This document shows, piece after piece, positions 1-64,000 of a stretch of 64,000 nt of DNA. This DNA is from Candidatus Thiodiazotropha sp. 'RUGA' (GTDB taxonomy: Bacteria; Pseudomonadota; Gammaproteobacteria; Chromatiales; Chromatiaceae). The translations under genes and the position numbers were made by a program. Under the pieces are notes generated by a model that did no database searches, had not been told where the DNA came from, and saw only the letters and a list, made by a program, of their open reading frames with translations. Numbering within the stretch: position 1 is the first letter of the stretch; each line of letters starts with the position of its first letter. The DNA lies in the NCBI GenBank assembly GCA_016842065.1, contig JAEPDS010000011.1:1-64000 (forward strand), read 5' to 3'.

Positions 1-7
1 GTCATTT

Positions 8-1909
8 GTGACCGGCTCAATGGCTTTTGGCGAAACTCACCACAGCTCCAATCAGGCGATGGATACAACGATTGAAGGTTTATCCGACGCAAGCATTGAA
101 AGCGCGCCAACGACAACCCTGTACAGTTGTCCCATGCATCCCAACGAGACCAGCGACAAACCCGGCCGATGCAGCATCTGTGGGATGCACCTGGTGGCTC
201 AGACCGATACCGACCATTCCGGGCATGATCATCAATCGATGAGCCACATGGACCATTCGGAACATGATCACCATCAAGGGATGAGCCATGCTGATCATGA
301 GCATGAAGATCATCAGGTAACCTATGCCTGCCCCATGCATCCCAACGAGACCAGCGACAAACCCGGTCGCTGCAGCATCTGTGGGATGCACCTGGTCGCT
401 CAGACGGATACCGACCACTCCGGGCATGATCACCATCAACCGATGAGTCACACGGATCATTCAGACCATGACCATCAAGCGATGAGTCACTCGGACCATT
501 CAGGCCATGACCATCAAGCGATGAGCCACGCGGACCATTCAGGCCATGACATGAAGAGCATGCCGCCTGGATCTGGAATGCCAAAGGCTATGTCCAAGCC
601 GAAACGTTACTGGGACAGCGACCAGCTTCCGTCAATCTCCTCACGATCAAAGGCAAGCAAGGAGAAGAATGAAAACACGCTTTTGAGCAAAGCCAAGAGA
701 GTGCCTGTCAACGATTCCCCCGAGCAAGAGGTGGCAGTATCCCAGGACACTCATACCGATCATGACCACCAACACTCCGGCACAACCTATATCTGCCCGA
801 TGCATCCGCAAATCATCTCCCATGACGCAGATGCATCCTGCCCCATCTGTGGCATGAACCTGGTACCGGTGGCTGCCGCCAAGCAGTCCCTGGAGAGCGA
901 AAACCCCCAGGTTTTTCTTGAAAGTGCCGTGATTCAGAATATGGGCATTCGCACCATCACGGCAGAACGGCGCAATCTGGGCAAAACCATAAAAACCCAG
1001 GGTAGAGTCACCGCAGATGATGAGCGGATCTATAACATCCACTCAAGAACCGGTGGCTGGATCGAAAATCTCTACCTGATAACCGAAGGTGATCATATCG
1101 AGCGTAAAGATGAGTTGGTCGATTTCTACTCTCCCTGGATCAACCGGGCTCAGCTCGATCTCATCGAGGCTCTGGAGGAGTTCGATCTGGTCGCATTCGA
1201 GCCGGAACGTAAAGCGGAACTGGATGCAAAAATCGACTCCTACCGAAACACCCTGAGGTCTCTGAAAGTACCTCCGATGGACTTGATGAGGATCGAGCAA
1301 TACCGCAAGGTTCTGAATACAGTGCAGATCACTTCGCCTGCCAGTGGCTGGATTACCGAGCTGAATGTCAGTGAAGGGAGTTACGTGGAACCTTACCAGA
1401 CCATGTTCACCTTAGTCGATCTGAGCGAGGTCTGGATCATGGTGGATATCTTTGAACACCAGGCCCCCTGGGTAAAGAAGGGTAATAAGGTTAGCGTCAC
1501 CTCACCAGCAATTCCCGGCAGAGAGTGGACAGGTAGAATCGATTTCATCTACCCGGAGATCAATCCGGTCAGCCGCACCCTGCGCGCCAGGATTGAAGTG
1601 ACCAATCCGGATGAAGCCTTGTTATTGAACATGTTCGTACAGGTGGAAATCTCCGATGGTGCAAGCAAGAAAAATGCTGTGACCGTGCCCCGTGAAGCGA
1701 TCATTCTGACCGGAGAGCGGGAGATCATCGTCAAGTATCAGGGTAAGGGTCACTTCCAGCCGGTGGATGTGAAAACCGGTTTGTGGGGCGATAACCAGGT
1801 GGAGATTATTGACGGACTGAACGAAGGTGCAGAGGTCGTGGTCTCCGGTCAATTCCTCATCGATTCGGAATCGAATATCCAAAACAGCCTATTGCGCATG
1901 GCGGAGTAG
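8..1909 (+). CDS. cusB: CusB/CzcB-type RND efflux periplasmic adaptor with three heavy-metal-binding (CPMHP...CxxCGM) modules and His-rich linkers
   Basis: Motifs YSCPMHP..CSICGMHL (twice) and YICPMHP..CPICGMNL; HlyD/CusB-like adaptor region (ITSPASGWITELNVSEGSYVEPYQTMFTLVDLSEVW); followed after 5 nt by cusA-like gene. Confidence 0.9.
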   Translation: MTGSMAFGETHHSSNQAMDTTIEGLSDASIESAPTTTLYSCPMHPNETSDKPGRCSICGMHLVAQTDTDHSGHDHQSMSHMDHSEHDHHQGMSHADHEHEDHQVTYACPMHPNETSDKPGRCSICGMHLVAQTDTDHSGHDHHQPMSHTDHSDHDHQAMSHSDHSGHDHQAMSHADHSGHDMKSMPPGSGMPKAMSKPKRYWDSDQLPSISSRSKASKEKNENTLLSKAKRVPVNDSPEQEVAVSQDTHTDHDHQHSGTTYICPMHPQIISHDADASCPICGMNLVPVAAAKQSLESENPQVFLESAVIQNMGIRTITAERRNLGKTIKTQGRVTADDERIYNIHSRTGGWIENLYLITEGDHIERKDELVDFYSPWINRAQLDLIEALEEFDLVAFEPERKAELDAKIDSYRNTLRSLKVPPMDLMRIEQYRKVLNTVQITSPASGWITELNVSEGSYVEPYQTMFTLVDLSEVWIMVDIFEHQAPWVKKGNKVSVTSPAIPGREWTGRIDFIYPEINPVSRTLRARIEVTNPDEALLLNMFVQVEISDGASKKNAVTVPREAIILTGEREIIVKYQGKGHFQPVDVKTGLWGDNQVEIIDGLNEGAEVVVSGQFLIDSESNIQNSLLRMAE

Positions 1910-1914
1910 TTTAG

Positions 1915-4900
1915 ATGCCCGGGCACTTAATACGTTGGTCGATCGAGAACCGCGTACTGGTGTTACTCGCCAGTCTGATCACCGCCATCTGGGGTTGGAA
2001 CTCACTGCGTGAGACGCCCCTCGATGCCCTTCCCGATCTGTCGGATGTGCAGGTCATCATACAGACCAGTTACCCGGGCCAGGCACCACAGGTAGTTGAA
2101 GACCAGGTCACTTACCCGATCACCACGACCATGTTGTCGGTACCCGGCGCAAAGGCGGTGCGTGGCTACTCTTTCTTTGGCGACTCCTACATCTATGTGG
2201 TCTTTGAAGACGGTACCGACATCTATTGGGCCCGCAGCCGAGTGCTCGAATATCTCAATCAGGCCAGTTCCGATCTGCCCAGCGATGTACAACCGAAGCT
2301 GGGACCGGATGCTTCGGGAGTGGGCTGGATCTACAGCTATGCCCTGGTCGACCGGCACAACAGACACGATCTCGCCCAGTTACGATCCTTGCAGGACTGG
2401 TTCCTGAAGTATGAGCTGCAGAGTGTCTCAGGGGTGGCCGAGGTTGCCAGTGTAGGCGGCATGGTGCGCCAGTATCAGATCGTACTCAGCCCGGAGAAAT
2501 TACGCGCACTGGGCATTCCCATTTCACAGGCCATCGAGGCGGTAAAGCAGGCGAATTACGAAGTGGGCGGCTCGGTCATCGAGCAGGGCGAAGCGGAGTT
2601 GATGGTGCGTACCCGCGGCTACCTTAAATCGGTGCAGGATATACGCCATATCCCCATCGCCATTACCGAAGAGAGTATTCCAATCCTGCTGCAGGATATC
2701 GCCACCATTCAGATCGGTCCGGAGATGCGGCGGGTTGTCGCCGACCTGGACGGTTTGGGAGAGGTCACCGGCGGCATCATCGTGATGCGCCATGGTGAGA
2801 ATGCCCTGGCGACGATCGAGCGGGTGAAAAAGAAACTGCAACAACTCAAGAGCGGGCTGCCTGACGGTGTCGAGATCATCGAGACCTACGACCGCTCGAC
2901 ACTGATCAACGAAAGCGTCGACAACCTGAGCAATAAACTGGTTGAAGAGTTTATCGTGGTCGCGCTGATCTGCCTGTTGTTCCTGTTTCACTTTCGCTCA
3001 GCCGTGGTGGCTGTAGTCACCCTCCCGATGGGGATTCTGATTGCCTTCATCATCATGAGGCAGCAGGGTATCAACGCCAACATCATGTCGCTTGGCGGTA
3101 TCGCCATTGCGATCGGCACCATGGTGGATGCCGCCATCGTGATGATTGAAAATGCACACCGCCAACTGCAGGAGCGTGGCGGCGGGCTCTCCCGGGAAGA
3201 ACACTGGAAGGTGATCCTGCAGGCCTCGTTGCAAGTCGGACCGGCACTCTTCTACTCGCTGCTGATCATTACCCTGAGCTTTTTGCCTGTGCTGGCCCTG
3301 GAGGGACAGGAGGGGCGTCTGTTCGGCCCGCTGGTCTACACCAAAACCTATGCCATGGCCGCGGCAGCCGGCCTGGCGGTCACACTGGTACCGGTATTGA
3401 TGGGTTATCTGTTGAAGGGATGGATTCCTGCTGAGAGCAGCAATCCATTGAGCTGGGCGCTGATCACCCTCTATCGGCCACTGCTCAGGGTCGTTTTGTG
3501 GCTACCCAGCCCCTCCTTGCTGGTGGCACTGTTGCTTATGCTCACCCTGGTGATTCCGATCTATGGCATCGGTGGCCTGCTTGAGCCCGTTAAGTGGCCG
3601 CTGCAACTGAGCAGGGCGGCAGGCCTGGAGAGCAGCAATACATTGATCGATACCATCGAAGAGAGCCAGCAGAGCATGCAGAAGCGCTGGCGCAACCTCT
3701 TTTCCGATTCACCCGGCATGCAGCGACTGGGGCAAGGACTGGGTTCCGAGTTCATGCCCGATCTGTTCGAGGGCGATCTGATGTATATGCCCACCACCCT
3801 GCCGGGACTATCCATCGGCAAGGCGCAGGAGCTGCTGCAACAGACCGATCGTCTGATCATGCAGGTCGCTGAGGTGGAACGGGTGTTCGGCAAGATCGGT
3901 CGGGCAGACAGTGCTACGGACCCTGCCCCCCTGACCATGATCGAGACCATCATCCGACTCAAACCCCGAGATGAATGGCGCGACGGGATCACCCTTGAGG
4001 ACATCATTGCCGAGCTGGACAGAACGGTAAGTTTCCCCGGCCTCACCAACGCCTGGCTGATGCCGATCAAAACCAGAATCGATATGCTCTCGACGGGCAT
4101 CAAGACGCCCATCGGCATCAAGGTCTCCGGACCGGATCTGAAGACCATTGAGAAGATCGGCCGGGAGATCGAGCAGCAGCTCTCCACCCTGCCGGAGACC
4201 CGCTCCGCTTTCTCCGACCGGGTTGTGGCAGGACGCTATATCGAGATCGTACCGGACCGTCTTGAAGCCGCCCGTCTTGGCATCAACATCGACGATATCA
4301 ACCTGATGGTGAGTGCCGCGGTTGGTGGTATCAACATCAGTGAGACCGTGGAGGGTCTGGAGCGCTATCCGATCAACGTCCGCTTCCCACGGGAACTTCG
4401 CGATGACATCAAGAAGCTGAGTGAACTCCCCATCATCACACCTTCGGGAGCACAGGTGCCCCTCTCACAGGTGGCCAAAGTGCATGTGGTGGATGGACCG
4501 CCTTTGATCAAAACCGAAAACGCCCGCCTCAACGGCTGGACTTTCATCGATATCAAGGATGCGGATCTGGGTGGCTACATCAGCAAAGGTGAACAACTGC
4601 TTCAAGAGAAGACCCAGCTTCCTGCGGGATACGCCATCACCTGGACAGGTCAGTATGAGTATATGCTGCGGGCTGAAGCCAAATTGAAGCAACTGGTACC
4701 GATGTTGCTGATTATTATTTTCGCCCTGCTCTATCTGATCTTCAGGCGCTATTCCGATGTACTGGTGGTGATGTTGAGCATCCCCTTTGCTCTGGTGGGA
4801 GGCTTCTGGTTTGTACTGTTGATGGGTTATAACCTGTCGGTCGCGGTAGCCGTTGGCTTCATTGCCCTGGCCGGTATTGCCACTGAGTTCGGGGTCGTCA

Positions 4901-5211
4901 TGCTGATCTACATCAACAGCGCCATCAAGCGCTATCAGGAAGCCGGCCGGTTGACCGACCGGCAGCAGCTCAAGGCGGCCATCATCGAAGGCGCGGCACT
5001 CAGAGTGCGCCCCAAAGCCATGACGGTACTGGTGGTTGTGATCGGCCTGATGCCGATCATGCTCAGCGACGGCGCCGGTTCGGAAGTGATGCAGCGTATT
5101 GCTGCGCCAGTCATCGGAGGTATGCTGACAGCCCCATTGCTGTCACTGTTTGTGATCCCGGCACTGGTGCTGCTGATCAGAAGAAAATCCCTGCCCGGCA
5201 GACACGAGTGA
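1915..5211 (+). CDS. cusA: CusA/CzcA family heavy-metal efflux RND transporter, inner-membrane pump
   Basis: 1098 aa; DALPDLSDVQVIIQTSYPGQAPQVVEDQVTYPITTTMLSVPGAKAVRGYSFFGDSYIYVVFEDGTDIYWARSRVLEYL is diagnostic of CusA/CzcA. Confidence 0.95.
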   Translation: MPGHLIRWSIENRVLVLLASLITAIWGWNSLRETPLDALPDLSDVQVIIQTSYPGQAPQVVEDQVTYPITTTMLSVPGAKAVRGYSFFGDSYIYVVFEDGTDIYWARSRVLEYLNQASSDLPSDVQPKLGPDASGVGWIYSYALVDRHNRHDLAQLRSLQDWFLKYELQSVSGVAEVASVGGMVRQYQIVLSPEKLRALGIPISQAIEAVKQANYEVGGSVIEQGEAELMVRTRGYLKSVQDIRHIPIAITEESIPILLQDIATIQIGPEMRRVVADLDGLGEVTGGIIVMRHGENALATIERVKKKLQQLKSGLPDGVEIIETYDRSTLINESVDNLSNKLVEEFIVVALICLLFLFHFRSAVVAVVTLPMGILIAFIIMRQQGINANIMSLGGIAIAIGTMVDAAIVMIENAHRQLQERGGGLSREEHWKVILQASLQVGPALFYSLLIITLSFLPVLALEGQEGRLFGPLVYTKTYAMAAAAGLAVTLVPVLMGYLLKGWIPAESSNPLSWALITLYRPLLRVVLWLPSPSLLVALLLMLTLVIPIYGIGGLLEPVKWPLQLSRAAGLESSNTLIDTIEESQQSMQKRWRNLFSDSPGMQRLGQGLGSEFMPDLFEGDLMYMPTTLPGLSIGKAQELLQQTDRLIMQVAEVERVFGKIGRADSATDPAPLTMIETIIRLKPRDEWRDGITLEDIIAELDRTVSFPGLTNAWLMPIKTRIDMLSTGIKTPIGIKVSGPDLKTIEKIGREIEQQLSTLPETRSAFSDRVVAGRYIEIVPDRLEAARLGINIDDINLMVSAAVGGINISETVEGLERYPINVRFPRELRDDIKKLSELPIITPSGAQVPLSQVAKVHVVDGPPLIKTENARLNGWTFIDIKDADLGGYISKGEQLLQEKTQLPAGYAITWTGQYEYMLRAEAKLKQLVPMLLIIIFALLYLIFRRYSDVLVVMLSIPFALVGGFWFVLLMGYNLSVAVAVGFIALAGIATEFGVVMLIYINSAIKRYQEAGRLTDRQQLKAAIIEGAALRVRPKAMTVLVVVIGLMPIMLSDGAGSEVMQRIAAPVIGGMLTAPLLSLFVIPALVLLIRRKSLPGRHE

Positions 5212-5223
5212 CGGGCCAGGCAA

Positions 5224-5685
5224 TCAACCGGCCAGTGGCCTCTGCAGATTCATGCTATGGCTGATATATTCCAGATTGCGTTGGAATGCCAACACCTCAG
5301 GGTGGCAGGCATGTGATACCAGCAAGGTGGAGAAGATCTCCGGATAGATGCTTTGATTGTCGCTACTCTCTCCAGAGAGATGAAGCATCAGTTCGGTCTC
5401 GACTTCATCGATGATGTCTCGAAAGCCAGGGTCGATACGCACGATTTTGCTGGCGCCCAGCAGACAGTAAGCTGTTGCCCATACCACCGGTGTGATGACC
5501 TGGCGCTGGACCTCGGACGATGGCTGGCCATACTTTTTCGAGACCATGGTGATATGCCGATGGATTGCGGCGAGCAGTTTCTTCAAATCAACGGGATCCA
5601 GATCCAACAGGCTCAGACCATATTGGGCGAGCTCGACCTTTAACTGCTTCCGTTCCTGACTTTTCTCGAAGAGATAATTCAACAT
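5224..5685 (-). CDS. hypothetical protein
   Basis: 153-aa ORF convergent with cusA; no family recognised. Confidence 0.6.
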   Translation of the reverse strand: MLNYLFEKSQERKQLKVELAQYGLSLLDLDPVDLKKLLAAIHRHITMVSKKYGQPSSEVQRQVITPVVWATAYCLLGASKIVRIDPGFRDIIDEVETELMLHLSGESSDNQSIYPEIFSTLLVSHACHPEVLAFQRNLEYISHSMNLQRPLAG

Positions 5686-6501
5686 ATTTCGATACCTGTC
5701 CTTAAGTTTATTATTCGGGGTTCAGGTAAAAAAACGGCGGTTAGCGCACTCCCACTCAGGGATCAACGATCAGACCACCATCACCAACTGGTTACTGACA
5801 AACTCCAAAAAACAAAAAAATGCTCTGTTTACTGCTAAAGCAGAGTCCATTCCTATAAAATCATTTAAATCCTAGCGGTACTTCCTTAAAACAATATTAA
5901 AATTGTGTAATTAAGTCACAGATTTAAAATCTCCACAGTTCAACAATTGCTTAACAACAGATTAATTCATTATTAATCTGTAACTTAACTGATCTCCATG
6001 CTCGTGATGGCGAATGAGTTTTAACAAACTCCAAGCGACTGATGCCTGGCATTTACCCTAAAGCGCTGCAATTTTTGTCAAACGAAAGGATTAGTCCCTG
6101 CATGAAGGCCCAAGGAGCCGGACCGCACCGGTATGACGAGGAGCAGCCTCATCAGTCAGCTTATCCATTCGCGAGAATTTGCGGTGACTGGCGTCCATTC
6201 GTGGCCATAAATATCCAGGCCTTCCGCACAGACTTGCGCTGGTAAATCGGACCAACCGCCAATTCCTGATAATAATTATGGTTTATGCGGCTGGAGGAGA
6301 TTGCTAATCTTGTATTGGCGAAAATAGAAGATAACGATAAGGAACCCTGAGAAAGCCCCCTTGCCTGGTCTGATTCTGCCGATTCACTGAATGCTCAGTG
6401 ACTGGGGATCACTTGAAAGACCGATCGGCGGCAAGATAAGAGCGTTGAGGTTCCAAACCGGAACACCAATCCGGTGACACCACATAACCTGGAGGAAATC
6501 C

Positions 6502-6822
6502 GTGCTTAACCTACTGAAGTGCAAATGCCTGTTTGGCTTTTTATGGACCAGTGCAATCGCAGCCGCTGTGCTGACATTCATCTTTTTCTCATTCATCGAT
6601 CCGGCTGCCATTGCGGCGGTCATGAATCTGGCGGAAGAGACTGAGACCAGTAGCTTCAATATCTATCTCGGCGTTTTTGTCTTTTTCTGGTTTACCCTCA
6701 ACACCTCAACCTATCTGGCATTCTATTTCGGGCAACTGCTGAGCAAGATGGAGAAGGAAGCGTCAGAGATGGAGCAACGTAAAGAGTCTCATGATGGCGA
6801 GACCGGTATACACACGAGTTGA
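6502..6822 (+). CDS. hypothetical small membrane protein (two TM segments)
   Basis: Hydrophobic segments FGFLWTSAIAAAVLTFIFFSFI and IYLGVFVFFWFTLNTSTYLAFYFGQLL. Confidence 0.6.
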   Translation: MLNLLKCKCLFGFLWTSAIAAAVLTFIFFSFIDPAAIAAVMNLAEETETSSFNIYLGVFVFFWFTLNTSTYLAFYFGQLLSKMEKEASEMEQRKESHDGETGIHTS

Positions 6823-6931
6823 TCGATATTAACCCGCAGAGATAAGCACTGTTTCCCATGGCAGACCCACAAAGTCTGTCAGGGAACGCTTTATCGCGGG
6901 TTAAGCCGTGCAGTCGATTCTGCCAATCGAC

Positions 6932-7453
6932 CTATTCGGGAATGTTCGGCGGATCCAGATCCTCCACCGGCAGCTCATCCTGAAGATTGCTCTGCCACTC
7001 CTTCAGCATGGCCACATGCCAGCCCTCCTCTTCTGCCATCTCGGCGGCCAGCTTGCGCACATCCTCACTGGGCGAGTGCTCGGATATCAGCAGATAGAAC
7101 TCCCGCCCGCGAATCTCATTGTAGAGGGCGACCTCCATCGCCTGGGTAACCGTCATCATGTAGTTTGCCTCCTCCATGCAGAAGGCTTCCGGTGACGAGG
7201 GGCAGCGCCACTTGAAATCCCAGGGTGTCAACTGGGGCAGTTCCAGCCCTTGAGTGCGCTCCATCACCTCTTTGGCATGCTGGCGACTGTAACCCGCCAG
7301 TTTGCGAAACAGCTCTGCCACCTGCAGATTGTTATGGATCTCCATACTGTCCGCCAGTTCGTCATAGTGGTCACTGGAGGCCTCTTCCAGTTCCAGGGCG
7401 TGCACCAGGAACTCTTCGATACTGGTTATCGGGTCGACGAGATCATCACTCAT
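6932..7453 (-). CDS. ferritin-like/rubrerythrin-type di-iron domain protein
   Basis: Start set at MSDDLVDP (ATG 7453) overlapping the korB stop (ATGA); helical E..H pattern ELEEASSDHYDEL...EIRGREFYLLISEHSPSEDVRKLAAEMAEEEGWHV. Confidence 0.75.
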   Translation of the reverse strand: MSDDLVDPITSIEEFLVHALELEEASSDHYDELADSMEIHNNLQVAELFRKLAGYSRQHAKEVMERTQGLELPQLTPWDFKWRCPSSPEAFCMEEANYMMTVTQAMEVALYNEIRGREFYLLISEHSPSEDVRKLAAEMAEEEGWHVAMLKEWQSNLQDELPVEDLDPPNIPE

Positions 7454-8277
7454 AGACAAAACTCCTCCTCCAATTCCGCCACTTCGCAGCTTTTTATATT
7501 CTCGGGCTGCCACACCGGTATCGGTGTGGCGTAGATGACCCCGGTAGCGAGCCCATCATCCGCCTGGATGATCTGAGCGGCCTTGATCCGGTCCTCGGTC
7601 GGCACATCGTTGATGAACGGGTGTACTGTCTCCTTCCACGCCTTCTGGTCCGGACGAAAGGTGACACAGCCACTCAACACCTGGATAAAGGCAAATCCAG
7701 GATACTCGATCGCTTCCACCAGCACCTTGGTCAGATCCGATGGTTTGCCGGCAAAAGCCCTGGCGATAAAACCGGCGCCCGCAGCCAAGGCGATGGCGGC
7801 AGGATTGAAGCTGGGTATGCCGGTGCCATGGGGGGTCAGTTTACTCTTATCCCAGTTCGGTTTGGTGGTGGGCGAAGCCTGACCCTTGGTCATACCGTAG
7901 ACCTCATTGTCCATCACGATGTAGGTCATATCCATATTGCGTCGGCAGGCGTGCAGAAAATGGTTGCCGCCAATCGAGAACCCATCCCCGTCACCACCGG
8001 CCACCACCACCGTCAGGTCGGGGCGTGCCGCCTTCAGTCCGGATGCCGCTGCCAGCGCCCGACCGTGGATACCATGAAAACCATAGCTGTCGATATAGGC
8101 CGGCAAGCGGGATGAACAGCCGATACCCGAGACCACCGCCACACGCTCTTTGACCAGCCCGAGGTGGGCCATCGCCTTGGTCAATGAAGCAAGCACCGAA
8201 AAGTGACCGCAACCCGGGCACCAGACCGGCTTGATATCCGATTTATAGTCTTTTGCCTTCAGCGAAGGTACCGGCAT
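7450..8277 (-). CDS. korB: 2-oxoacid:ferredoxin oxidoreductase subunit beta
   Basis: WCPGCGHFSVLASL, GIGCSSRLPAYIDSYGFHGIHGRALAAASGLKAARPDLTVVVAGGDGDGFSIGGNH (TPP-binding) typical of KorB/PorB. Confidence 0.93.
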   Translation of the reverse strand: MPVPSLKAKDYKSDIKPVWCPGCGHFSVLASLTKAMAHLGLVKERVAVVSGIGCSSRLPAYIDSYGFHGIHGRALAAASGLKAARPDLTVVVAGGDGDGFSIGGNHFLHACRRNMDMTYIVMDNEVYGMTKGQASPTTKPNWDKSKLTPHGTGIPSFNPAAIALAAGAGFIARAFAGKPSDLTKVLVEAIEYPGFAFIQVLSGCVTFRPDQKAWKETVHPFINDVPTEDRIKAAQIIQADDGLATGVIYATPIPVWQPENIKSCEVAELEEEFCL

Positions 8278-8830
8278 GTTCCCCTCCAGCGATTCAACCC
8301 CGGGAAAATAAACCCCTTAACGATTAAAAGCATATACCAATATCGCCAGGACCCACATGTCGAAAATCAACCGCTTTCGACAATCTTGCTCTGCAAACGC
8401 CTGGTGCATAGGGGTTATCCCTGATATCCAGCTCGTTGGCGAATGGCATAATGGGGCCAGGAGCACGTCAGATGACCCTTATGTCATCTGCAGTTTTATA
8501 TGGAAATTCAGCATACTGTATTTATCAAGGATGGATAGCATACATGGCGTGTAGATTGAATCCCGTTCACCATACCTCCGCTCAGCAGAGCACCGGGTAT
8601 CGCCATTGGATGTCGGCAAACCCTTCGGCCCGGTCCATCCTGCGTGCAGGCTCATCGCTAATCCTGCTACCCGATCAGACGACTGCTGACAGGGATGAGT
8701 ATCTGTCTGCTCTGCCCCCTTTATCCGCCGTCTTCCAACCAGGGCAGTTTGACCCTCGAAGCCTGAACAGCGTCGCTACAACAGATCAGCCCACAGACAC
8801 CAGCATCCAAACCACTCAGCGAGGTAACCA

Positions 8831-9475
8831 TTGAACACACTCAACACATCCGAGAGCAATCCCGGCGAAGCCAAAGGCAACTACTCCCAGGCAGCCTATC
8901 GGGATCATGAAAGCCTATTCAATGAACTGACGGAACAGGAGATCCAAAGCGCTGTGCGCAAAAAGTCATCCACGGCAACCAAACTGGCAAGAAACGCACC
9001 GCAACAGCATCGTGGGGAGATGGAAAAGCTGTTCAAACTCTCGCTGTTCATTCACCAGCGTTTTGAAGAGATCCATAAGCTGCCGCAAAAGGATATCCAC
9101 GGCGCGATCACCATCTTTCTCTATGGCATCTGGTCGATCTACAACCAGGGCGCCACCATCCCCGGCAAGCAGTTCGACAAACTGGTCAAACAGACCCGGG
9201 ATACCATGCGTGAAAGAGCCGAGTTTCTCAAAGCGTATGAGAAATCGACCAGCGGCAACCGCTCAGCCCTCTATGAGACCTTCGCCATGGTCGGTAACTG
9301 GTTGCTGATGATTCAACACCACCTCACCTCACAACCGGACGAGACCGCATTGAACAATGTCAAAATCATGGTCAGAGAGATCATCACCCGCAGCCTGAAG
9401 ATTGAACCCGAGTCGATCTCCATCAGCCAGGAAGGCGATCTGATCATCACCGAGCAGAACCGCACAACCCAGTAA
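8831..9475 (+). CDS. hypothetical protein, paralogue A (no signal peptide)
   Basis: 214 aa; shares FLYGIWS.YN.GA.IP, MEK.F...LF, and C-terminal ISQEG.L with the next ORF. Confidence 0.75.
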   Translation: MNTLNTSESNPGEAKGNYSQAAYRDHESLFNELTEQEIQSAVRKKSSTATKLARNAPQQHRGEMEKLFKLSLFIHQRFEEIHKLPQKDIHGAITIFLYGIWSIYNQGATIPGKQFDKLVKQTRDTMRERAEFLKAYEKSTSGNRSALYETFAMVGNWLLMIQHHLTSQPDETALNNVKIMVREIITRSLKIEPESISISQEGDLIITEQNRTTQ

Positions 9476-9487
9476 AGGATTAACAAG

Positions 9488-10237
9488 ATGAACATCAGGC
9501 TACAGCTCTCCCGTCTGTTACTGGGGGGATTTCTCTCCACCTGTTCCACCATGATCAACAGTGCGCCGGCTGACAACACTGCGGCAACACCAGGCTTCCT
9601 GGTGGATGGCTTCGATCAGCTGTTTGAGCAACCAGTAAAGGCCCCAACCATCGGCAGCCTTCAAAGCAGTGGGGATGCGGGCAAACGTTTCGTTGAGGAA
9701 CTGAGCACCATCACGCCCCAGGACATCCAGGCCGCCTCAAACAACAGATCCGCAACGGCCACCCAGTTGGCCGGCAACTTCCCGGAAGCCAACCGGGCCA
9801 ATATGGAGAAGATATTCAACATCGCCCTGTTCGTTCAAAAGAGGATAGAACAGGCGGCAAGGGTACCTGAAGGTGACATTCCAACCGCTACAGCCTCATT
9901 TCTCTATGGCATCTGGTCCGCCTACAACGAAGGAGCCGAGATACCGGAGCAGAATCTGCTGCACCTGCACAAGCAGGTGGCGCAACTCATTGCGAGCAAT
10001 CAACCCCTGAGTGAGGGCCTGCAGAACGCCAACCAGACCGATCGACAGAAACTCTACGAATACCTTGCCATGACCGGCAATTGGATGGTGATGTTCCAGG
10101 ACACCTTCAAGAAAGGCCCGGACCAGAAAATGGTGACAAACATCAAAAACATGGCAAGAGAACTACTACAGGCCAGTTTCAAGATCGACGTGGAGAAGCT
10201 TCATATCAGTCAGGAGGGGCAGCTGTCGATGTTGTAG
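9488..10237 (+). CDS. hypothetical exported protein, paralogue B (N-terminal signal peptide)
   Basis: 249 aa; N-terminal MNIRLQLSRLLLGGFLSTCSTMINSAPA looks like a secretion signal; homologous over its length to 8831..9475. Confidence 0.75.
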   Translation: MNIRLQLSRLLLGGFLSTCSTMINSAPADNTAATPGFLVDGFDQLFEQPVKAPTIGSLQSSGDAGKRFVEELSTITPQDIQAASNNRSATATQLAGNFPEANRANMEKIFNIALFVQKRIEQAARVPEGDIPTATASFLYGIWSAYNEGAEIPEQNLLHLHKQVAQLIASNQPLSEGLQNANQTDRQKLYEYLAMTGNWMVMFQDTFKKGPDQKMVTNIKNMARELLQASFKIDVEKLHISQEGQLSML

Positions 10238-10859
10238 CCACCTCACCCCTTTGGGTGGGGCCATGCCCCACCCAGAGTAAATCGATTCCGTACCCAAACT
10301 GACGTGATTCCTTTTAGCAAAAAGAAAGCCTGCCATAAACTAAAGTGAATTTATTTCACTGATTTCCTGCCCATCCAACCTCAACCATTATTCTAATCAC
10401 TGTTTTTTTTGCTACCTTTTCAATAACTTATAATAACACTGTTGATAGTAGACTCTAACCTATGATGAGACCCCAGCTCCACCAGGCGAGTGGTATATGT
10501 TGAGAATCAAAACGAAATGCTCTAAAAAGGAAGTCACAACTATTATGACCTAATCACAGGGATGCTTCTCATTATGGAAATTGAGAACTCGATTGACCCA
10601 ACAGATGTTTCTACTTGCAGTAATCAAAATACAGCTGCAGTAACACACTGCAGAATAATTACCCCTTTAGGATTCTTACACTTAATCCACCTGTTGCTTA
10701 CTGGCCCGACTTTTAAGTTCCCAATAAAGTCCCGTCGAGACATACGCCTTATCTGCAGGTTTATGAGAACTTTATGCATGATATTCCAATATCAGCGCGA
10801 GCAATATATTCCAATATCGGCGACAGTAAGATAATCAGCTGTTATGTGCAAGGAGAATC

Positions 10860-11180
10860 ATGAGCTGTGATCAATGCTTAAGACTAATATCAGGAACTCC
10901 AATAAAATTACCGACTGATCTTAAACGGGCTATAAAGAAGGCAGATGAGGCAGTAAAAAAGGGAGTTCTAAAGTATGAGGGTGCAGGCCAATTAGGTGAG
11001 CCATTCGAGGAATTAGCACGAGGTAGTCACTGGGGGGATGTAGTTGATAACTATTTTTCATGCACATCATGTGGCCAAAAGTTTAACCTTTATGCAGAAA
11101 CTTATCACGGAGCTGGTGGAGCATTTGAGAAAATCGCTTGTATCAAGGAAACGCTACAGGGTGATACATATGGCACATAA
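10860..11180 (+). CDS. hypothetical cassette protein with paired CxxC zinc-ribbon-like motifs
   Basis: MSCDQCLRL...CTSCGQKF; stop codon overlaps attC-like site. Confidence 0.7.
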   Translation: MSCDQCLRLISGTPIKLPTDLKRAIKKADEAVKKGVLKYEGAGQLGEPFEELARGSHWGDVVDNYFSCTSCGQKFNLYAETYHGAGGAFEKIACIKETLQGDTYGT

Positions 11181-11240
11181 CCAGACGCTCCAGCCGACGT
11201 CGGCGTTACCACGCCTCCTCGGCTGAGCTTGGTCGTTAGC
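11176..11240 (+). repeat. attC-like recombination site 1
   Basis: CATAAC...CGTTAGC boundaries enclosing imperfect inverted repeat (CAGCCGACG...CTCGGCTGAGC). Confidence 0.75.
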
Positions 11241-11261
11241 TCTAAAGGTGCCATTGGAAAA

Positions 11262-11855
11262 ATGACTGCACAAGCATCTGATATTTTCATTTATAAAGAT
11301 GACCACTTCAATTTAGTGGCTTATTCCAATGGAGAGCCATTTGATCCAACAAGCTATGGATATAGTCCTGTTATGGCAAGCACTGCATGTTGGAGAGGCT
11401 ATCTTTGTGAATACAAAATAGAAAATGGAGAACTTTTACTAGATAAACTATATATCAACCATCAAGAATCAGATTTACCTGTGTTACAAAAAAAGCAGCC
11501 TCCAAATTTGAATGGTTCAGTGGCTTCTGTAACAAAAAATAAAAGTTTTATTGGCAGATGGTTATTCGAGGATATTAATATGCCTTTAGCGTACACCGGT
11601 GGCTTGGTCGTCGCTCAAGGCTTTATTAGGTCGTTGTATGTCCATATGGGTTTTCATCCCGCATGGAAGTATGAAGAAGTACATGAGCTAGTTTTTGAGT
11701 CAGGGCATCTGATATCGGAATCCGACTTAAGCAGCAGGATGGTTGACGTCAGAAAGAAAGCCGAAGGTGACACAATGCAAATAAACGGAACACCATCAAA
11801 AAAAGAGATTGAGGTATGGATAGCCGAGTGTTTTCGTAGGGATTACAAGAGATGA
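11262..11855 (+). CDS. hypothetical cassette protein
   Basis: ATG 11262 (MTAQASDIFIYKDDHF); low-GC ORF flanked by attC-like sites 1 and 2. Confidence 0.7.
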   Translation: MTAQASDIFIYKDDHFNLVAYSNGEPFDPTSYGYSPVMASTACWRGYLCEYKIENGELLLDKLYINHQESDLPVLQKKQPPNLNGSVASVTKNKSFIGRWLFEDINMPLAYTGGLVVAQGFIRSLYVHMGFHPAWKYEEVHELVFESGHLISESDLSSRMVDVRKKAEGDTMQINGTPSKKEIEVWIAECFRRDYKR

Positions 11856-11931
11856 GCTAACAAGCACATGCATAGGAAGTCAAAAGCGACGCTTCGCTAT
11901 GCTTTTGCCTCCTGTGATGTGAGCGTTATGC
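11856..11931 (+). repeat. attC-like recombination site 2
   Basis: GCTAACAAGC...GAGCGTTATGC with imperfect stem AGGAAGTCAAAAGC/GCTTTTGCCTCCT. Confidence 0.85.
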
Positions 11932-11943
11932 ACTTAAATACCA

Positions 11944-12351
11944 ATGAACTACGAAGAACTATCAGAAAAATACCAAGAAGCAATTAACATGAGCGATAGC
12001 AATAATGCTCATAAAATAATTACTTCTATAGTTAGAGAGGCAGCTTGTAATTTTCCACGGGATAATGAAGAGGCTTTATCCTGGTTTAAAAATGCGCTTA
12101 AGCATGAATCAAAAAAGTGGTTTGTGGCAAAAGTACTAACAAAAGTTAATCCGGTTCCGCAAGCTTTATTTGAGGATTTGGTTTTATCGGCACTTTTGGA
12201 GCGAAATCCAAGCTCTAATAGGTATCTGATAGAGCCTTGTGTAAAAACATTTGGAGTACAAGAAGTTTTGTCAAAAATGGAAGAGTTATCTTCACTACAG
12301 GAGATAGTTGACAATAATGGTTTCGAGCAAGTTAAGTACTGGGTTAGGTAA
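11944..12351 (+). CDS. hypothetical cassette protein
   Basis: 135-aa ORF between attC-like sites 2 and 3. Confidence 0.7.
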   Translation: MNYEELSEKYQEAINMSDSNNAHKIITSIVREAACNFPRDNEEALSWFKNALKHESKKWFVAKVLTKVNPVPQALFEDLVLSALLERNPSSNRYLIEPCVKTFGVQEVLSKMEELSSLQEIVDNNGFEQVKYWVR

Positions 12352-12355
12352 AATG

Positions 12356-12420
12356 CATAACCAGCAGCTTCAGCCGACGTCGGCGCTGTTGCGCCTCCTC
12401 GGCTGAGCTTGGGCGTTAGC
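12356..12420 (+). repeat. attC-like recombination site 3
   Basis: CATAACCAGCAGCTTCAGCCGACG...CTCGGCTGAGCTTGGGCGTTAGC; closely similar to site 1. Confidence 0.8.
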
Positions 12421-12440
12421 CAAAAATACAAGAGAAGGAA

Positions 12441-14015
12441 ATGCTTACACTTCAGGAAGGCAGCCTAAACTGGGCTTTAAATCACGCTCTAAATGTTGGG
12501 GATACTGATGTATTCCCAGCACCATTCGAGTATGAAGCCATTAGACATGACTGGGATGCAGTAAGGTCAGAATTAGCTGAAGTGAATGTACTAGAGTGGG
12601 CGACCCGCCCTGCAAGAGCTCTTTTATCTCCAAAAGCAAAATATGGTTTCAGGGTAATAACTCAACTTGATCCAATTGATTTCTTAATATATTCATCTTT
12701 GGTCTACGAAATTTCTGGTGACCTTGAAGCGCGGAGGCTACCTATTGCTGATGAGGTCGTGTTTTCTTATCGCGTTGACACAAACCAAGATGGGCAATTG
12801 TATTCCCCTGAAGTAGGCTACCGATCCTTCTTGAGTCGGTGTCGTGAAAAACTGCGTCAATATACAGATAACTGCTTCGTCGCCACTGCCGATATCTCTG
12901 ATTTTTACTCAAGAATTTATCACCATAGACTAGAAAACGCGTTACGTGCAGCCACGCCAAGAACCTCTCACGTAAACGCTATTATGGGTCTACTCTCCGG
13001 CTGGAACGGTACAGAGACATTTGGAATACCTGTAGGCTGCGCTGCATCTCGCGTGCTTGCGGAAATTACGCTTTCAGATGTTGATGAGGCGCTTCTGGCA
13101 AATGGTGTTGACTTTATTCGTTTTAATGACGATTACCGTATTTTTGCAACAAGCCAAGCTCAAGCATATCAACATGTTGCATTCTTGGCAGAGACGCTCT
13201 TCCGAAACCACGGTCTTTCGCTCCAGCCTCAAAAAACCTCTGTCCAGGATGCACCATCTTTTAGAGACCAGTATCTCGCAACTCCATTGGATAGAGAAAT
13301 GGACTCTCTTCATGAGAGATTTCAGGAGCTCATAGAAGAACTAGGTTTAGAGAGTTGGTACGAAGAGATAGATTATGATGATCTAACGGAAGAGCAACAG
13401 GAACTCGTAGACGCGCTTAATCTTGTTGAGCTATTCAGAGACGAAGCATCATCTGATGAGCCAGACATACCCGTCATACGATTCTGTTTGCGGCGACTCG
13501 GTCAATTAGGTGATGCCAGTGCAGTCGATGATGTATTCGAAAGCTTGGAGTCCATTACTCCCGCCTTTGTTGATGTAATTGAATATATCTCCAACCTGAG
13601 ATATCTGAATATTACTTCACGTTCCGAACTCGGAGGGCGTCTACTAGACCTATTGGATGATTCCATAGTTAGTGAGCTAGCTTATCATCGAATGTGGATA
13701 ATGAATCTGTTCACGTCTTCACGAGAATGGGACAACGAAAATAGGTTCGTAAACTTATATAACCGTGAAAATGACCAAGCATGTAAGAGAAAGCTGATAC
13801 TAGCTATGGGGCGCTCACAACAAACACATTGGTTTCAATCTCAATGGCGTACATTGTTTGAGCACCCACACTGGCAAAGGCGAGCCGTACTAGCCGCAGC
13901 GAGCTGCATGCCTGCAGATGCTCGTCGGCACTGGTACAGATCAGTTGAGCCTCAGCTTGATGTTTTGGAACGCGCAGTCATGCGGTGGGCAAGGAGTAAC
14001 CCATTCAGTGGCTAA
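12441..14015 (+). CDS. stand-alone reverse transcriptase (RNA-directed DNA polymerase), Abi/UG (DRT)-like, with alpha-helical C-terminal extension
   Basis: RT motif A FVATADISDFYSRIYHHRL, motif B GIPVGCAASRVLAEITLSDVD, motif C IRFNDDYRIF, followed by GLSLQPQKTSV; flanked by attC-like sites 3 and 4. Confidence 0.88.
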   Translation: MLTLQEGSLNWALNHALNVGDTDVFPAPFEYEAIRHDWDAVRSELAEVNVLEWATRPARALLSPKAKYGFRVITQLDPIDFLIYSSLVYEISGDLEARRLPIADEVVFSYRVDTNQDGQLYSPEVGYRSFLSRCREKLRQYTDNCFVATADISDFYSRIYHHRLENALRAATPRTSHVNAIMGLLSGWNGTETFGIPVGCAASRVLAEITLSDVDEALLANGVDFIRFNDDYRIFATSQAQAYQHVAFLAETLFRNHGLSLQPQKTSVQDAPSFRDQYLATPLDREMDSLHERFQELIEELGLESWYEEIDYDDLTEEQQELVDALNLVELFRDEASSDEPDIPVIRFCLRRLGQLGDASAVDDVFESLESITPAFVDVIEYISNLRYLNITSRSELGGRLLDLLDDSIVSELAYHRMWIMNLFTSSREWDNENRFVNLYNRENDQACKRKLILAMGRSQQTHWFQSQWRTLFEHPHWQRRAVLAAASCMPADARRHWYRSVEPQLDVLERAVMRWARSNPFSG

Positions 14016-14090
14016 CAATGCCGTAAACTCGGACGCATTTTTCGTTCGCTGCGCTCACTACAAATGCGCCGGTTACGGAGAGCGTTAGGC
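14011..14090 (+). repeat. attC-like recombination site 4
   Basis: GCTAACAATGCCGTAAACTCGGACGCATTTTT...AAATGCGCCGGTTACGGAGAGCGTTAGGC. Confidence 0.9.
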
Positions 14091-14097
14091 AATCACA

Positions 14098-14493
14098 ATG
14101 TGCGAGACCGATCTCAAAACCGAAGCGGGTAAGGCTCGTAGCGTATTTGACAAACATGCTACTGAAACTAGTGATCTATTTAAGGCGTTCCCTCGGGGAA
14201 GCTGCGGCAATGCTAGTTTGCTGCTGGGTAATTGGCTAACGCGTTGTGGATTCAAAAACATTCAGGTTGTATTGGCGAAAAAGGAAGAGGGGCCAAGTCA
14301 TTCTTGGCTGATCGTTGGTGGTTACATTGTCGATATCACTGCTGATCAATTTGAAGAACAAGGCTATGGCCTATATCCATTGAATAGCGAATACCATGCA
14401 GCATTCTCAGAACAAGAGGAAGGTTCATTGGATCTAGGAATTTCTCTCGAAGAACCATACGAAATATTTTCGAGATTCATGGAAGATGCCTAA
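14098..14493 (+). CDS. cassette protein, possible Cys/His/Asp transglutaminase-/papain-like fold
   Basis: GSCGNASLLLGNWL ... SHSWLIVGGYIVDITADQF spacing resembles a C-H-D triad. Confidence 0.65.
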   Translation: MCETDLKTEAGKARSVFDKHATETSDLFKAFPRGSCGNASLLLGNWLTRCGFKNIQVVLAKKEEGPSHSWLIVGGYIVDITADQFEEQGYGLYPLNSEYHAAFSEQEEGSLDLGISLEEPYEIFSRFMEDA

Positions 14494-14551
14494 CCAGTCG
14501 CACCAAAGGGACGCTCGTTTCACTCGCGCCCCTGTGCTCAAACGTTATAAC
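14488..14551 (+). repeat. attC-like recombination site 5
   Basis: GCCTAACCAGTCGCACCAAAGGGACGCTCGTTTCACTCGCGCCCCTGTGCTCAAACGTTATAAC. Confidence 0.85.
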
Positions 14552-14557
14552 TAAGAA

Positions 14558-14938
14558 ATGGACTCAGAAACTCAATTCACATTCTCTGGCAGAATAAGAA
14601 GCATAGGTCACGCAATTGAGGGCATCAAAATTGTACTCTTTACACAACACAATGCATGGGTTCATTTGGCAGCCACATTGTCAGTAGTTGTTGCTGGAAT
14701 TTACTTTTCAATAACTCCAAATGAGTGGGTTTGGTTGGTAGTTGCAATAGTAATAGTCTGGGTCTCAGAGGCACTGAATACAGCTTTTGAATTGCTATGT
14801 GATGTAGCATCACCAGAGTTTCATCCTATAGTTAAAAAGAGCAAAGATGTGGCAGCGGGAGCTGTGCTAATAAGTGCAATTGGTTCAATAGTTATAGGGA
14901 GTATCGTCTTTTTGCCTTACGTATTGAATGGCGTATGA
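14558..14938 (+). CDS. diacylglycerol kinase (DgkA)-family integral membrane protein, cassette-borne
   Basis: AIEGIKIVLFTQHNAWVHLAATL, WLVVAIVIVWVSEALNTAFELLCD and KKSKDVAAGAVLISAI match the DgkA signature region (E-x-x-N-T-A-x-E, KD.AAGAV). Confidence 0.88.
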   Translation: MDSETQFTFSGRIRSIGHAIEGIKIVLFTQHNAWVHLAATLSVVVAGIYFSITPNEWVWLVVAIVIVWVSEALNTAFELLCDVASPEFHPIVKKSKDVAAGAVLISAIGSIVIGSIVFLPYVLNGV

Positions 14939-14948
14939 TCAATAAAAG

Positions 14949-15062
14949 TTATAACAAGTGCGTCAACACGGAAAGCCCACTTCGCGGCCATTTTTGTGGC
15001 GTCGTTTCACTGTGCCACAAAACTGTCCACTCCGTGGCCTTCCGGTTACGCGGGCGTTAGAG
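14949..15062 (+). repeat. attC-like recombination site 6
   Basis: TTATAACAAGTGCGTCAACACGGAAAGCCC...GGCCTTCCGGTTACGCGGGCGTTAG. Confidence 0.88.
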
Positions 15063-15070
15063 CCACACAA

Positions 15071-15493
15071 ATGGATATAAAGAAAATCAAATCTCTGAGT
15101 ATTTTTAGAATATATATACTGTTTGCTGTAATTGGCATTATAAATTTCGGCATTTCTATTCTAAATGCGTCATCAGAAATGCAATCACTTTTTAGTATCT
15201 TTGCCATTGCGACGGCAGCATTTCTTATTCTGGGTGGCATACTGGCGTGGCTTGCCCAATCTGGAGCTAAATGGGCAATAATTACTTTCGGTATGTATTG
15301 CGTTTATCGTATAGGCGATTATTTTTTGGGCTATCTCTATCGAGAAGCATTGCCTCAATCCTTTATTGGTTGGGGCCAAGCTATTTTTGTTGTATTTAGT
15401 TGGATGTTTTTGCTCTGGTTAACAGTGGCAAAGGGGTCTAACAAGCGGCGCAACACGGACTCCAGCGATGACGCGCCTTCGCCGGCTCGCTGA
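15071..15493 (+). CDS. hypothetical membrane cassette protein (C-terminus encoded by attC)
   Basis: Start set to ATG 15071 (MDIKKIKSLSIFRIY) because the longer ORF begins inside attC 6; hydrophobic TM segments. Confidence 0.65.
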   Translation: MDIKKIKSLSIFRIYILFAVIGIINFGISILNASSEMQSLFSIFAIATAAFLILGGILAWLAQSGAKWAIITFGMYCVYRIGDYFLGYLYREALPQSFIGWGQAIFVVFSWMFLLWLTVAKGSNKRRNTDSSDDAPSPAR

Positions 15494-15502
15494 ATGTTAG
15501 GC
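15436..15502 (+). repeat. attC-like recombination site 7 (overlaps the 3' end of the preceding CDS)
   Basis: GTCTAACAAGCGGCGCAACACGGACTCCAGCG...CGCCTTCGCCGGCTCGCTGAATGTTAGGC. Confidence 0.8.
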
Positions 15503-15991
15503 TCAAAAAGAAGAGAAACGAGATTGAAGGCATTCATGTTATTCATAGCTGGAGCAGTCACAGCTGGGATGATAATTCTCGGATCACAGTATTTTGCAAA
15601 AGCTCAGCGTTCGTTAAGTACAGATCAACATAAAAGTGTGATGAGAATACTTGTAAAAAATGAACTACACCAATTAGTTCAACAAATAGAATATTATCAC
15701 TTGGTAAACGCTAAATATCCTATATCATTGAAAGAGCTAAATAAAAATAATATTGGACTTGCAATAGATCCCTATACGCGCTCAGCTAATTGCACCCAAG
15801 AATATTTCTACTTTGTGGAATCAGACAATAGTGGATATTTTTTGAGATCAAGTGGCCCAGACCACAAAGTATTTACGATGGACGATATAGAGCCAGTTGT
15901 GGAGAAACACGCGATTGGTAGAATTGGACTTAAAGTTACATGGAATAGTACTTCTAGCTATCCTAAAACACAGTGCTATGAATGGGACTAA
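15494..15991 (+). CDS. hypothetical cassette protein with N-terminal hydrophobic segment
   Basis: ORF between attC-like sites 7 and 8; start could be 15494 (within attC) or 15536. Confidence 0.6.
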   Translation: MLGSKRRETRLKAFMLFIAGAVTAGMIILGSQYFAKAQRSLSTDQHKSVMRILVKNELHQLVQQIEYYHLVNAKYPISLKELNKNNIGLAIDPYTRSANCTQEYFYFVESDNSGYFLRSSGPDHKVFTMDDIEPVVEKHAIGRIGLKVTWNSTSSYPKTQCYEWD

Positions 15992-16069
15992 GCCTAACAA
16001 GATAATCGACATCATTCGCACCTCACTTGGAAGTTCACTTTGTCCACGCCAGTTATTACAACGTTATGT
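15992..16069 (+). repeat. attC-like recombination site 8
   Basis: GCCTAACAAGATAATCGACATC...CAACGTTATGTT. Confidence 0.65.
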
Positions 16070-16084
16070 TTGTTTCAGGAAAAA

Positions 16085-16393
16085 ATGAAATCGAATCAGC
16101 ATGAACTAAAAACAAAGGCATACACCATAGTTTATGGTGGGTTGTTTGCTATTTTTGTGGCCGTGATAGTTTTAAGTTCAATTCTACCCCTCACAATCCT
16201 CGGCACCCCAATAGTCTTAGTACTCTTTATTCTTGCCGTAATTGTTTGGTATGCACTGTTAATAAAAGCAGTTCCAAGATGTCAGAACTGTGGAATGGGA
16301 TTTTTCTCATTAATTGAAATTGGCAGTTTTCCTGTGGTTGTAAAGCCTTGGGTAGGAAATACATGTTCAAGTTGTGGCGCTCCCTTAAAGTAA
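16085..16393 (+). CDS. small membrane protein with zinc-ribbon-like CxxC...CxxC C-terminus
   Basis: Two hydrophobic helices then CQNCGMGFFS...CSSCGAPLK; start MKSNQHELK at 16085. Confidence 0.65.
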   Translation: MKSNQHELKTKAYTIVYGGLFAIFVAVIVLSSILPLTILGTPIVLVLFILAVIVWYALLIKAVPRCQNCGMGFFSLIEIGSFPVVVKPWVGNTCSSCGAPLK

Positions 16394-16470
16394 CCACAAA
16401 TAAAAATCACATTAATACGCTCACTGTCTATCGCTCGGACGCCGCAAATCCTTTATGTAACAGGTTAGAA
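16391..16470 (+). repeat. possible degenerate attC site
   Basis: TAACC...GGTTAG boundaries between two cassette ORFs; weak inverted repeat. Confidence 0.35.
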
Positions 16471-16479
16471 GATATAAGA

Positions 16480-16998
16480 ATGAATCCTAGAGAAATCACA
16501 TCACTAGCATTGAAACTATTCGCCCTATACCTATTGGTTCAAGCATTAGTAAATGTACCTGCAATTCTTGGCGTGTACTTATCTATCGAATACAGGGTAA
16601 ATGAAACACCTGCACATAACTGGTTATGGGTTGCAGGGCTAATTACAATCATTTGCGCCGTAATCATTGCGGGTCTTATATGGAAGTTAGCCAACAAATC
16701 TCTTAATCAACTTCTCAATAGTGAAGGTAACTCAAAAGCATTAGATTTGGTTCCCTCAAATATAGAATTGGTCATTTACTCTGCTTTAGGGATGTTTCTG
16801 TTCATTTCTGCTTTTTCAAGCCTTGTTTTTTCTTTTGCTAGTACCTATGCCAGTGTGAACAATGGTCTATCGTCAGGAATTAGAACCGAGCATTTTCTGA
16901 TAATAGGAACCAGTGCAACTGAAATGCTAATCGGAGCATTTCTTGCCCTATATCCAAAAAAATGCTCAATCCTGTTTGCGGAAATAAGGCGCGGATAA
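16480..16998 (+). CDS. hypothetical membrane cassette protein
   Basis: MNPREITSLALKLFALYLLVQALVNVPAILGVYL; four likely TM segments. Confidence 0.65.
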   Translation: MNPREITSLALKLFALYLLVQALVNVPAILGVYLSIEYRVNETPAHNWLWVAGLITIICAVIIAGLIWKLANKSLNQLLNSEGNSKALDLVPSNIELVIYSALGMFLFISAFSSLVFSFASTYASVNNGLSSGIRTEHFLIIGTSATEMLIGAFLALYPKKCSILFAEIRRG

Positions 16999-17002
16999 TG
17001 TC

Positions 17003-17078
17003 TTCTAACAAAATATTTAACGCCGCTCGTACTTCGCTTGCACGTGCTACCACGCGCTGGTCACCTTGGCATTAGGTT
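17003..17078 (+). repeat. attC-like recombination site (degenerate right core)
   Basis: TTCTAACAAAATATTTAACGCCGC...GGCATTAGGTT. Confidence 0.6.
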
Positions 17079-17087
17079 TATAAAAGA

Positions 17088-17342
17088 ATGTCCACAGCCG
17101 CACACATTTTACTACTTATTGCCTTTATAAGCGGATGTGTATTTCTGTTACTAAGCATTTATGTATTACATACATACGAGATAAAAATAAAGAAAAGGCC
17201 TCCATCATTACAATGGTGGCCATTCAACACTGAAATGAAAGCTATATACCCCAATCATTCTAAATATGGGAGAATACTAATAATTGTAAGTTTGTCATGC
17301 ACTCTAGTCTGGATAATACACAAGGTTGTGAGTAATGCGTAA
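17088..17342 (+). CDS. hypothetical small membrane cassette protein
   Basis: 84 aa with TM at each end. Confidence 0.55.
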   Translation: MSTAAHILLLIAFISGCVFLLLSIYVLHTYEIKIKKRPPSLQWWPFNTEMKAIYPNHSKYGRILIIVSLSCTLVWIIHKVVSNA

Positions 17343-17440
17343 AAAAGGCAGCCAGTCTATCAAGCGCTCTCTAGGTCTGTGACCAACAGCGTGTCCTGGG
17401 TTTCACCTATGTCCCTTACCATGAACCTTAGGGTTAAAAA

Positions 17441-17704
17441 ATGCGGCCAAGTAGTAAACTGTACTTTGAACATTTTTCTGCGGTTAGTATCTTGATATCG
17501 TTAACAATTCTTATATCATGCATAGAGGTCACACTAGGTGAAATGCATACATTATTGTTTGCGATCTCATTAATTTATTTTGTGATATTTTGGTTCGGAT
17601 ATTTTATAGGTGCAGGACCTCTTAAAAAGTTAAAGAAAGATTTACTGACTAATTATAAAGATGATTTAAAACAGTTAGGTAAAGAAAAGCGACCATGGGA
17701 GTAA
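17441..17704 (+). CDS. hypothetical small membrane cassette protein
   Basis: 87 aa with two TM segments. Confidence 0.55.
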   Translation: MRPSSKLYFEHFSAVSILISLTILISCIEVTLGEMHTLLFAISLIYFVIFWFGYFIGAGPLKKLKKDLLTNYKDDLKQLGKEKRPWE

Positions 17705-17708
17705 CTAA

Positions 17709-17790
17709 ACCTAACCAACAGGTCAAGTTCACTCCATTTGGTCGTTGGGACCTCAGCTTTACAATGGCCCATTACTCTGAGCGATTGACA
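17709..17790 (+). repeat. possible attC-like site
   Basis: CCTAACCAACAGGTCAAGTTCACTCC...GAGCGATTGAC; right core diverged from GTTRRRY. Confidence 0.45.
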
Positions 17791-17795
17791 AACTA

Positions 17796-18293
17796 ATGAG
17801 CATATTACCAGTTAATGAACAAGTAACGATTCTGGTCGATGCTCAGAATGTCTACTACACGACGAAACAGGCTTACGGTTGTGGCTTTGATTATAACGGG
17901 TTCTGGAAAATGGCCACGAGTAATAGAAAGGTTGTTCGAGCCATCGCCTACTCGTGCGAGCGAGGTGATTCTAAGCAACGTCAGTTTCAAAACATCCTCA
18001 GGGCAATTGGATTTGAAGTGAAGTTGAAGCCGTATATTCAGCGGTCTGACGGTTCTTCGAAGTGCGACTGGGACGTAGGAATAACAATTGATGCCCTTGA
18101 GTCCGCACGAGATTCGAATTTGGTGGTTTTGGTTAGTGGGGATGGCGATTTCGATTTGCTGGTGAAAAAGTTAGAAAACGATTTAGGCTTGAAAACAGAG
18201 GTTTACGGTGTTCCCGGGCTAACAGCGACCTCGTTAATCGAAGCCACATCGAAATATGTGCCAATAGAAAATGGCTTACTCATGAGAAAATAG
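17796..18293 (+). CDS. NYN/LabA-type PIN-like ribonuclease domain protein, cassette-borne
   Basis: VTILVDAQNVYYTTKQ ... KCDWDVGITIDALESARDSNLVVLVSGDGDFDLLVKKL matches the NYN acidic motif pattern. Confidence 0.85.
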   Translation: MSILPVNEQVTILVDAQNVYYTTKQAYGCGFDYNGFWKMATSNRKVVRAIAYSCERGDSKQRQFQNILRAIGFEVKLKPYIQRSDGSSKCDWDVGITIDALESARDSNLVVLVSGDGDFDLLVKKLENDLGLKTEVYGVPGLTATSLIEATSKYVPIENGLLMRK

Positions 18294-18439
18294 AGATGCC
18301 TAATAAGTCGTTCAAGCCACTCGCTATGCTTGATCAGACGCCCAGCACTCCACACCTATTTGTGAATGTCTTCGACACTTTTGTGCAAACCGCACTACGT
18401 ACTGGACGCCGCTTAACTGGGCGTAATATATAATCCATT

Positions 18440-18742
18440 ATGGAATGCCCTAATTGTAAAAATAACATTAAACTAACTAGGCTTCGGTATATTAAAAGCC
18501 CATTTAGCCGTTTCAAATGTAATCAGTGCGGAGTCAAGTTTAAATTCAAGAGGCCATGGACATGGTACATCTGGCTGTTAGTTTCTACATCCATATATTT
18601 TCTTTTGCTTTTCGTTAGCTTTTCTTATTCTAGCATGGATAATCCTTGGTTAAACTATGCCATTGTCACGTTTGTTTGGGTGGTATTTCATTCAGAAGTA
18701 GATCGTAGAATAGAATCTAAATATGCTACCCAAATATGTTAA
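18440..18742 (+). CDS. small membrane protein with N-terminal zinc ribbon
   Basis: MECPNCKNNIKLTRLRYIKSPFSRFKCNQCGVKFKFK then two TM helices. Confidence 0.65.
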   Translation: MECPNCKNNIKLTRLRYIKSPFSRFKCNQCGVKFKFKRPWTWYIWLLVSTSIYFLLLFVSFSYSSMDNPWLNYAIVTFVWVVFHSEVDRRIESKYATQIC

Positions 18743-19121
18743 AACACATAAATAGTTGCTGTAGTTTGCCGGTATACGGCTGGGACAGCCTACACTAGGT
18801 TTAGGTTACCCCAAAGCAATGCGTTAAGTAATTCTAAACTTACCAACCTCCTCTAATCCGACCCTCATTGAGGGCATGGTGAAAAGAGGCGCTAAAAGGC
18901 ACCCAGTTACTCTCTACTGCAGGACCCATCGACAATATAAACCAGCTATGTCAAGATAACCTACCTGACTCACCATACATCAAATCTATCGGACTCACAG
19001 CGATTAACGACACTCGTTATGTTCATTATCGAGATAATGAATAGTTGATTTGAGTAATAATGAGATTCTGACAAGATTCTACATTTTGGACCTATCACGT
19101 TAAACAAGAAGCATAACTACC

Positions 19122-19370
19122 ATGTTGAAGAAAAAAGGTGTATTACAGAAGGCCTCTCTCATTTCGGCGGGTGTCAGTTTTCTTCTAGCCATCGTTTCTG
19201 CGGTATTGCTCTATTTTCGGATTGAGAGTGTGGGCAAGGATGACCCTATTTCCGCCAGTTTTATGGCATCGACATTTTTCTTCGTCTGTGTTGGTGTAGT
19301 GCTTACGGTTATCGGCAAAGCCGATCTACCCAGTTTTAAAACCGACAACTCTGACACAGACTTTAAATAA
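19122..19370 (+). CDS. hypothetical small membrane protein
   Basis: 82 aa with two TM segments. Confidence 0.5.
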   Translation: MLKKKGVLQKASLISAGVSFLLAIVSAVLLYFRIESVGKDDPISASFMASTFFFVCVGVVLTVIGKADLPSFKTDNSDTDFK

Positions 19371-19678
19371 TCTGGTTAGCGTGATAATCAAGTATTGGAA
19401 ACGTCACCATATTGGCAATCCTGCTTATTTTCCAGGAAAAATGAGGCTGATCCAGAACATCAATAATACCTTCGCCTGGTCCACCATTTGCTACACCACT
19501 TCATTTCAGAATCCTGATCGCTTCGTTGACTACTGATAGGCTTGCTCCTATCCTCATACCATAGCCCGGATGTGGCTTGCCCCCCTGGTACCGAACAGTC
19601 TTCATTCGCTGGGCTGGCACTCCCATGCTATGGACTTATACAGTCATTTCGGGTGTTTGACCTTAACCGGAGAACCTT

Positions 19679-20140
19679 ATGACCAAGATATTTGGTTTCA
19701 TACTCTTCCTTGCGGCAACCGCCGCCGTCGCTGACCCGCCAGAGGGTTACCCCTTTCTGCCTTTTGATAAAGCAATGGCACAAGCAAACGCTGAGTCCAA
19801 ACTGATGTTTGTCTATTTCGGACGTTATGGATGTGGCTATTGTGACAAGACGAATAAGGAAGCGTTTTCCGATCCCGGAGTTAAGCAAGACTACTCGAAA
19901 AACTATGTTCTGGCCTATGTGGATGCAGAGAGCGGGAAAAGACTACGCCTGCCATCAGGTGAGCGGATTACCGAACGGGAATTGGGTACGCGCTACAATG
20001 CGTTTGTGACGCCGATATTTTCCTTCATGTCACCGGATGGCAAGATCATTACTCGAATGGTAGGCGTTCAAAGAATTGAAGACTTGGTTGATGCCCATAA
20101 TAGAGTCCAGCAGGCATTGATAAAGGCAGGCTCATCTTGA
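19679..20140 (+). CDS. exported thioredoxin-fold protein
   Basis: Signal peptide; KLMFVYFGRYGCGYCDKTNKEAF (CxxC). Confidence 0.85.
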   Translation: MTKIFGFILFLAATAAVADPPEGYPFLPFDKAMAQANAESKLMFVYFGRYGCGYCDKTNKEAFSDPGVKQDYSKNYVLAYVDAESGKRLRLPSGERITERELGTRYNAFVTPIFSFMSPDGKIITRMVGVQRIEDLVDAHNRVQQALIKAGSS

Positions 20141-21363
20141 TTAGAACATTTCCATGGGTTCGTACCGGCATATTGCTGTTCGCTAACCACTTATCCGCAC
20201 AACCCTGGACAGTTTCACCGCCCATCGATGTCAGTGAACCGGCGAAGCAAGGTGTCTTTCACCACTTGGAATCTTCGGGACGTCAGAACATTGCGGTCTC
20301 GGATAGCATCGTGGGTATTGTCTGGGAAGATGATAGCGACGGGACACCGCGCATCTATTTTGCCAGCAAGCCGTTGGATACGTCGTCTTTTTCAACCAAA
20401 ATCAAGATCAGTGGGAAAGGTGAAGCCTATGAGCCATCGATCATTACCTTGGGTGATGGTCGGTTTGCCATTGGGTGGGAGGAGGATGAGCAGGCCTCTG
20501 CCCGTATCGTCGCCGCAACCAAGATGGGGCCGATAGTTAAGCTTGGAGAAAAATACTCAGGCCAGGTCAATCTGGCAAGTTCAAGCGATCAACTCTTGAT
20601 CGTTTATCGGGAACAACGACAACGATTTGGTCAGATCATTCTGCATAAGCTGACTGTAGACGATCAGTTACACCTATCACCCGTACAACGCTGCCCTGTT
20701 GACCCGGCTCCAATGAAAGATGATCAGCTCTATCCAGTCATCACTGCGAAGGGTGAAGGGTTCGACATCGCCTGGGAAGATCGCCGGCTTGGACACACCG
20801 TGATCATGCATAGCCAGAGTAAACCTGGCGATCCCTGCAAATTTTCTCCTCCAGGCCGTATCAGTGAAGAACCACCAGGGCCAAAGGCTGATTTTGGTAC
20901 CGGACATGGGGTTGCGAGAGTCGCCCTGGCCGATTATGGCAGTTCAGGTCTGTATGCCGCATGGGCTGATAAGCGGGATTTTCGGGAAGGCTACGATATC
21001 TATGGGGCCAATAAGCAGAGCGACCAGGTATTTGGTAGCAATGTGCGTATACAGGATGACTTCGGTGCCAATTACCGGCAGTGGCATGCCACCATAGCCG
21101 GTCATCCGAACGGACAGCTGATTGTGGCATGGACGGATGAAAGAGATGGATCCAAGGATGTTTGGTATAGCTGGTTGGAGGATGGAGAGTGGAGTGACGA
21201 TGTGGCACTGAGCGGCGCTTCCGGGAAGGGAGTGCAAGATCATCCCAGTATCACACTGGATAGCTCCGGTGACCTGCATGTTGCCTGGGTGCATAGAGAA
21301 AACGATGGGGAACCTACTCAAATACGTTATTTATATGCGCCACTTGAATCGGATGATAGGTAG
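20137..21363 (+). CDS. exported beta-propeller/sialidase-like repeat protein
   Basis: TTG start overlapping preceding stop; repeated blades ending in W-E/D-D (IVGIVWEDDSDG, FAIGWEEDEQ, FDIAWEDRRLG, LYAAWADKRD, LIVAWTDERDG, LHVAWVHREND). Confidence 0.7.
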   Translation: MIRTFPWVRTGILLFANHLSAQPWTVSPPIDVSEPAKQGVFHHLESSGRQNIAVSDSIVGIVWEDDSDGTPRIYFASKPLDTSSFSTKIKISGKGEAYEPSIITLGDGRFAIGWEEDEQASARIVAATKMGPIVKLGEKYSGQVNLASSSDQLLIVYREQRQRFGQIILHKLTVDDQLHLSPVQRCPVDPAPMKDDQLYPVITAKGEGFDIAWEDRRLGHTVIMHSQSKPGDPCKFSPPGRISEEPPGPKADFGTGHGVARVALADYGSSGLYAAWADKRDFREGYDIYGANKQSDQVFGSNVRIQDDFGANYRQWHATIAGHPNGQLIVAWTDERDGSKDVWYSWLEDGEWSDDVALSGASGKGVQDHPSITLDSSGDLHVAWVHRENDGEPTQIRYLYAPLESDDR

Positions 21364-21507
21364 ACGATTTGCAAGCCTTGATTTCATCTACAAACCCAGT
21401 GGTTTGTTCCAAAATAATCTTCCCTACACCGCCACCAAATCCAATTTTTCAGACCTATAATTGGACATATTGACAAGCCAGCAGACACTCAATTTGGAGT
21501 CGTTATC

Positions 21508-21789
21508 ATGAAGGCAATTTGGAATGGTCAGATAATCGCTGAAAGCAACGAGACGGTTGTCGTTGAATCCAACCACTATTTCCCGGCAAGCTCTGTGAAG
21601 CAGGAATATCTCAAACCCAGTGATACGACTTCGGTTTGCCCATGGAAGGGTGTGGCACACTATTACTCACTCACTGTCGACGGGAACGATAACTCTGATG
21701 CAGCCTGGTACTACCCTTCTGCATCAGATGAGGCTAAGAACATAGAGGGGATGGTGGCTTTCTGGAAAGGCGTTGAGATTATTGATTGA
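21508..21789 (+). CDS. DUF427 domain protein
   Basis: MKAIWNGQIIAESNETVVVESNHYFP...SVCPWKGVAHYYSLTVDG. Confidence 0.9.
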   Translation: MKAIWNGQIIAESNETVVVESNHYFPASSVKQEYLKPSDTTSVCPWKGVAHYYSLTVDGNDNSDAAWYYPSASDEAKNIEGMVAFWKGVEIID

Positions 21790-22047
21790 GTGTGCAATCT
21801 TAATCATCTGATTTAACTCGCATACCACCCCCTATGATAAGAGTGTGTAAGGGGCGAAATACGAATGGCACGTATGTGAGCGTTATATGGTGGGGCATGG
21901 CCCCACCAAAACCCTGAAGCTGGTTACCCTTTATCCAAGAATCCTGATTTAGGGTGAGCCTATCCTCTCTGATAACATTTAGAATTTCTCGACCAGACTT
22001 TTGCCTGTCTGTCTTTTAATCCAATCTCTGCCACCAGGAGAGATAAC

Positions 22048-22728
22048 TTGAAGAGAGTCTGTATCATCGGCGCATCCGGTAAACTTGGTCGATATATGGT
22101 GCAGCACGCCCTGGAGCGTGGATATCAGGTCGCTGCGGTCTGCCGACAACAGAGTGTCAGCAAACTCGCTGATCTCGCGGATAAGATAAGCCTATTTCCA
22201 GGTGCAACCAATGATCGGGATGTGATCAGACAGGCAGTGTCCGGTTGTGATGGGGTTCTGACTGTGCTCGTTCCCTGGGGAGTACAGCAATACTCATCAG
22301 GTACCGCGCAAGCTGTTCTGGATTTTGCTGAATCCGATGCCCGACTGATCTTCTCCTGTGGCTGGCATATCAGTCGTGATGGAAAAGACATCTATTCCTG
22401 GCGATTCAAAGCCCTGCTGACTCTGTTCGGTAAACTTGCCAGACTGTTTCGACTGGTTGAATTGGATGATCAGATTGAGGCCTGCAGAAGAATATTCGAC
22501 AGCGACACCCGGTGGACAGTGGTTCGTGGCAGTGACCTTGAGGAGGGCGAAAGTCAGGGACTGCCTGTTTGGAGTCGACATGTGGGCGACCCCATATTGA
22601 AGAGTAACCTCACGCGACGGATCGATTTTGCGCTTTTCATGGTTGACGCCATGGAACGTGATGAACTGATCCATGAAGCGCCGGCAATCGTCGGTTGCAA
22701 ATCACCGTCAGTTATTGAAAACAGTTAG
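22048..22728 (+). CDS. NAD(P)-binding NmrA/SDR-a-type protein
   Basis: MKRVCIIGASGKLGRYMVQHALERGYQVAAVCR Rossmann motif. Confidence 0.85.
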   Translation: MKRVCIIGASGKLGRYMVQHALERGYQVAAVCRQQSVSKLADLADKISLFPGATNDRDVIRQAVSGCDGVLTVLVPWGVQQYSSGTAQAVLDFAESDARLIFSCGWHISRDGKDIYSWRFKALLTLFGKLARLFRLVELDDQIEACRRIFDSDTRWTVVRGSDLEEGESQGLPVWSRHVGDPILKSNLTRRIDFALFMVDAMERDELIHEAPAIVGCKSPSVIENS

Positions 22729-22826
22729 TTTGACCAAGAGTAGATTGTTTGGATCAGCGCAACTAAGGATAGTGAAAAATGATCCTATACCATTTTGAAG
22801 ATGCCGTTAGGCGCTACACCTAACGC

Positions 22827-23624
22827 CTAGCTTTTCTTATTCGACAATAAGCTGAACACCTCAAAAGCGATAACCCTAGGATGCAACTCCCCCATAAAGG
22901 CGAGTATTTTATTGAACACCCCTGGTATTACCGATCTCTTGCCAGTCTGGCAGGCTTGATAGGCAAGCTTGGCAATCTGTTCCGGGGATGGCCCAAGGGG
23001 CACTTGGTAGGCCAGCATATCCTCTGTATCGGCCGTCTTTACAAAATCGGTGGCGGTTGCGCCAGGCGAGAGCGATGTCACGGCAACTCCCGACCCCCTC
23101 AACTCTTTGGATAAACCGGCACTCAAGGCACGCACATAGTGTTTGCTTGCCACATAGGCTGCCCAGTTAGGTCCTCCTTTGAAATAGGAGACCAGTGACC
23201 CAACATTGAGTATCCGTCCACACTTGCGCATCAGCATCTGCGGTAGGAACAGATGCGTCAGTTGCGTGAGCGCCAACATATTGAGTTGCAGCATTCGACT
23301 CAGGTTTGCGTAATCCGCTTCCTGAAACAGCCCACTCATCCCTACTCCCGCATTATTGACCAGAATATCGATCGGCTTACCTGATTGTTCCAATTGCTCA
23401 TAGAGCCTTCTGGGCGCGTCTGCTTCCGTCAGATCGCTGCTGATTACCGTAACCTCGACCCCGGACTTCGCTTTGATTGCATCCGCCACACGTTGTAGCG
23501 CCTCCTCTCCCCGGGCAACCAGCACCAGGTCATGTCCCTGTACAGCAAACTCTTCAGCGATCGCAAGACCGATTCCTTTTGATGCTCCGGTGACTAATAC
23601 AGTCGCCTTTTCAATTGGTTCCAT
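22827..23624 (-). CDS. SDR family short-chain dehydrogenase
   Basis: Start at MEPIEKATVLVTGASKGIGLAIAEE; NNAGVGMSG; YVASKHYVRALS. Confidence 0.9.
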   Translation of the reverse strand: MEPIEKATVLVTGASKGIGLAIAEEFAVQGHDLVLVARGEEALQRVADAIKAKSGVEVTVISSDLTEADAPRRLYEQLEQSGKPIDILVNNAGVGMSGLFQEADYANLSRMLQLNMLALTQLTHLFLPQMLMRKCGRILNVGSLVSYFKGGPNWAAYVASKHYVRALSAGLSKELRGSGVAVTSLSPGATATDFVKTADTEDMLAYQVPLGPSPEQIAKLAYQACQTGKRSVIPGVFNKILAFMGELHPRVIAFEVFSLLSNKKS

Positions 23625-23796
23625 ATCATGCTCCTGAGTGGAATGGAATCTGCTGAGGATTGACCAAGCCTCTTTTGAATTTGATCGCCCTGAACTGGAG
23701 ACAGTCCAAGCGGTCACTTTCTTTTTGCAAGTTACTCAAGCCTAGCCCACTGACTTGTTAATTGCAAGTAAGTGATTCCCATGCTAGGTTTAAGGC

Positions 23797-24162
23797 ATGG
23801 TTAAAGCTGACAAAAGCAACATCTCGACAAAGCGCTCAATCTGCCCTGTCGCTTCGACTCTGGATATTCTGGGGGACAAATGGAGCCTACTGGTAATCAG
23901 GGACCTGTTTGCCGGTAAAACCACCTACAGCGAACTGCAAAAATCTCCTGAAAAAATACCAACCAATATCCTGGCCAATCGATTGGTGCGTTTGACCGAT
24001 CATGAAATCGTTGAGAAGAAACCTTACCAGACACACCCGGTTCGCTATGAGTATATCCTCACGCCAAAAGGCAGGGAGTTGGGTCCTATCTTAAAATCCA
24101 TGGTTAGCTGGGGTGAAAAACATATCCCCGGCACCAAGGCGATGAGCAAAAAGAAGCGATGA
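23797..24162 (+). CDS. HxlR-family winged-helix transcriptional regulator
   Basis: CPVASTLDILGDKWSLLVIRDLFAGKTTYSELQKSPEKIPTNILANRLVRL. Confidence 0.92.
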   Translation: MVKADKSNISTKRSICPVASTLDILGDKWSLLVIRDLFAGKTTYSELQKSPEKIPTNILANRLVRLTDHEIVEKKPYQTHPVRYEYILTPKGRELGPILKSMVSWGEKHIPGTKAMSKKKR

Positions 24163-24467
24163 AGATCAAACCCGCGATCTGGAAATTTCTCACCCTCTTC
24201 GTGTTTGCACTCCTCATACTCAATCCGGAGACGGTTGGTCTGGCTCTTTTTGTCGATGCGGTTGGTTTGGAAATTTTTGTGTTGATGGTTGAGCTGCAAA
24301 TCGTGACGTTGTTTGGGGTTTTCTTCCACAACAAGATCAAACCTGTGTTCTCCTATATTCGCCGAATCAGGTTAAGCTCCCGGTTTTTTTACTCATCCTC
24401 ACTTGCGCCTGCAGCGTCGATGCAGTTGTTGGTACTCTCATCATTAATGCCTTTGATGATCGCATAA
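24159..24467 (+). CDS. hypothetical membrane protein
   Basis: 102-aa hydrophobic ORF overlapping the hxlR-like stop by 4 nt. Confidence 0.5.
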   Translation: MKIKPAIWKFLTLFVFALLILNPETVGLALFVDAVGLEIFVLMVELQIVTLFGVFFHNKIKPVFSYIRRIRLSSRFFYSSSLAPAASMQLLVLSSLMPLMIA

Positions 24468-25194
24468 TTGAAATAACTAATAACAAGATAGCGGATCTGT
24501 TGCATATGTAGATGGCCTCGGCTGTGTTGTTGACGGTTAGGAAGGGTGTCTAGATTTCAGCTTTCCCTCAAATGGGGCTGGGATAACTCATCATGCTTTA
24601 GATTCTGAATGGTCGGGTTATTGCTTCTGCTTTCTTTGTTCATATAAACCATCAATTTAGGTCGCAGCCACTCGCTATTGCCCTCGTATCTGATACTCCC
24701 TGTTTCGCCCCTTCGGGTCCGCTGCGATGCTCGGCAAAAACCGGCGTGCCTGAAACTCGCTGCGCTCAGACAATCAGGCCCGCTGATCGTTTTTTGCCTG
24801 CGCTTCTCGCTCGTGCCGGGACGGGGATATAAGAGGCGAGTGGCTTCAAGTTTATCACTCGTATATGGCGACTAGGTTGGTTTGGCATATAGTGGATTAA
24901 AATCTCTGATTTTAAGTTACCTCAATGGGTTGTACCCATTGAAACAAACACTGACAAGCTTTCAGCCATATCGTTTGTACACAAGTCTTCAGCAATGACT
25001 TTGAGTAACAAATTTTGTATGGATACTGATCACCATTGCTTTTTGTATCGTTCCCAATACACCTATCCCTACCCATCCTTCGATCTTCATACAGCCGGGC
25101 TTTATGGGGTTATTCAGCTCGCCAAAGTCAATATCATCTATAGTTATTAAACTGATGGAGTAAATCATTCACCTATTGAAGCAAGGATATCTTC

Positions 25195-26583
25195 ATGCTG
25201 ATCGAGTCTGCTCAATCCAAACAGAGCAACGAACCGTCTCCATCTCCGAAACTCGCACGGCTCAACTGTGGTGGCGTTGCGCCTATCCCCCCCTCTCTCG
25301 ATACCCGGGGAGATCGAAGTCAGGTATTGAAAGAACTTCACTGTTTTTGTGCCGGCCTCTCTGCTCTGATCTATCGCTATAACCTGCAAGGGCTGAGACG
25401 ACTGCTCGAACTCGAAGGCGCTGATGCTTTTCAAGGCTTTACCACAGAGTTTGGTAAAGGCCTCCCTTCCAACATGGCACTTTTTTCTAAAGTCGCCATG
25501 GGTTTTGTTTTTCAACAACGGGCCTGGCTGGTATTCCGGGGATCTGACGATGCTTATGACTGGGATACCAATTTTCGTTTTTTCAAAACCGATAAACAAC
25601 TCCATTCCGGATTTCATGACGCCTGGTCCGGCCTGCAAAACAGGGTAATCGAATGGTACCGGGCGGTCTCTGCAACCACCGATTCCATTGTCATCACTGG
25701 CCACTCACTGGGTGGCGCGATGGGTGTGATTGCCGCAAAAGCATTGGCCGAAGAGCAACTCAACAGGATTGAAGCGGTCGTCACATTCGGCGCTCCACGG
25801 GTCGGTTCGTCTGCTTTTGTTGCCGAATACAACCAGACACCGGCCGGCATTCAGCCACAGGATCAGGAGAGACTCACGCTTGGAGAGGTCACCTTTCAGA
25901 GCCGAATCGCTGATGACATCGTGCCCAAGGTGCCTCCACGATTTCTCAATTTCGAACACTGCGGAAACTCAGGCAATGCGCTGTGGAACAATTCATACGA
26001 TGTCAGCAGCTACTTCGATTCCATTGCGGATAAACCAACAAACGATGACACCATTGAGTACAACTTCCTGCATAAATCCAATGATAACGGCCTTATCGAA
26101 CTACTCAGTGGTGTAACGAAAATGTTCTCCTCCCTGTTTCCGCTGCATCAGATGTTTTTCAGCACTGCCGACAAGTTGAAACAGGGCGGTATGAGTCATC
26201 GAATGGTTGGCTATCAGAATCGATTCGGCGCCTATCTCTCCTTCCGCTCAGCCATTGCCCGGGATAAGCAGATCATTGAACAGATTCAGGATGAAACAGA
26301 GAAAGCCCGGACTAAGACATCGAAACCGGTGCCGCTCAGTATCCATAATCCCAGTACTTTCCACCCATCGCTAACGACAAACCCGTTTCATGTTGAAAAG
26401 GTCACTGGCTGGACTCCGGTACTTACCGGCGTCATCTTACTGGTGCTTCTACTGCTGGGTGCTGCGATCTTCGCCATGATCCGATTTGTGAATCCTGAGT
26501 ATCAGCTGATGGCAATCCTGGTACTCCTTGCCGGCACACTCTCACTGGGATTGAACGCCATCAAAGAGATCAAGGGCGGGTGA
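25195..26583 (+). CDS. class 3 lipase-type alpha/beta hydrolase with C-terminal membrane segments
   Basis: WLVFRGSDDAYDWDTN...SIVITGHSLGGAMGVIAAKAL (GxSxG)...VVTFGAPRVGS; two C-terminal TM helices. Confidence 0.88.
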   Translation: MLIESAQSKQSNEPSPSPKLARLNCGGVAPIPPSLDTRGDRSQVLKELHCFCAGLSALIYRYNLQGLRRLLELEGADAFQGFTTEFGKGLPSNMALFSKVAMGFVFQQRAWLVFRGSDDAYDWDTNFRFFKTDKQLHSGFHDAWSGLQNRVIEWYRAVSATTDSIVITGHSLGGAMGVIAAKALAEEQLNRIEAVVTFGAPRVGSSAFVAEYNQTPAGIQPQDQERLTLGEVTFQSRIADDIVPKVPPRFLNFEHCGNSGNALWNNSYDVSSYFDSIADKPTNDDTIEYNFLHKSNDNGLIELLSGVTKMFSSLFPLHQMFFSTADKLKQGGMSHRMVGYQNRFGAYLSFRSAIARDKQIIEQIQDETEKARTKTSKPVPLSIHNPSTFHPSLTTNPFHVEKVTGWTPVLTGVILLVLLLLGAAIFAMIRFVNPEYQLMAILVLLAGTLSLGLNAIKEIKGG

Positions 26584-26632
26584 TCCGGTTCTACAATGAA
26601 CGTGCTTTGTAAGACAGGCTAAGGAATATCCC

Positions 26633-26998
26633 ATGGAAAAGGTTACCGGTATTGGCGGACTCTTTTTTCGTGCCGAGGATCCCGCAAAACTGGCATCCTG
26701 GTATGAGCAGCATCTGGGGGTAACCCGGGTGCCCACCGACTATGACCAATCCCCCTGGATGCAGCAGACAGGTCCAACCGTGTTCGCCCCGTTTGAACGA
26801 GAGACAGACTATTTTGGTGACCCGTCAAAACAGTGGATGATCAACTTTCGGGTGAATGATCTCGACAGCATGGTTGCTCAACTGCGCCGCCATGGCATTG
26901 AAGTCAGTGTGGACGACACCCACTACCCTAACGGCCGATTCGCCAAACTTCGTGATCCTGAGGGCAATCCAATCGAGTTGTGGGAAGCCGCGAAATAA
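26633..26998 (+). CDS. VOC/glyoxalase-fold protein
   Basis: GIGGLFFRAEDPAKLASWYEQHLGV...RFAKLRDPEGNPIELWEA. Confidence 0.92.
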   Translation: MEKVTGIGGLFFRAEDPAKLASWYEQHLGVTRVPTDYDQSPWMQQTGPTVFAPFERETDYFGDPSKQWMINFRVNDLDSMVAQLRRHGIEVSVDDTHYPNGRFAKLRDPEGNPIELWEAAK

Positions 26999-28726
26999 TC
27001 AACCCAGGGCGTGGTAGGTACGAATGATCCGGCCTGGCCGTATTGGCAATGGTCCGGGCTGGGCCAGTGACTGAGCTGTCAGCGGAACGACCGACTCCGA
27101 CTGCAGATAGTGAAACAGTTGACCACCGTGGTTCTGTTCCACCACCAGCACCTTGGCGGCGCCGTCGATCAATTGAAGGATCTTATCCCGCTGCAACGGC
27201 GCCAGCAGACGCAGCGCAATCACTCTGACCTGATTGCCCGCCTGGTTGAGCTGATCCGCGGCCTCTTTGACAGCGCCGGTACTGGAGCCCCAGGTAATCA
27301 GACAGGTATCACCCTCGCCGGACACCTCAGCCCAATACTCTCCGTAATCAAACTGCTTGAGTTTCTGCAGCCGTTTGTTGAGCTGTTCACGATGGTCGCT
27401 GGCCATGCTGGAGGGGGTACCCCGGTCGTTATGCTCCAGTCCATCTGCGGTATACATGCCTTCGGGCGTTCCCGGCAGGCTCATCGGTGAGATGTTTTCC
27501 GCCACGATCTGATAGCGCCGATAGTCTTCACCCGGGTTGTCTGTGACTGACCTTTTCAGTGGCAGGTCAACCTCCTCTGAGGCTTCGATGATCGCCTGGG
27601 ACTGACCGAGCGATTGATCGGAGAGCACCAGCGATACCGTCTGCAAATGCTCGGCAAGTTGTACTGCCCATTGGGTGGTGAAGATGGCATCACGGATGGA
27701 AAGCGGTGCGAATACCAGGTGCGGCGCATCACCATGCAGACCGTAGACAGCGATATTCAGATCAGACTGTTCGGACTTGGTGGGGATACCGGTGGAGGGG
27801 CCGCCACGCATCACATTGACCACCGTCACCGGGGTTTCACTGACCAGCGCCAGACCCAACCCCTCCACCATCAGGCTGAGTCCCGGCCCTGATGTGGCGG
27901 TCAGGGAGGGCACCCCGCCAAACGAGGAGCCGATGATCATGTTGATCGAGGCAAGCTCATCCTCCGCCTGCAGCAGCGCTCCCCCGACCTGCTCCAGTCT
28001 TGGCGCCAGCCATTCGAGGATTTCACTCGCCGGGGTGATCGGATAAGCCGCAACGAATTTGATGCCGCCACGCAGCGCACCGAGGCCACAGGCCTGGTTG
28101 CCGGTGATGCTCCAACGGTTCTCCTGCTTACCCGGAGGTGGTTGCTTGATCTGTGGACGCCGGTCGTGATTGTAGCCCAGCTCAAGCGCCCTCAGTGCAC
28201 TCTCGATCACCTCAGGCGACTTGCTTTGCAGTACCTGGCGGACACTGTTTCCCATGGCGTCGAGAGGTAGCCCGCAGACCACCGCCGCGGCACCCAAGGC
28301 CACCATATTGATGCGTCCATCCGGTAGACCGGAGGCGAAGGTCTTGAAGGGTATTTCACGGATCTCAGCGCCATTGCTGCGCAACAGAGCCGGAACCTCG
28401 CCCGCTTTGGGATCGCAAAGTATCAGGCTTTTGTTCGACAGCGGGATCTCATCGGCGAAGCGTTCGATATTCAGCCAGTCGAGCGCCAGCAGAAGATCGT
28501 ACTCATCCCCCATACACTCCACCGGGGCGGTACTGAACCGGACCATCGCCGCCGATTCGCCACCACGGATCTGAGGACCAGCGGAACGGGTCATCAAGCC
28601 CTGATAACCGCAATGTGCAGCTGCCTCAAGCAGAATCCGGCCAGCGGTCACCGCACCACTGCCGCCTGAACCGGTTATCGCTACCGAGTAGGGTTTGCTC
28701 AGGGCAGAGGGTTGTTGATCATTCAT
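26999..28726 (-). CDS. korA: 2-oxoacid:acceptor oxidoreductase subunit alpha (fused gamma domain)
   Basis: Start MNDQQPSALSKPYSVAITGSGGSGAVTAGRILLEAA; QACGLGALRGGIKFVAAYPITPASEILEWLA; MRGGPSTGIPTKSEQSDLN. Confidence 0.93.
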   Translation of the reverse strand: MNDQQPSALSKPYSVAITGSGGSGAVTAGRILLEAAAHCGYQGLMTRSAGPQIRGGESAAMVRFSTAPVECMGDEYDLLLALDWLNIERFADEIPLSNKSLILCDPKAGEVPALLRSNGAEIREIPFKTFASGLPDGRINMVALGAAAVVCGLPLDAMGNSVRQVLQSKSPEVIESALRALELGYNHDRRPQIKQPPPGKQENRWSITGNQACGLGALRGGIKFVAAYPITPASEILEWLAPRLEQVGGALLQAEDELASINMIIGSSFGGVPSLTATSGPGLSLMVEGLGLALVSETPVTVVNVMRGGPSTGIPTKSEQSDLNIAVYGLHGDAPHLVFAPLSIRDAIFTTQWAVQLAEHLQTVSLVLSDQSLGQSQAIIEASEEVDLPLKRSVTDNPGEDYRRYQIVAENISPMSLPGTPEGMYTADGLEHNDRGTPSSMASDHREQLNKRLQKLKQFDYGEYWAEVSGEGDTCLITWGSSTGAVKEAADQLNQAGNQVRVIALRLLAPLQRDKILQLIDGAAKVLVVEQNHGGQLFHYLQSESVVPLTAQSLAQPGPLPIRPGRIIRTYHALG

Positions 28727-30110
28727 TAATGATGAGCACCTCGATTCTGCGATTGCTCTTGCGTCCAATCTCAGTCTCGTTGTTGGCCACCGGACGCGCC
28801 TCGCCATAGCCGATCGCGGTTAATCGGGTTCTCTCCACACCACCGACCTTTTCAAGAAATGAGGCCACCGTCTCTGCCCGCTGTTGTGAGAGTTTGCGGT
28901 TGGTCTCATCCCCGCCCACCGAATCGGTATGTCCGGAGACCACCACATCGGGACTGGGAAAGGATTTGATTGCCGTTACGATCTTATCCAGCAGTTCAAA
29001 ATTTTCAGCCTGGATATCGGTACCGCCGCTGGGGAAGTTGAAGGCTCTCATCTCCAACAGGATGTTGTGGCCCTGTCGATAGACGTTGGCCTCTTCGGCA
29101 CTGAACAGATCCTGAATCTTATCGAAGCGGGCCTGAGCTTCCTGGTTCTGACGCTCCACGGCGGCCAAGCGGGTCTGCAGATCGATGCGCGTGGCCAGTT
29201 CGGTTTTGCGCAACTCGGCATAGGTGGCCAGTTTGTCCTGCAGCACCTTCACCACTTCGTGATTGGGCAGATCAAACGGCAGCCGCTCATCGGTGGACTC
29301 GTTGATCTGCGCCAACTGTTTCTGATACCAAAGGAGCACATCCTCTGAAGTGTACTCCCGGTTGTCGAACTCTTTGATCAGTTCGGTTAACTCGATACTT
29401 CTTCGCGCCTGCTTACTCGCTTCCAGCGCATGGTTCTTCGCCTTGGTTCGCTGGGTTCGGTTGGTCTCCAGCACCGCGATTGCCAACGCCAGTTCCTCGC
29501 GCGCCAGCTTCAGGGTCTTCGGCGCATACTCATCCGCTTCACTTTTGATTGCCTGGGAGATGTCGTAGCGGGCATTCTCGGTGGCATCCTGCTTCAGCGC
29601 CTCCAGTTCAACCTCTGAGTAGCCCTCCAACATCTCGGGACGCCACTTCTTCGCTGCCTCAAGGTCACCCTGCTCCACCTGTTCAGCCGCCTGACGCAAC
29701 TTCTTGTCGAGGGCTTTGAACTGATCCGCCATCATCGTGTCGGCTTCCGCCGCAATCGCCAAGCGCCGGGCTTCCAGCACCTCGCGCATCAACGACTTGG
29801 TGGTAATCGCATCGGCTTCCGCTTTGTCGAGAATCACCCGCCCTTCTCGCATCGTCTCTGCGACCGCTTCGTCTTTCTTGGATCGTCCCAGGGAGATGGC
29901 TTGATTGAGTTTGTTCTCTGCCTTGCGGAACCCTTCTGGCGCCAGATTGAAGAGTCCGTTCGACTCATCCTCAGCCAGCCGCTTCCTGAAACTTGCGATC
30001 TCACCATAGGTTTCAAATACATCACTCTGGGAGAGGGTTGGGGCCGTGGTACAACCGACAAACAACACTCCCAAAACAATGAGATAAGCACATCTTTTTA
30101 GAAGCGTCAT
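28719..30110 (-). CDS. OmpA-family C-terminal domain lipoprotein
   Basis: Lipobox VGCTTAP; C-terminal VVVSGHTDSVGGDETNRKLSQQRAETVASFLEKVGGVERTRLTAIGYGEARPVANNETEIGRKSNRRIEV. Confidence 0.92.
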   Translation of the reverse strand: MTLLKRCAYLIVLGVLFVGCTTAPTLSQSDVFETYGEIASFRKRLAEDESNGLFNLAPEGFRKAENKLNQAISLGRSKKDEAVAETMREGRVILDKAEADAITTKSLMREVLEARRLAIAAEADTMMADQFKALDKKLRQAAEQVEQGDLEAAKKWRPEMLEGYSEVELEALKQDATENARYDISQAIKSEADEYAPKTLKLAREELALAIAVLETNRTQRTKAKNHALEASKQARRSIELTELIKEFDNREYTSEDVLLWYQKQLAQINESTDERLPFDLPNHEVVKVLQDKLATYAELRKTELATRIDLQTRLAAVERQNQEAQARFDKIQDLFSAEEANVYRQGHNILLEMRAFNFPSGGTDIQAENFELLDKIVTAIKSFPSPDVVVSGHTDSVGGDETNRKLSQQRAETVASFLEKVGGVERTRLTAIGYGEARPVANNETEIGRKSNRRIEVLIINE

Positions 30111-30267
30111 AGCTTACATCTCCGGGGCGTTCCAAGCATCAGAGGGACATTCAGATCGACTCTCTGCCCACTCATTAACCCGGCGATTTAAAGGGATAAA
30201 CTGAGTCACCGGGTCAATCTACTGTTATCCCCTCATCATATCATTGCCTTTGCCAGGCTGCGATGCC

Positions 30268-30529
30268 AGTGTACTGTCTCATACTCATGCGTGATATCAG
30301 CGTGACGCCAGGCCATTGGCCGCTAGGCGTGTGTCGCAGGCAATGGTGCCTTGTCAAGACGCACAACAACGCGGACGATGGCCTGGCGTCTCGCCCGAAG
30401 GGAGGCTTGCCCTGCCCCCAATCTTACGTTGCGACGCTCGACAAGGGCCTGCCATTGCCTGCGCGTCGCGCCTTGACTTGGGGACAAGGCAAACCTCTGA
30501 TATCACGCATGAGTATGAGACAGTACACT
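30268..30529. repeat. 262-bp element bounded by a 33-bp perfect inverted repeat (MITE-like)
   Basis: AGTGTACTGTCTCATACTCATGCGTGATATCAG at 30268..30300 and its exact reverse complement at 30497..30529; nested CAGGCAATGG (30337) / CCATTGCCTG (30452). Confidence 0.9.
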
Positions 30530-30544
30530 AGAGCAAATTCGACC

Positions 30545-31072
30545 TTAAAGAACGTTATCCAGCAGCCAGAGACGCAGCCGCAGAGTCAACTCCGGTGTAT
30601 AGCCCACGGATACGAATCGCACCTGGCGGTTTTCATCGATGATATAGCTGGTTGGCAGGCCCCGGACACGCCAGGCGGAAGAGAGTTTGCCCTGAGGATC
30701 GTTGATGGTGGTAAAGCCAAGATCATTGGCTGCAAGATAGTCACTGACTTCTGCCGCCTGTCCCGACTGCATGGCCACGGTGATCACCTTGTGGTCTTCC
30801 GCCAACTGCTCGATTGCCGGCGCTTCCAGCTTGCACACCGGGCACCAGGTCGCCCAGAAATGGACCACCACCGGTTCATCTCCGAGGCTTTCCAGATCGA
30901 CAGGAAGCCCTTCCAGGCTGTTTGCAGAGAGGGGTGGCGCCACACCCGCCACGAGATCCCGGGTCTGCCAAAGATGGATCAGAAACAGTACCAGCAGGAG
31001 GCCAGCCAACTGGATTCCCCAGCTGAGCAGGCGACGAGGCAGAGGCGGTTTTGCAGAGCTCTCCTGTTTCAT
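30545..31072 (-). CDS. membrane-anchored thioredoxin-like (TlpA/ScsD-type) protein
   Basis: N-terminal TM; VVHFWATWCPVCKLEAPAI; RGLPTSYIID. Confidence 0.88.
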   Translation of the reverse strand: MKQESSAKPPLPRRLLSWGIQLAGLLLVLFLIHLWQTRDLVAGVAPPLSANSLEGLPVDLESLGDEPVVVHFWATWCPVCKLEAPAIEQLAEDHKVITVAMQSGQAAEVSDYLAANDLGFTTINDPQGKLSSAWRVRGLPTSYIIDENRQVRFVSVGYTPELTLRLRLWLLDNVL

Positions 31073-31119
31073 TGAACGATTCCGCTGTCAGCTTTTCCTT
31101 ATGTTTCCTGTTTGGGGAG

Positions 31120-31320
31120 TTACTCCCGCTCCTCGATCCAGGCCGCCTGGATCGCTTCGAGTATCTTCTCACCGGAGTGGTGAGGGTCATCATCGAACTC
31201 ATCCAGTTTGACCACCCAATCCCGCAGGTCGACAAAGTTGACCGTACGTGGGTCCACGTCCGGATAGGTTTCGTCGAGTTCAATCGCAATGTTGAGACTA
31301 TCCACCCATTTCAAACCCAT
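31120..31320 (-). CDS. iscX: Fe-S assembly protein IscX
   Basis: MGLKWVDSLNIAIELDETYPDVDPRTVNFVDLRDWVV. Confidence 0.95.
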   Translation of the reverse strand: MGLKWVDSLNIAIELDETYPDVDPRTVNFVDLRDWVVKLDEFDDDPHHSGEKILEAIQAAWIEERE

Positions 31321-31333
31321 GACAATCTCCCAA

Positions 31334-31672
31334 TCAGTGGTGTTCTGAAACCATGTTGATGGTGTATTTCGGTATCTCGATCACCAGGTCTTCATCACCG
31401 ACCGTGGCCTGGCAACTGAGTCTCGATTCCGGTTCAAGCCCCCAGGCCTTGTCCAGCATATCCTCTTCCACCTCTTCCGCCTCCTGCAAAGAGTCGAAAC
31501 CTTCGCGCACGATCACGTGGCAGGTGGTACAGGCACAGGACTTTTCACAGGCATGTTCGATCTCGATACCGTGTTTCAGTGCGGCATCGCAGATGGTCGT
31601 TCCCGGTTCCACGTCGATCGCCGCCCCTTCGGGGCAGATCTCTTCGTGAGGTAGAAAGATGACTTGAGGCAT
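31334..31672 (-). CDS. fdx: ISC system 2Fe-2S ferredoxin
   Basis: MPQVIFLPHEEICPEGAAIDVEPGTTICDAALKHGIEIEHACEKSCACTTCHVIVREGFDSL. Confidence 0.96.
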   Translation of the reverse strand: MPQVIFLPHEEICPEGAAIDVEPGTTICDAALKHGIEIEHACEKSCACTTCHVIVREGFDSLQEAEEVEEDMLDKAWGLEPESRLSCQATVGDEDLVIEIPKYTINMVSEHH

Positions 31673-31706
31673 ACGGCTTCCTTTAAGCTGCGGAAACTAG
31701 GTTTAA

Positions 31707-33581
31707 CTATTGATCGAACTCGTCAACACTGTGGCCTGACATGGCTTGCTGAATACTCTGATTCATGCGTCTCTCCACGTAGAAGCCACAGCTTTTCTCG
31801 AGTTCGGCTATCTGATTCTTGATCTGCTCCTGATCGCCATCCTTGCTCACAGTACGCAGGGTTTCGAGGGCAGCATCCACCTGCTGACGTTCGGTCGCGT
31901 CCAGCAACCTCTCCCCATCCTCAACCAGTGCGGCCTGCAGTGCTTCGATCACCCGTTCCGCTTCGACCTGCTGCTCTCTCAGGCTGCGCGCCTGTTTGTC
32001 TTCATCCGCGTGGGCAATCGAGTCACGCAGCATGGTTTCGATCTCCTGATCGGTCAGACCGTAGGAGGGCTTGACCTCGATATTCGCCTGCACGCCACTG
32101 CTCAGCTCGATCGCACTGACACTCAACAGGCCATCGGCGTCGACTGCAAAGGTTACTCGGATGCGCGCCGCGCCGGCAACCATCGGTGGTATACCGCGCA
32201 GTTCAAATCGGGCCAGCGAGCGACAGTCCGCAACCAGCTCCCGCTCTCCCTGTACGACATGAATCGCCATCGCCGACTGGCCATCCTTGAAGGTGGTGAA
32301 TTCCTGGGCCCGGGCTACCGGTATTGTCGTATTTCGGCTGATCAGTTTCTCACTCAGACCGCCCATGGTTTCGATACCGAGGGAGAGTGGGATAACGTCC
32401 AGCAGCAGCATCTCATCGCCGGGTTTGTTGCCCACCAGGATATCCGCCTGGATTGCGGCACCGACTGCCACCACCCGATCCGGATCGATGTCCACCAAAG
32501 GTTGGGTATTGAACAGCTCGCCGACTTTCTCCCTGACCCGGGGTACGCGGGTGGAGCCACCCACCATGACCACTTCCTGAACCTCGTCGACACCCACTCC
32601 GGCATCTCGCAGGGTGCGTCGGCAGGCCATCAGGCTCTTTGTCACCAGAGGATCGACCAGGGTGTTGAACTGTTCCCGGCTCAAACTACCCTGCCAGCTC
32701 TCACCGGTTCCGATGGGGACTTCGATCTCTGTCTGCTCTGTCTGAGTAAGGGCCTCTTTGGCTGTGCAGGCGGCATGCATCAGACGCTTCGCCATCCCCT
32801 GACTGACATTCTCATCGAGACCGGCCTGCTGCATGATCCATTCAGCCACACAGCGATCGAAATCATCACCACCGAGTGCCGAATCGCCACCGGTGGCCAT
32901 AACCTCGAAGACCCCTTTATTGAGCCTGAGTATGGAGATATCGAAGGTGCCACCACCCAGGTCATAGATCGCATGCACCCCTTCAGCCCCTTTATCGAGA
33001 CCGTAGGCGACGGCAGCGGCAGTTGGCTCATTCAGCAATCTCAGGACATGCAATCCCGCCAGTTTGGCCGCATCCTTGGTTGCCTGACGCTGCGCCTCAT
33101 CGAAATAGGCGGGTACGGTGATCACCACCCCTTCCAGCGGACCGCCCAGGGTTCCTTCGGCCCGTTCCGAAAGTTGCTTGAGCACTTCGGCTGAGACCTC
33201 CACCGGTGAGATATCCCCGGCTTCCGTTTTGATTCTGGGTACGCTGCTCTGCTGATCGACAAAGTGGTAGGGCAACTGACTGCCCAGGGTCTTGATATCG
33301 TCCACACCACGACCGATCAGCCGCTTTGCCGAGGAGATGGTATTCAGTGGATCATCCACTTCCGACTGTTTGGCTTGGTGGCCGACCTGTATGCCGGATT
33401 GCTGGTAGCGCACCACGGAAGGTAACAGGTGACGCCCCTGCTGGTCCGGCAGTGTCTCGGCCTTACCGCTGCGAACTGTGGCAACCAGTGAGTTGGTGGT
33501 GCCGAGATCGATACCCGCAGAGAGTCGGTGCTGATGGGGAGCCTGGGCCTGACCGGGTTCAGCAATCTGAAGAAGTGCCAT
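31707..33581 (-). CDS. hscA: Fe-S assembly Hsp70 chaperone HscA
   Basis: [23 protein letters not shown]; isc context. Confidence 0.96.
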
Positions 33582-33595
33582 CTATCTCATTCCAC

Positions 33596-34144
33596 TCAAT
33601 TCAAACGATCTTCAAGTTCCGCCTCCACACGCTCCGTCTCCGCACGGAGCTTCTGTAGAAAGCGCATTTTCCGCAAAATCTCTCGAGCCTCTTGCAACTG
33701 CTCATCATTCGGGGTTTCAAACTGCATCGCGATCTGTGCCACCAGGTCAGTAATCTGTTTGTTGATCCTGCCACTCAGATCGAGCAGAGTCTCATAGGGC
33801 CCAGCCTGTTCCCGCAGGCTCTCCAGCTCTTCCCGCAACTCCATCTGCTGCATCAGAAAGGCCATGTCCTGGGTCGACTCGTTTTGCACATCCATCTCAA
33901 CCCCATGCAGGGAGAGCAGATAGGCGGCCCGGGCTACCGGATCCTTGAGGGTTTCAAACGCCTCGTTGATCAGTGATGCGCCCTGCACGGAGAGACGTCG
34001 CTCCTGTTCAGTACCGTTCGCATAGCGGTCCGGATGGACCACCCGTTGCAGATCGCGATAGCGATCCGCCAGGGAGGAGGCATCCACAATATAGCCCACA
34101 GGCAGGCCGAAAAGATCAAAGTAGTTTTTCGAAAAATCCAGCAT
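33596..34144 (-). CDS. hscB: Fe-S assembly co-chaperone HscB
   Basis: MLDFSKNYFDLFGLPVGYIVDASSLADRYRDLQRVVHPDRYANG (J-domain HPD). Confidence 0.95.
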   Translation of the reverse strand: MLDFSKNYFDLFGLPVGYIVDASSLADRYRDLQRVVHPDRYANGTEQERRLSVQGASLINEAFETLKDPVARAAYLLSLHGVEMDVQNESTQDMAFLMQQMELREELESLREQAGPYETLLDLSGRINKQITDLVAQIAMQFETPNDEQLQEAREILRKMRFLQKLRAETERVEAELEDRLN

Positions 34145-34148
34145 ATCG

Positions 34149-34176
34149 AAAAAAACGGCCGCCCTGAGGCAGCCGT
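34149..34176 (-). terminator. intrinsic-terminator-like hairpin between iscA and hscB
   Basis: Minus strand ACGGCTGCC-TCAG-GGCGGCCGT followed by seven T; 9-bp stem with one G-U pair. Confidence 0.75.
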
Positions 34177-34200
34177 CCCTTATTCTTTGTTAATGATGTT

Positions 34201-34524
34201 CTAAACCGTGAAACTTTCACCGCAACCACATTCGCCATTGGCGTTAGGATTGTTGAACTTGAAGCCTTCGTTCAACCCCTCCCGGGCATAATCCACCTCG
34301 GTGCCATCCAGATAGACCAGGCTTTTCTCATCGATGATGACCTTCACGCCCCGGTCTTCGAACACCTGGTCATCATCCTGAACTTCATCGACAAACTCCA
34401 TTTCGTAAGCCATGCCGGAGCAACCTGAGGTGCGAACACCCAGACGTATACCAATTCCCTTCCCCCGATTGGCGAGGAAGTTCTGAACACGCTGTGCGGC
34501 GGCTTCTGTGATCGTGATACCCAT
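34201..34524 (-). CDS. iscA: Fe-S assembly A-type carrier IscA
   Basis: [40 protein letters not shown]...CGCGESFTV. Confidence 0.95.
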
Positions 34525-34564
34525 GTCTCTAACTCTATCAGATCGGCAGGCAACAGTGCCGAAA

Positions 34565-34948
34565 TTATTTCTCGTTTTTGTCCGAATAGTCCTTGATCGC
34601 CGCCTTGATGGCGTCTTCCGCCAACACCGAGCAGTGAACCTTGACCGGCGGCAGAGCCAGCTCTTCGGCGATTTCCGAATTCTTGATCTCCTGTGCCTGC
34701 TCCAGGGTTTTGCCTTTGACCCACTCGGTCAGCAGACTGCTGGATGCGATCGCAGAGCCGCAGCCATAGGTTTTGAAGCGGGCATCTTCGATCACACCAT
34801 CGTCATTCACCTTGATCTGCAGGCGCATCACATCGCCACAGGCGGGCGCACCGACCATACCGGTACCGACTTGAGTGTCTTCTTTATCGAAGGCACCCAC
34901 ATTGCGTGGATTTTCATAATGATCCAGGACCTTGTCACTGTATGCCAT
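34565..34948 (-). CDS. iscU: Fe-S scaffold IscU
   Basis: [47 protein letters not shown]. Confidence 0.97.
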
Positions 34949-34971
34949 AATCTAACCTCGGAATGACGCGC

Positions 34972-36186
34972 TTAGTGCGCAGCCCATTGAATTGATTTCA
35001 GGTCGATGCCGTCCTTGAACATCTCCCATAAGGGCGACAGCTCCCGCAGTCGCTCCACTTCGCTACGGATCTTGTTGATCGCGTAGTCCACCTCTTCCAC
35101 GGTGGAGAAACGCCCCAGGGTAAAGCGGATCGAGCTGTGTGCCAGCTCATCCTCACGCCCCAGTGCGCGCAGTACATAACTCGGCTCCAGACTGGCTGAA
35201 GTGCAGGCGGAGCCTGAAGAGACCGCCAGATCCTTGAGCGCCATGATCAGGGATTCCCCCTCGACAAAGGCAAAGCTGACGTTCAGGTTACCGGCCACAC
35301 GATGATTCTCGTCACCATTCAGGTAGACCTCTTCCATATCCTTGATGCCGTCCCAAAGGCGTTGCCGCAGGCCTAGAATTTTTTCATTCTCCGCCGCCAT
35401 CTCCTGCTGGGCCAGACGGAAAGCCTCACCCATGCCGACGATCTGATGGGTTGCCAGGGTACCGGAACGCATCCCCCGCTCATGGCCACCGCCATGGGTC
35501 TGGGCCTCCAGACGGACTCTCGGTTTGCGCTGCACATAGAGTGCGCCGATGCCTTTCGGTCCGTAAATTTTGTGCGCCGAGAAGGACATCAGATCGACCT
35601 TCAGATTCTGCAGATCGATCGGCACCTTACCGGCACTCTGTGCGGCATCCACATGCAGCAGGATCTTGCGTTCACGGGTCATCTCGCCAATCGCTTCGAT
35701 GTTCTGGATCACACCGATCTCGTTGTTGACGTGCATGATGGAGACCAGAATGGTGTCGTCACGCAGAGCTGATTCAAGCTTCTGCAGATCGATCAGGCCA
35801 GTCGGCTCGGGATCCATATAGGTAATCTCATAACCCTGACGCTCAAGCTGGCGGCAGGTATCGAGTACCGCTTTGTGTTCGGTCTTGCAGGTGATGATGT
35901 GGCGGCCCTTCTTGACGTAGAACTCCGCAACACCTTTGATGGCCAGGTTGTTGGACTCAGTCGCGCCGGAGGTCCATACGATCTCCTTTGGATCGGCATT
36001 CACCAGATCCGCCACTTGTCGCCGGGCTTTGCCAACCGCCTCGTCTGCCGCCCAGCCAAAGGCGTGGGAGCGGGAGGCCGGATTGCCGAAATCACCATCC
36101 GGTGTCAGATAGCTGCACATCAATTCCGCAACACGGGGATCAACCGGTGTCGTTGCCGAATAGTCCATGTAAATGGGTAACTTCAT
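34972..36186 (-). CDS. iscS: cysteine desulfurase IscS
   Basis: [44 protein letters not shown]. Confidence 0.97.
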
Positions 36187-36210
36187 CTCAAACTCCGACT
36201 CTAGAACTGA

Positions 36211-36714
36211 TCAGGCCCCGGCAGGGCCACTGGACATATCCGTCATTGAAACATCCATGCCCGGAGTCGTCTCCTGCTCCGGTTGTCCCTGTCGCTGAGC
36301 AACTTCACGAACCGCCTGACGGTCCATTAAATCCTGAAGGCTTATTTTGTTGAGATAGCCGTAGATCTGATTACTTAAATCCGACCACAGATCGTGGGTC
36401 AGACAACGTTCATTGTTCTGGCAGTTGTGGGCGCCGTTACAGCGAGTGGTGTCGATATTCTCATCCACCGCAGAGATGACTTCACCAACGAAGATCTCAT
36501 TTGCGTTGCGTCCCAGACTGTATCCGCCACCGGGCCCGCGCACACTGGCAACCAGGGATTTTTTGCGCAAGCGTGAGAACAGCTGCTCAAGATATGAGAG
36601 CGAGATACCCTGCCGTTGAGCGATATCCGCCAAGGTGATTGGACCCTCTCCATAATGGAGTGAAAGATCCAACATTGCAGTCACCGCATAACGGCCTTTT
36701 GTGGTCAGCTTCAC
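36211..36714 (-). CDS. iscR: Rrf2-family Fe-S regulator IscR
   Basis: [21 protein letters not shown]...[32 protein letters not shown]. Confidence 0.97.
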
Positions 36715-36745
36715 TTCGTCAGCTCCATGAATATTTCCAAACGCT

Positions 36746-36776
36746 AATATACATTCCCAACCAAATTAGTCAAGAT
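36746..36776 (-). promoter_or_regulatory. putative iscR promoter overlapping an IscR type 1-like site
   Basis: Minus strand TTGACT (-35) about 16 nt from TATATT (-10); TTGACTAATTTGGTTGGG partly matches the YYGACTRWWWYAGTCRRS type of motif. Confidence 0.5.
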
Positions 36777-36789
36777 TATCCCACCCTGA

Positions 36790-37656
36790 TCATTCGGTGG
36801 TTTTCTCGCTCTCTGTGGATACCTCATCCAGCTTTTTAAGCTCATCCGCTGTGGAGATGATCTCGCAGGAATCCAGATCCGGCAGTCGGGTGCCATCCTC
36901 ATCGATGCCGAGCTTTTTCATCGCCTCGCACATCGACTGCATCTTGTTGTCCATGACGTGGATATGGTCCAGCATGCAGTTGATGGCATGCGCCACTGGA
37001 TCGGTGGCATCCTTGGTTGCGCCATAGGCATCGAAACCGATCTTTTTGGCGATCTCTTCCCGGTGGCCGTTAGCCTCAGGTTTACTCGGCGTAATCAACT
37101 TGCCGGGGACACCCACAACCGTGGCCCCTTCCGGAACATCTTTCACCACCACCGCATTGGAACCGATCCTGGCCCCTTCACCGACCTCGATGGGGCCGAG
37201 TACCTTGGCACCGGCACCTACCACCACATCATTGTGCAGTGTCGGGTGTCGTTTGCCCTTCTCCCAACTGGTGCCACCGAGGGTCACGCCATGGTAGAGG
37301 GTACAATCGTCGCCGATCACCGCTGTCTCACCAATCACCACACCCATGCCGTGATCGATAAAAAACCGTCTGCCGATCACCGCTCCCGGATGGATCTCAA
37401 TTCCGGTCAGCAGTCTGGCAAGATTGGAGATGATCCGCGCCAGCCACTTCAGCCCCAGATTCCATAGCCCGTGGGAGAGACGATGAAATATCACCGCATG
37501 CACTCCCGGGTAGGTGGTGACCACCTCAAAGGCATTACGGGCGGCAGGATCACGCTCGAAAACACTCTGGATATCCTCTTTCCAGCGTGAGACTTTACGT
37601 TCTCCTGATTCTTCCAACTGCTTACCTACATCTGATTGTGTTAACGGTGAGGCCAC
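36790..37656 (-). CDS. cysE: serine O-acetyltransferase
   Basis: [53 protein letters not shown] hexapeptide repeats; 288 aa with iscR adjacency. Confidence 0.93.
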
Positions 37657-37898
37657 TTTATGCGTCCAGAAAGTGCAATCGGGCCTTCATTGGAACAGGC
37701 CGGATTCGGTATGAAACAGAGGTTCCATAAACATAATGGTGGCATGAGGGGAGCAGATTATCCACAATCCCGTACAAAATACTAGGGTATTGATCAATCG
37801 AGTTCCATGCCAGACATGAAAAAACAAGTTAACTATCTGTTTTTAAATGAGATAGTAACTTGAACTCAAAGAACGGAAAGGTGTGCTTGCCGAGCCGC

Positions 37899-38624
37899 CT
37901 AACGGCGCATCGATTTACGCCCCTGCATGGCACTGAAAATACCTCGCAGGATGTTGACCTCGTCTTTGTCGAGCCTCGCCCGTTGAAACAGACTGCGCAG
38001 TCGTCTGAGCAGTTTTTCCGACTGCCGGGTATCGGTAAAACCGATATCATCCAGCGCCTGTTCCAGGTGACTATGGAAGCTCTGCAGCATATCCGCCGTG
38101 GCCAGATCCCGCTCCAGCTCCGCCTCGGCAGGAGCCTTCTGCAACTGCGCCAGATAGACCTCGTAGCTCAACACCTGAACCGCCATGCCGAGATTGAGTG
38201 AGCTGTACTCCTGGTTGGTGGGGATGTGTACCAGAAAAGTGCAACGATCCAGTTCGCTGTTGGTGAGACCGGAGCGTTCCCGTCCGAATACCAATGCCAC
38301 TTCCCCCAGCTGCGCCTCGGCCACCAGTTTTTGCGCCGACTCTCTGGGGGATGTGACGGGCCAGTTGACCGTTCGGGCCCGGGCACTGGTGCCAACCACC
38401 AGACGGCACCCATCGAGTGCCTGATCCAGCGTCGCCACCACCTTCGCCCGATCCAGCAGGTCATCGGCTCCGGAAGCACGGGAGGTGGCTTCCGCATCGG
38501 GAAACTGCAATGGGTTGACCAGATAGAGTTGGGAGAGGCACATGTTTTTCATCGCCCTGGCAACCGCACCGATATTGCCCGGGTGGCTGGTATCGACCAG
38601 CACGATTCGGATATTGTTCAGCAT
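37899..38624 (-). CDS. trmJ: tRNA (cytidine/uridine-2'-O-)-methyltransferase TrmJ
   Basis: Start MLNNIRIVLVDTSHPGNIGAVARAMKNMCLSQLYLV; VFGRERSGLTNSELDRC. Confidence 0.93.
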   Translation of the reverse strand: MLNNIRIVLVDTSHPGNIGAVARAMKNMCLSQLYLVNPLQFPDAEATSRASGADDLLDRAKVVATLDQALDGCRLVVGTSARARTVNWPVTSPRESAQKLVAEAQLGEVALVFGRERSGLTNSELDRCTFLVHIPTNQEYSSLNLGMAVQVLSYEVYLAQLQKAPAEAELERDLATADMLQSFHSHLEQALDDIGFTDTRQSEKLLRRLRSLFQRARLDKDEVNILRGIFSAMQGRKSMRR

Positions 38625-38863
38625 AACCGGTAAAGGGTACCTGAATCGATGATTCGATTGTAGCGGCTCTACGCCATTCAGCAGGTCAATTTGGGGCTGT
38701 CCGCAAGGTCTACTCCCGGAGATGGGATTGCCACTGGTCTGCAGCCACACCTTTTGGCAAGGGCGCTCTTGAAGCCCTGATAATGAGCGATTTCATCGCC
38801 AGGCGATCCGCATCCGGAAGAAAGTGTTTATCCTGCCAGCCACATGCTGTATCCTCGCCGCCC

Positions 38864-39661
38864 ATGAATCCCATGGTAAACATAGCTGTACGCGCTGCCC
38901 GCGAGGCCAGTAAGGTGATCACCCGCAACTTCAACCGGGTCGACCGCCTGACCATCGCCGACAAGGGCAGTAACGATTTCGTCACCGAGGTGGACCGCAA
39001 TGCGGAAGCTGCGATCATCCACGTGTTGCGGGAGAAGTTTCCAAGCCATGGCATTCTCGCTGAAGAGAGTGGTCAGCAGGCCGGCGACGACTATCAGTGG
39101 ATCATCGATCCCCTCGACGGCACCACCAATTTTCTGCACGGCTTCCCTCAGTTTGCCATCTCCATTGCGCTGAAAGTCAAAGGCCGCCTGGAACTCGGCG
39201 TGGTCTACGATCCGATCAGCGAAGAGATGTTCACCGCCAGTCGTGGCGAAGGTGCGTTGCTCAACGACCATAGAATCCGCGTCTCCCAGCGCAAAAGCCT
39301 GGATGGCGCCCTGCTCGGCACCGGACTCCCCTATCGGGATTTCAGATTCGAAGAGAACTACATGGGTATGCTGCGTGACCTGATCAAGGATAGCGCCGGA
39401 ATCCGTCGCCCGGGTTCAGCCGCCCTCGATTTCGCCTATCTGGCCGCCGGCCGGACGGACGGTTTCTGGGAGCTGGGCCTGAGTGAATGGGACTTTGCCG
39501 CCGGCGCGGTACTGGTCAGGGAAGCTGGCGGCCTGGTCACCGATATTGGCGGTGGAGAGCGCTTCCTGGAGACCGGTAACGTGATTGCCGGTAATGTGAA
39601 GGTCCACAACGCCATGCTGAGACGCATCCGCCCCCATCTGGACGACAAACTCACCGCTTAA
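38864..39661 (+). CDS. suhB: inositol-1-monophosphatase SuhB
   Basis: Start MNPMVNIAVRAAREASKVITRNFNRVDRL; WIIDPLDGTTNFLHGFPQF. Confidence 0.95.
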   Translation: MNPMVNIAVRAAREASKVITRNFNRVDRLTIADKGSNDFVTEVDRNAEAAIIHVLREKFPSHGILAEESGQQAGDDYQWIIDPLDGTTNFLHGFPQFAISIALKVKGRLELGVVYDPISEEMFTASRGEGALLNDHRIRVSQRKSLDGALLGTGLPYRDFRFEENYMGMLRDLIKDSAGIRRPGSAALDFAYLAAGRTDGFWELGLSEWDFAAGAVLVREAGGLVTDIGGGERFLETGNVIAGNVKVHNAMLRRIRPHLDDKLTA

Positions 39662-39777
39662 TTCCCAGACGTAAGAACCGGGTTCACAGATTGCAGGTAG
39701 TTGCCAATCTGCTGCTCAAGAATTGCCCCAAATAACCGTTAGTTGGAGTGTAGATAACCTCTCACCCAGATGGGCAA

Positions 39778-39981
39778 TTGCAGATGCTAGAAGACCTTAA
39801 AAAGAAGAAAACTCTGAGCGACCGAGCGCTTGAGCTGGTCATGCGCGATGTGATGAGTGGACTGATGGATGTCTCAATGCAGTTAGGGAAAGAGTGCTTG
39901 GAAACATCATCGGCCGAGATCTTAATGACCTCACATGACGAGAAAACGGAGGCTGCTCGAAACCCTAAAAAACGCAGCTGA
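39778..39981 (+). CDS. hypothetical small protein
   Basis: 67-aa ORF in intergenic region; MQMLEDLKKKKTLSDRALELVMRDVMSGLMDVSMQLG. Confidence 0.35.
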   Translation: MQMLEDLKKKKTLSDRALELVMRDVMSGLMDVSMQLGKECLETSSAEILMTSHDEKTEAARNPKKRS

Positions 39982-40111
39982 AGTAACAGCAAACGACCTC
40001 AGTGACTGGTAATCGCAGGCCCAAACGAAAGGGCCTGCACTCTACCTTAACCAGCATAAGAACCGATCTGATCTGCATCGGTTTACGGGATACTCTCCCT
40101 GTTACGCCCCC

Positions 40112-41047
40112 TCAGGGCGTTTCATCCACCACCTCATCATCCTTTTTCACCGGCATCAGATCGGCTCGGCTGACACCCATGGATATCACTGAGCTACTGG
40201 CCACATAGATGGATGAGTAGGTACCGATCACCACGCCCACGATCAAGGCCAGGGCGAAACCGTGAATGATCTCACCACCGAACAGGAACAGCGCGATCAA
40301 CACCAGCAAGGTGGTACCGGATGTGATCAATGTTCTGGAGAGGGTCTGATTGACCGAGGTATTGATGATCTCGACCGTCTCCCCTTTACGCATCTTGCGG
40401 AAATTCTCACGGATGCGGTCAAACACCACGATGGTGTCGTTGAGGGAGTAACCGATTACCGCCAGTACCGCAGCCAGCACCGGCAGATCGAACTCCACAT
40501 GAAACAGGGCAAAGAAGCCTACTGTGATCAATACGTCATGTATCAGGGCGATCACCGAACCGACCGCAAAGCGGTACTCGAAGCGCAAACCGACGTAGAT
40601 CAGAATGCCGATCAGGGCGTAGAGCATGGCCAGACCACCCTTCTCGGTAAGCTCTTCACCCACCTGGGGACCGACAAACTCCACCCGTCGCAGTTCAGCC
40701 TCTGAGGTAATGCCCTGCATGGCGCGGAAGGCGCGATCACTCAGCTCAGCGCTCTCCATCCCTTCCTGGGGAGCCAGTCTGACCAACACCTCCTGAGGCG
40801 TACCGAAGTGCTGTACCACCGCTTCCGAGAAACCGTCCTTATCCAACGCTTCACGAACCACCGCAAGTTCAATCGCTTCGGGGTATTTCACCTCGACCAG
40901 AGTACCGCCGGTGAAATCGATGCCCAGGTTGAGCCCGCGCGCGATAATCGCCCCAATGGCGATCAGCAGCAGTGCCGAGGAGAAGTAGATCGCCAGCTGG
41001 CGTTTCCCCATCAAATCGAGATAAGTGCCTTTATTCAATATCTGCAT
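40112..41047 (-). CDS. secF: protein translocase subunit SecF
   Basis: GLNLGIDFTGGTLVEVKYPE; GYSLNDTIVVFDRIRENFRKMRK. Confidence 0.97.
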   Translation of the reverse strand: MQILNKGTYLDLMGKRQLAIYFSSALLLIAIGAIIARGLNLGIDFTGGTLVEVKYPEAIELAVVREALDKDGFSEAVVQHFGTPQEVLVRLAPQEGMESAELSDRAFRAMQGITSEAELRRVEFVGPQVGEELTEKGGLAMLYALIGILIYVGLRFEYRFAVGSVIALIHDVLITVGFFALFHVEFDLPVLAAVLAVIGYSLNDTIVVFDRIRENFRKMRKGETVEIINTSVNQTLSRTLITSGTTLLVLIALFLFGGEIIHGFALALIVGVVIGTYSSIYVASSSVISMGVSRADLMPVKKDDEVVDETP

Positions 41048-41060
41048 CTGCTTAGCCTCT

Positions 41061-42914
41061 TCAGATCGCCAGGGATTGCACGCGCTTACGACCGTAGATC
41101 CAGTTGATCACGGCACGGGTGCCGATAATGGCGGTAAACATGGAGGTTAAAATACCGATCGCCAGGGTTACGGCGAAACCTTTGATCGGACCGGTACCGA
41201 AACTGAACAGGACCACCGCCGCAATGAGGGTGGTGATGTTGGCATCGATGATGGTTGAAAACGCCTTCTCATAACCGGCCTGAATACTCGCCTGGGGCGA
41301 ATTGCCGTTGGCGATCTCCTCACGAATACGCTGGAAGATCAGCACGTTGGCATCCACCGCCATACCGACGGTAAGCACGATACCGGCAATACCCGGCAGT
41401 GTCAGAGTGGCCTGCAGCATCGACAGAATGGCCACGATCAGTACCAGGTTCATCACCAGGGCCATATCCGCCACCAGTCCGAAGACCCGGTAGTAGACCG
41501 CCATGAAGACCATCACCATCGCCAGACCGATCATCACAGAGGCGAAGCCCTGGTCGATACTGTCCTGTCCCAGGCTGGGTCCGATGGTCCGCTCCTCGAC
41601 GATTTCGATCGGTGCGGCCAGGGCACCGGCGCGCAGCAACAGGGCCAGATCCCGGGCCTCTTCGGTGGTATCGAGTCCGGTGGTCTGGAAGCGGCGACCA
41701 AAAGGTTCACGAATGGTGGCGATGGAGATGACCTCCTCCACCTTGCGCTTCACTTTCACCGCCTTGCCGTCGACCATACGGGTGGTGGTGCGGTTCTCGA
41801 TGAACACCACCGCCATCGGCCGGCCGACATTCTCATTGGTCATGCGCCGCATACGCTTGGCGCCCACACCATCCAGACTGACAAACACAGCGGGTGAGCC
41901 GGTCTGCTGATCCAGGCCTGAGGAGGCGTCAACGATCTGGTTACCGGTAACAATCACCCGTTTTTTCAGCAATACGGGTCGACCATCACGTTCGTAGTAG
42001 AGGCTGGCACCAGGCGGTACACGCCCGTTGACCGCATCCTCGACACTGTGTTCGGTATCCGCCAGACGATACTCCAGGGTGGCGGTGGCACCGAGAATCT
42101 CTTTGACCTTACCGGGATCCTGAGCACCGGGGAGCTGAACCACGATACGCCGCACCCCCTGCTGCTGGATGGAAGGCTCTGAGATACCCAGAGCGTTGAC
42201 ACGATTGCGCAGGGTGGTGATGTTCTGTTGCAGGGCAAATCGCTGAACTTCCTGCTTCTCAGCCGGGGAGAGGCTGACCTCCACCAGGAACGCCTCCTCC
42301 TGGTCCACATCCTGGACATTCAGATTGCGAAATTCGTTACCGATCAGTTCGATCGCCTGATCCCGCTTTTCAGCAGTATTGAATTTCACTACGACCTGTT
42401 CACCTTCACGGCTGATGCGGACATAGCGCAGCTTCTCTTCCCTCAGCAGGGTGCGGATATCGCTGCTGTAACGCTCTGCCGCCTGGGTGATGGCGGACTC
42501 CATGTCCACATCGATCAGCACATGGATACCACCACGCAGATCGAGGCCGAGATACATGGGTTCCGCACCCAGACCGATCAGCCAATCGGGCAGATCGGGG
42601 GCCAGGGTCAGCGCCGGGGTATAGTCTTCACCCAGGGCTGCGGCGATGTGATCCATCGCTTTCAGCTGATCTTCAGAGGAGTTGAAACGTACCAGCAGTT
42701 TTTTCTGCTGCATCTCCATCCCTTTGGCGCTGATGCCCAACTGCTGCAGTGCCTGTTCGATCCGACTCTGGGTGGTTTGGTCAACCACCGCATCACGGGT
42801 TGCCGAGATCTCCATGGAGGGATCCTGACCGAACAGGTTGGGCAGCGCATACAGCGCACCCAGCAGGACCACCACCAGAACCATCAGATTCTTCCAAATT
42901 GGATATTGGTTCAT
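41061..42914 (-). CDS. secD: protein translocase subunit SecD
   Basis: LGLDLRGGIHVLIDVDMESA; GMAVDANVLIFQRIREEI. Confidence 0.97.
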   Translation of the reverse strand: MNQYPIWKNLMVLVVVLLGALYALPNLFGQDPSMEISATRDAVVDQTTQSRIEQALQQLGISAKGMEMQQKKLLVRFNSSEDQLKAMDHIAAALGEDYTPALTLAPDLPDWLIGLGAEPMYLGLDLRGGIHVLIDVDMESAITQAAERYSSDIRTLLREEKLRYVRISREGEQVVVKFNTAEKRDQAIELIGNEFRNLNVQDVDQEEAFLVEVSLSPAEKQEVQRFALQQNITTLRNRVNALGISEPSIQQQGVRRIVVQLPGAQDPGKVKEILGATATLEYRLADTEHSVEDAVNGRVPPGASLYYERDGRPVLLKKRVIVTGNQIVDASSGLDQQTGSPAVFVSLDGVGAKRMRRMTNENVGRPMAVVFIENRTTTRMVDGKAVKVKRKVEEVISIATIREPFGRRFQTTGLDTTEEARDLALLLRAGALAAPIEIVEERTIGPSLGQDSIDQGFASVMIGLAMVMVFMAVYYRVFGLVADMALVMNLVLIVAILSMLQATLTLPGIAGIVLTVGMAVDANVLIFQRIREEIANGNSPQASIQAGYEKAFSTIIDANITTLIAAVVLFSFGTGPIKGFAVTLAIGILTSMFTAIIGTRAVINWIYGRKRVQSLAI

Positions 42915-42990
42915 TGTGTTTTTTCTAATTCAGTTTTGCCATCGATAAACGGGCAGCCCACACAGGCCGCCCCTGCTTGCCTGAGGAGGA

Positions 42991-43332
42991 CTAGAGCTCT
43001 TTCAGTGATCCCTTGGGCATCACGGTCTCCACAGCCGAGCGGCGCACCTTGACCTCAGTGCCTTCAGAGATCTCGACCAGGATAAAGTTCTCACCCAGAT
43101 CGGAAATCTTTCCGGCTACGCCGCCGGAAGTCACCACTTCATCCCCTTTCGACAGACCATCAACCAGCTTTTTATGCTCTTTCTGACGTTTGATCTGGGG
43201 ACGGATCATCAGGAAATAGAGCACCGCGCCAAAGATCACCAAAGGCAGTAAACCGGTAAGTGCATCAGCCTGTCCGGCGGCGGGTGCTGCTTCCGCCATG
43301 GCATCGGAAATAAAGAAACTCATCGCTATCAA
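42991..43332 (-). CDS. yajC: preprotein translocase subunit YajC
   Basis: LPLVIFGAVLYFLMIRPQIKRQKEHKKLVDGLSKGDEVVTSGGVAGKI. Confidence 0.95.
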   Translation of the reverse strand: MIAMSFFISDAMAEAAPAAGQADALTGLLPLVIFGAVLYFLMIRPQIKRQKEHKKLVDGLSKGDEVVTSGGVAGKISDLGENFILVEISEGTEVKVRRSAVETVMPKGSLKEL

Positions 43333-43730
43333 CCTCTCAATGGGGGTATAAAAAGTCAGCCTGGCTCAGTCGTGGCCGCACCAGGCGAAAAAATCAGCCG
43401 CCGATTATGACACAGAAGCGTGCAAGAATCAGGGGTTGCGGGGTTTTGATTGCAGATTTCAGACACCACTCTCATCTGCCGGGGAAAGTTAATCCATCAG
43501 ATGAGGTGTTTACATGGATCCATCACGAGCTGGTAATCGGAATGTAACAGCGCCAGACCTGGATCAAATGATTGCTGTCCGATTACTCACAATCCTCCTT
43601 GATGTCAGTATCAAAGCCCCTCTCCACCAATCGTAGGGAGGGCCCTGCCCCACCGATAATGGTCGATACAAGCAAAAATTTGCCTTCTTTTGCCCCACCT
43701 TACGACTTGAGGCGTTTACACGATCTGATT

Positions 43731-43831
43731 AACCGCAAATGGACGCGAATCACCGCGAATTAACGCAAAGAAGCCAGATAACAAAAGCTATTCGCGGCAT
43801 TTTGCGGTGATTCGCGTTTATTTGCGGTTTA
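43731..43831. repeat. about 100-bp palindromic intergenic repeat, copy 1
   Basis: AACCGCAAATGGACGCGAATCACCGCGAATTAACGC ... TTCGCGGCATTTTGCGGTGATTCGCGTTTATTTGCGGTTT. Confidence 0.85.
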
Positions 43832-43917
43832 CTCTCTAAATTCCATTCCCATCACAATGACGCTGGCAGAAACGTACTTGGAAGTGCGGCAAAGCCACAC
43901 CCAATGGAATCAAGCGA

Positions 43918-45132
43918 TCAGTACCAGATCGAGACGTAGGCCTTGATCACATTGGCGGAGAATGAGTAGAACGGCTCTTCGCCGACCACCCCACCCCGGG
44001 TCAGGTCGCGGAAATCGTCGTAGTCGAAGTGTATGTAGTCATAGGCCAGGTTGAGCGTGCCGCGATCGACGAACTGCAGAAAACCCGGCTTGATCTCATA
44101 GCTCATCGCCAATCCCAGGGTATGGCTCTGAAAACTGCTCAGCTCCTTATCCCTTGCCAGGTAGGTCTGGGGGGCACGCCTGGAGAACAGATCGCTGTAG
44201 AAATCGGCCCCCTCCTGAGTGTAGTAGCGGTAATGAATATCGAAGATCCACTTCTCCCTGAATGGGTGGGTGTAGGCCAGCTCGAAATTGTTGGCATCAA
44301 TGCCCCAGGTATCGTTGAAGTAGCGATACTCACTGCTCAGGGCGGCCCGGTACGGCAGGTAGTATTTCAACCTGAGTGCCAGCGCGTTACTGGTCCTGGT
44401 GCGTGGGTAGACCTCCGGCAGATAGCTGTAACCATCGCCGGCCAGGGGGTCCCGATAACGATAGGAGCGATAGGGATTGTTGAGAAAACCCTCGTCGGTG
44501 ATGGTCTCCCAGCCAACCCCCAGAATGGTGTTCTTGGTCAGAATCTGACTCAGGCTTACCCGGTAGTTCTGGCGTTTCACCTGATCACCGAAATCTGCAT
44601 CCCCATTACGACTGATATCGTCATTGCCGACCGAGTAGCCCAAGGAGACGGTAGTCAGATCGCCGAACATGTCATGGCTGATGCTGAAACTGCCGGTCTC
44701 GGAGAGATAGTCACTCTCGTCACTCTTGGTCAGCGCCAGACTCATCAGGGTTTTGTTGTGCAGATAGTCCATCGAGAGACTGGTCTCGGTACGCTCTTCG
44801 GTGTAAGGCGATGCGGTTGAAACCACGTCCACCGAGGCGCTGGAGATCGAGTCCACATAGTAGTTGGCGCTCAAGGAGACCGTATCCATCACCGATTTAC
44901 GCACCAGGATCGAGGGACCGTCCACCTCGACACCACCACCATCGTAACGGTGATACATGACGTCCGCCCGATCCTCCGGCAGAACCGTGGCGAACAGGCT
45001 GAATCCGGGCAGAGACGCCAGTATCAGCAGCAGCCAGTGACGACCGGGAGAGAACAGCACAGCGATCCTATGAATCAGCACACCAGGCTCAGTTACAGCC
45101 ACAACCGCCTCCTCCACCACCTTCAGCGCCAC
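43918..45132 (-). CDS. DUF3570-type outer-membrane beta-barrel protein
   Basis: YHRYDGGGVEVDGPSILVRKSVMDTVSLSANYYVDSISSASVDVVSTASPYTEERTE; C-terminal aromatic strand YVSIWY. Confidence 0.88.
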   Translation of the reverse strand: MALKVVEEAVVAVTEPGVLIHRIAVLFSPGRHWLLLILASLPGFSLFATVLPEDRADVMYHRYDGGGVEVDGPSILVRKSVMDTVSLSANYYVDSISSASVDVVSTASPYTEERTETSLSMDYLHNKTLMSLALTKSDESDYLSETGSFSISHDMFGDLTTVSLGYSVGNDDISRNGDADFGDQVKRQNYRVSLSQILTKNTILGVGWETITDEGFLNNPYRSYRYRDPLAGDGYSYLPEVYPRTRTSNALALRLKYYLPYRAALSSEYRYFNDTWGIDANNFELAYTHPFREKWIFDIHYRYYTQEGADFYSDLFSRRAPQTYLARDKELSSFQSHTLGLAMSYEIKPGFLQFVDRGTLNLAYDYIHFDYDDFRDLTRGGVVGEEPFYSFSANVIKAYVSIWY

Positions 45133-45328
45133 GCGCCGCCTCTCTGGTCTGGTAGACGTGGTGCCGGAATCCGTTGGCTACCGGATCCCGCTCGAAACTC
45201 ATGATCGGATCGGCCAGACGCGCCCGTTCATAGGGCTGAACCCAGGGCTCGATACTGCATCCGCTGAGCATCAGCAGAAGCAAAACCGGCAGAAGGCGAT
45301 GTTTGGTTAACATGACAACTGGCCTCAC
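45089..45328 (-). CDS. DUF4266-type small lipoprotein with poly-Gly/Cys tail
   Basis: Lipobox LSGCSIEPWVQPYERARLADPIMSF...AARGAEGGGGGGCGCN. Confidence 0.88.
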   Translation of the reverse strand: MRPVVMLTKHRLLPVLLLLMLSGCSIEPWVQPYERARLADPIMSFERDPVANGFRHHVYQTREAARGAEGGGGGGCGCN

Positions 45329-45843
45329 TCTTTCAGCAATGCCCGGATCTGCTGCTGATAGTCATCTTCATATCCAGGTTTGTAGCCTTGATGCAGATGC
45401 CGGATGTTGCCATCCCGGTCCACCATGAAGGTGCTGGGCATGGCTTTCACCTGATACTGTTTACTGACTTTGTTGCTGCTGTCGTAGAGAATCGGGAAAT
45501 CGACCGGAATCTCTTTCAGCATCTTCTGTGCAGCGCCAGGCTGCTCATCCACATTGACCCCAAGCAGGGTGAATCCCATCCCCTGATAGCGATCATAGAG
45601 CTGCTGCAACAGAGGCATCTCCTGACGGCATGGGCCACACCAGGAGGCCCAGAAATTGACCATCACAACATTGCCCCGCAGCTCACTCAGTTTGATGTTC
45701 TCCCCACTGCGGCTCTTCAGGGTGAAGTCCGGTGCCGGGGTGGCGTCGCCAGAGGCGGCGAGCGAAACAGTGAAGCTGGTCAGCAGACCAAGCAGCAGGG
45801 TGGATTTCAAGATTCGCTTCAACAACAAGGAGTTCATCTTCAC
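45325..45843 (-). CDS. TlpA-family exported thioredoxin
   Basis: VVMVNFWASWCGPCRQEMPLLQQLYDRYQ. Confidence 0.93.
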   Translation of the reverse strand: MKMNSLLLKRILKSTLLLGLLTSFTVSLAASGDATPAPDFTLKSRSGENIKLSELRGNVVMVNFWASWCGPCRQEMPLLQQLYDRYQGMGFTLLGVNVDEQPGAAQKMLKEIPVDFPILYDSSNKVSKQYQVKAMPSTFMVDRDGNIRHLHQGYKPGYEDDYQQQIRALLKE

Positions 45844-45855
45844 GTTATCTGTACC

Positions 45856-46521
45856 TCAAAAGAAAAAGCTCAGGCTACCGGTGAGTTCGAAGTTATGGGT
45901 GGTTTTACTCTCGCCGAGCAAATCCGATTCGAACATGTGATCCCTGGCATCGAGATGGATGGTCAACCAATCATTGATCAGCAGGCGATAGCCTGCACCC
46001 ACATTCACAGTAAACTCATCATCCCCGGCAAAGCGGGTGGTGCCGATGCCGCCAATCAGATAGAACTGGCTGTTATAGGCATATTTGCCGCCGAGAAAAA
46101 CCTCGCCGGGCAGAATATTGTATCCCGCGGAGAGATTGTAATAGGTAAAGCGACGCTCACTGTCGGTGAGCAGCTGCACATCACCACTCAATTGCTCATA
46201 ACTGGTTTCATTGGCTTCGGAGGTGCCAATCGCCGCCTCGAGAAAGATCGACTCGGTACCATGATAGGCGAGCCGCAGACCGTAAGCGGCACTGGTGCCA
46301 AAATCCTCGATGTTCATCAGCCCGGCATAGAGACCGATCTCAAAATCCTCCTCATCGAAATCGGCTTCGATGATCTCCCGACGGGCGATCTCGGGCTCCA
46401 CCAGCAACTCTTCACGCAGGTTCTCGCCAAGCAGCTGCTCCTCCGCCTGGCTGGTAGAGAGGTTAAACAGACCCAGCAGGGCTGCTGTACTCAGAAAAAG
46501 AAACCGAGTCCGATTTTCCAC
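45856..46521 (-). CDS. outer-membrane beta-barrel protein
   Basis: Signal peptide; barrel-like alternating strands; C-terminal LTGSLSFFF. Confidence 0.8.
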   Translation of the reverse strand: MENRTRFLFLSTAALLGLFNLSTSQAEEQLLGENLREELLVEPEIARREIIEADFDEEDFEIGLYAGLMNIEDFGTSAAYGLRLAYHGTESIFLEAAIGTSEANETSYEQLSGDVQLLTDSERRFTYYNLSAGYNILPGEVFLGGKYAYNSQFYLIGGIGTTRFAGDDEFTVNVGAGYRLLINDWLTIHLDARDHMFESDLLGESKTTHNFELTGSLSFFF

Positions 46522-47246
46522 TGGTCAAAATCCTCATTCTCATCACGACTGGTAAACACGGCATAGTGACGAAACTCCCCGCGAAGGAAGAAGCGTCTGG
46601 TCAGATAGACCTTCAATCCGGCGCCCACATGGGCGGTAGTGTCTGTACGATCCTCAGTCTCCACCAGGGTGGCGTTCGGGTTGGTGCGGATCACACCGCC
46701 GCCCAAGGTAAAGAAGGGGCTGAATGTCCACTCCGGAAAAGGCTGGGAGACCAGATTGACGTCAAACAGATACTCACTGGAGAAATCCCCGAGCGCCTGG
46801 GAGAAGCTGACCTCGGTGGAGAGGTTCTCGTTAAAGGCGTAGCCCGCATAGAGTCCCAGCAGTGCCGCACCCTCCATGTCACCGCCATAGAAACTGAACT
46901 CCCAGGTACGATCCCGAAAATCCTTCTCGGAGTAGGCCTTCAATGGTAAAGGGGTACCATCCTGCAGACGGGTCCGACGCATCTCATCGATCGCCACCCA
47001 GCCCTGCTTGCCTTTGCGGGTCTCCACCAGGAACCAATCGGTGCGACGCTTGTGTATCACCACCCACTCATCCCGCTCGGCCACATGGTGAACAGGATAG
47101 ACCGCCCCTGGGCCGGTATGCATCTCGATGTAAGGGGCAAAGACCTGAACCCTCAGGCGTGTCTCTTCCGCCAGCATGGGCCAGCAGAGCAACAGTCCCA
47201 GCAGCAGCCCGCCGATGCGCAGTGAAATGTTACTAAACCGTCTCAA
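46491..47246 (-). CDS. SH3-domain plus outer-membrane beta-barrel protein
   Basis: SH3b-like PYIEMHTGPGAVYPVHHVAERDEWVVIHKRRTDWFLVETRKGKQGWV; C-terminal WKIGLGFFF. Confidence 0.85.
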   Translation of the reverse strand: MRRFSNISLRIGGLLLGLLLCWPMLAEETRLRVQVFAPYIEMHTGPGAVYPVHHVAERDEWVVIHKRRTDWFLVETRKGKQGWVAIDEMRRTRLQDGTPLPLKAYSEKDFRDRTWEFSFYGGDMEGAALLGLYAGYAFNENLSTEVSFSQALGDFSSEYLFDVNLVSQPFPEWTFSPFFTLGGGVIRTNPNATLVETEDRTDTTAHVGAGLKVYLTRRFFLRGEFRHYAVFTSRDENEDFDQWKIGLGFFF

Positions 47247-47249
47247 GCG

Positions 47250-49889
47250 TCAATCATCCGCAGGTGCAAGGAATGGATCATTGAAGTACTGCGCACCGAT
47301 ATCCAGCCACTCATAGATCAGTTTCAGCTCCGCATCCGTGAGATAACCCGCATGCGCACCTCCCGCTTCAAACAGCTCGGTAAAGCGGCTGTCATTGGCG
47401 GAACCCGCAACCATCGAGGCCCCGCCAGGCACCGGCACCGGAACATCGGGCAGCGGGATCGGATTGCCCCCAGCATCGAGAACCAGCTCCCCGTTCTCAT
47501 CCGTTTCAAACAGCTGATTGCCGTTCTCATCCACCGCCGGCACCAGGATATCCACCAGCAGGCCATCCACGACCTCCTGCATGTTATCGGCAAACAGCAG
47601 TTCACGATAGGCGCTGAAGTGTTCCGGTTCATCTTCGGATGGGCCGTCACTGAGATCGAGCTGGGCATCGGGGAGCACGGTTTCACCGGCATCGTCCGTA
47701 TCGTGACAGACATTGCAGGTGCGGTCTTCAACCGTATTGCCATCGTTATCCAGTATCAGCCGGGATAGAGACCAGAGCGGATGGATGTGCAGCTCATAAT
47801 GGATCATTGCACGGCATAGCTCATTCCAACTGGAGGTACAGAGTGCATCATTAAGCGGATTCGGAGTGTCCAGATCGGCATAGCGATAGGTGAATGGGGA
47901 ATCGGGCTGACGCATTCCAGGATCACTCCAGACATCCTCAAACATCAGATCCATATCCGGATCACAGGCGCCGGCCCGGCACTGCAGACGGTTGCGGGTC
48001 TGAGCCATGCTCTCACCCACATCGGTCCAGAGTCCCGGATTGGTATTCGGGAAGGGCTGACCGGTCTCCAGGCTACCGCTGTTCACACTGGGTGGCGCGG
48101 CTGTCAGTCGACCATGAGCCAGCGGACTGTCACCGGCATGACAACCGCCACACTCGATCACCTCACCCGGCCTGAACTGTAACCAGAAACTGTGCACCTC
48201 ACCGGTACGCCGTCCGTCTGCGTCGAGAACGCTGAAGCTGACCGGCACGTTGGCCGGGACTTTGACCTGTACCGACCCGTCGGGATCGATCGGCGCATAG
48301 CCCAGCACTTCACGCATACCGAACTGAGCGGTGGCGCCGAAGGCGGAGTTGGAGAACTCGAGCACATCGTCATCCGGCAGGGTAACCGGCTTGATCAGGC
48401 GCAGAAAGCGGGCCGGCCGATTGTCGGCACTGGTGAGCGTCGGGTCGGACAGGGTAGCGATATCCGGCTCGGCGCTATCCACACCATCCAGGTCATAGAC
48501 ACTGCGGATACGCAGCAGCCCCGCCTTCTCGGAAACCAGGGTCGGATCGAGATCGATGCCGGCTGTCTTGTCATGGATAATCAGTGGCTCGGGACGCTCA
48601 ACCGCCACTACCACATCACTGTAGATAATCCCCTCCTGGGGTTTCACGATCGGCAGTTGGGTCTGCTTCGAGGGATCGTAGATGAACAGGCTGTAGAGGG
48701 GTGGTGCCTGCTCAACCGCCGGATCGGCCAAGCGCTTGTCGTTACAGGGTACGATGCGCTCGTCCTCCATCAGCCGGCAGGGGCTCCAGCTGATCAAAAG
48801 CCGGTCGGTGTTATCGAACAGGGGATGGGCACTGCGCAGCTGTCCACCCATGGTGATGCTGCCATCGGTGGGAATCTGGTGATTGGTGGCATTGCTCTGG
48901 GCAGGCCCGGTCATCCCCTGGCTGTCCCAGGTGGGCTGTTCGTTATCGATGTAGGTCTCGGTATCGATGAAGATCAGCGCCCCACCCTCCTGCGTACCGT
49001 CGAATGGTTGGATCAGGGTGAGGATCCGGCCGTCGGGCATCTCCTGGGGACGCATGAACTGAATGGTGCTGCCGTCGGTACCGGTGTCGTGGCTGTTCAG
49101 ACCGTACAGCAACTCGAGTTCTGTACCATCCGGATTGATGCGATAGAGGTGAATCGCATTGTTGCCGTCTGCGTTGTCCCAACGACTGAATACGATCTTA
49201 CCGCTGGAGATCACCGTGGGTGAGAAGTCGTGGCTGCGGTTGAAGGAGATCTGGTTGATGTCGGTACCGTCAGCATTCATCACATGCAGCACCATCGCCG
49301 GCTCATTCACCGCCCGTTCCATCGCCAGGTATTGTGGTTTGCCCTCATCCAACAGACGCGCCTTGGCCTGCCGCTGGCGGGTCGAGGAGAAGACGATGCG
49401 CCCATCAGGCAGATAGTGGGGAAAACGGTCGTGCCCATCTTCTGCGGTGATATCGGAGACGATCACCCGCCGCAGTCGTGTTGCCGGGATATCGTACTCC
49501 CAGACATTCCAGGTCGGCTGATCCTCAGGCTCTGCATCCTCGATCAGAGGCAGTCGCAGGGAGAAAAGCAGTTTGCTGCCGTCGAAAGAGACCGAGACAT
49601 CCCGCACATCCCCTTCACCACCGGTTAGGTTGCCGGTCAGATTGATCTCATCCGCGCCGGCGGAGGCGTTATCTTTCAGATAGAGATCCCCACCCGCTTC
49701 GGTAGCCTGACTGAGCCGGATATCGGTTGTGCTCTGCTCCGTAATCGGCCGTTTCACATAAGCGACCGGGTAGTCGACCACCACCGGGTCTGGATCCTGA
49801 CTGTCACCGCCACCACAACCGAACAGTAACAAGGCCATTGAGAGCACTGACAGGGGACTCAATAGCAGCTTGGATTTCACTGGTCTCAT
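47250..49889 (-). CDS. lipoprotein with TolB/PD40-like propeller and c-type heme motifs (HzsA-like)
   Basis: LFGCGGG lipobox; PD40-like blades (HYLPDGRIVFSSTRQR, MNADGTDINQISFN); CGGCH and CNVCH. Confidence 0.75.
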   Translation of the reverse strand: MRPVKSKLLLSPLSVLSMALLLFGCGGGDSQDPDPVVVDYPVAYVKRPITEQSTTDIRLSQATEAGGDLYLKDNASAGADEINLTGNLTGGEGDVRDVSVSFDGSKLLFSLRLPLIEDAEPEDQPTWNVWEYDIPATRLRRVIVSDITAEDGHDRFPHYLPDGRIVFSSTRQRQAKARLLDEGKPQYLAMERAVNEPAMVLHVMNADGTDINQISFNRSHDFSPTVISSGKIVFSRWDNADGNNAIHLYRINPDGTELELLYGLNSHDTGTDGSTIQFMRPQEMPDGRILTLIQPFDGTQEGGALIFIDTETYIDNEQPTWDSQGMTGPAQSNATNHQIPTDGSITMGGQLRSAHPLFDNTDRLLISWSPCRLMEDERIVPCNDKRLADPAVEQAPPLYSLFIYDPSKQTQLPIVKPQEGIIYSDVVVAVERPEPLIIHDKTAGIDLDPTLVSEKAGLLRIRSVYDLDGVDSAEPDIATLSDPTLTSADNRPARFLRLIKPVTLPDDDVLEFSNSAFGATAQFGMREVLGYAPIDPDGSVQVKVPANVPVSFSVLDADGRRTGEVHSFWLQFRPGEVIECGGCHAGDSPLAHGRLTAAPPSVNSGSLETGQPFPNTNPGLWTDVGESMAQTRNRLQCRAGACDPDMDLMFEDVWSDPGMRQPDSPFTYRYADLDTPNPLNDALCTSSWNELCRAMIHYELHIHPLWSLSRLILDNDGNTVEDRTCNVCHDTDDAGETVLPDAQLDLSDGPSEDEPEHFSAYRELLFADNMQEVVDGLLVDILVPAVDENGNQLFETDENGELVLDAGGNPIPLPDVPVPVPGGASMVAGSANDSRFTELFEAGGAHAGYLTDAELKLIYEWLDIGAQYFNDPFLAPADD

Positions 49890-50177
49890 TAAACAGTCCG
49901 TTCCCTTAAATTACGATTGTCGCAGCTCGGACAGAGGTCTCTTCTGAATAAAGTTAAATTCTGCTATCGACTAATAAAATCATGGACTTGAGAGTCTACC
50001 TGATCGAAAACCCCAATCAGTGCTCAAGTTCACACCCTGGAGAAACAGTGTTCACGAATCCGCCACTTCGGATTGACAAAAATAACCCCTGATATAGAAG
50101 GAAGGGAAAGTGTTGCATTCAGCCGGCCGAGCGTTCAGCCGTCGGTGTAGAGAATAGGGATTCAGGGGCAAGTCAAT

Positions 50178-51371
50178 ATGTCGGAAACACACCCATCTGC
50201 GGCTCGAAACTGCTATACAACAGCAACCATCAGGGTGGTTGCGTTGGTTCTGGCGCTAGGCACCATGATGCCGGCGGTCTCCGGCCCGCGGGAACAGGCG
50301 AAGCGCATACACGATCGCATCGCCGGGGTTCCACCAAGTGCCGATACCCTGACACAGATGGTCGACGAAATCGCAAACAACAACGATCCACTGGCCGCCG
50401 CCATGCTGGCGATTGAACACCCCGGTTTCTATAACGTTACCCTGAAAAACTGGGCAACTCCCTGGACCAATGAGGACCAGACCCCATTCGCTCCCCTGAA
50501 TGACTACACGGCGACCGTGATCGGCATGGTACGTGACGAGGTACCTTTCAATCAGTTGCTCTCTGCGGACATCATCTACACAGGCAGCAACTCACCGGCC
50601 TACTCAAACAGTAACAACGATCACTATGAGACCATGGAGAATCAGGGCCTCGACCTGAAACAGGTGTTGCAGCAAAACACCCAGTCGAGCGTCACCGGTC
50701 TGCCGCCGGAGGGCACCGCCGGGGTGATCACCACCCGCGCCTCAGCGCGGGCCTTTTTTATCGACGGTACCAATCGAAGCATGTTCCGCTTCACCATGCT
50801 CAACCATCTGTGCAAGGACCTGGAGCTGATCAAGGATCCAACCCGCCCCAGCGACCGGGTACGCCAGGATGCCTCCCGCAGTCCCGGCGGTGACAGCCGT
50901 GTCTATTTCAACAACTGTGTGGGCTGCCACGCCGGTATGGAACCCCTCGGACAGGCTTACGCTTACTACAACTTCGAATATACCGATGATCCGGAGAGCG
51001 GTGCGCTGGCCTACACCCCGGGCAGCGTACAGCCTAAGTTTCTGATCAACAGCTCCGTGTTCAAAGATGGTTACGCCACACCGGATGATCGCTGGGACAA
51101 CTACTGGCGGGAGGGACCGAACGCCAGCCTGGGTTGGGACATCAGCCGGCCGGGTACAGGTTACGGTGCCAAGTCGATGGGTGAGGAGTTGGCCAACAGC
51201 GACGCGTTTGCCGAATGCCAGGTCACCAAGGCATTTCAGGCGGTCTGCCTGCGGGCGCCGGTGGACAGCGCCGACCGTAGCAAGATCGCTGAAATCACCA
51301 ACAGTTTCAAATCCGGTTACAACATGAAGAACGTGTTCGCACAAGCGGCCGTCCATTGTGCAGGAGAGTGA
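50178..51371 (+). CDS. exported protein with single CxxCH heme motif
   Basis: Signal-like N-terminus; FNNCVGCHAGMEPLGQAYAYYNFEY. Confidence 0.75.
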   Translation: MSETHPSAARNCYTTATIRVVALVLALGTMMPAVSGPREQAKRIHDRIAGVPPSADTLTQMVDEIANNNDPLAAAMLAIEHPGFYNVTLKNWATPWTNEDQTPFAPLNDYTATVIGMVRDEVPFNQLLSADIIYTGSNSPAYSNSNNDHYETMENQGLDLKQVLQQNTQSSVTGLPPEGTAGVITTRASARAFFIDGTNRSMFRFTMLNHLCKDLELIKDPTRPSDRVRQDASRSPGGDSRVYFNNCVGCHAGMEPLGQAYAYYNFEYTDDPESGALAYTPGSVQPKFLINSSVFKDGYATPDDRWDNYWREGPNASLGWDISRPGTGYGAKSMGEELANSDAFAECQVTKAFQAVCLRAPVDSADRSKIAEITNSFKSGYNMKNVFAQAAVHCAGE

Positions 51372-51373
51372 TC

Positions 51374-53851
51374 GTGAACATGTTGAACGGATATAAAAAT
51401 CTTCGGGGATTCAACGGATCTGCCTGGTTGTTGATGACGGCACTCTCACTATTCGGTCTGCAGGCCTGCCAGGATGGGGTCTCCAACGATTCACAGCAGG
51501 AGACCACGGTCACCTCCAGCACCTACAGCGGCCCAGCCGCGCGAACCAGTGACATCCAGGGATTCAGAGTCAGTGTGTGGGAGCCTCTGAGGGCACAGAA
51601 CCGATGCGGCGCCTGTCACAATGCCGGTGGTCAGGCTCCCTTGTTCGTGCGCGAGGATGACGTCAATCAGGCCTATGAAGCGGTCAATCCCTTCATCAAT
51701 CGCAGCGAGCCGGATGAGTCCTCCCTCGCCACCAAGGTGGCCAATGGTCACAACTGCTGGGAAGCGAGCGACAGCGCCTGCGCCACCATCATCGCCAACT
51801 ACATTGAATCCTGGGTTGGCGGTGGCGCCAATGCGGGCCGACAGATCGAACTGGAGGCACCGCCGGAAAACGTGGTTGGTGAGAGCAAGGTCTTCCCGGA
51901 CGATTCAAGCCTGTTCGCCAGCCACGTCCACCCGCTGCTGACCGACTACTGCACCGAGTGTCATGTGGAGGATGCGGCCGCGCCTCAATCCCCCTATTTT
52001 GCCGCAGTGGATGTGGAGACCGCCTATGCGGCCGTGAAGACGTCGATCGATCTCGATACCCCATCCAACTCCCGTCTGGTTCAGCGTCTGATCGAGCTGC
52101 ACAACTGTTGGGATGACTGCCCGAGCAACGCCCAGGAGATGGAGACCGCGATCGACAACATGGCCAGCGGCATCTCGCCGACACCGGTCGATCCGGATCT
52201 GGTGGTGAGCCGGGCGCTGACACTGCCGGAAGGCACAGTGGCAAGTGGCGGCAGTCGACAGGAGAGCGACGTCATCGCTCTGTACGAATTCAAGACCGGC
52301 AGCGGTAACACCGCCTACGACACCAGCGGTGTCGATCCATCAATCAATCTGACCCTGAGTGGTGACACCAGCTGGGTGGAGGGTTGGGGTCTGGAATTCA
52401 GAACCGGCAAGGCCCAGGGCAGCACCAGTGACAGCCGCAAGCTGAGCCAGCTGATCCAGGCAACCGGCGAGTACACGGTGGAAGCCTGGGTGGTGCCAAG
52501 CAATGTCACCCAGGAGGGTCCGGCCAGAATCATCAGTTACTCTGCAGGCACGGATGATCGCAACTTCACCCTGGGCCAGACTCTCTACAACTACAACTTC
52601 CTGCACCGCTCCAGCACCACCGACGGCAACGGTGAGCCAGCCCACTCCACCTCGGATGACGATGAGGATCTGCAGGCCACCGAACAACATGTGGTGGTCA
52701 CATTCGATCCGGAGAACGGGCGTCAAGTCTATGTCAACGGCATCCACACCGATGACCTGGATGAGACCGCAGCGGGCAATCTCAACGACTGGGACGATAC
52801 CTACGCCCTGGTACTGGGAAATGAGGCCTCAGGCGACCGCCCCTGGGCGGGCAAGGTGCGGCTGCTGGCGATTCACAACCGGGCATTGAATGCAGCACAG
52901 ATCCAACAGAATTTCGAAGCGGGTGTCGGTGAAAAGTACTTCCTGCTGTTCAATGTCAGCAGCCTGCTCAACCTGCCTCAAAGCTATGTGATGATCGAGG
53001 TCAGCCAGTTCGATAACTACAGCTACCTGTTCCGTCAGCCGAAATTCATCAGCCTGGATGAGAGCGTATTGCCCGGCTCGATACCGGTCCAGGGGATGCG
53101 TATCGGTATCAACGGTAAAGAGGCGGCCATCGGTCAGGCCTACGCCACCCTAGACACCACCATCAACGACTCTGAATACACCGTCAACGGTCAGCTGCTG
53201 TCGAACATCGGCACAACCATCGCAACGGAAAAGGGTTCGGAAAACGACCAGTTCTTCCTCACCTTCGAGCGGTTGGGAGAACACACCAATGTCTTCATCG
53301 AACCAGAAGCGCTGCCGCCAACAGAACCGGCGGATGGTGAACCGGTTTCCAAGGTCGGCCTGCGCACCTTCGATGAGATCAACGCTACCATGGCGTCCCT
53401 CACCGGTGTCAGTCAGACCCTTGAAGCGGTACAGACAACCTATACCACGATCAAGCAGCAACTGCCCTCGGCGGAAGCGATCAATGGCTTTCTCTCATCC
53501 CATCAGGTGGCTGTCTCGCAACTGGCGATCGAATACTGCAGTGCGATGGTTGACGACACCACATTGAGAGCGGGCTTCTTCCCCGGATTCGATTTCAATG
53601 CCAACGCCAACGACATCGCCACAGCGACCTGGCAGAGTCAGGTGGTAACCCCGCTGATCGTCAACTTCATGGGTGAGAACCTCACCACCCAACCCGATCC
53701 GGGCCTGGTCGAGAGCGAATTGATGAGGCTGCTTACCGGCAGTGTCGGACTGGCCCGCTGCAGCGGTCAATGTGCCGCGGATCGAACCGAAAAGGCAACC
53801 AAGGCCGCCTGTGCCTCGCTACTGGGCAGTGCCGTAGTGCTACTGCAATAG
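51374..53851 (+). CDS. lipoprotein with two c-type heme motifs and LamG/concanavalin A-like domain
   Basis: GTG 51374 or ATG 51380 start; CGACHN, CTECHV; VIALYEFKTGSGNTAYDTSG...YTVEAWVVPSNVTQEGPARIISYS...LVLGNEASGDRPWAGKVRLLAIHNRAL. Confidence 0.85.
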   Translation: MNMLNGYKNLRGFNGSAWLLMTALSLFGLQACQDGVSNDSQQETTVTSSTYSGPAARTSDIQGFRVSVWEPLRAQNRCGACHNAGGQAPLFVREDDVNQAYEAVNPFINRSEPDESSLATKVANGHNCWEASDSACATIIANYIESWVGGGANAGRQIELEAPPENVVGESKVFPDDSSLFASHVHPLLTDYCTECHVEDAAAPQSPYFAAVDVETAYAAVKTSIDLDTPSNSRLVQRLIELHNCWDDCPSNAQEMETAIDNMASGISPTPVDPDLVVSRALTLPEGTVASGGSRQESDVIALYEFKTGSGNTAYDTSGVDPSINLTLSGDTSWVEGWGLEFRTGKAQGSTSDSRKLSQLIQATGEYTVEAWVVPSNVTQEGPARIISYSAGTDDRNFTLGQTLYNYNFLHRSSTTDGNGEPAHSTSDDDEDLQATEQHVVVTFDPENGRQVYVNGIHTDDLDETAAGNLNDWDDTYALVLGNEASGDRPWAGKVRLLAIHNRALNAAQIQQNFEAGVGEKYFLLFNVSSLLNLPQSYVMIEVSQFDNYSYLFRQPKFISLDESVLPGSIPVQGMRIGINGKEAAIGQAYATLDTTINDSEYTVNGQLLSNIGTTIATEKGSENDQFFLTFERLGEHTNVFIEPEALPPTEPADGEPVSKVGLRTFDEINATMASLTGVSQTLEAVQTTYTTIKQQLPSAEAINGFLSSHQVAVSQLAIEYCSAMVDDTTLRAGFFPGFDFNANANDIATATWQSQVVTPLIVNFMGENLTTQPDPGLVESELMRLLTGSVGLARCSGQCAADRTEKATKAACASLLGSAVVLLQ

Positions 53852-53874
53852 AAACCCAGACGGAAAGACTAAAG

Positions 53875-55446
53875 ATGCGTAGAAAAGTGAAAAACCTCTC
53901 ACCGGACGCCCCCCTGCTCCACCCGGACCACCCTCGCCCGGTCACACGCAGGGATTTTATCCGTCAGGGCATGCTGGCCGGTCTCGGCGCGGTCACCACC
54001 CCATCCCTGTTCGGGCTGTTCGCCAATCCCGGTGAAGCCAGAGCCGCTCTCTCGCCGGACCTGGAGACGCTGAAGAACAGCTGCGGTATCGATACCCTGG
54101 GTGGCGGCAAGATACCCTTCATCTGTTTCGACCTGGCGGGCGGCGCGAATATCGCCGGATCCAATGTCCTGGCCGGACGACAGGGCGGTCAGCTCGACTT
54201 CCTCACCACCGCCGGATACAACCGGCTCGGTCTGCCGGGTGATATGGTGCCCTCGATCGTCAATCCTGACACCAACCTGAATGATTTCATCAACAGCGAA
54301 CTGGGCCTTGCCTTCCACTCCGACAGTGCGTTTCTGCGGGGCATTCTGGAGAAGGTCTCGGTGGGCAACCGGGCCAACATCAATGGTGCGATCATTCCCG
54401 CCCGTTCGGAAAACGATACCGGCAACAATCCCCACAATCCGATGTATGCGATCAACCGTTGCGGTGCCGATGGGGAGCTGCTGACGCTGATCGGCTCCCG
54501 CAGTTCGGACTCGGGCGGCAACTCACTGGCGCCGGCGGATCAGGTGGATCCCGCCGTGCGGCCCACCAAAGTCGACCGCCCCAGTGACACCACCGGTCTG
54601 GTGGACACCGGCAAACTGGTGGGCATGCTCGACCAGGCCGATGCGGTGGCGGTGATGGAGGCGATCCAACGCATCTCCGACATGAAACTGGACAGCGTCA
54701 ACACCGGCATCTCCACCGATCAGATCGTCAAGGAGCTGGTCCGTTGTGGCTATGTGAAGAGTGCCGACCTGGTGGATCGATATGGCGATCCGGCGGCACT
54801 GGACGTCACCGCAGATCCGGACATCATCGGCCCGATCTTCACTCAGGAGGAGTTCGACAGTGATGGTGAATTCCGCAAAACCGCCTCAGTCATGAAGCTG
54901 GTCATCAATGGATATGCCGGCGCCGGCACCATCACCATGGGTGGCTACGACTACCACACCGGTGACCGTGCCGTGGGAGAGATACGGGATCTTCGAGCCG
55001 GTCGCTGCATGGGGGCCTGTATCGAGTATGCCGCACGCATCGGCACCCCGTTGATGCTGTATGTCTTCAGTGATGGCTCTGTCTCCAGTAACGGCACCCT
55101 GGACAACTCGGCCGACGGTCGCGGCAAGGGCGTCTGGACCGGCGACAATCAATCCACCGCCGCCTCTTTTTTCCTGGTCTTCAATCCAGCCGGCCAGCCG
55201 ACACTCGCAGGTGCCAGTGCCGATGAGCAACTGCGCCATCAGCAGATCGGCTTTTTCACCGCCGATGGGGCCGTGGACAACGGCTCGAGCCCGGCAGCCA
55301 ACAACGTCAATCAGCTGGTTTTGACTGTGGCACTCAACTACCTGGCGCTGCATGGCGAACAGAGTCAGTTCAGTTCCCTGTTCGGCACCAGTCTGGGAAA
55401 CGCCACCATGCTCGACAGCCTGACTGCCTTCAATCCGATCACGTAG
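53875..55446 (+). CDS. Tat-signal exported protein, DUF1501-like
   Basis: Start MRRKVKNLSPDAP; VTRRDFIRQGMLAGLGAVTTPSLFGLF twin-arginine signal; DLAGGANIAGSNVLAG. Confidence 0.7.
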   Translation: MRRKVKNLSPDAPLLHPDHPRPVTRRDFIRQGMLAGLGAVTTPSLFGLFANPGEARAALSPDLETLKNSCGIDTLGGGKIPFICFDLAGGANIAGSNVLAGRQGGQLDFLTTAGYNRLGLPGDMVPSIVNPDTNLNDFINSELGLAFHSDSAFLRGILEKVSVGNRANINGAIIPARSENDTGNNPHNPMYAINRCGADGELLTLIGSRSSDSGGNSLAPADQVDPAVRPTKVDRPSDTTGLVDTGKLVGMLDQADAVAVMEAIQRISDMKLDSVNTGISTDQIVKELVRCGYVKSADLVDRYGDPAALDVTADPDIIGPIFTQEEFDSDGEFRKTASVMKLVINGYAGAGTITMGGYDYHTGDRAVGEIRDLRAGRCMGACIEYAARIGTPLMLYVFSDGSVSSNGTLDNSADGRGKGVWTGDNQSTAASFFLVFNPAGQPTLAGASADEQLRHQQIGFFTADGAVDNGSSPAANNVNQLVLTVALNYLALHGEQSQFSSLFGTSLGNATMLDSLTAFNPIT

Positions 55447-55476
55447 TGTGGTGCGGCAGGCCGTTGTTGTCTGCTA

Positions 55477-55578
55477 AACCGCGAATGGACGCGAATCACC
55501 GCAAAATGCCGCAAAAAATCTTTAGCAATAAGAGTTCTTTTTGCGTCGATTTGTGCTGATTCGCGTTAATATGCGGTT
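55477..55578. repeat. about 100-bp palindromic intergenic repeat, copy 2
   Basis: AACCGCGAATGGACGCGAATCACCGCAAAATGCCGC...GCTGATTCGCGTTAATATGCGGTT. Confidence 0.85.
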
Positions 55579-55633
55579 CACTAATCTGAGAGATTAACAT
55601 TCAAGCTGGAGAGTTGATTTCAGGGACCTGCCA

Positions 55634-56992
55634 GTGGATACGGCCAAGCACTCTATCGCGAATAAGCGACAACGATTACTCTACCCGGCGACCTTCAGCC
55701 TCGCATTGTGGCTATCCGCTTGTGGTGGCGGAGGCGGTGACGATTCCAGTAGCGCCACACCGCAGGCAACAGAGGATTGGCAGCGGAATATCCTGCTCAC
55801 CAGCCTGACCATCGACCTGCAAGCGATGCAGGGCAGCGCGGATATCCAGTTGGCGGGGTCAACCACATCCAGCGGCGCCTCCTTTGAGAGCGGTGACTTG
55901 ATCATTGCACAGGTCACTGCAAACGGCCGTCAGCTCAACTACCGAAACGAAAACGGCACGCTGCATATCGGCCTCCCCCTATCATCTGATGACGTGACAA
56001 TCTCCATCGATTACAGCCTCAACCTGCAGGGCAATTTTGATGGCTTACTGGATGGCGGTATGAGTTTCACCTGGCCCTACTACTGCGGCAATCTGTTCCC
56101 ATGCAAATCCGAGCCGGCCGAGGGAAGCAGCTATGAACTGCAGATCAATGGTGCACCAGCGGGTTCTGAAGCGATCTACCCGGCATCGATAATCAACGAT
56201 GCACCGGCTTACATGCTGGCCTGGGTGGTGGGCGATTACGCCTTCAGCAGTCTGGGAACGACCACAGCCGGTACGGAGGTCGGCGTCTACTATCCAGCGG
56301 ATCTGCAACAGCAGGCGCTCGATGGCAGTCGCTATCTGCGTGATGTGTTTGACTGGTATGAACGTACCTACGGCCCCTATCCGTTCGGTCAGTCAGTTGC
56401 CAGTGTCTCGGTCGATTGGGGACCCGGCCAGTTCGGCGGCATGGAGCACCACCCCTTCTGGCATATCGGCTCAAGCTCGATATCCGATCCATGGGTCCAT
56501 GTTCACGAAGCCGCACATGGCTGGTTCGGCAACGGTGTGCGCATCGCCTGCTGGGAGGATTTCGTGCTCTCTGAGGGCCTCGTCTCATACCTTACGGCAC
56601 GAGCTGTCAGCGAGATCGCCGGTGCGGCATCAGGTGATCAGGTCTGGGCATCTTATGCAGCGAGACTGGCCCAATTGCAACAGAGCAGTGGCAACAAAAT
56701 CGCCTGGCCGAGCGGATGCCAGCAGATTGATATTCTGCAGGATGGGCTGTTCGGTACAGCCCCCTACATGAAAGGGGCGTTCTTCTTCAGACATCTGGAG
56801 TTTTCGCTGGGGGCGGATCTGCTCGATCGGATTCTCAGAGAGTTCTTCCTTGCCTATGTTGGCACGGCGGCATCGATGGATGATCTGTTGCAGCTGGTCG
56901 AGCAGAGCAGTGGTTATGATCCTGAAGCGTGCGCCATCGCCTGGCTCAGATCGGAAGCCCTACCCAGCAGCGACAGTTGTGGTTACCAATAA
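55634..56992 (+). CDS. M1-like (gluzincin) metallopeptidase lipoprotein
   Basis: LSACGGGGG lipobox; VHEAAHGWFGN...EDFVLSEGLVSYL (HExxH-18-E). Confidence 0.88.
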   Translation: MDTAKHSIANKRQRLLYPATFSLALWLSACGGGGGDDSSSATPQATEDWQRNILLTSLTIDLQAMQGSADIQLAGSTTSSGASFESGDLIIAQVTANGRQLNYRNENGTLHIGLPLSSDDVTISIDYSLNLQGNFDGLLDGGMSFTWPYYCGNLFPCKSEPAEGSSYELQINGAPAGSEAIYPASIINDAPAYMLAWVVGDYAFSSLGTTTAGTEVGVYYPADLQQQALDGSRYLRDVFDWYERTYGPYPFGQSVASVSVDWGPGQFGGMEHHPFWHIGSSSISDPWVHVHEAAHGWFGNGVRIACWEDFVLSEGLVSYLTARAVSEIAGAASGDQVWASYAARLAQLQQSSGNKIAWPSGCQQIDILQDGLFGTAPYMKGAFFFRHLEFSLGADLLDRILREFFLAYVGTAASMDDLLQLVEQSSGYDPEACAIAWLRSEALPSSDSCGYQ

Positions 56993-57437
56993 TCTCCCAC
57001 CACGAGGTGCTGCTAAAACAAACACGTTGCGCAGATTCACTTCAAGCTATATTTAAAATATCAGGGTCGCTCAGTTCGGATGAAGCGAAGCCATACGGCA
57101 GATTTGGTGGGGCATGGCCCCACCCTACCATTGATTTAAAGCTGTAGGGTGGGGCCATGCCCCACCAAATAAGCTTGAATGAAACAACATTAAGCGCCCT
57201 GGCACTTAAGCACGATCAGTTCTAATACGAATGATCAGGTTAGTAAAAAGGCGAAACATCGCCATGATGATCGAATAAGCAAAGACCCACTGATTTTTTC
57301 CGGACAGCAGTGAGCATACGCTGAGATGACAAATCTTATAACCATCGGGAACTGCATACTTATTGGCGAATAGTCGCGGTGATTGGCGTCCATTCGCGGC
57401 CAATAAGTTTCATTCCGCACACGAGCGGGGCTGCACC

Positions 57438-58184
57438 ATGTTGACGACTCGACAACTTTTCACATCGCTGCTGTTAAGCCTGATGGCCACCGGCTTAACA
57501 GCCCAGCAGACGGATCAGGGTTACACCAAAGAGCGGCAGAGAATGGTGCAAACCATTCAGCGGGAGGTGCGTCAAACCAGTGACTACCTTGAGAAGAAAC
57601 AGCTTGATGAACGGGTCATCGAAGCCTTGAAAACAGTTCCCCGGCATCTTTTTGTACCGGAAGCGCAGCGCCAATCAGCGTATCAAAACAGACCCTTGCC
57701 GATCGGCTATGGACAGACCATTTCACAACCCTACATCGTAGCCATCATGAGCGATCTGATCGCGCCTCAAGCGCAACATAAGGCGTTGGAGATCGGTACC
57801 GGCTCCGGCTATCAGGCCGCGGTGATGTCGCGTCTTGTGAAGCAGGTATTCTCCATGGAGATCGTCGAGCCTTTGGGCCAGCTTGCCAGGGAACGCCTGC
57901 AGGCGCTGGGCTATCGGAATATCGAGGTAGCCATCGAAGATGGCTATCACGGATGGGCTGCAGAGGCGCCTTTCGACATCATCATCGTTACTGCCGCTGC
58001 CAGCCATATCCCACCCCCACTGATCGAGCAGCTGAAACCCGGTGGCAAAATGATCATACCGGTGGGCAGCCGTTTTATGACTCAACAACTGTTGTTGGTG
58101 GACAAGGACCAGCAGAGTGAAGTGACCGTACGTCAGATTCTGCCGGTTCGCTTCGTACCGCTGATCAACAAGTCCGAGTTGTGA
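57438..58184 (+). CDS. pcm: protein-L-isoaspartate O-methyltransferase
   Basis: Start MLTTRQLFTSLLLS; QNRPLPIGYGQTISQPYIVAIMSDLI...LEIGTGSGYQAAVMSRL. Confidence 0.93.
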   Translation: MLTTRQLFTSLLLSLMATGLTAQQTDQGYTKERQRMVQTIQREVRQTSDYLEKKQLDERVIEALKTVPRHLFVPEAQRQSAYQNRPLPIGYGQTISQPYIVAIMSDLIAPQAQHKALEIGTGSGYQAAVMSRLVKQVFSMEIVEPLGQLARERLQALGYRNIEVAIEDGYHGWAAEAPFDIIIVTAAASHIPPPLIEQLKPGGKMIIPVGSRFMTQQLLLVDKDQQSEVTVRQILPVRFVPLINKSEL

Positions 58185-60634
58185 CCAAAAAAAGCGCACC
58201 GCCCTATCTCTCACTGATGCTGCTCTCCGCATCGGCGTTGGGATACGAGCTGTTGCTGATGCGCCTCTTTTCGATCATTCAATGGCACCATTTCGCCTAC
58301 CTGGTGATCGCTCTGGCACTGCTGGGTTACGGTATCAGCGGCAGTCTGCTGACCCTTAGACCAGCCATCGTAATACGCCGCTTCAATCAACTCTATGCTC
58401 TCGCGGTTCTGCTGTTTGCCTTCAGCAGCATCAGCGGGTTCATGTTCGCGCAATCGATCAGCTTCAATATCGAAGAGTTGTTTTGGAATCCCGTCCAGAT
58501 ACTCAGACTGATTCTGATCTTTCTGCTGCTGGCGCTGCCTTTTGCCTTTGCCGCCTCAGCCATCTGTATGACATTCATGCACTATCCGCGCAACACCGTC
58601 TCAAAACTCTATGCGGCGGATCTGATCGGCGCCGGCCTGGGTGCAATCCTCACCTTGATCGCGATCTATTATGTGATGCCGCAGAACTTACTGATCGGCC
58701 TGAGTCTGACCGGCGTGCTTGCAACACTGATCGCAATCTGGGAAACGAAGATCAAGCAAAAAGTGGTTCTGCAACTGCTGACTGTTGCTTTCACAGCACT
58801 CTTTTTCACCCTCATCCCAGAGATCAAACTCAACTACTCACCCTACAAAGCGCTGGCCCAGACCCTGAATGTCAAAGGCGCCAGCATCATCGATCAACGC
58901 ACCAGCCCGCTGGGCCATCTGACCCTGGTGACCAATCCCCAGATACCCTTCCGGCATGCACCTGGACTGAGTCTGCTCAACACGGCTGAACCGCTTGAGC
59001 AGATTGGTCTGTTCATCGATGGAGACAATCTGAGTGCCATCACCCGCTATCCACAAAGTCTTGAGGAGCTGAGCTATCTCGATCAGACCACTTCGGCACT
59101 GGCCTACCATCTTAAAAAACCTGACAAGCTGCTGGTGATCGGCAGTGGTACCGGATCAGACCTGTTGCAGGCTCACTACCACCGGGTTGAATCGATCGAG
59201 GCCCTGGAACTCAATCCGCAGATCGTCGAGTTGGTCAACCACGATTACAGATCCTTCGCCGGACCGGTCTACGACAATCCGTTCACTCAACTGCATATCA
59301 AAGAGGCCAGGGACCATCTGCTGCAGAGCCAACAGCGATACGACCTGATCAAGCTCTCATTGACCGAGGGCGCCAGCGCCTCGTCATCAGGACTGTATGC
59401 ACTCAACGAGAGTTACCTCTATACCCTGGAGGCGATGCAACTCTATCTTTCCAAGTTGCGTCCTGACGGTATCCTGTCGATAACCCGATGGGTCAAGCTG
59501 CCCCCCAGGGACAGCCTGAAGCTGTTTGCAACCGCTCACCAGGCTCTCCAGTCGATGCAACTTGATCAGATCGAAAAACGCCTGCTGATGATTCGTAACT
59601 GGCAGACCAGTACGTTGCTGATCAAGAATGGTCTGTTCACAAACCGGGAGCTGGAGAAAACAGAACAGTTCTGCCGTACTCGGCTGTTTGACCAGGCTTA
59701 CCACCATCAACTGAAAGCGGAGCAGAGCAATCGCTACAATCTGCTGAGCGAAGGCAGCTTTTATCAGGCGACCCGACAAATTGCCTCAGGTGAGTTGGAG
59801 AATCTGATTGAAAACTATAAGTTTGAACTGCAGCCCGCAACAGACGATCGCCCCTATTTCAATCACTTCTTTAAATGGCAGAGTTTTATCGAAGCGCTGA
59901 AGCTGCGCGGCAGTGGCGGCATGCCGCTGATCGAGTGGGGTTATGTGGTGTTACTGCTCAGCCTGGGGATCACCGGCCTGCTCAGCGGTTTACTGATCCT
60001 GCTGCCGCTGCTGCTGATGCCAAAAAGTCCATCGCTACCCGGCAGCAACAACCAGAGAGGATCCGTGATCGGCTATTTCGGCGCCATCGGCCTGGCATTT
60101 CTGCTGATTGAGATCGGTACCATTCAAAAGTTTCAGCTGTTTCTGCACCACCCGATCTACGCCATCGCCGCATCCCTGACCGCTTTTTTGTGTTTCTCGG
60201 GCTTGGGTAGTTATCTAAGCGAACGACTCGCCGAAAAGCAGAGCTACAGACGCAGCGCCGGCAAGGCGATCGTTGTCCTGAGTCTGATCGGTCTGGGGTA
60301 TCTACTCATACTCCCTGTACTGTTTGATGCCCTCATCCACCTCCCAATGGCAATAAAAATCGCAATCTCTATCCTGCTGATTGCGCCTATGGCAATCTGC
60401 ATGGGGATGCCGTTTCCGTTGGCGATCGCCGCCATGAAGCGGAACCGGGCAGAACAGATACCCTGGGCCTGGGGAATCAATGGCTACGCATCCGTGATCA
60501 GCGCCGGGCTCTCCACAGTGATTGCCATCCAGTATGGTTTCAAAACCGTCTTACTCTGTGCAATTCTGCTCTATCTGACAGCATTGATGACATTTCCTGA
60601 CAAGTCGACTGAAGGTGACTCGTGTAAGGGATAA
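58181..60634 (+). CDS. polytopic membrane protein with spermidine-synthase-like methyltransferase domain
   Basis: GTG start overlapping the pcm stop; N- and C-terminal TM bundles; KLLVIGSGTGSDLLQAHYHRVESIEALELNPQIVELV. Confidence 0.85.
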   Translation: MTKKSAPPYLSLMLLSASALGYELLLMRLFSIIQWHHFAYLVIALALLGYGISGSLLTLRPAIVIRRFNQLYALAVLLFAFSSISGFMFAQSISFNIEELFWNPVQILRLILIFLLLALPFAFAASAICMTFMHYPRNTVSKLYAADLIGAGLGAILTLIAIYYVMPQNLLIGLSLTGVLATLIAIWETKIKQKVVLQLLTVAFTALFFTLIPEIKLNYSPYKALAQTLNVKGASIIDQRTSPLGHLTLVTNPQIPFRHAPGLSLLNTAEPLEQIGLFIDGDNLSAITRYPQSLEELSYLDQTTSALAYHLKKPDKLLVIGSGTGSDLLQAHYHRVESIEALELNPQIVELVNHDYRSFAGPVYDNPFTQLHIKEARDHLLQSQQRYDLIKLSLTEGASASSSGLYALNESYLYTLEAMQLYLSKLRPDGILSITRWVKLPPRDSLKLFATAHQALQSMQLDQIEKRLLMIRNWQTSTLLIKNGLFTNRELEKTEQFCRTRLFDQAYHHQLKAEQSNRYNLLSEGSFYQATRQIASGELENLIENYKFELQPATDDRPYFNHFFKWQSFIEALKLRGSGGMPLIEWGYVVLLLSLGITGLLSGLLILLPLLLMPKSPSLPGSNNQRGSVIGYFGAIGLAFLLIEIGTIQKFQLFLHHPIYAIAASLTAFLCFSGLGSYLSERLAEKQSYRRSAGKAIVVLSLIGLGYLLILPVLFDALIHLPMAIKIAISILLIAPMAICMGMPFPLAIAAMKRNRAEQIPWAWGINGYASVISAGLSTVIAIQYGFKTVLLCAILLYLTALMTFPDKSTEGDSCKG

Positions 60635-60704
60635 AAACCGCTGCCAATCCAGCCTGTGATTGATTAGAATCCCCCCCAGCAGTTATCCCCTAGGAAATCC
60701 CAAG

Positions 60705-61523
60705 ATGGAGCAACAAGCCCTCGATTTCATCGTTTGGAATGTCGACCCCACACTGATTGCCTTTGCCGGACTGGAGATCCGCTGGTATGGCGCGCTCTTC
60801 GCACTGGCCTATCTTCTGGGCTATCAGACCATCTATTGGATCTATCAAAACGATGGCCGGGATGCCGCACACCTGGAACGCCTCTCCATCTATCTGGTGA
60901 TTGCGACAATCGCCGGTGCCCGGCTGGGTCACTGCCTGTTCTATGATCCAGCCTATTTTCTGGCTAATCCGTGGAAGATACCTGCCTTCTGGGAGGGGGG
61001 GTTGGCCAGTCATGGCGGCGGACTTGGGGTAATCCTCGCCCTCTATATCCACAAACGCCAGTCCGGTGAGACCTTTCTCTGGCTGCTCGACCGCTTCGCC
61101 ATACCGACCGCACTGGTGGGGATGCTGATTCGGCTGGGAAATCTGTTCAATTCGGAAATCTACGGCAATCCAACCAATCTTCCCTGGGCCTTCATCTTCG
61201 AACGGATCGACCAGATTCCGCGACACCCGGCACAGCTCTATGAGGCGATAGGCTATGGACTGATCTTTGTCGTATTGATGCTGTTCTACCGACGCATGCG
61301 CCTCAAGATTGAGGATGGATTGATCTTCGGCATGTTTCTGATCGGCGTCTTCACCACCCGGTTTTTGGTTGAGTTTGTTAAATCAAAACAAGCCGCTTAC
61401 ACCACCGATGTCTGGTTGAGCACAGGACAGTTACTCAGCCTGCCCTTTATCGCCGCCGGTATCGTATTGATCCTTCTGGCGCTCAGAAAAAGCGGCGACA
61501 AAAAAGAACGGCAGGCAGACTGA
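60705..61523 (+). CDS. lgt: prolipoprotein diacylglyceryl transferase
   Basis: Start MEQQALDFIVWNVDPTLIAFAGLEIRWYGALFALAYLLGY; ARLGHCLFYDPAYF; GGLASHGGGLGV; RLGNLFNSEIYG. Confidence 0.95.
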   Translation: MEQQALDFIVWNVDPTLIAFAGLEIRWYGALFALAYLLGYQTIYWIYQNDGRDAAHLERLSIYLVIATIAGARLGHCLFYDPAYFLANPWKIPAFWEGGLASHGGGLGVILALYIHKRQSGETFLWLLDRFAIPTALVGMLIRLGNLFNSEIYGNPTNLPWAFIFERIDQIPRHPAQLYEAIGYGLIFVVLMLFYRRMRLKIEDGLIFGMFLIGVFTTRFLVEFVKSKQAAYTTDVWLSTGQLLSLPFIAAGIVLILLALRKSGDKKERQAD

Positions 61524-61545
61524 CGGCAGTGATTGAGATTCCGCT

Positions 61546-62580
61546 TCAGAACCTGGCTTCATAGCGGACGTTGAAAATCAGGTCCGGCACCATATCGGTG
61601 GTCAAGTTCTCTCCCAGAGAGAGATCGATATGATCACCGCCCTGCAAAGGAATGGTCCCGCCAAACGTCAGCATCACCGCTGAGCCGCCCAGCTGATCTG
61701 ATTTACTGTGATAGAAGGGTGTGTGAGCATCGATCTGGGCCTTCAGGTCCAACCACTCATAGGCCCTCCAGTTGATCCCCAGGGTACCGAACATCACAAA
61801 TTCCCGCTGGTCCTCCTCGAGCACCTTCGCCTTGCCCATCAGCAGTACACCGACATGGCCGTAGCCGCCAAACGGCCAGCCCGCCATCAGCTTGCGGTCG
61901 GAACCGGTAAACCAGATCGACAGGTCAGGCGCACCGCTTCCCAGCAGTGAGTCCTCATCCCCGGTAGGCAGCTTCAACCCCATATGCATGGAAGCCTTCA
62001 TCTCTTCATCGGCCAGGACCACTTCCCTCGAGAGCTGTAGATGGATGTCACCGATTCCGCTGACCTCTTGCTGGATGTTGACTTCAGTCACCCCATTCCG
62101 GATATAGAGATAACGCAGCTGGTTCTGCGACCAGTCATCCCGGTCAGAGTTGGAAAAGCCAAACAGGTCGTGCCAGTTCTCAATCAGACTGTCCAACCCT
62201 CCCCCCCGATGGGACAGATAGGGTACTTCGACGCCGAGCTGCCAGCCCGAGCCGATTCCCCGCTGCCAGGTCAGGGCCAGCCGGTAGGTCTCCCCATCCA
62301 GGGTCACCTGCTCACTCTCCTCGACGGTCTCCATCGAGGTGTTGGCCACATCCAGTTGCAGACTGAGGCTGTTCTGTTCATCGTCGAGTATTTCAGAGGG
62401 GGTTGCCACCGGCAGGCCATGCAGCAGGGTGAAGGGATTCATATTGCGTACATGGAAAGGCTCCGGCTGGCTGGCCAGAACCACCCCACTCCCCAGGAAC
62501 AGCAACAGCATTGACCAGATTTTGATCAAAAACAGGGAATGCCCTTCCCAGGATCGACAGAACCGGTTAGTTTTACCCAT
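61546..62580 (-). CDS. DUF3187-type outer membrane protein
   Basis: FHVRNMNPFTLLHGLPVATPSEILDDEQNSLSLQLDVANTSME; C-terminal FNVRYEARF. Confidence 0.85.
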   Translation of the reverse strand: MGKTNRFCRSWEGHSLFLIKIWSMLLLFLGSGVVLASQPEPFHVRNMNPFTLLHGLPVATPSEILDDEQNSLSLQLDVANTSMETVEESEQVTLDGETYRLALTWQRGIGSGWQLGVEVPYLSHRGGGLDSLIENWHDLFGFSNSDRDDWSQNQLRYLYIRNGVTEVNIQQEVSGIGDIHLQLSREVVLADEEMKASMHMGLKLPTGDEDSLLGSGAPDLSIWFTGSDRKLMAGWPFGGYGHVGVLLMGKAKVLEEDQREFVMFGTLGINWRAYEWLDLKAQIDAHTPFYHSKSDQLGGSAVMLTFGGTIPLQGGDHIDLSLGENLTTDMVPDLIFNVRYEARF

Positions 62581-62971
62581 GAGCTAAAGCAAGAGACTGT
62601 GTTAGGTCGACCAACATGAGGGTGGTCAACAAGGCGTTTATTCTTGTTCAGTGGTGACTGTCTGCTAAATATTACATACAACCACAAAGTAAGTAACAGC
62701 TATGACCCTAGTTTTTATAATAAATTCCTTTAATACTTGAGAGATGGCGATCAGGTAGGATTGCACAAGGCTTAACCCAGCTTCAGCGTAGCCCCAAATC
62801 ATCAGTAAACCGTAGCGAGAAACTGCGACATCACATATGATTTACCTGTTTGGGCATTTTTTACCAACTTCCAGGATCAACCTGTGACTATGATCGCAAA
62901 CGCAACACACTAATTCATATAGATTTGTTTCTTCATTACACAGTTTTATTCATGACCCGGGAAATGACATC

Positions 62972-63499
62972 TTGAAGATCTTATTCCGCACGCTATTTCT
63001 CCTCGCCTGCTGCCTCAGCCTGCCCACATGGGCCGCTGATCCTGCCCAGGCTGGCCAGGGACTGGACAAACAGGTCGAGAGCTTGAAAAAGGCAGTGATC
63101 GAGTTGAACCGAGAACTCTTCATCCTTGAGGAAGAGCTGCTGTTTCCGGGGAATACCCAGGTCTCGGTATTTCTCTCCCTGGACATCGGTACCTACTTCA
63201 AACTCGATTCCGTACAAGTGCAGATCGATAACAAGGAGCTCTCCAACCATCTCTATACAGAGCGTGAACTGAAAGCGCTGCAACGGGGTGGTGTACAGCG
63301 GATCTATCTGGGGAATCTGAAAGCGGGTACCCATGAACTGGTTGCCTTCTTTACCGGCGTCGGGCCTAAAGGCCGGGATTACAAACGAGGCGCAACCGTC
63401 AGTTTCGAGAAAGGTCTGGGACCCAAGTACCTGGAGCTTAAGATCGTCGATAGCGCGGCACTGCAGCAGCCGGATTTCGAAATCCGGGAGTGGGAGTGA
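62972..63499 (+). CDS. exported hypothetical protein with coiled-coil N-terminus
   Basis: TTG start; signal peptide LFRTLFLLACCLSLPTWA; heptad-like QVESLKKAVIELNRELFILEEELL. Confidence 0.75.
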   Translation: MKILFRTLFLLACCLSLPTWAADPAQAGQGLDKQVESLKKAVIELNRELFILEEELLFPGNTQVSVFLSLDIGTYFKLDSVQVQIDNKELSNHLYTERELKALQRGGVQRIYLGNLKAGTHELVAFFTGVGPKGRDYKRGATVSFEKGLGPKYLELKIVDSAALQQPDFEIREWE

Positions 63500-63504
63500 G
63501 ATAG

Positions 63505-64000
63505 GTGCCACACGGTCTGATACCCCGTCTGCTCCTCACGACCTGCCTGGCCCTCCCGATCACCGCAAGCGCGGAGATAAAACCGGGAGAACCTCAGGAG
63601 TTGCGTGATCTGCACTATGGTGAAGCACTCTTCCAGCTCTACCAGGAGGCTTACTTCCCCGCCATTGTGCGTCTGCTCTCAGCAAGAAAGCAGGGGCTGA
63701 TGCAGAACTATGCGGATGAACCTGAGCTGCTGCTTGGTGGACTCTATCTGGCCTATGGCATGCCGGATACGGCGGAAAACCTGTTCAATCGGGTTCTGAA
63801 GACAACCGCCACCCCCGAAATCGAGAACAAGGCCTGGCTGCAGCTGGGCAAATCCCGTTTTCGCCGGGGAGAGGATCCTGCCGCCGCCAAGGCGTTGAGT
63901 CAGATCGGAACGGAACAGCCGATCGATGCAAAAGATGAAAAACAGCACCTTGAAGGGCTGATCGCACTGAAACGGAACAAGCCAACGGATGCGGTTGAAT
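63505..64000 (+). CDS. exported TPR-like protein, truncated by window end
   Basis: GTG start; VPHGLIPRLLLTTCLALPITASAEIKPGEPQELRDLHYGEALFQLYQEAYFPAIVRLL... open to the end of the window. Confidence 0.75.
   Translation, partial: MPHGLIPRLLLTTCLALPITASAEIKPGEPQELRDLHYGEALFQLYQEAYFPAIVRLLSARKQGLMQNYADEPELLLGGLYLAYGMPDTAENLFNRVLKTTATPEIENKAWLQLGKSRFRRGEDPAAAKALSQIGTEQPIDAKDEKQHLEGLIALKRNKPTDAVE

Follow-up and report, generated by a model that had tools for sequence, protein, structure and literature searches.

A DRT8-family reverse transcriptase carried as a one-gene integron cassette

Recent reviews name DRT8 among the antiphage families of reverse transcriptases (RTs), and as of mid-2026 it belongs to a small group of defence RTs for which they describe the mechanism as unresolved (PMC13213688, PMC13314766). 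UG RTs of Class 1 have helical repeats of the HEAT-like type, and those examined to date synthesize DNA without a template; Class 2 DRTs require a non-coding RNA (ncRNA) (PMC13174585). DRT4 makes random, template-free ssDNA that is primed from a tyrosine and stabilised by a phage protein (PMC13314766). For DRT8 itself, a Cap17-type SLOG/PNP protein is tabulated alongside the RT in one review (PMC10952713). Integron cassettes that encode defence genes are established in Vibrio, as two papers state with reference to Darracq 2025, Getz 2025 and Kieffer 2025 (PMC12444791, PMC12409362).

Here, we describe an RT gene from a genome assigned to Candidatus Thiodiazotropha sp. 'RUGA'. It lies in a stretch of 64,000 nucleotides (contig JAEPDS010000011.1, positions 1 to 64,000), which we call the window and to which coordinates refer unless a locus is named. 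As in the integron defence cassettes outlined in PMC12444791 and PMC12409362, the chromosomal integron here holds an antiphage-type gene with attC sites on either side. We consider it probable, with considerable room for doubt, that this DRT8 cassette RT is a one-gene abortive-infection enzyme that works free of ncRNA and makes untemplated DNA. Its role in phage defence is suggested by what is reported of the DRT8 family.

The RT gene occupies positions 12441 to 14015 of the + strand and is uninterrupted, encoding 524 aa; it was assigned by the PADLOC Drt8 profile, Pfam RVT_1, an AlphaFold model and a tree. The RVT_1 match (E 5e-14) spans residues 132-269. Motif A, ATADISDFYSRIYHH, bears D151, motif B reads GIPVGCAASRVLAEITLSDVD, and the FNDD box comprises residues 228-231 (nt 13122-13133), with GLSLQPQKTSV also present. 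The original prediction, which was made from the DNA alone, had described this same ORF with these motifs, and every one of them is in place. The catalytic aspartates D151 of motif A and D230-D231 of the FNDD box (12891 to 13133, + strand) are invariant in 22/22 DRT8 sequences, and the catalytic triad is thus intact. FNDD is common to the window RT and its Thiodiazotropha and Pseudomonadales relatives, whereas most DRT8 proteins have YxDD. The RT core takes up about residues 1-280 and a helical domain about residues 281-524. Both halves are under strong purifying selection (pN 0.12-0.19, with pS near saturation), as is the window RT when compared with its 80% relative (pN 0.13 against a saturated pS of 0.80).

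As a mobile unit, the RT cassette extends from 12416 to 14084 (+ strand), between the G/TT crossover points of attC3 and attC4, and 94% of its 1669 bp from crossover to crossover are coding. Its left border is attC3 (12355 to 12421, + strand; GCATAAC...GTTAGCC, scan score 42.2, bottom-strand fold z -4.1) and its right border attC4 (14010 to 14090, + strand; GGCTAAC...GTTAGGC, scan score 44.6, z -1.9). For both sites, the single bottom strand adopts the hairpin typical of attC, unpaired extra bases included. The RT start codon follows the end of attC3 by 19 nt and the stop codon is overlapped by the left core of attC4, which leaves 19 nt in the cassette before the ORF and none after it. Since attC lengths were too variable for a covariance model, that model was abandoned in favour of a core-plus-hairpin scan, in which the two RT flanks score 37.2 and 38.6; among 1500 random 180-nt stretches, 0.5% reach 35 and 0.07% reach 38. 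The scan overlooks attC sites with poor arms, as at locus L038 and at the upstream sites of L073, L074 and L076, and these were read by eye.

The array is headed by an attI at 10760 to 10859 (+ strand; crossover core GTTATGT at 10841-10847), which was recognized by its similarity to the attI beside an intact intI on another contig of this genome, C2 (84% identity over 104 columns, E 9e-25). Cassette 1 ends in attC1 (11175 to 11241, + strand; scan score 40.0, bottom-strand fold z -3.7) and cassette 2 in attC2 (11855 to 11931, + strand; AGCTAAC...GTTATGC, whose inverted arms were read from the sequence), and, counting from attI, the RT cassette comes fourth. Beyond it, attC5 (14488-14550), attC6 (14949-15062; scan score 43.2), attC7 (15436-15502; scan score 38.7) and attC8 (15992-16069) were read from the sequence, all on the + strand. 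Flanked by attC3 and attC4 behind this attI, the RT cassette is the self-contained unit it had been proposed to be, and the proposal that a separate ncRNA would not fit into it agrees with the borders. No promoter excess was found near it.

For an integron to count as complete it needs a functional integrase in cis; arrays that lack one are also known. The window array has no intact integrase; what is left is an intI remnant with an in-frame stop (10496 to 10606, - strand), located in a tblastn search whose query was the intact IntI from contig C2; it matches this protein over 37 aa at 51% identity (E 2e-9) and, within positions 10552-10600, the C2 gene over 49 bp at 92% identity. Because attI has been kept and intI survives only as this remnant, the window array is a second copy of this genome's integron in which the integrase has decayed, and it could be shuffled only in trans. 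On contig C2 (L084, 7716-9572), a group II intron (Rfam RF02005, E 1e-29, with a 462-aa RT) lies directly after an attC of the integron that has the intact intI, placed like IIC-attC introns. The DRT8 cassette and this intron thus put two unrelated RTs on the integrons of the same genome.

By its sequence, the cassette RT is clearly a member of DRT8, which we take to be UG7 in the Mestre 2022 numbering. The PADLOC Drt8 profile (PDLC03783) matches residues 4-520 of 524 with 536 bits (E 2e-161), and the second-best family, UG21, reaches 163 bits; Drt8 is also the top profile in 10/10 relatives tested. A maximum-likelihood tree was built from 32 RTs (LG+C20), 22 of them DRT8; these 22 sequences, the window RT included, form one clade with support 98/98, separate from the DRT4/DRT6/AbiP2 clade (97/95), DRT5, UG13, UG19 and group II RTs. 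The original prediction of a stand-alone UG/Abi/DRT-type RT, lying outside the group II clade, is thereby upheld. The accompanying suggestion of a possibly new UG-type lineage has to be dropped, since Drt8 is the best-matching profile and the RT lies within the DRT8 clade. With DRT8 the window RT has in common the full-length profile match, the clade and the conserved residues; compared with typical members, it is integron-borne, has FNDD rather than YxDD and is without a partner gene.

The closest relatives come from Thiodiazotropha (80% identity; locus L037 of genome G503, with L060 inside L037, from the same genus as the window genome), an uncultured member of the Pseudomonadales (78%) and a member of the Pyrinomonadaceae of the Acidobacteriota (60%). 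Two scans of viral contigs and a search of phage proteins returned no relatives, and a plasmid search returned only distant ones, below 60% identity.

The AlphaFold2 model, which was built from a 12-row alignment (pLDDT 87.8, pTM 0.87), consists of an RT fold and a half, at about residues 271-518, that is all-helical, as had been expected of the C-terminus. In a Foldseek search of the PDB, the top solved structures are DRT6 (9wy8, E 3e-12, TM 0.60) and DRT4 (9vdo, TM 0.61), and next among the top matches come UG15 (9l9s) and Abi-P2 (7r08), all of them polymerases that act as single proteins and make DNA independently of a template; DRT9, which binds an ncRNA, and the group II RTs rank lower. 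UG15/DRT4 chains are likewise among the top matches of a sequence search against the PDB. Like the window RT, DRT4/UG15 and DRT6 are single-protein RTs with a helical C-terminal domain (TM about 0.6), but they are only about 14% identical to it and form their own supported clade. AbiK, Abi-P2 and AbiA resemble it in combining, in a single gene without ncRNA, an RT fold with C-terminal helical repeats, and their structural match is weaker. AbiK primes from an N-terminal tyrosine, Tyr44; no counterpart of this residue was identified in the window RT. The node that unites DRT8 with the DRT4/DRT6/Abi clade has support of only 80/78 and takes in DRT5, and with so loose a join it is the fold that points to Class 1 behaviour.

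Group IIC introns settle in integrons, and with a group II intron in this genome's second integron we considered whether the window RT might be a group II intron, retron or DGR enzyme that lies in the array by chance. The probability we give to this is negligible. The Drt8 profile outscores the general RT profile by more than 460 bits, the tree splits the window RT from group II RTs at 100/100, no intron RNA was matched in window positions 5000-35000, and a long helical C-terminal half takes the place of thumb and maturase domains; together these observations refute it.

Homologues flanked by attC had been proposed as a test of the cassette reading, and homologues do often turn out to be cassettes. 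Besides the window's, seven distinct DRT8 genes, in seven genomes once paired loci are merged, are flanked by att sites, down to about 25% identity, and six of them (L010, L037, L038, L073, L074 and L076) have att bounds like the window's. At L037 the RT is the first cassette, with an attI-like site directly before it and an attC at 11570-11669 after it, and at L038, in the Pseudomonadales genome, a GTTAGCT core read by eye lies about 20 nt before the start and an attC after the gene. In the latter genome, a stretch of DNA is repeated upstream of the cassette (8051-8104 and 9226-9279), inside duplicated genes. The L010/L077 gene is about 25% identical to the window RT and has attC sites at -17 and -5. 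Three further genes from the same family as the window genome (L073, L074 and L076; 28-31% identity) have an attC at or just after the stop codon; on the upstream side, their att cores lie about 17-30 nt from the start. Genome G550 (L065/L083) has a gene that is 80% identical over the first 92 residues, with an attC 18 nt upstream. This DRT8 cassette is broken after about residue 92 by the transposase gene of an insertion sequence (L083, about 5103-6500).

No attC was found beside the RT at L008, L039, L041, L043, L045, L047, L075, L078, L079 or L080. L080 is sister to the L010 cassette and yet has no attC beside its RT, and at least five changes of cassette state are needed on the tree. Of six genomes in the window's family that match the Drt8 profile, five have a cassette copy (the exception being L075). 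As the set of loci is small and was partly found by homology to the window cassette, the overall share of cassettes is biased upward. A seventh genome of the family, G550, is the one with the cut-off cassette. Both integron defence stores and the DRT8 family are already known; repeated carriage of DRT8 by integrons was not met in the literature searched. Nor did that search, whose scope did not extend to the primary integron-defence papers, find any report of a DRT or other UG RT as an integron cassette. The idea of the integron as a store of defence genes is here extended to RTs and, if the assignment to Thiodiazotropha holds, to symbionts of marine clams.

The company that these cassettes keep bears on whether the RT serves phage defence at all. 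Its function is read from its family, integrons hold many cassettes unrelated to defence, and the window's neighbours include a diacylglycerol kinase and an NYN protein, so that a cassette for stabilisation of the array by toxicity, for repair or for stress survival has to be weighed. Against this, DRT8 is reported to be antiphage (PMC13213688, PMC13314766), the homologous cassettes of L077 and L074 adjoin other defence-like genes, and PMC12444791 and PMC12409362 treat integron defence cassettes as established in Vibrio; we therefore regard a role outside defence as distinctly improbable. At L077, DRT8 is followed immediately by a cassette for a PD-Lambda-3_A homologue (E 3e-51) and further on by one for a PDC-S15 homologue (E 8e-101), and it is preceded by an OLD/GajA-like ATPase; at L074, an NsnB-like ATPase gene (E 9e-49) lies just upstream. 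The L077 array as a whole (4261-13259, genome G288) is rich in defence-like cassettes. No strong defence match was found among the window's own neighbouring cassettes, which gave only an NYN match and a weak effector match. These neighbours include the diacylglycerol kinase cassette (14558-14938, Pfam DAGK_prokar, E 1e-30) and that of the NYN-domain protein (17796-18293, Pfam NYN, E 9e-36).

Whether the RT works alone is the second question on which the cassette bears. The enzyme could instead depend on a second component, either one encoded at another place in the genome or a host RNA; the DRT8 system would then be a two-gene or RNA-dependent one, of which the cassette moves the enzyme only. 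The Cap17-type protein listed with DRT8 (PMC10952713), which has no equivalent here, means that some DRT8 systems may have two genes, and Class 2 DRTs need their ncRNA (PMC13174585). At L039, the closest non-cassette DRT8, the adjoining downstream gene (11600-12598) weakly matches a nucleoside deoxyribosyltransferase, also has an 8xMP membrane domain and is possibly an effector. We nevertheless judge such a divided system unlikely. No partner protein is encoded in the window cassette, no neighbour recurs beside the non-cassette DRT8 genes, and the cassettes of several lineages contain little or nothing besides the DRT8 ORF. In ncRNA-templated Class 2 DRTs a conserved ncRNA adjoins the RT, and the window RT is without one: Rfam searches of 30 kb of the window and of six relatives gave no RNA tied to the RT. 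Synonymous change is not suppressed in the gene (observed/expected identical codons among relatives 1.03), and no 25-codon stretch of synonymous constraint stands out (p 0.38). Given the lack of both an Rfam match and synonymous constraint, a conserved ncRNA hidden in the RT gene seems unlikely.

The ends of an integron cassette mark the exact limits of what selection moves, in this case the RT gene and almost nothing else. As cassettes with the RT gene and little besides occur in several lineages, the proposition that DRT8 needs neither partner nor ncRNA can be tested on a 1.7-kb fragment, and an immune enzyme that is still unexplained is available in a naturally minimal, mobile, one-gene form.

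In the one-gene mechanism that we favour, the RT would need neither a partner nor an ncRNA of its own, as with DRT4/DRT6 and the Abi polymerases, and its helical C-terminal domain would provide an oligomerisation surface. DNA synthesis would start without a nucleic-acid template, the primer probably being one of the RT's own hydroxyl residues. A phage factor or an altered dNTP pool would then cause the DNA product to build up, and phage multiplication would be stopped. The best candidate primer, proposed from its conservation and loop position, is Tyr307 (codon 13359 to 13361, + strand), which lies in a loop modelled with low confidence between the RT core and the helical domain (pLDDT block 66) and is a tyrosine in 18 of the 21 DRT8 sequences aligned; conservation along this stretch is poor and the alignment loose. 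We also considered that the polymerase might act on folded single-stranded attC DNA or attC transcripts, or that these might prime or trigger it, so that immunity would be coupled to recombination. The repeated physical association of DRT8 with integrons is all that speaks for this coupling, which we consider very improbable.

The family also includes an enlarged variant. In genome G116 (L009, 556-3039), an 827-aa protein combines a DRT8 RT with a probable transmembrane segment and a C-terminal domain that has a weak DUF3108-like match.
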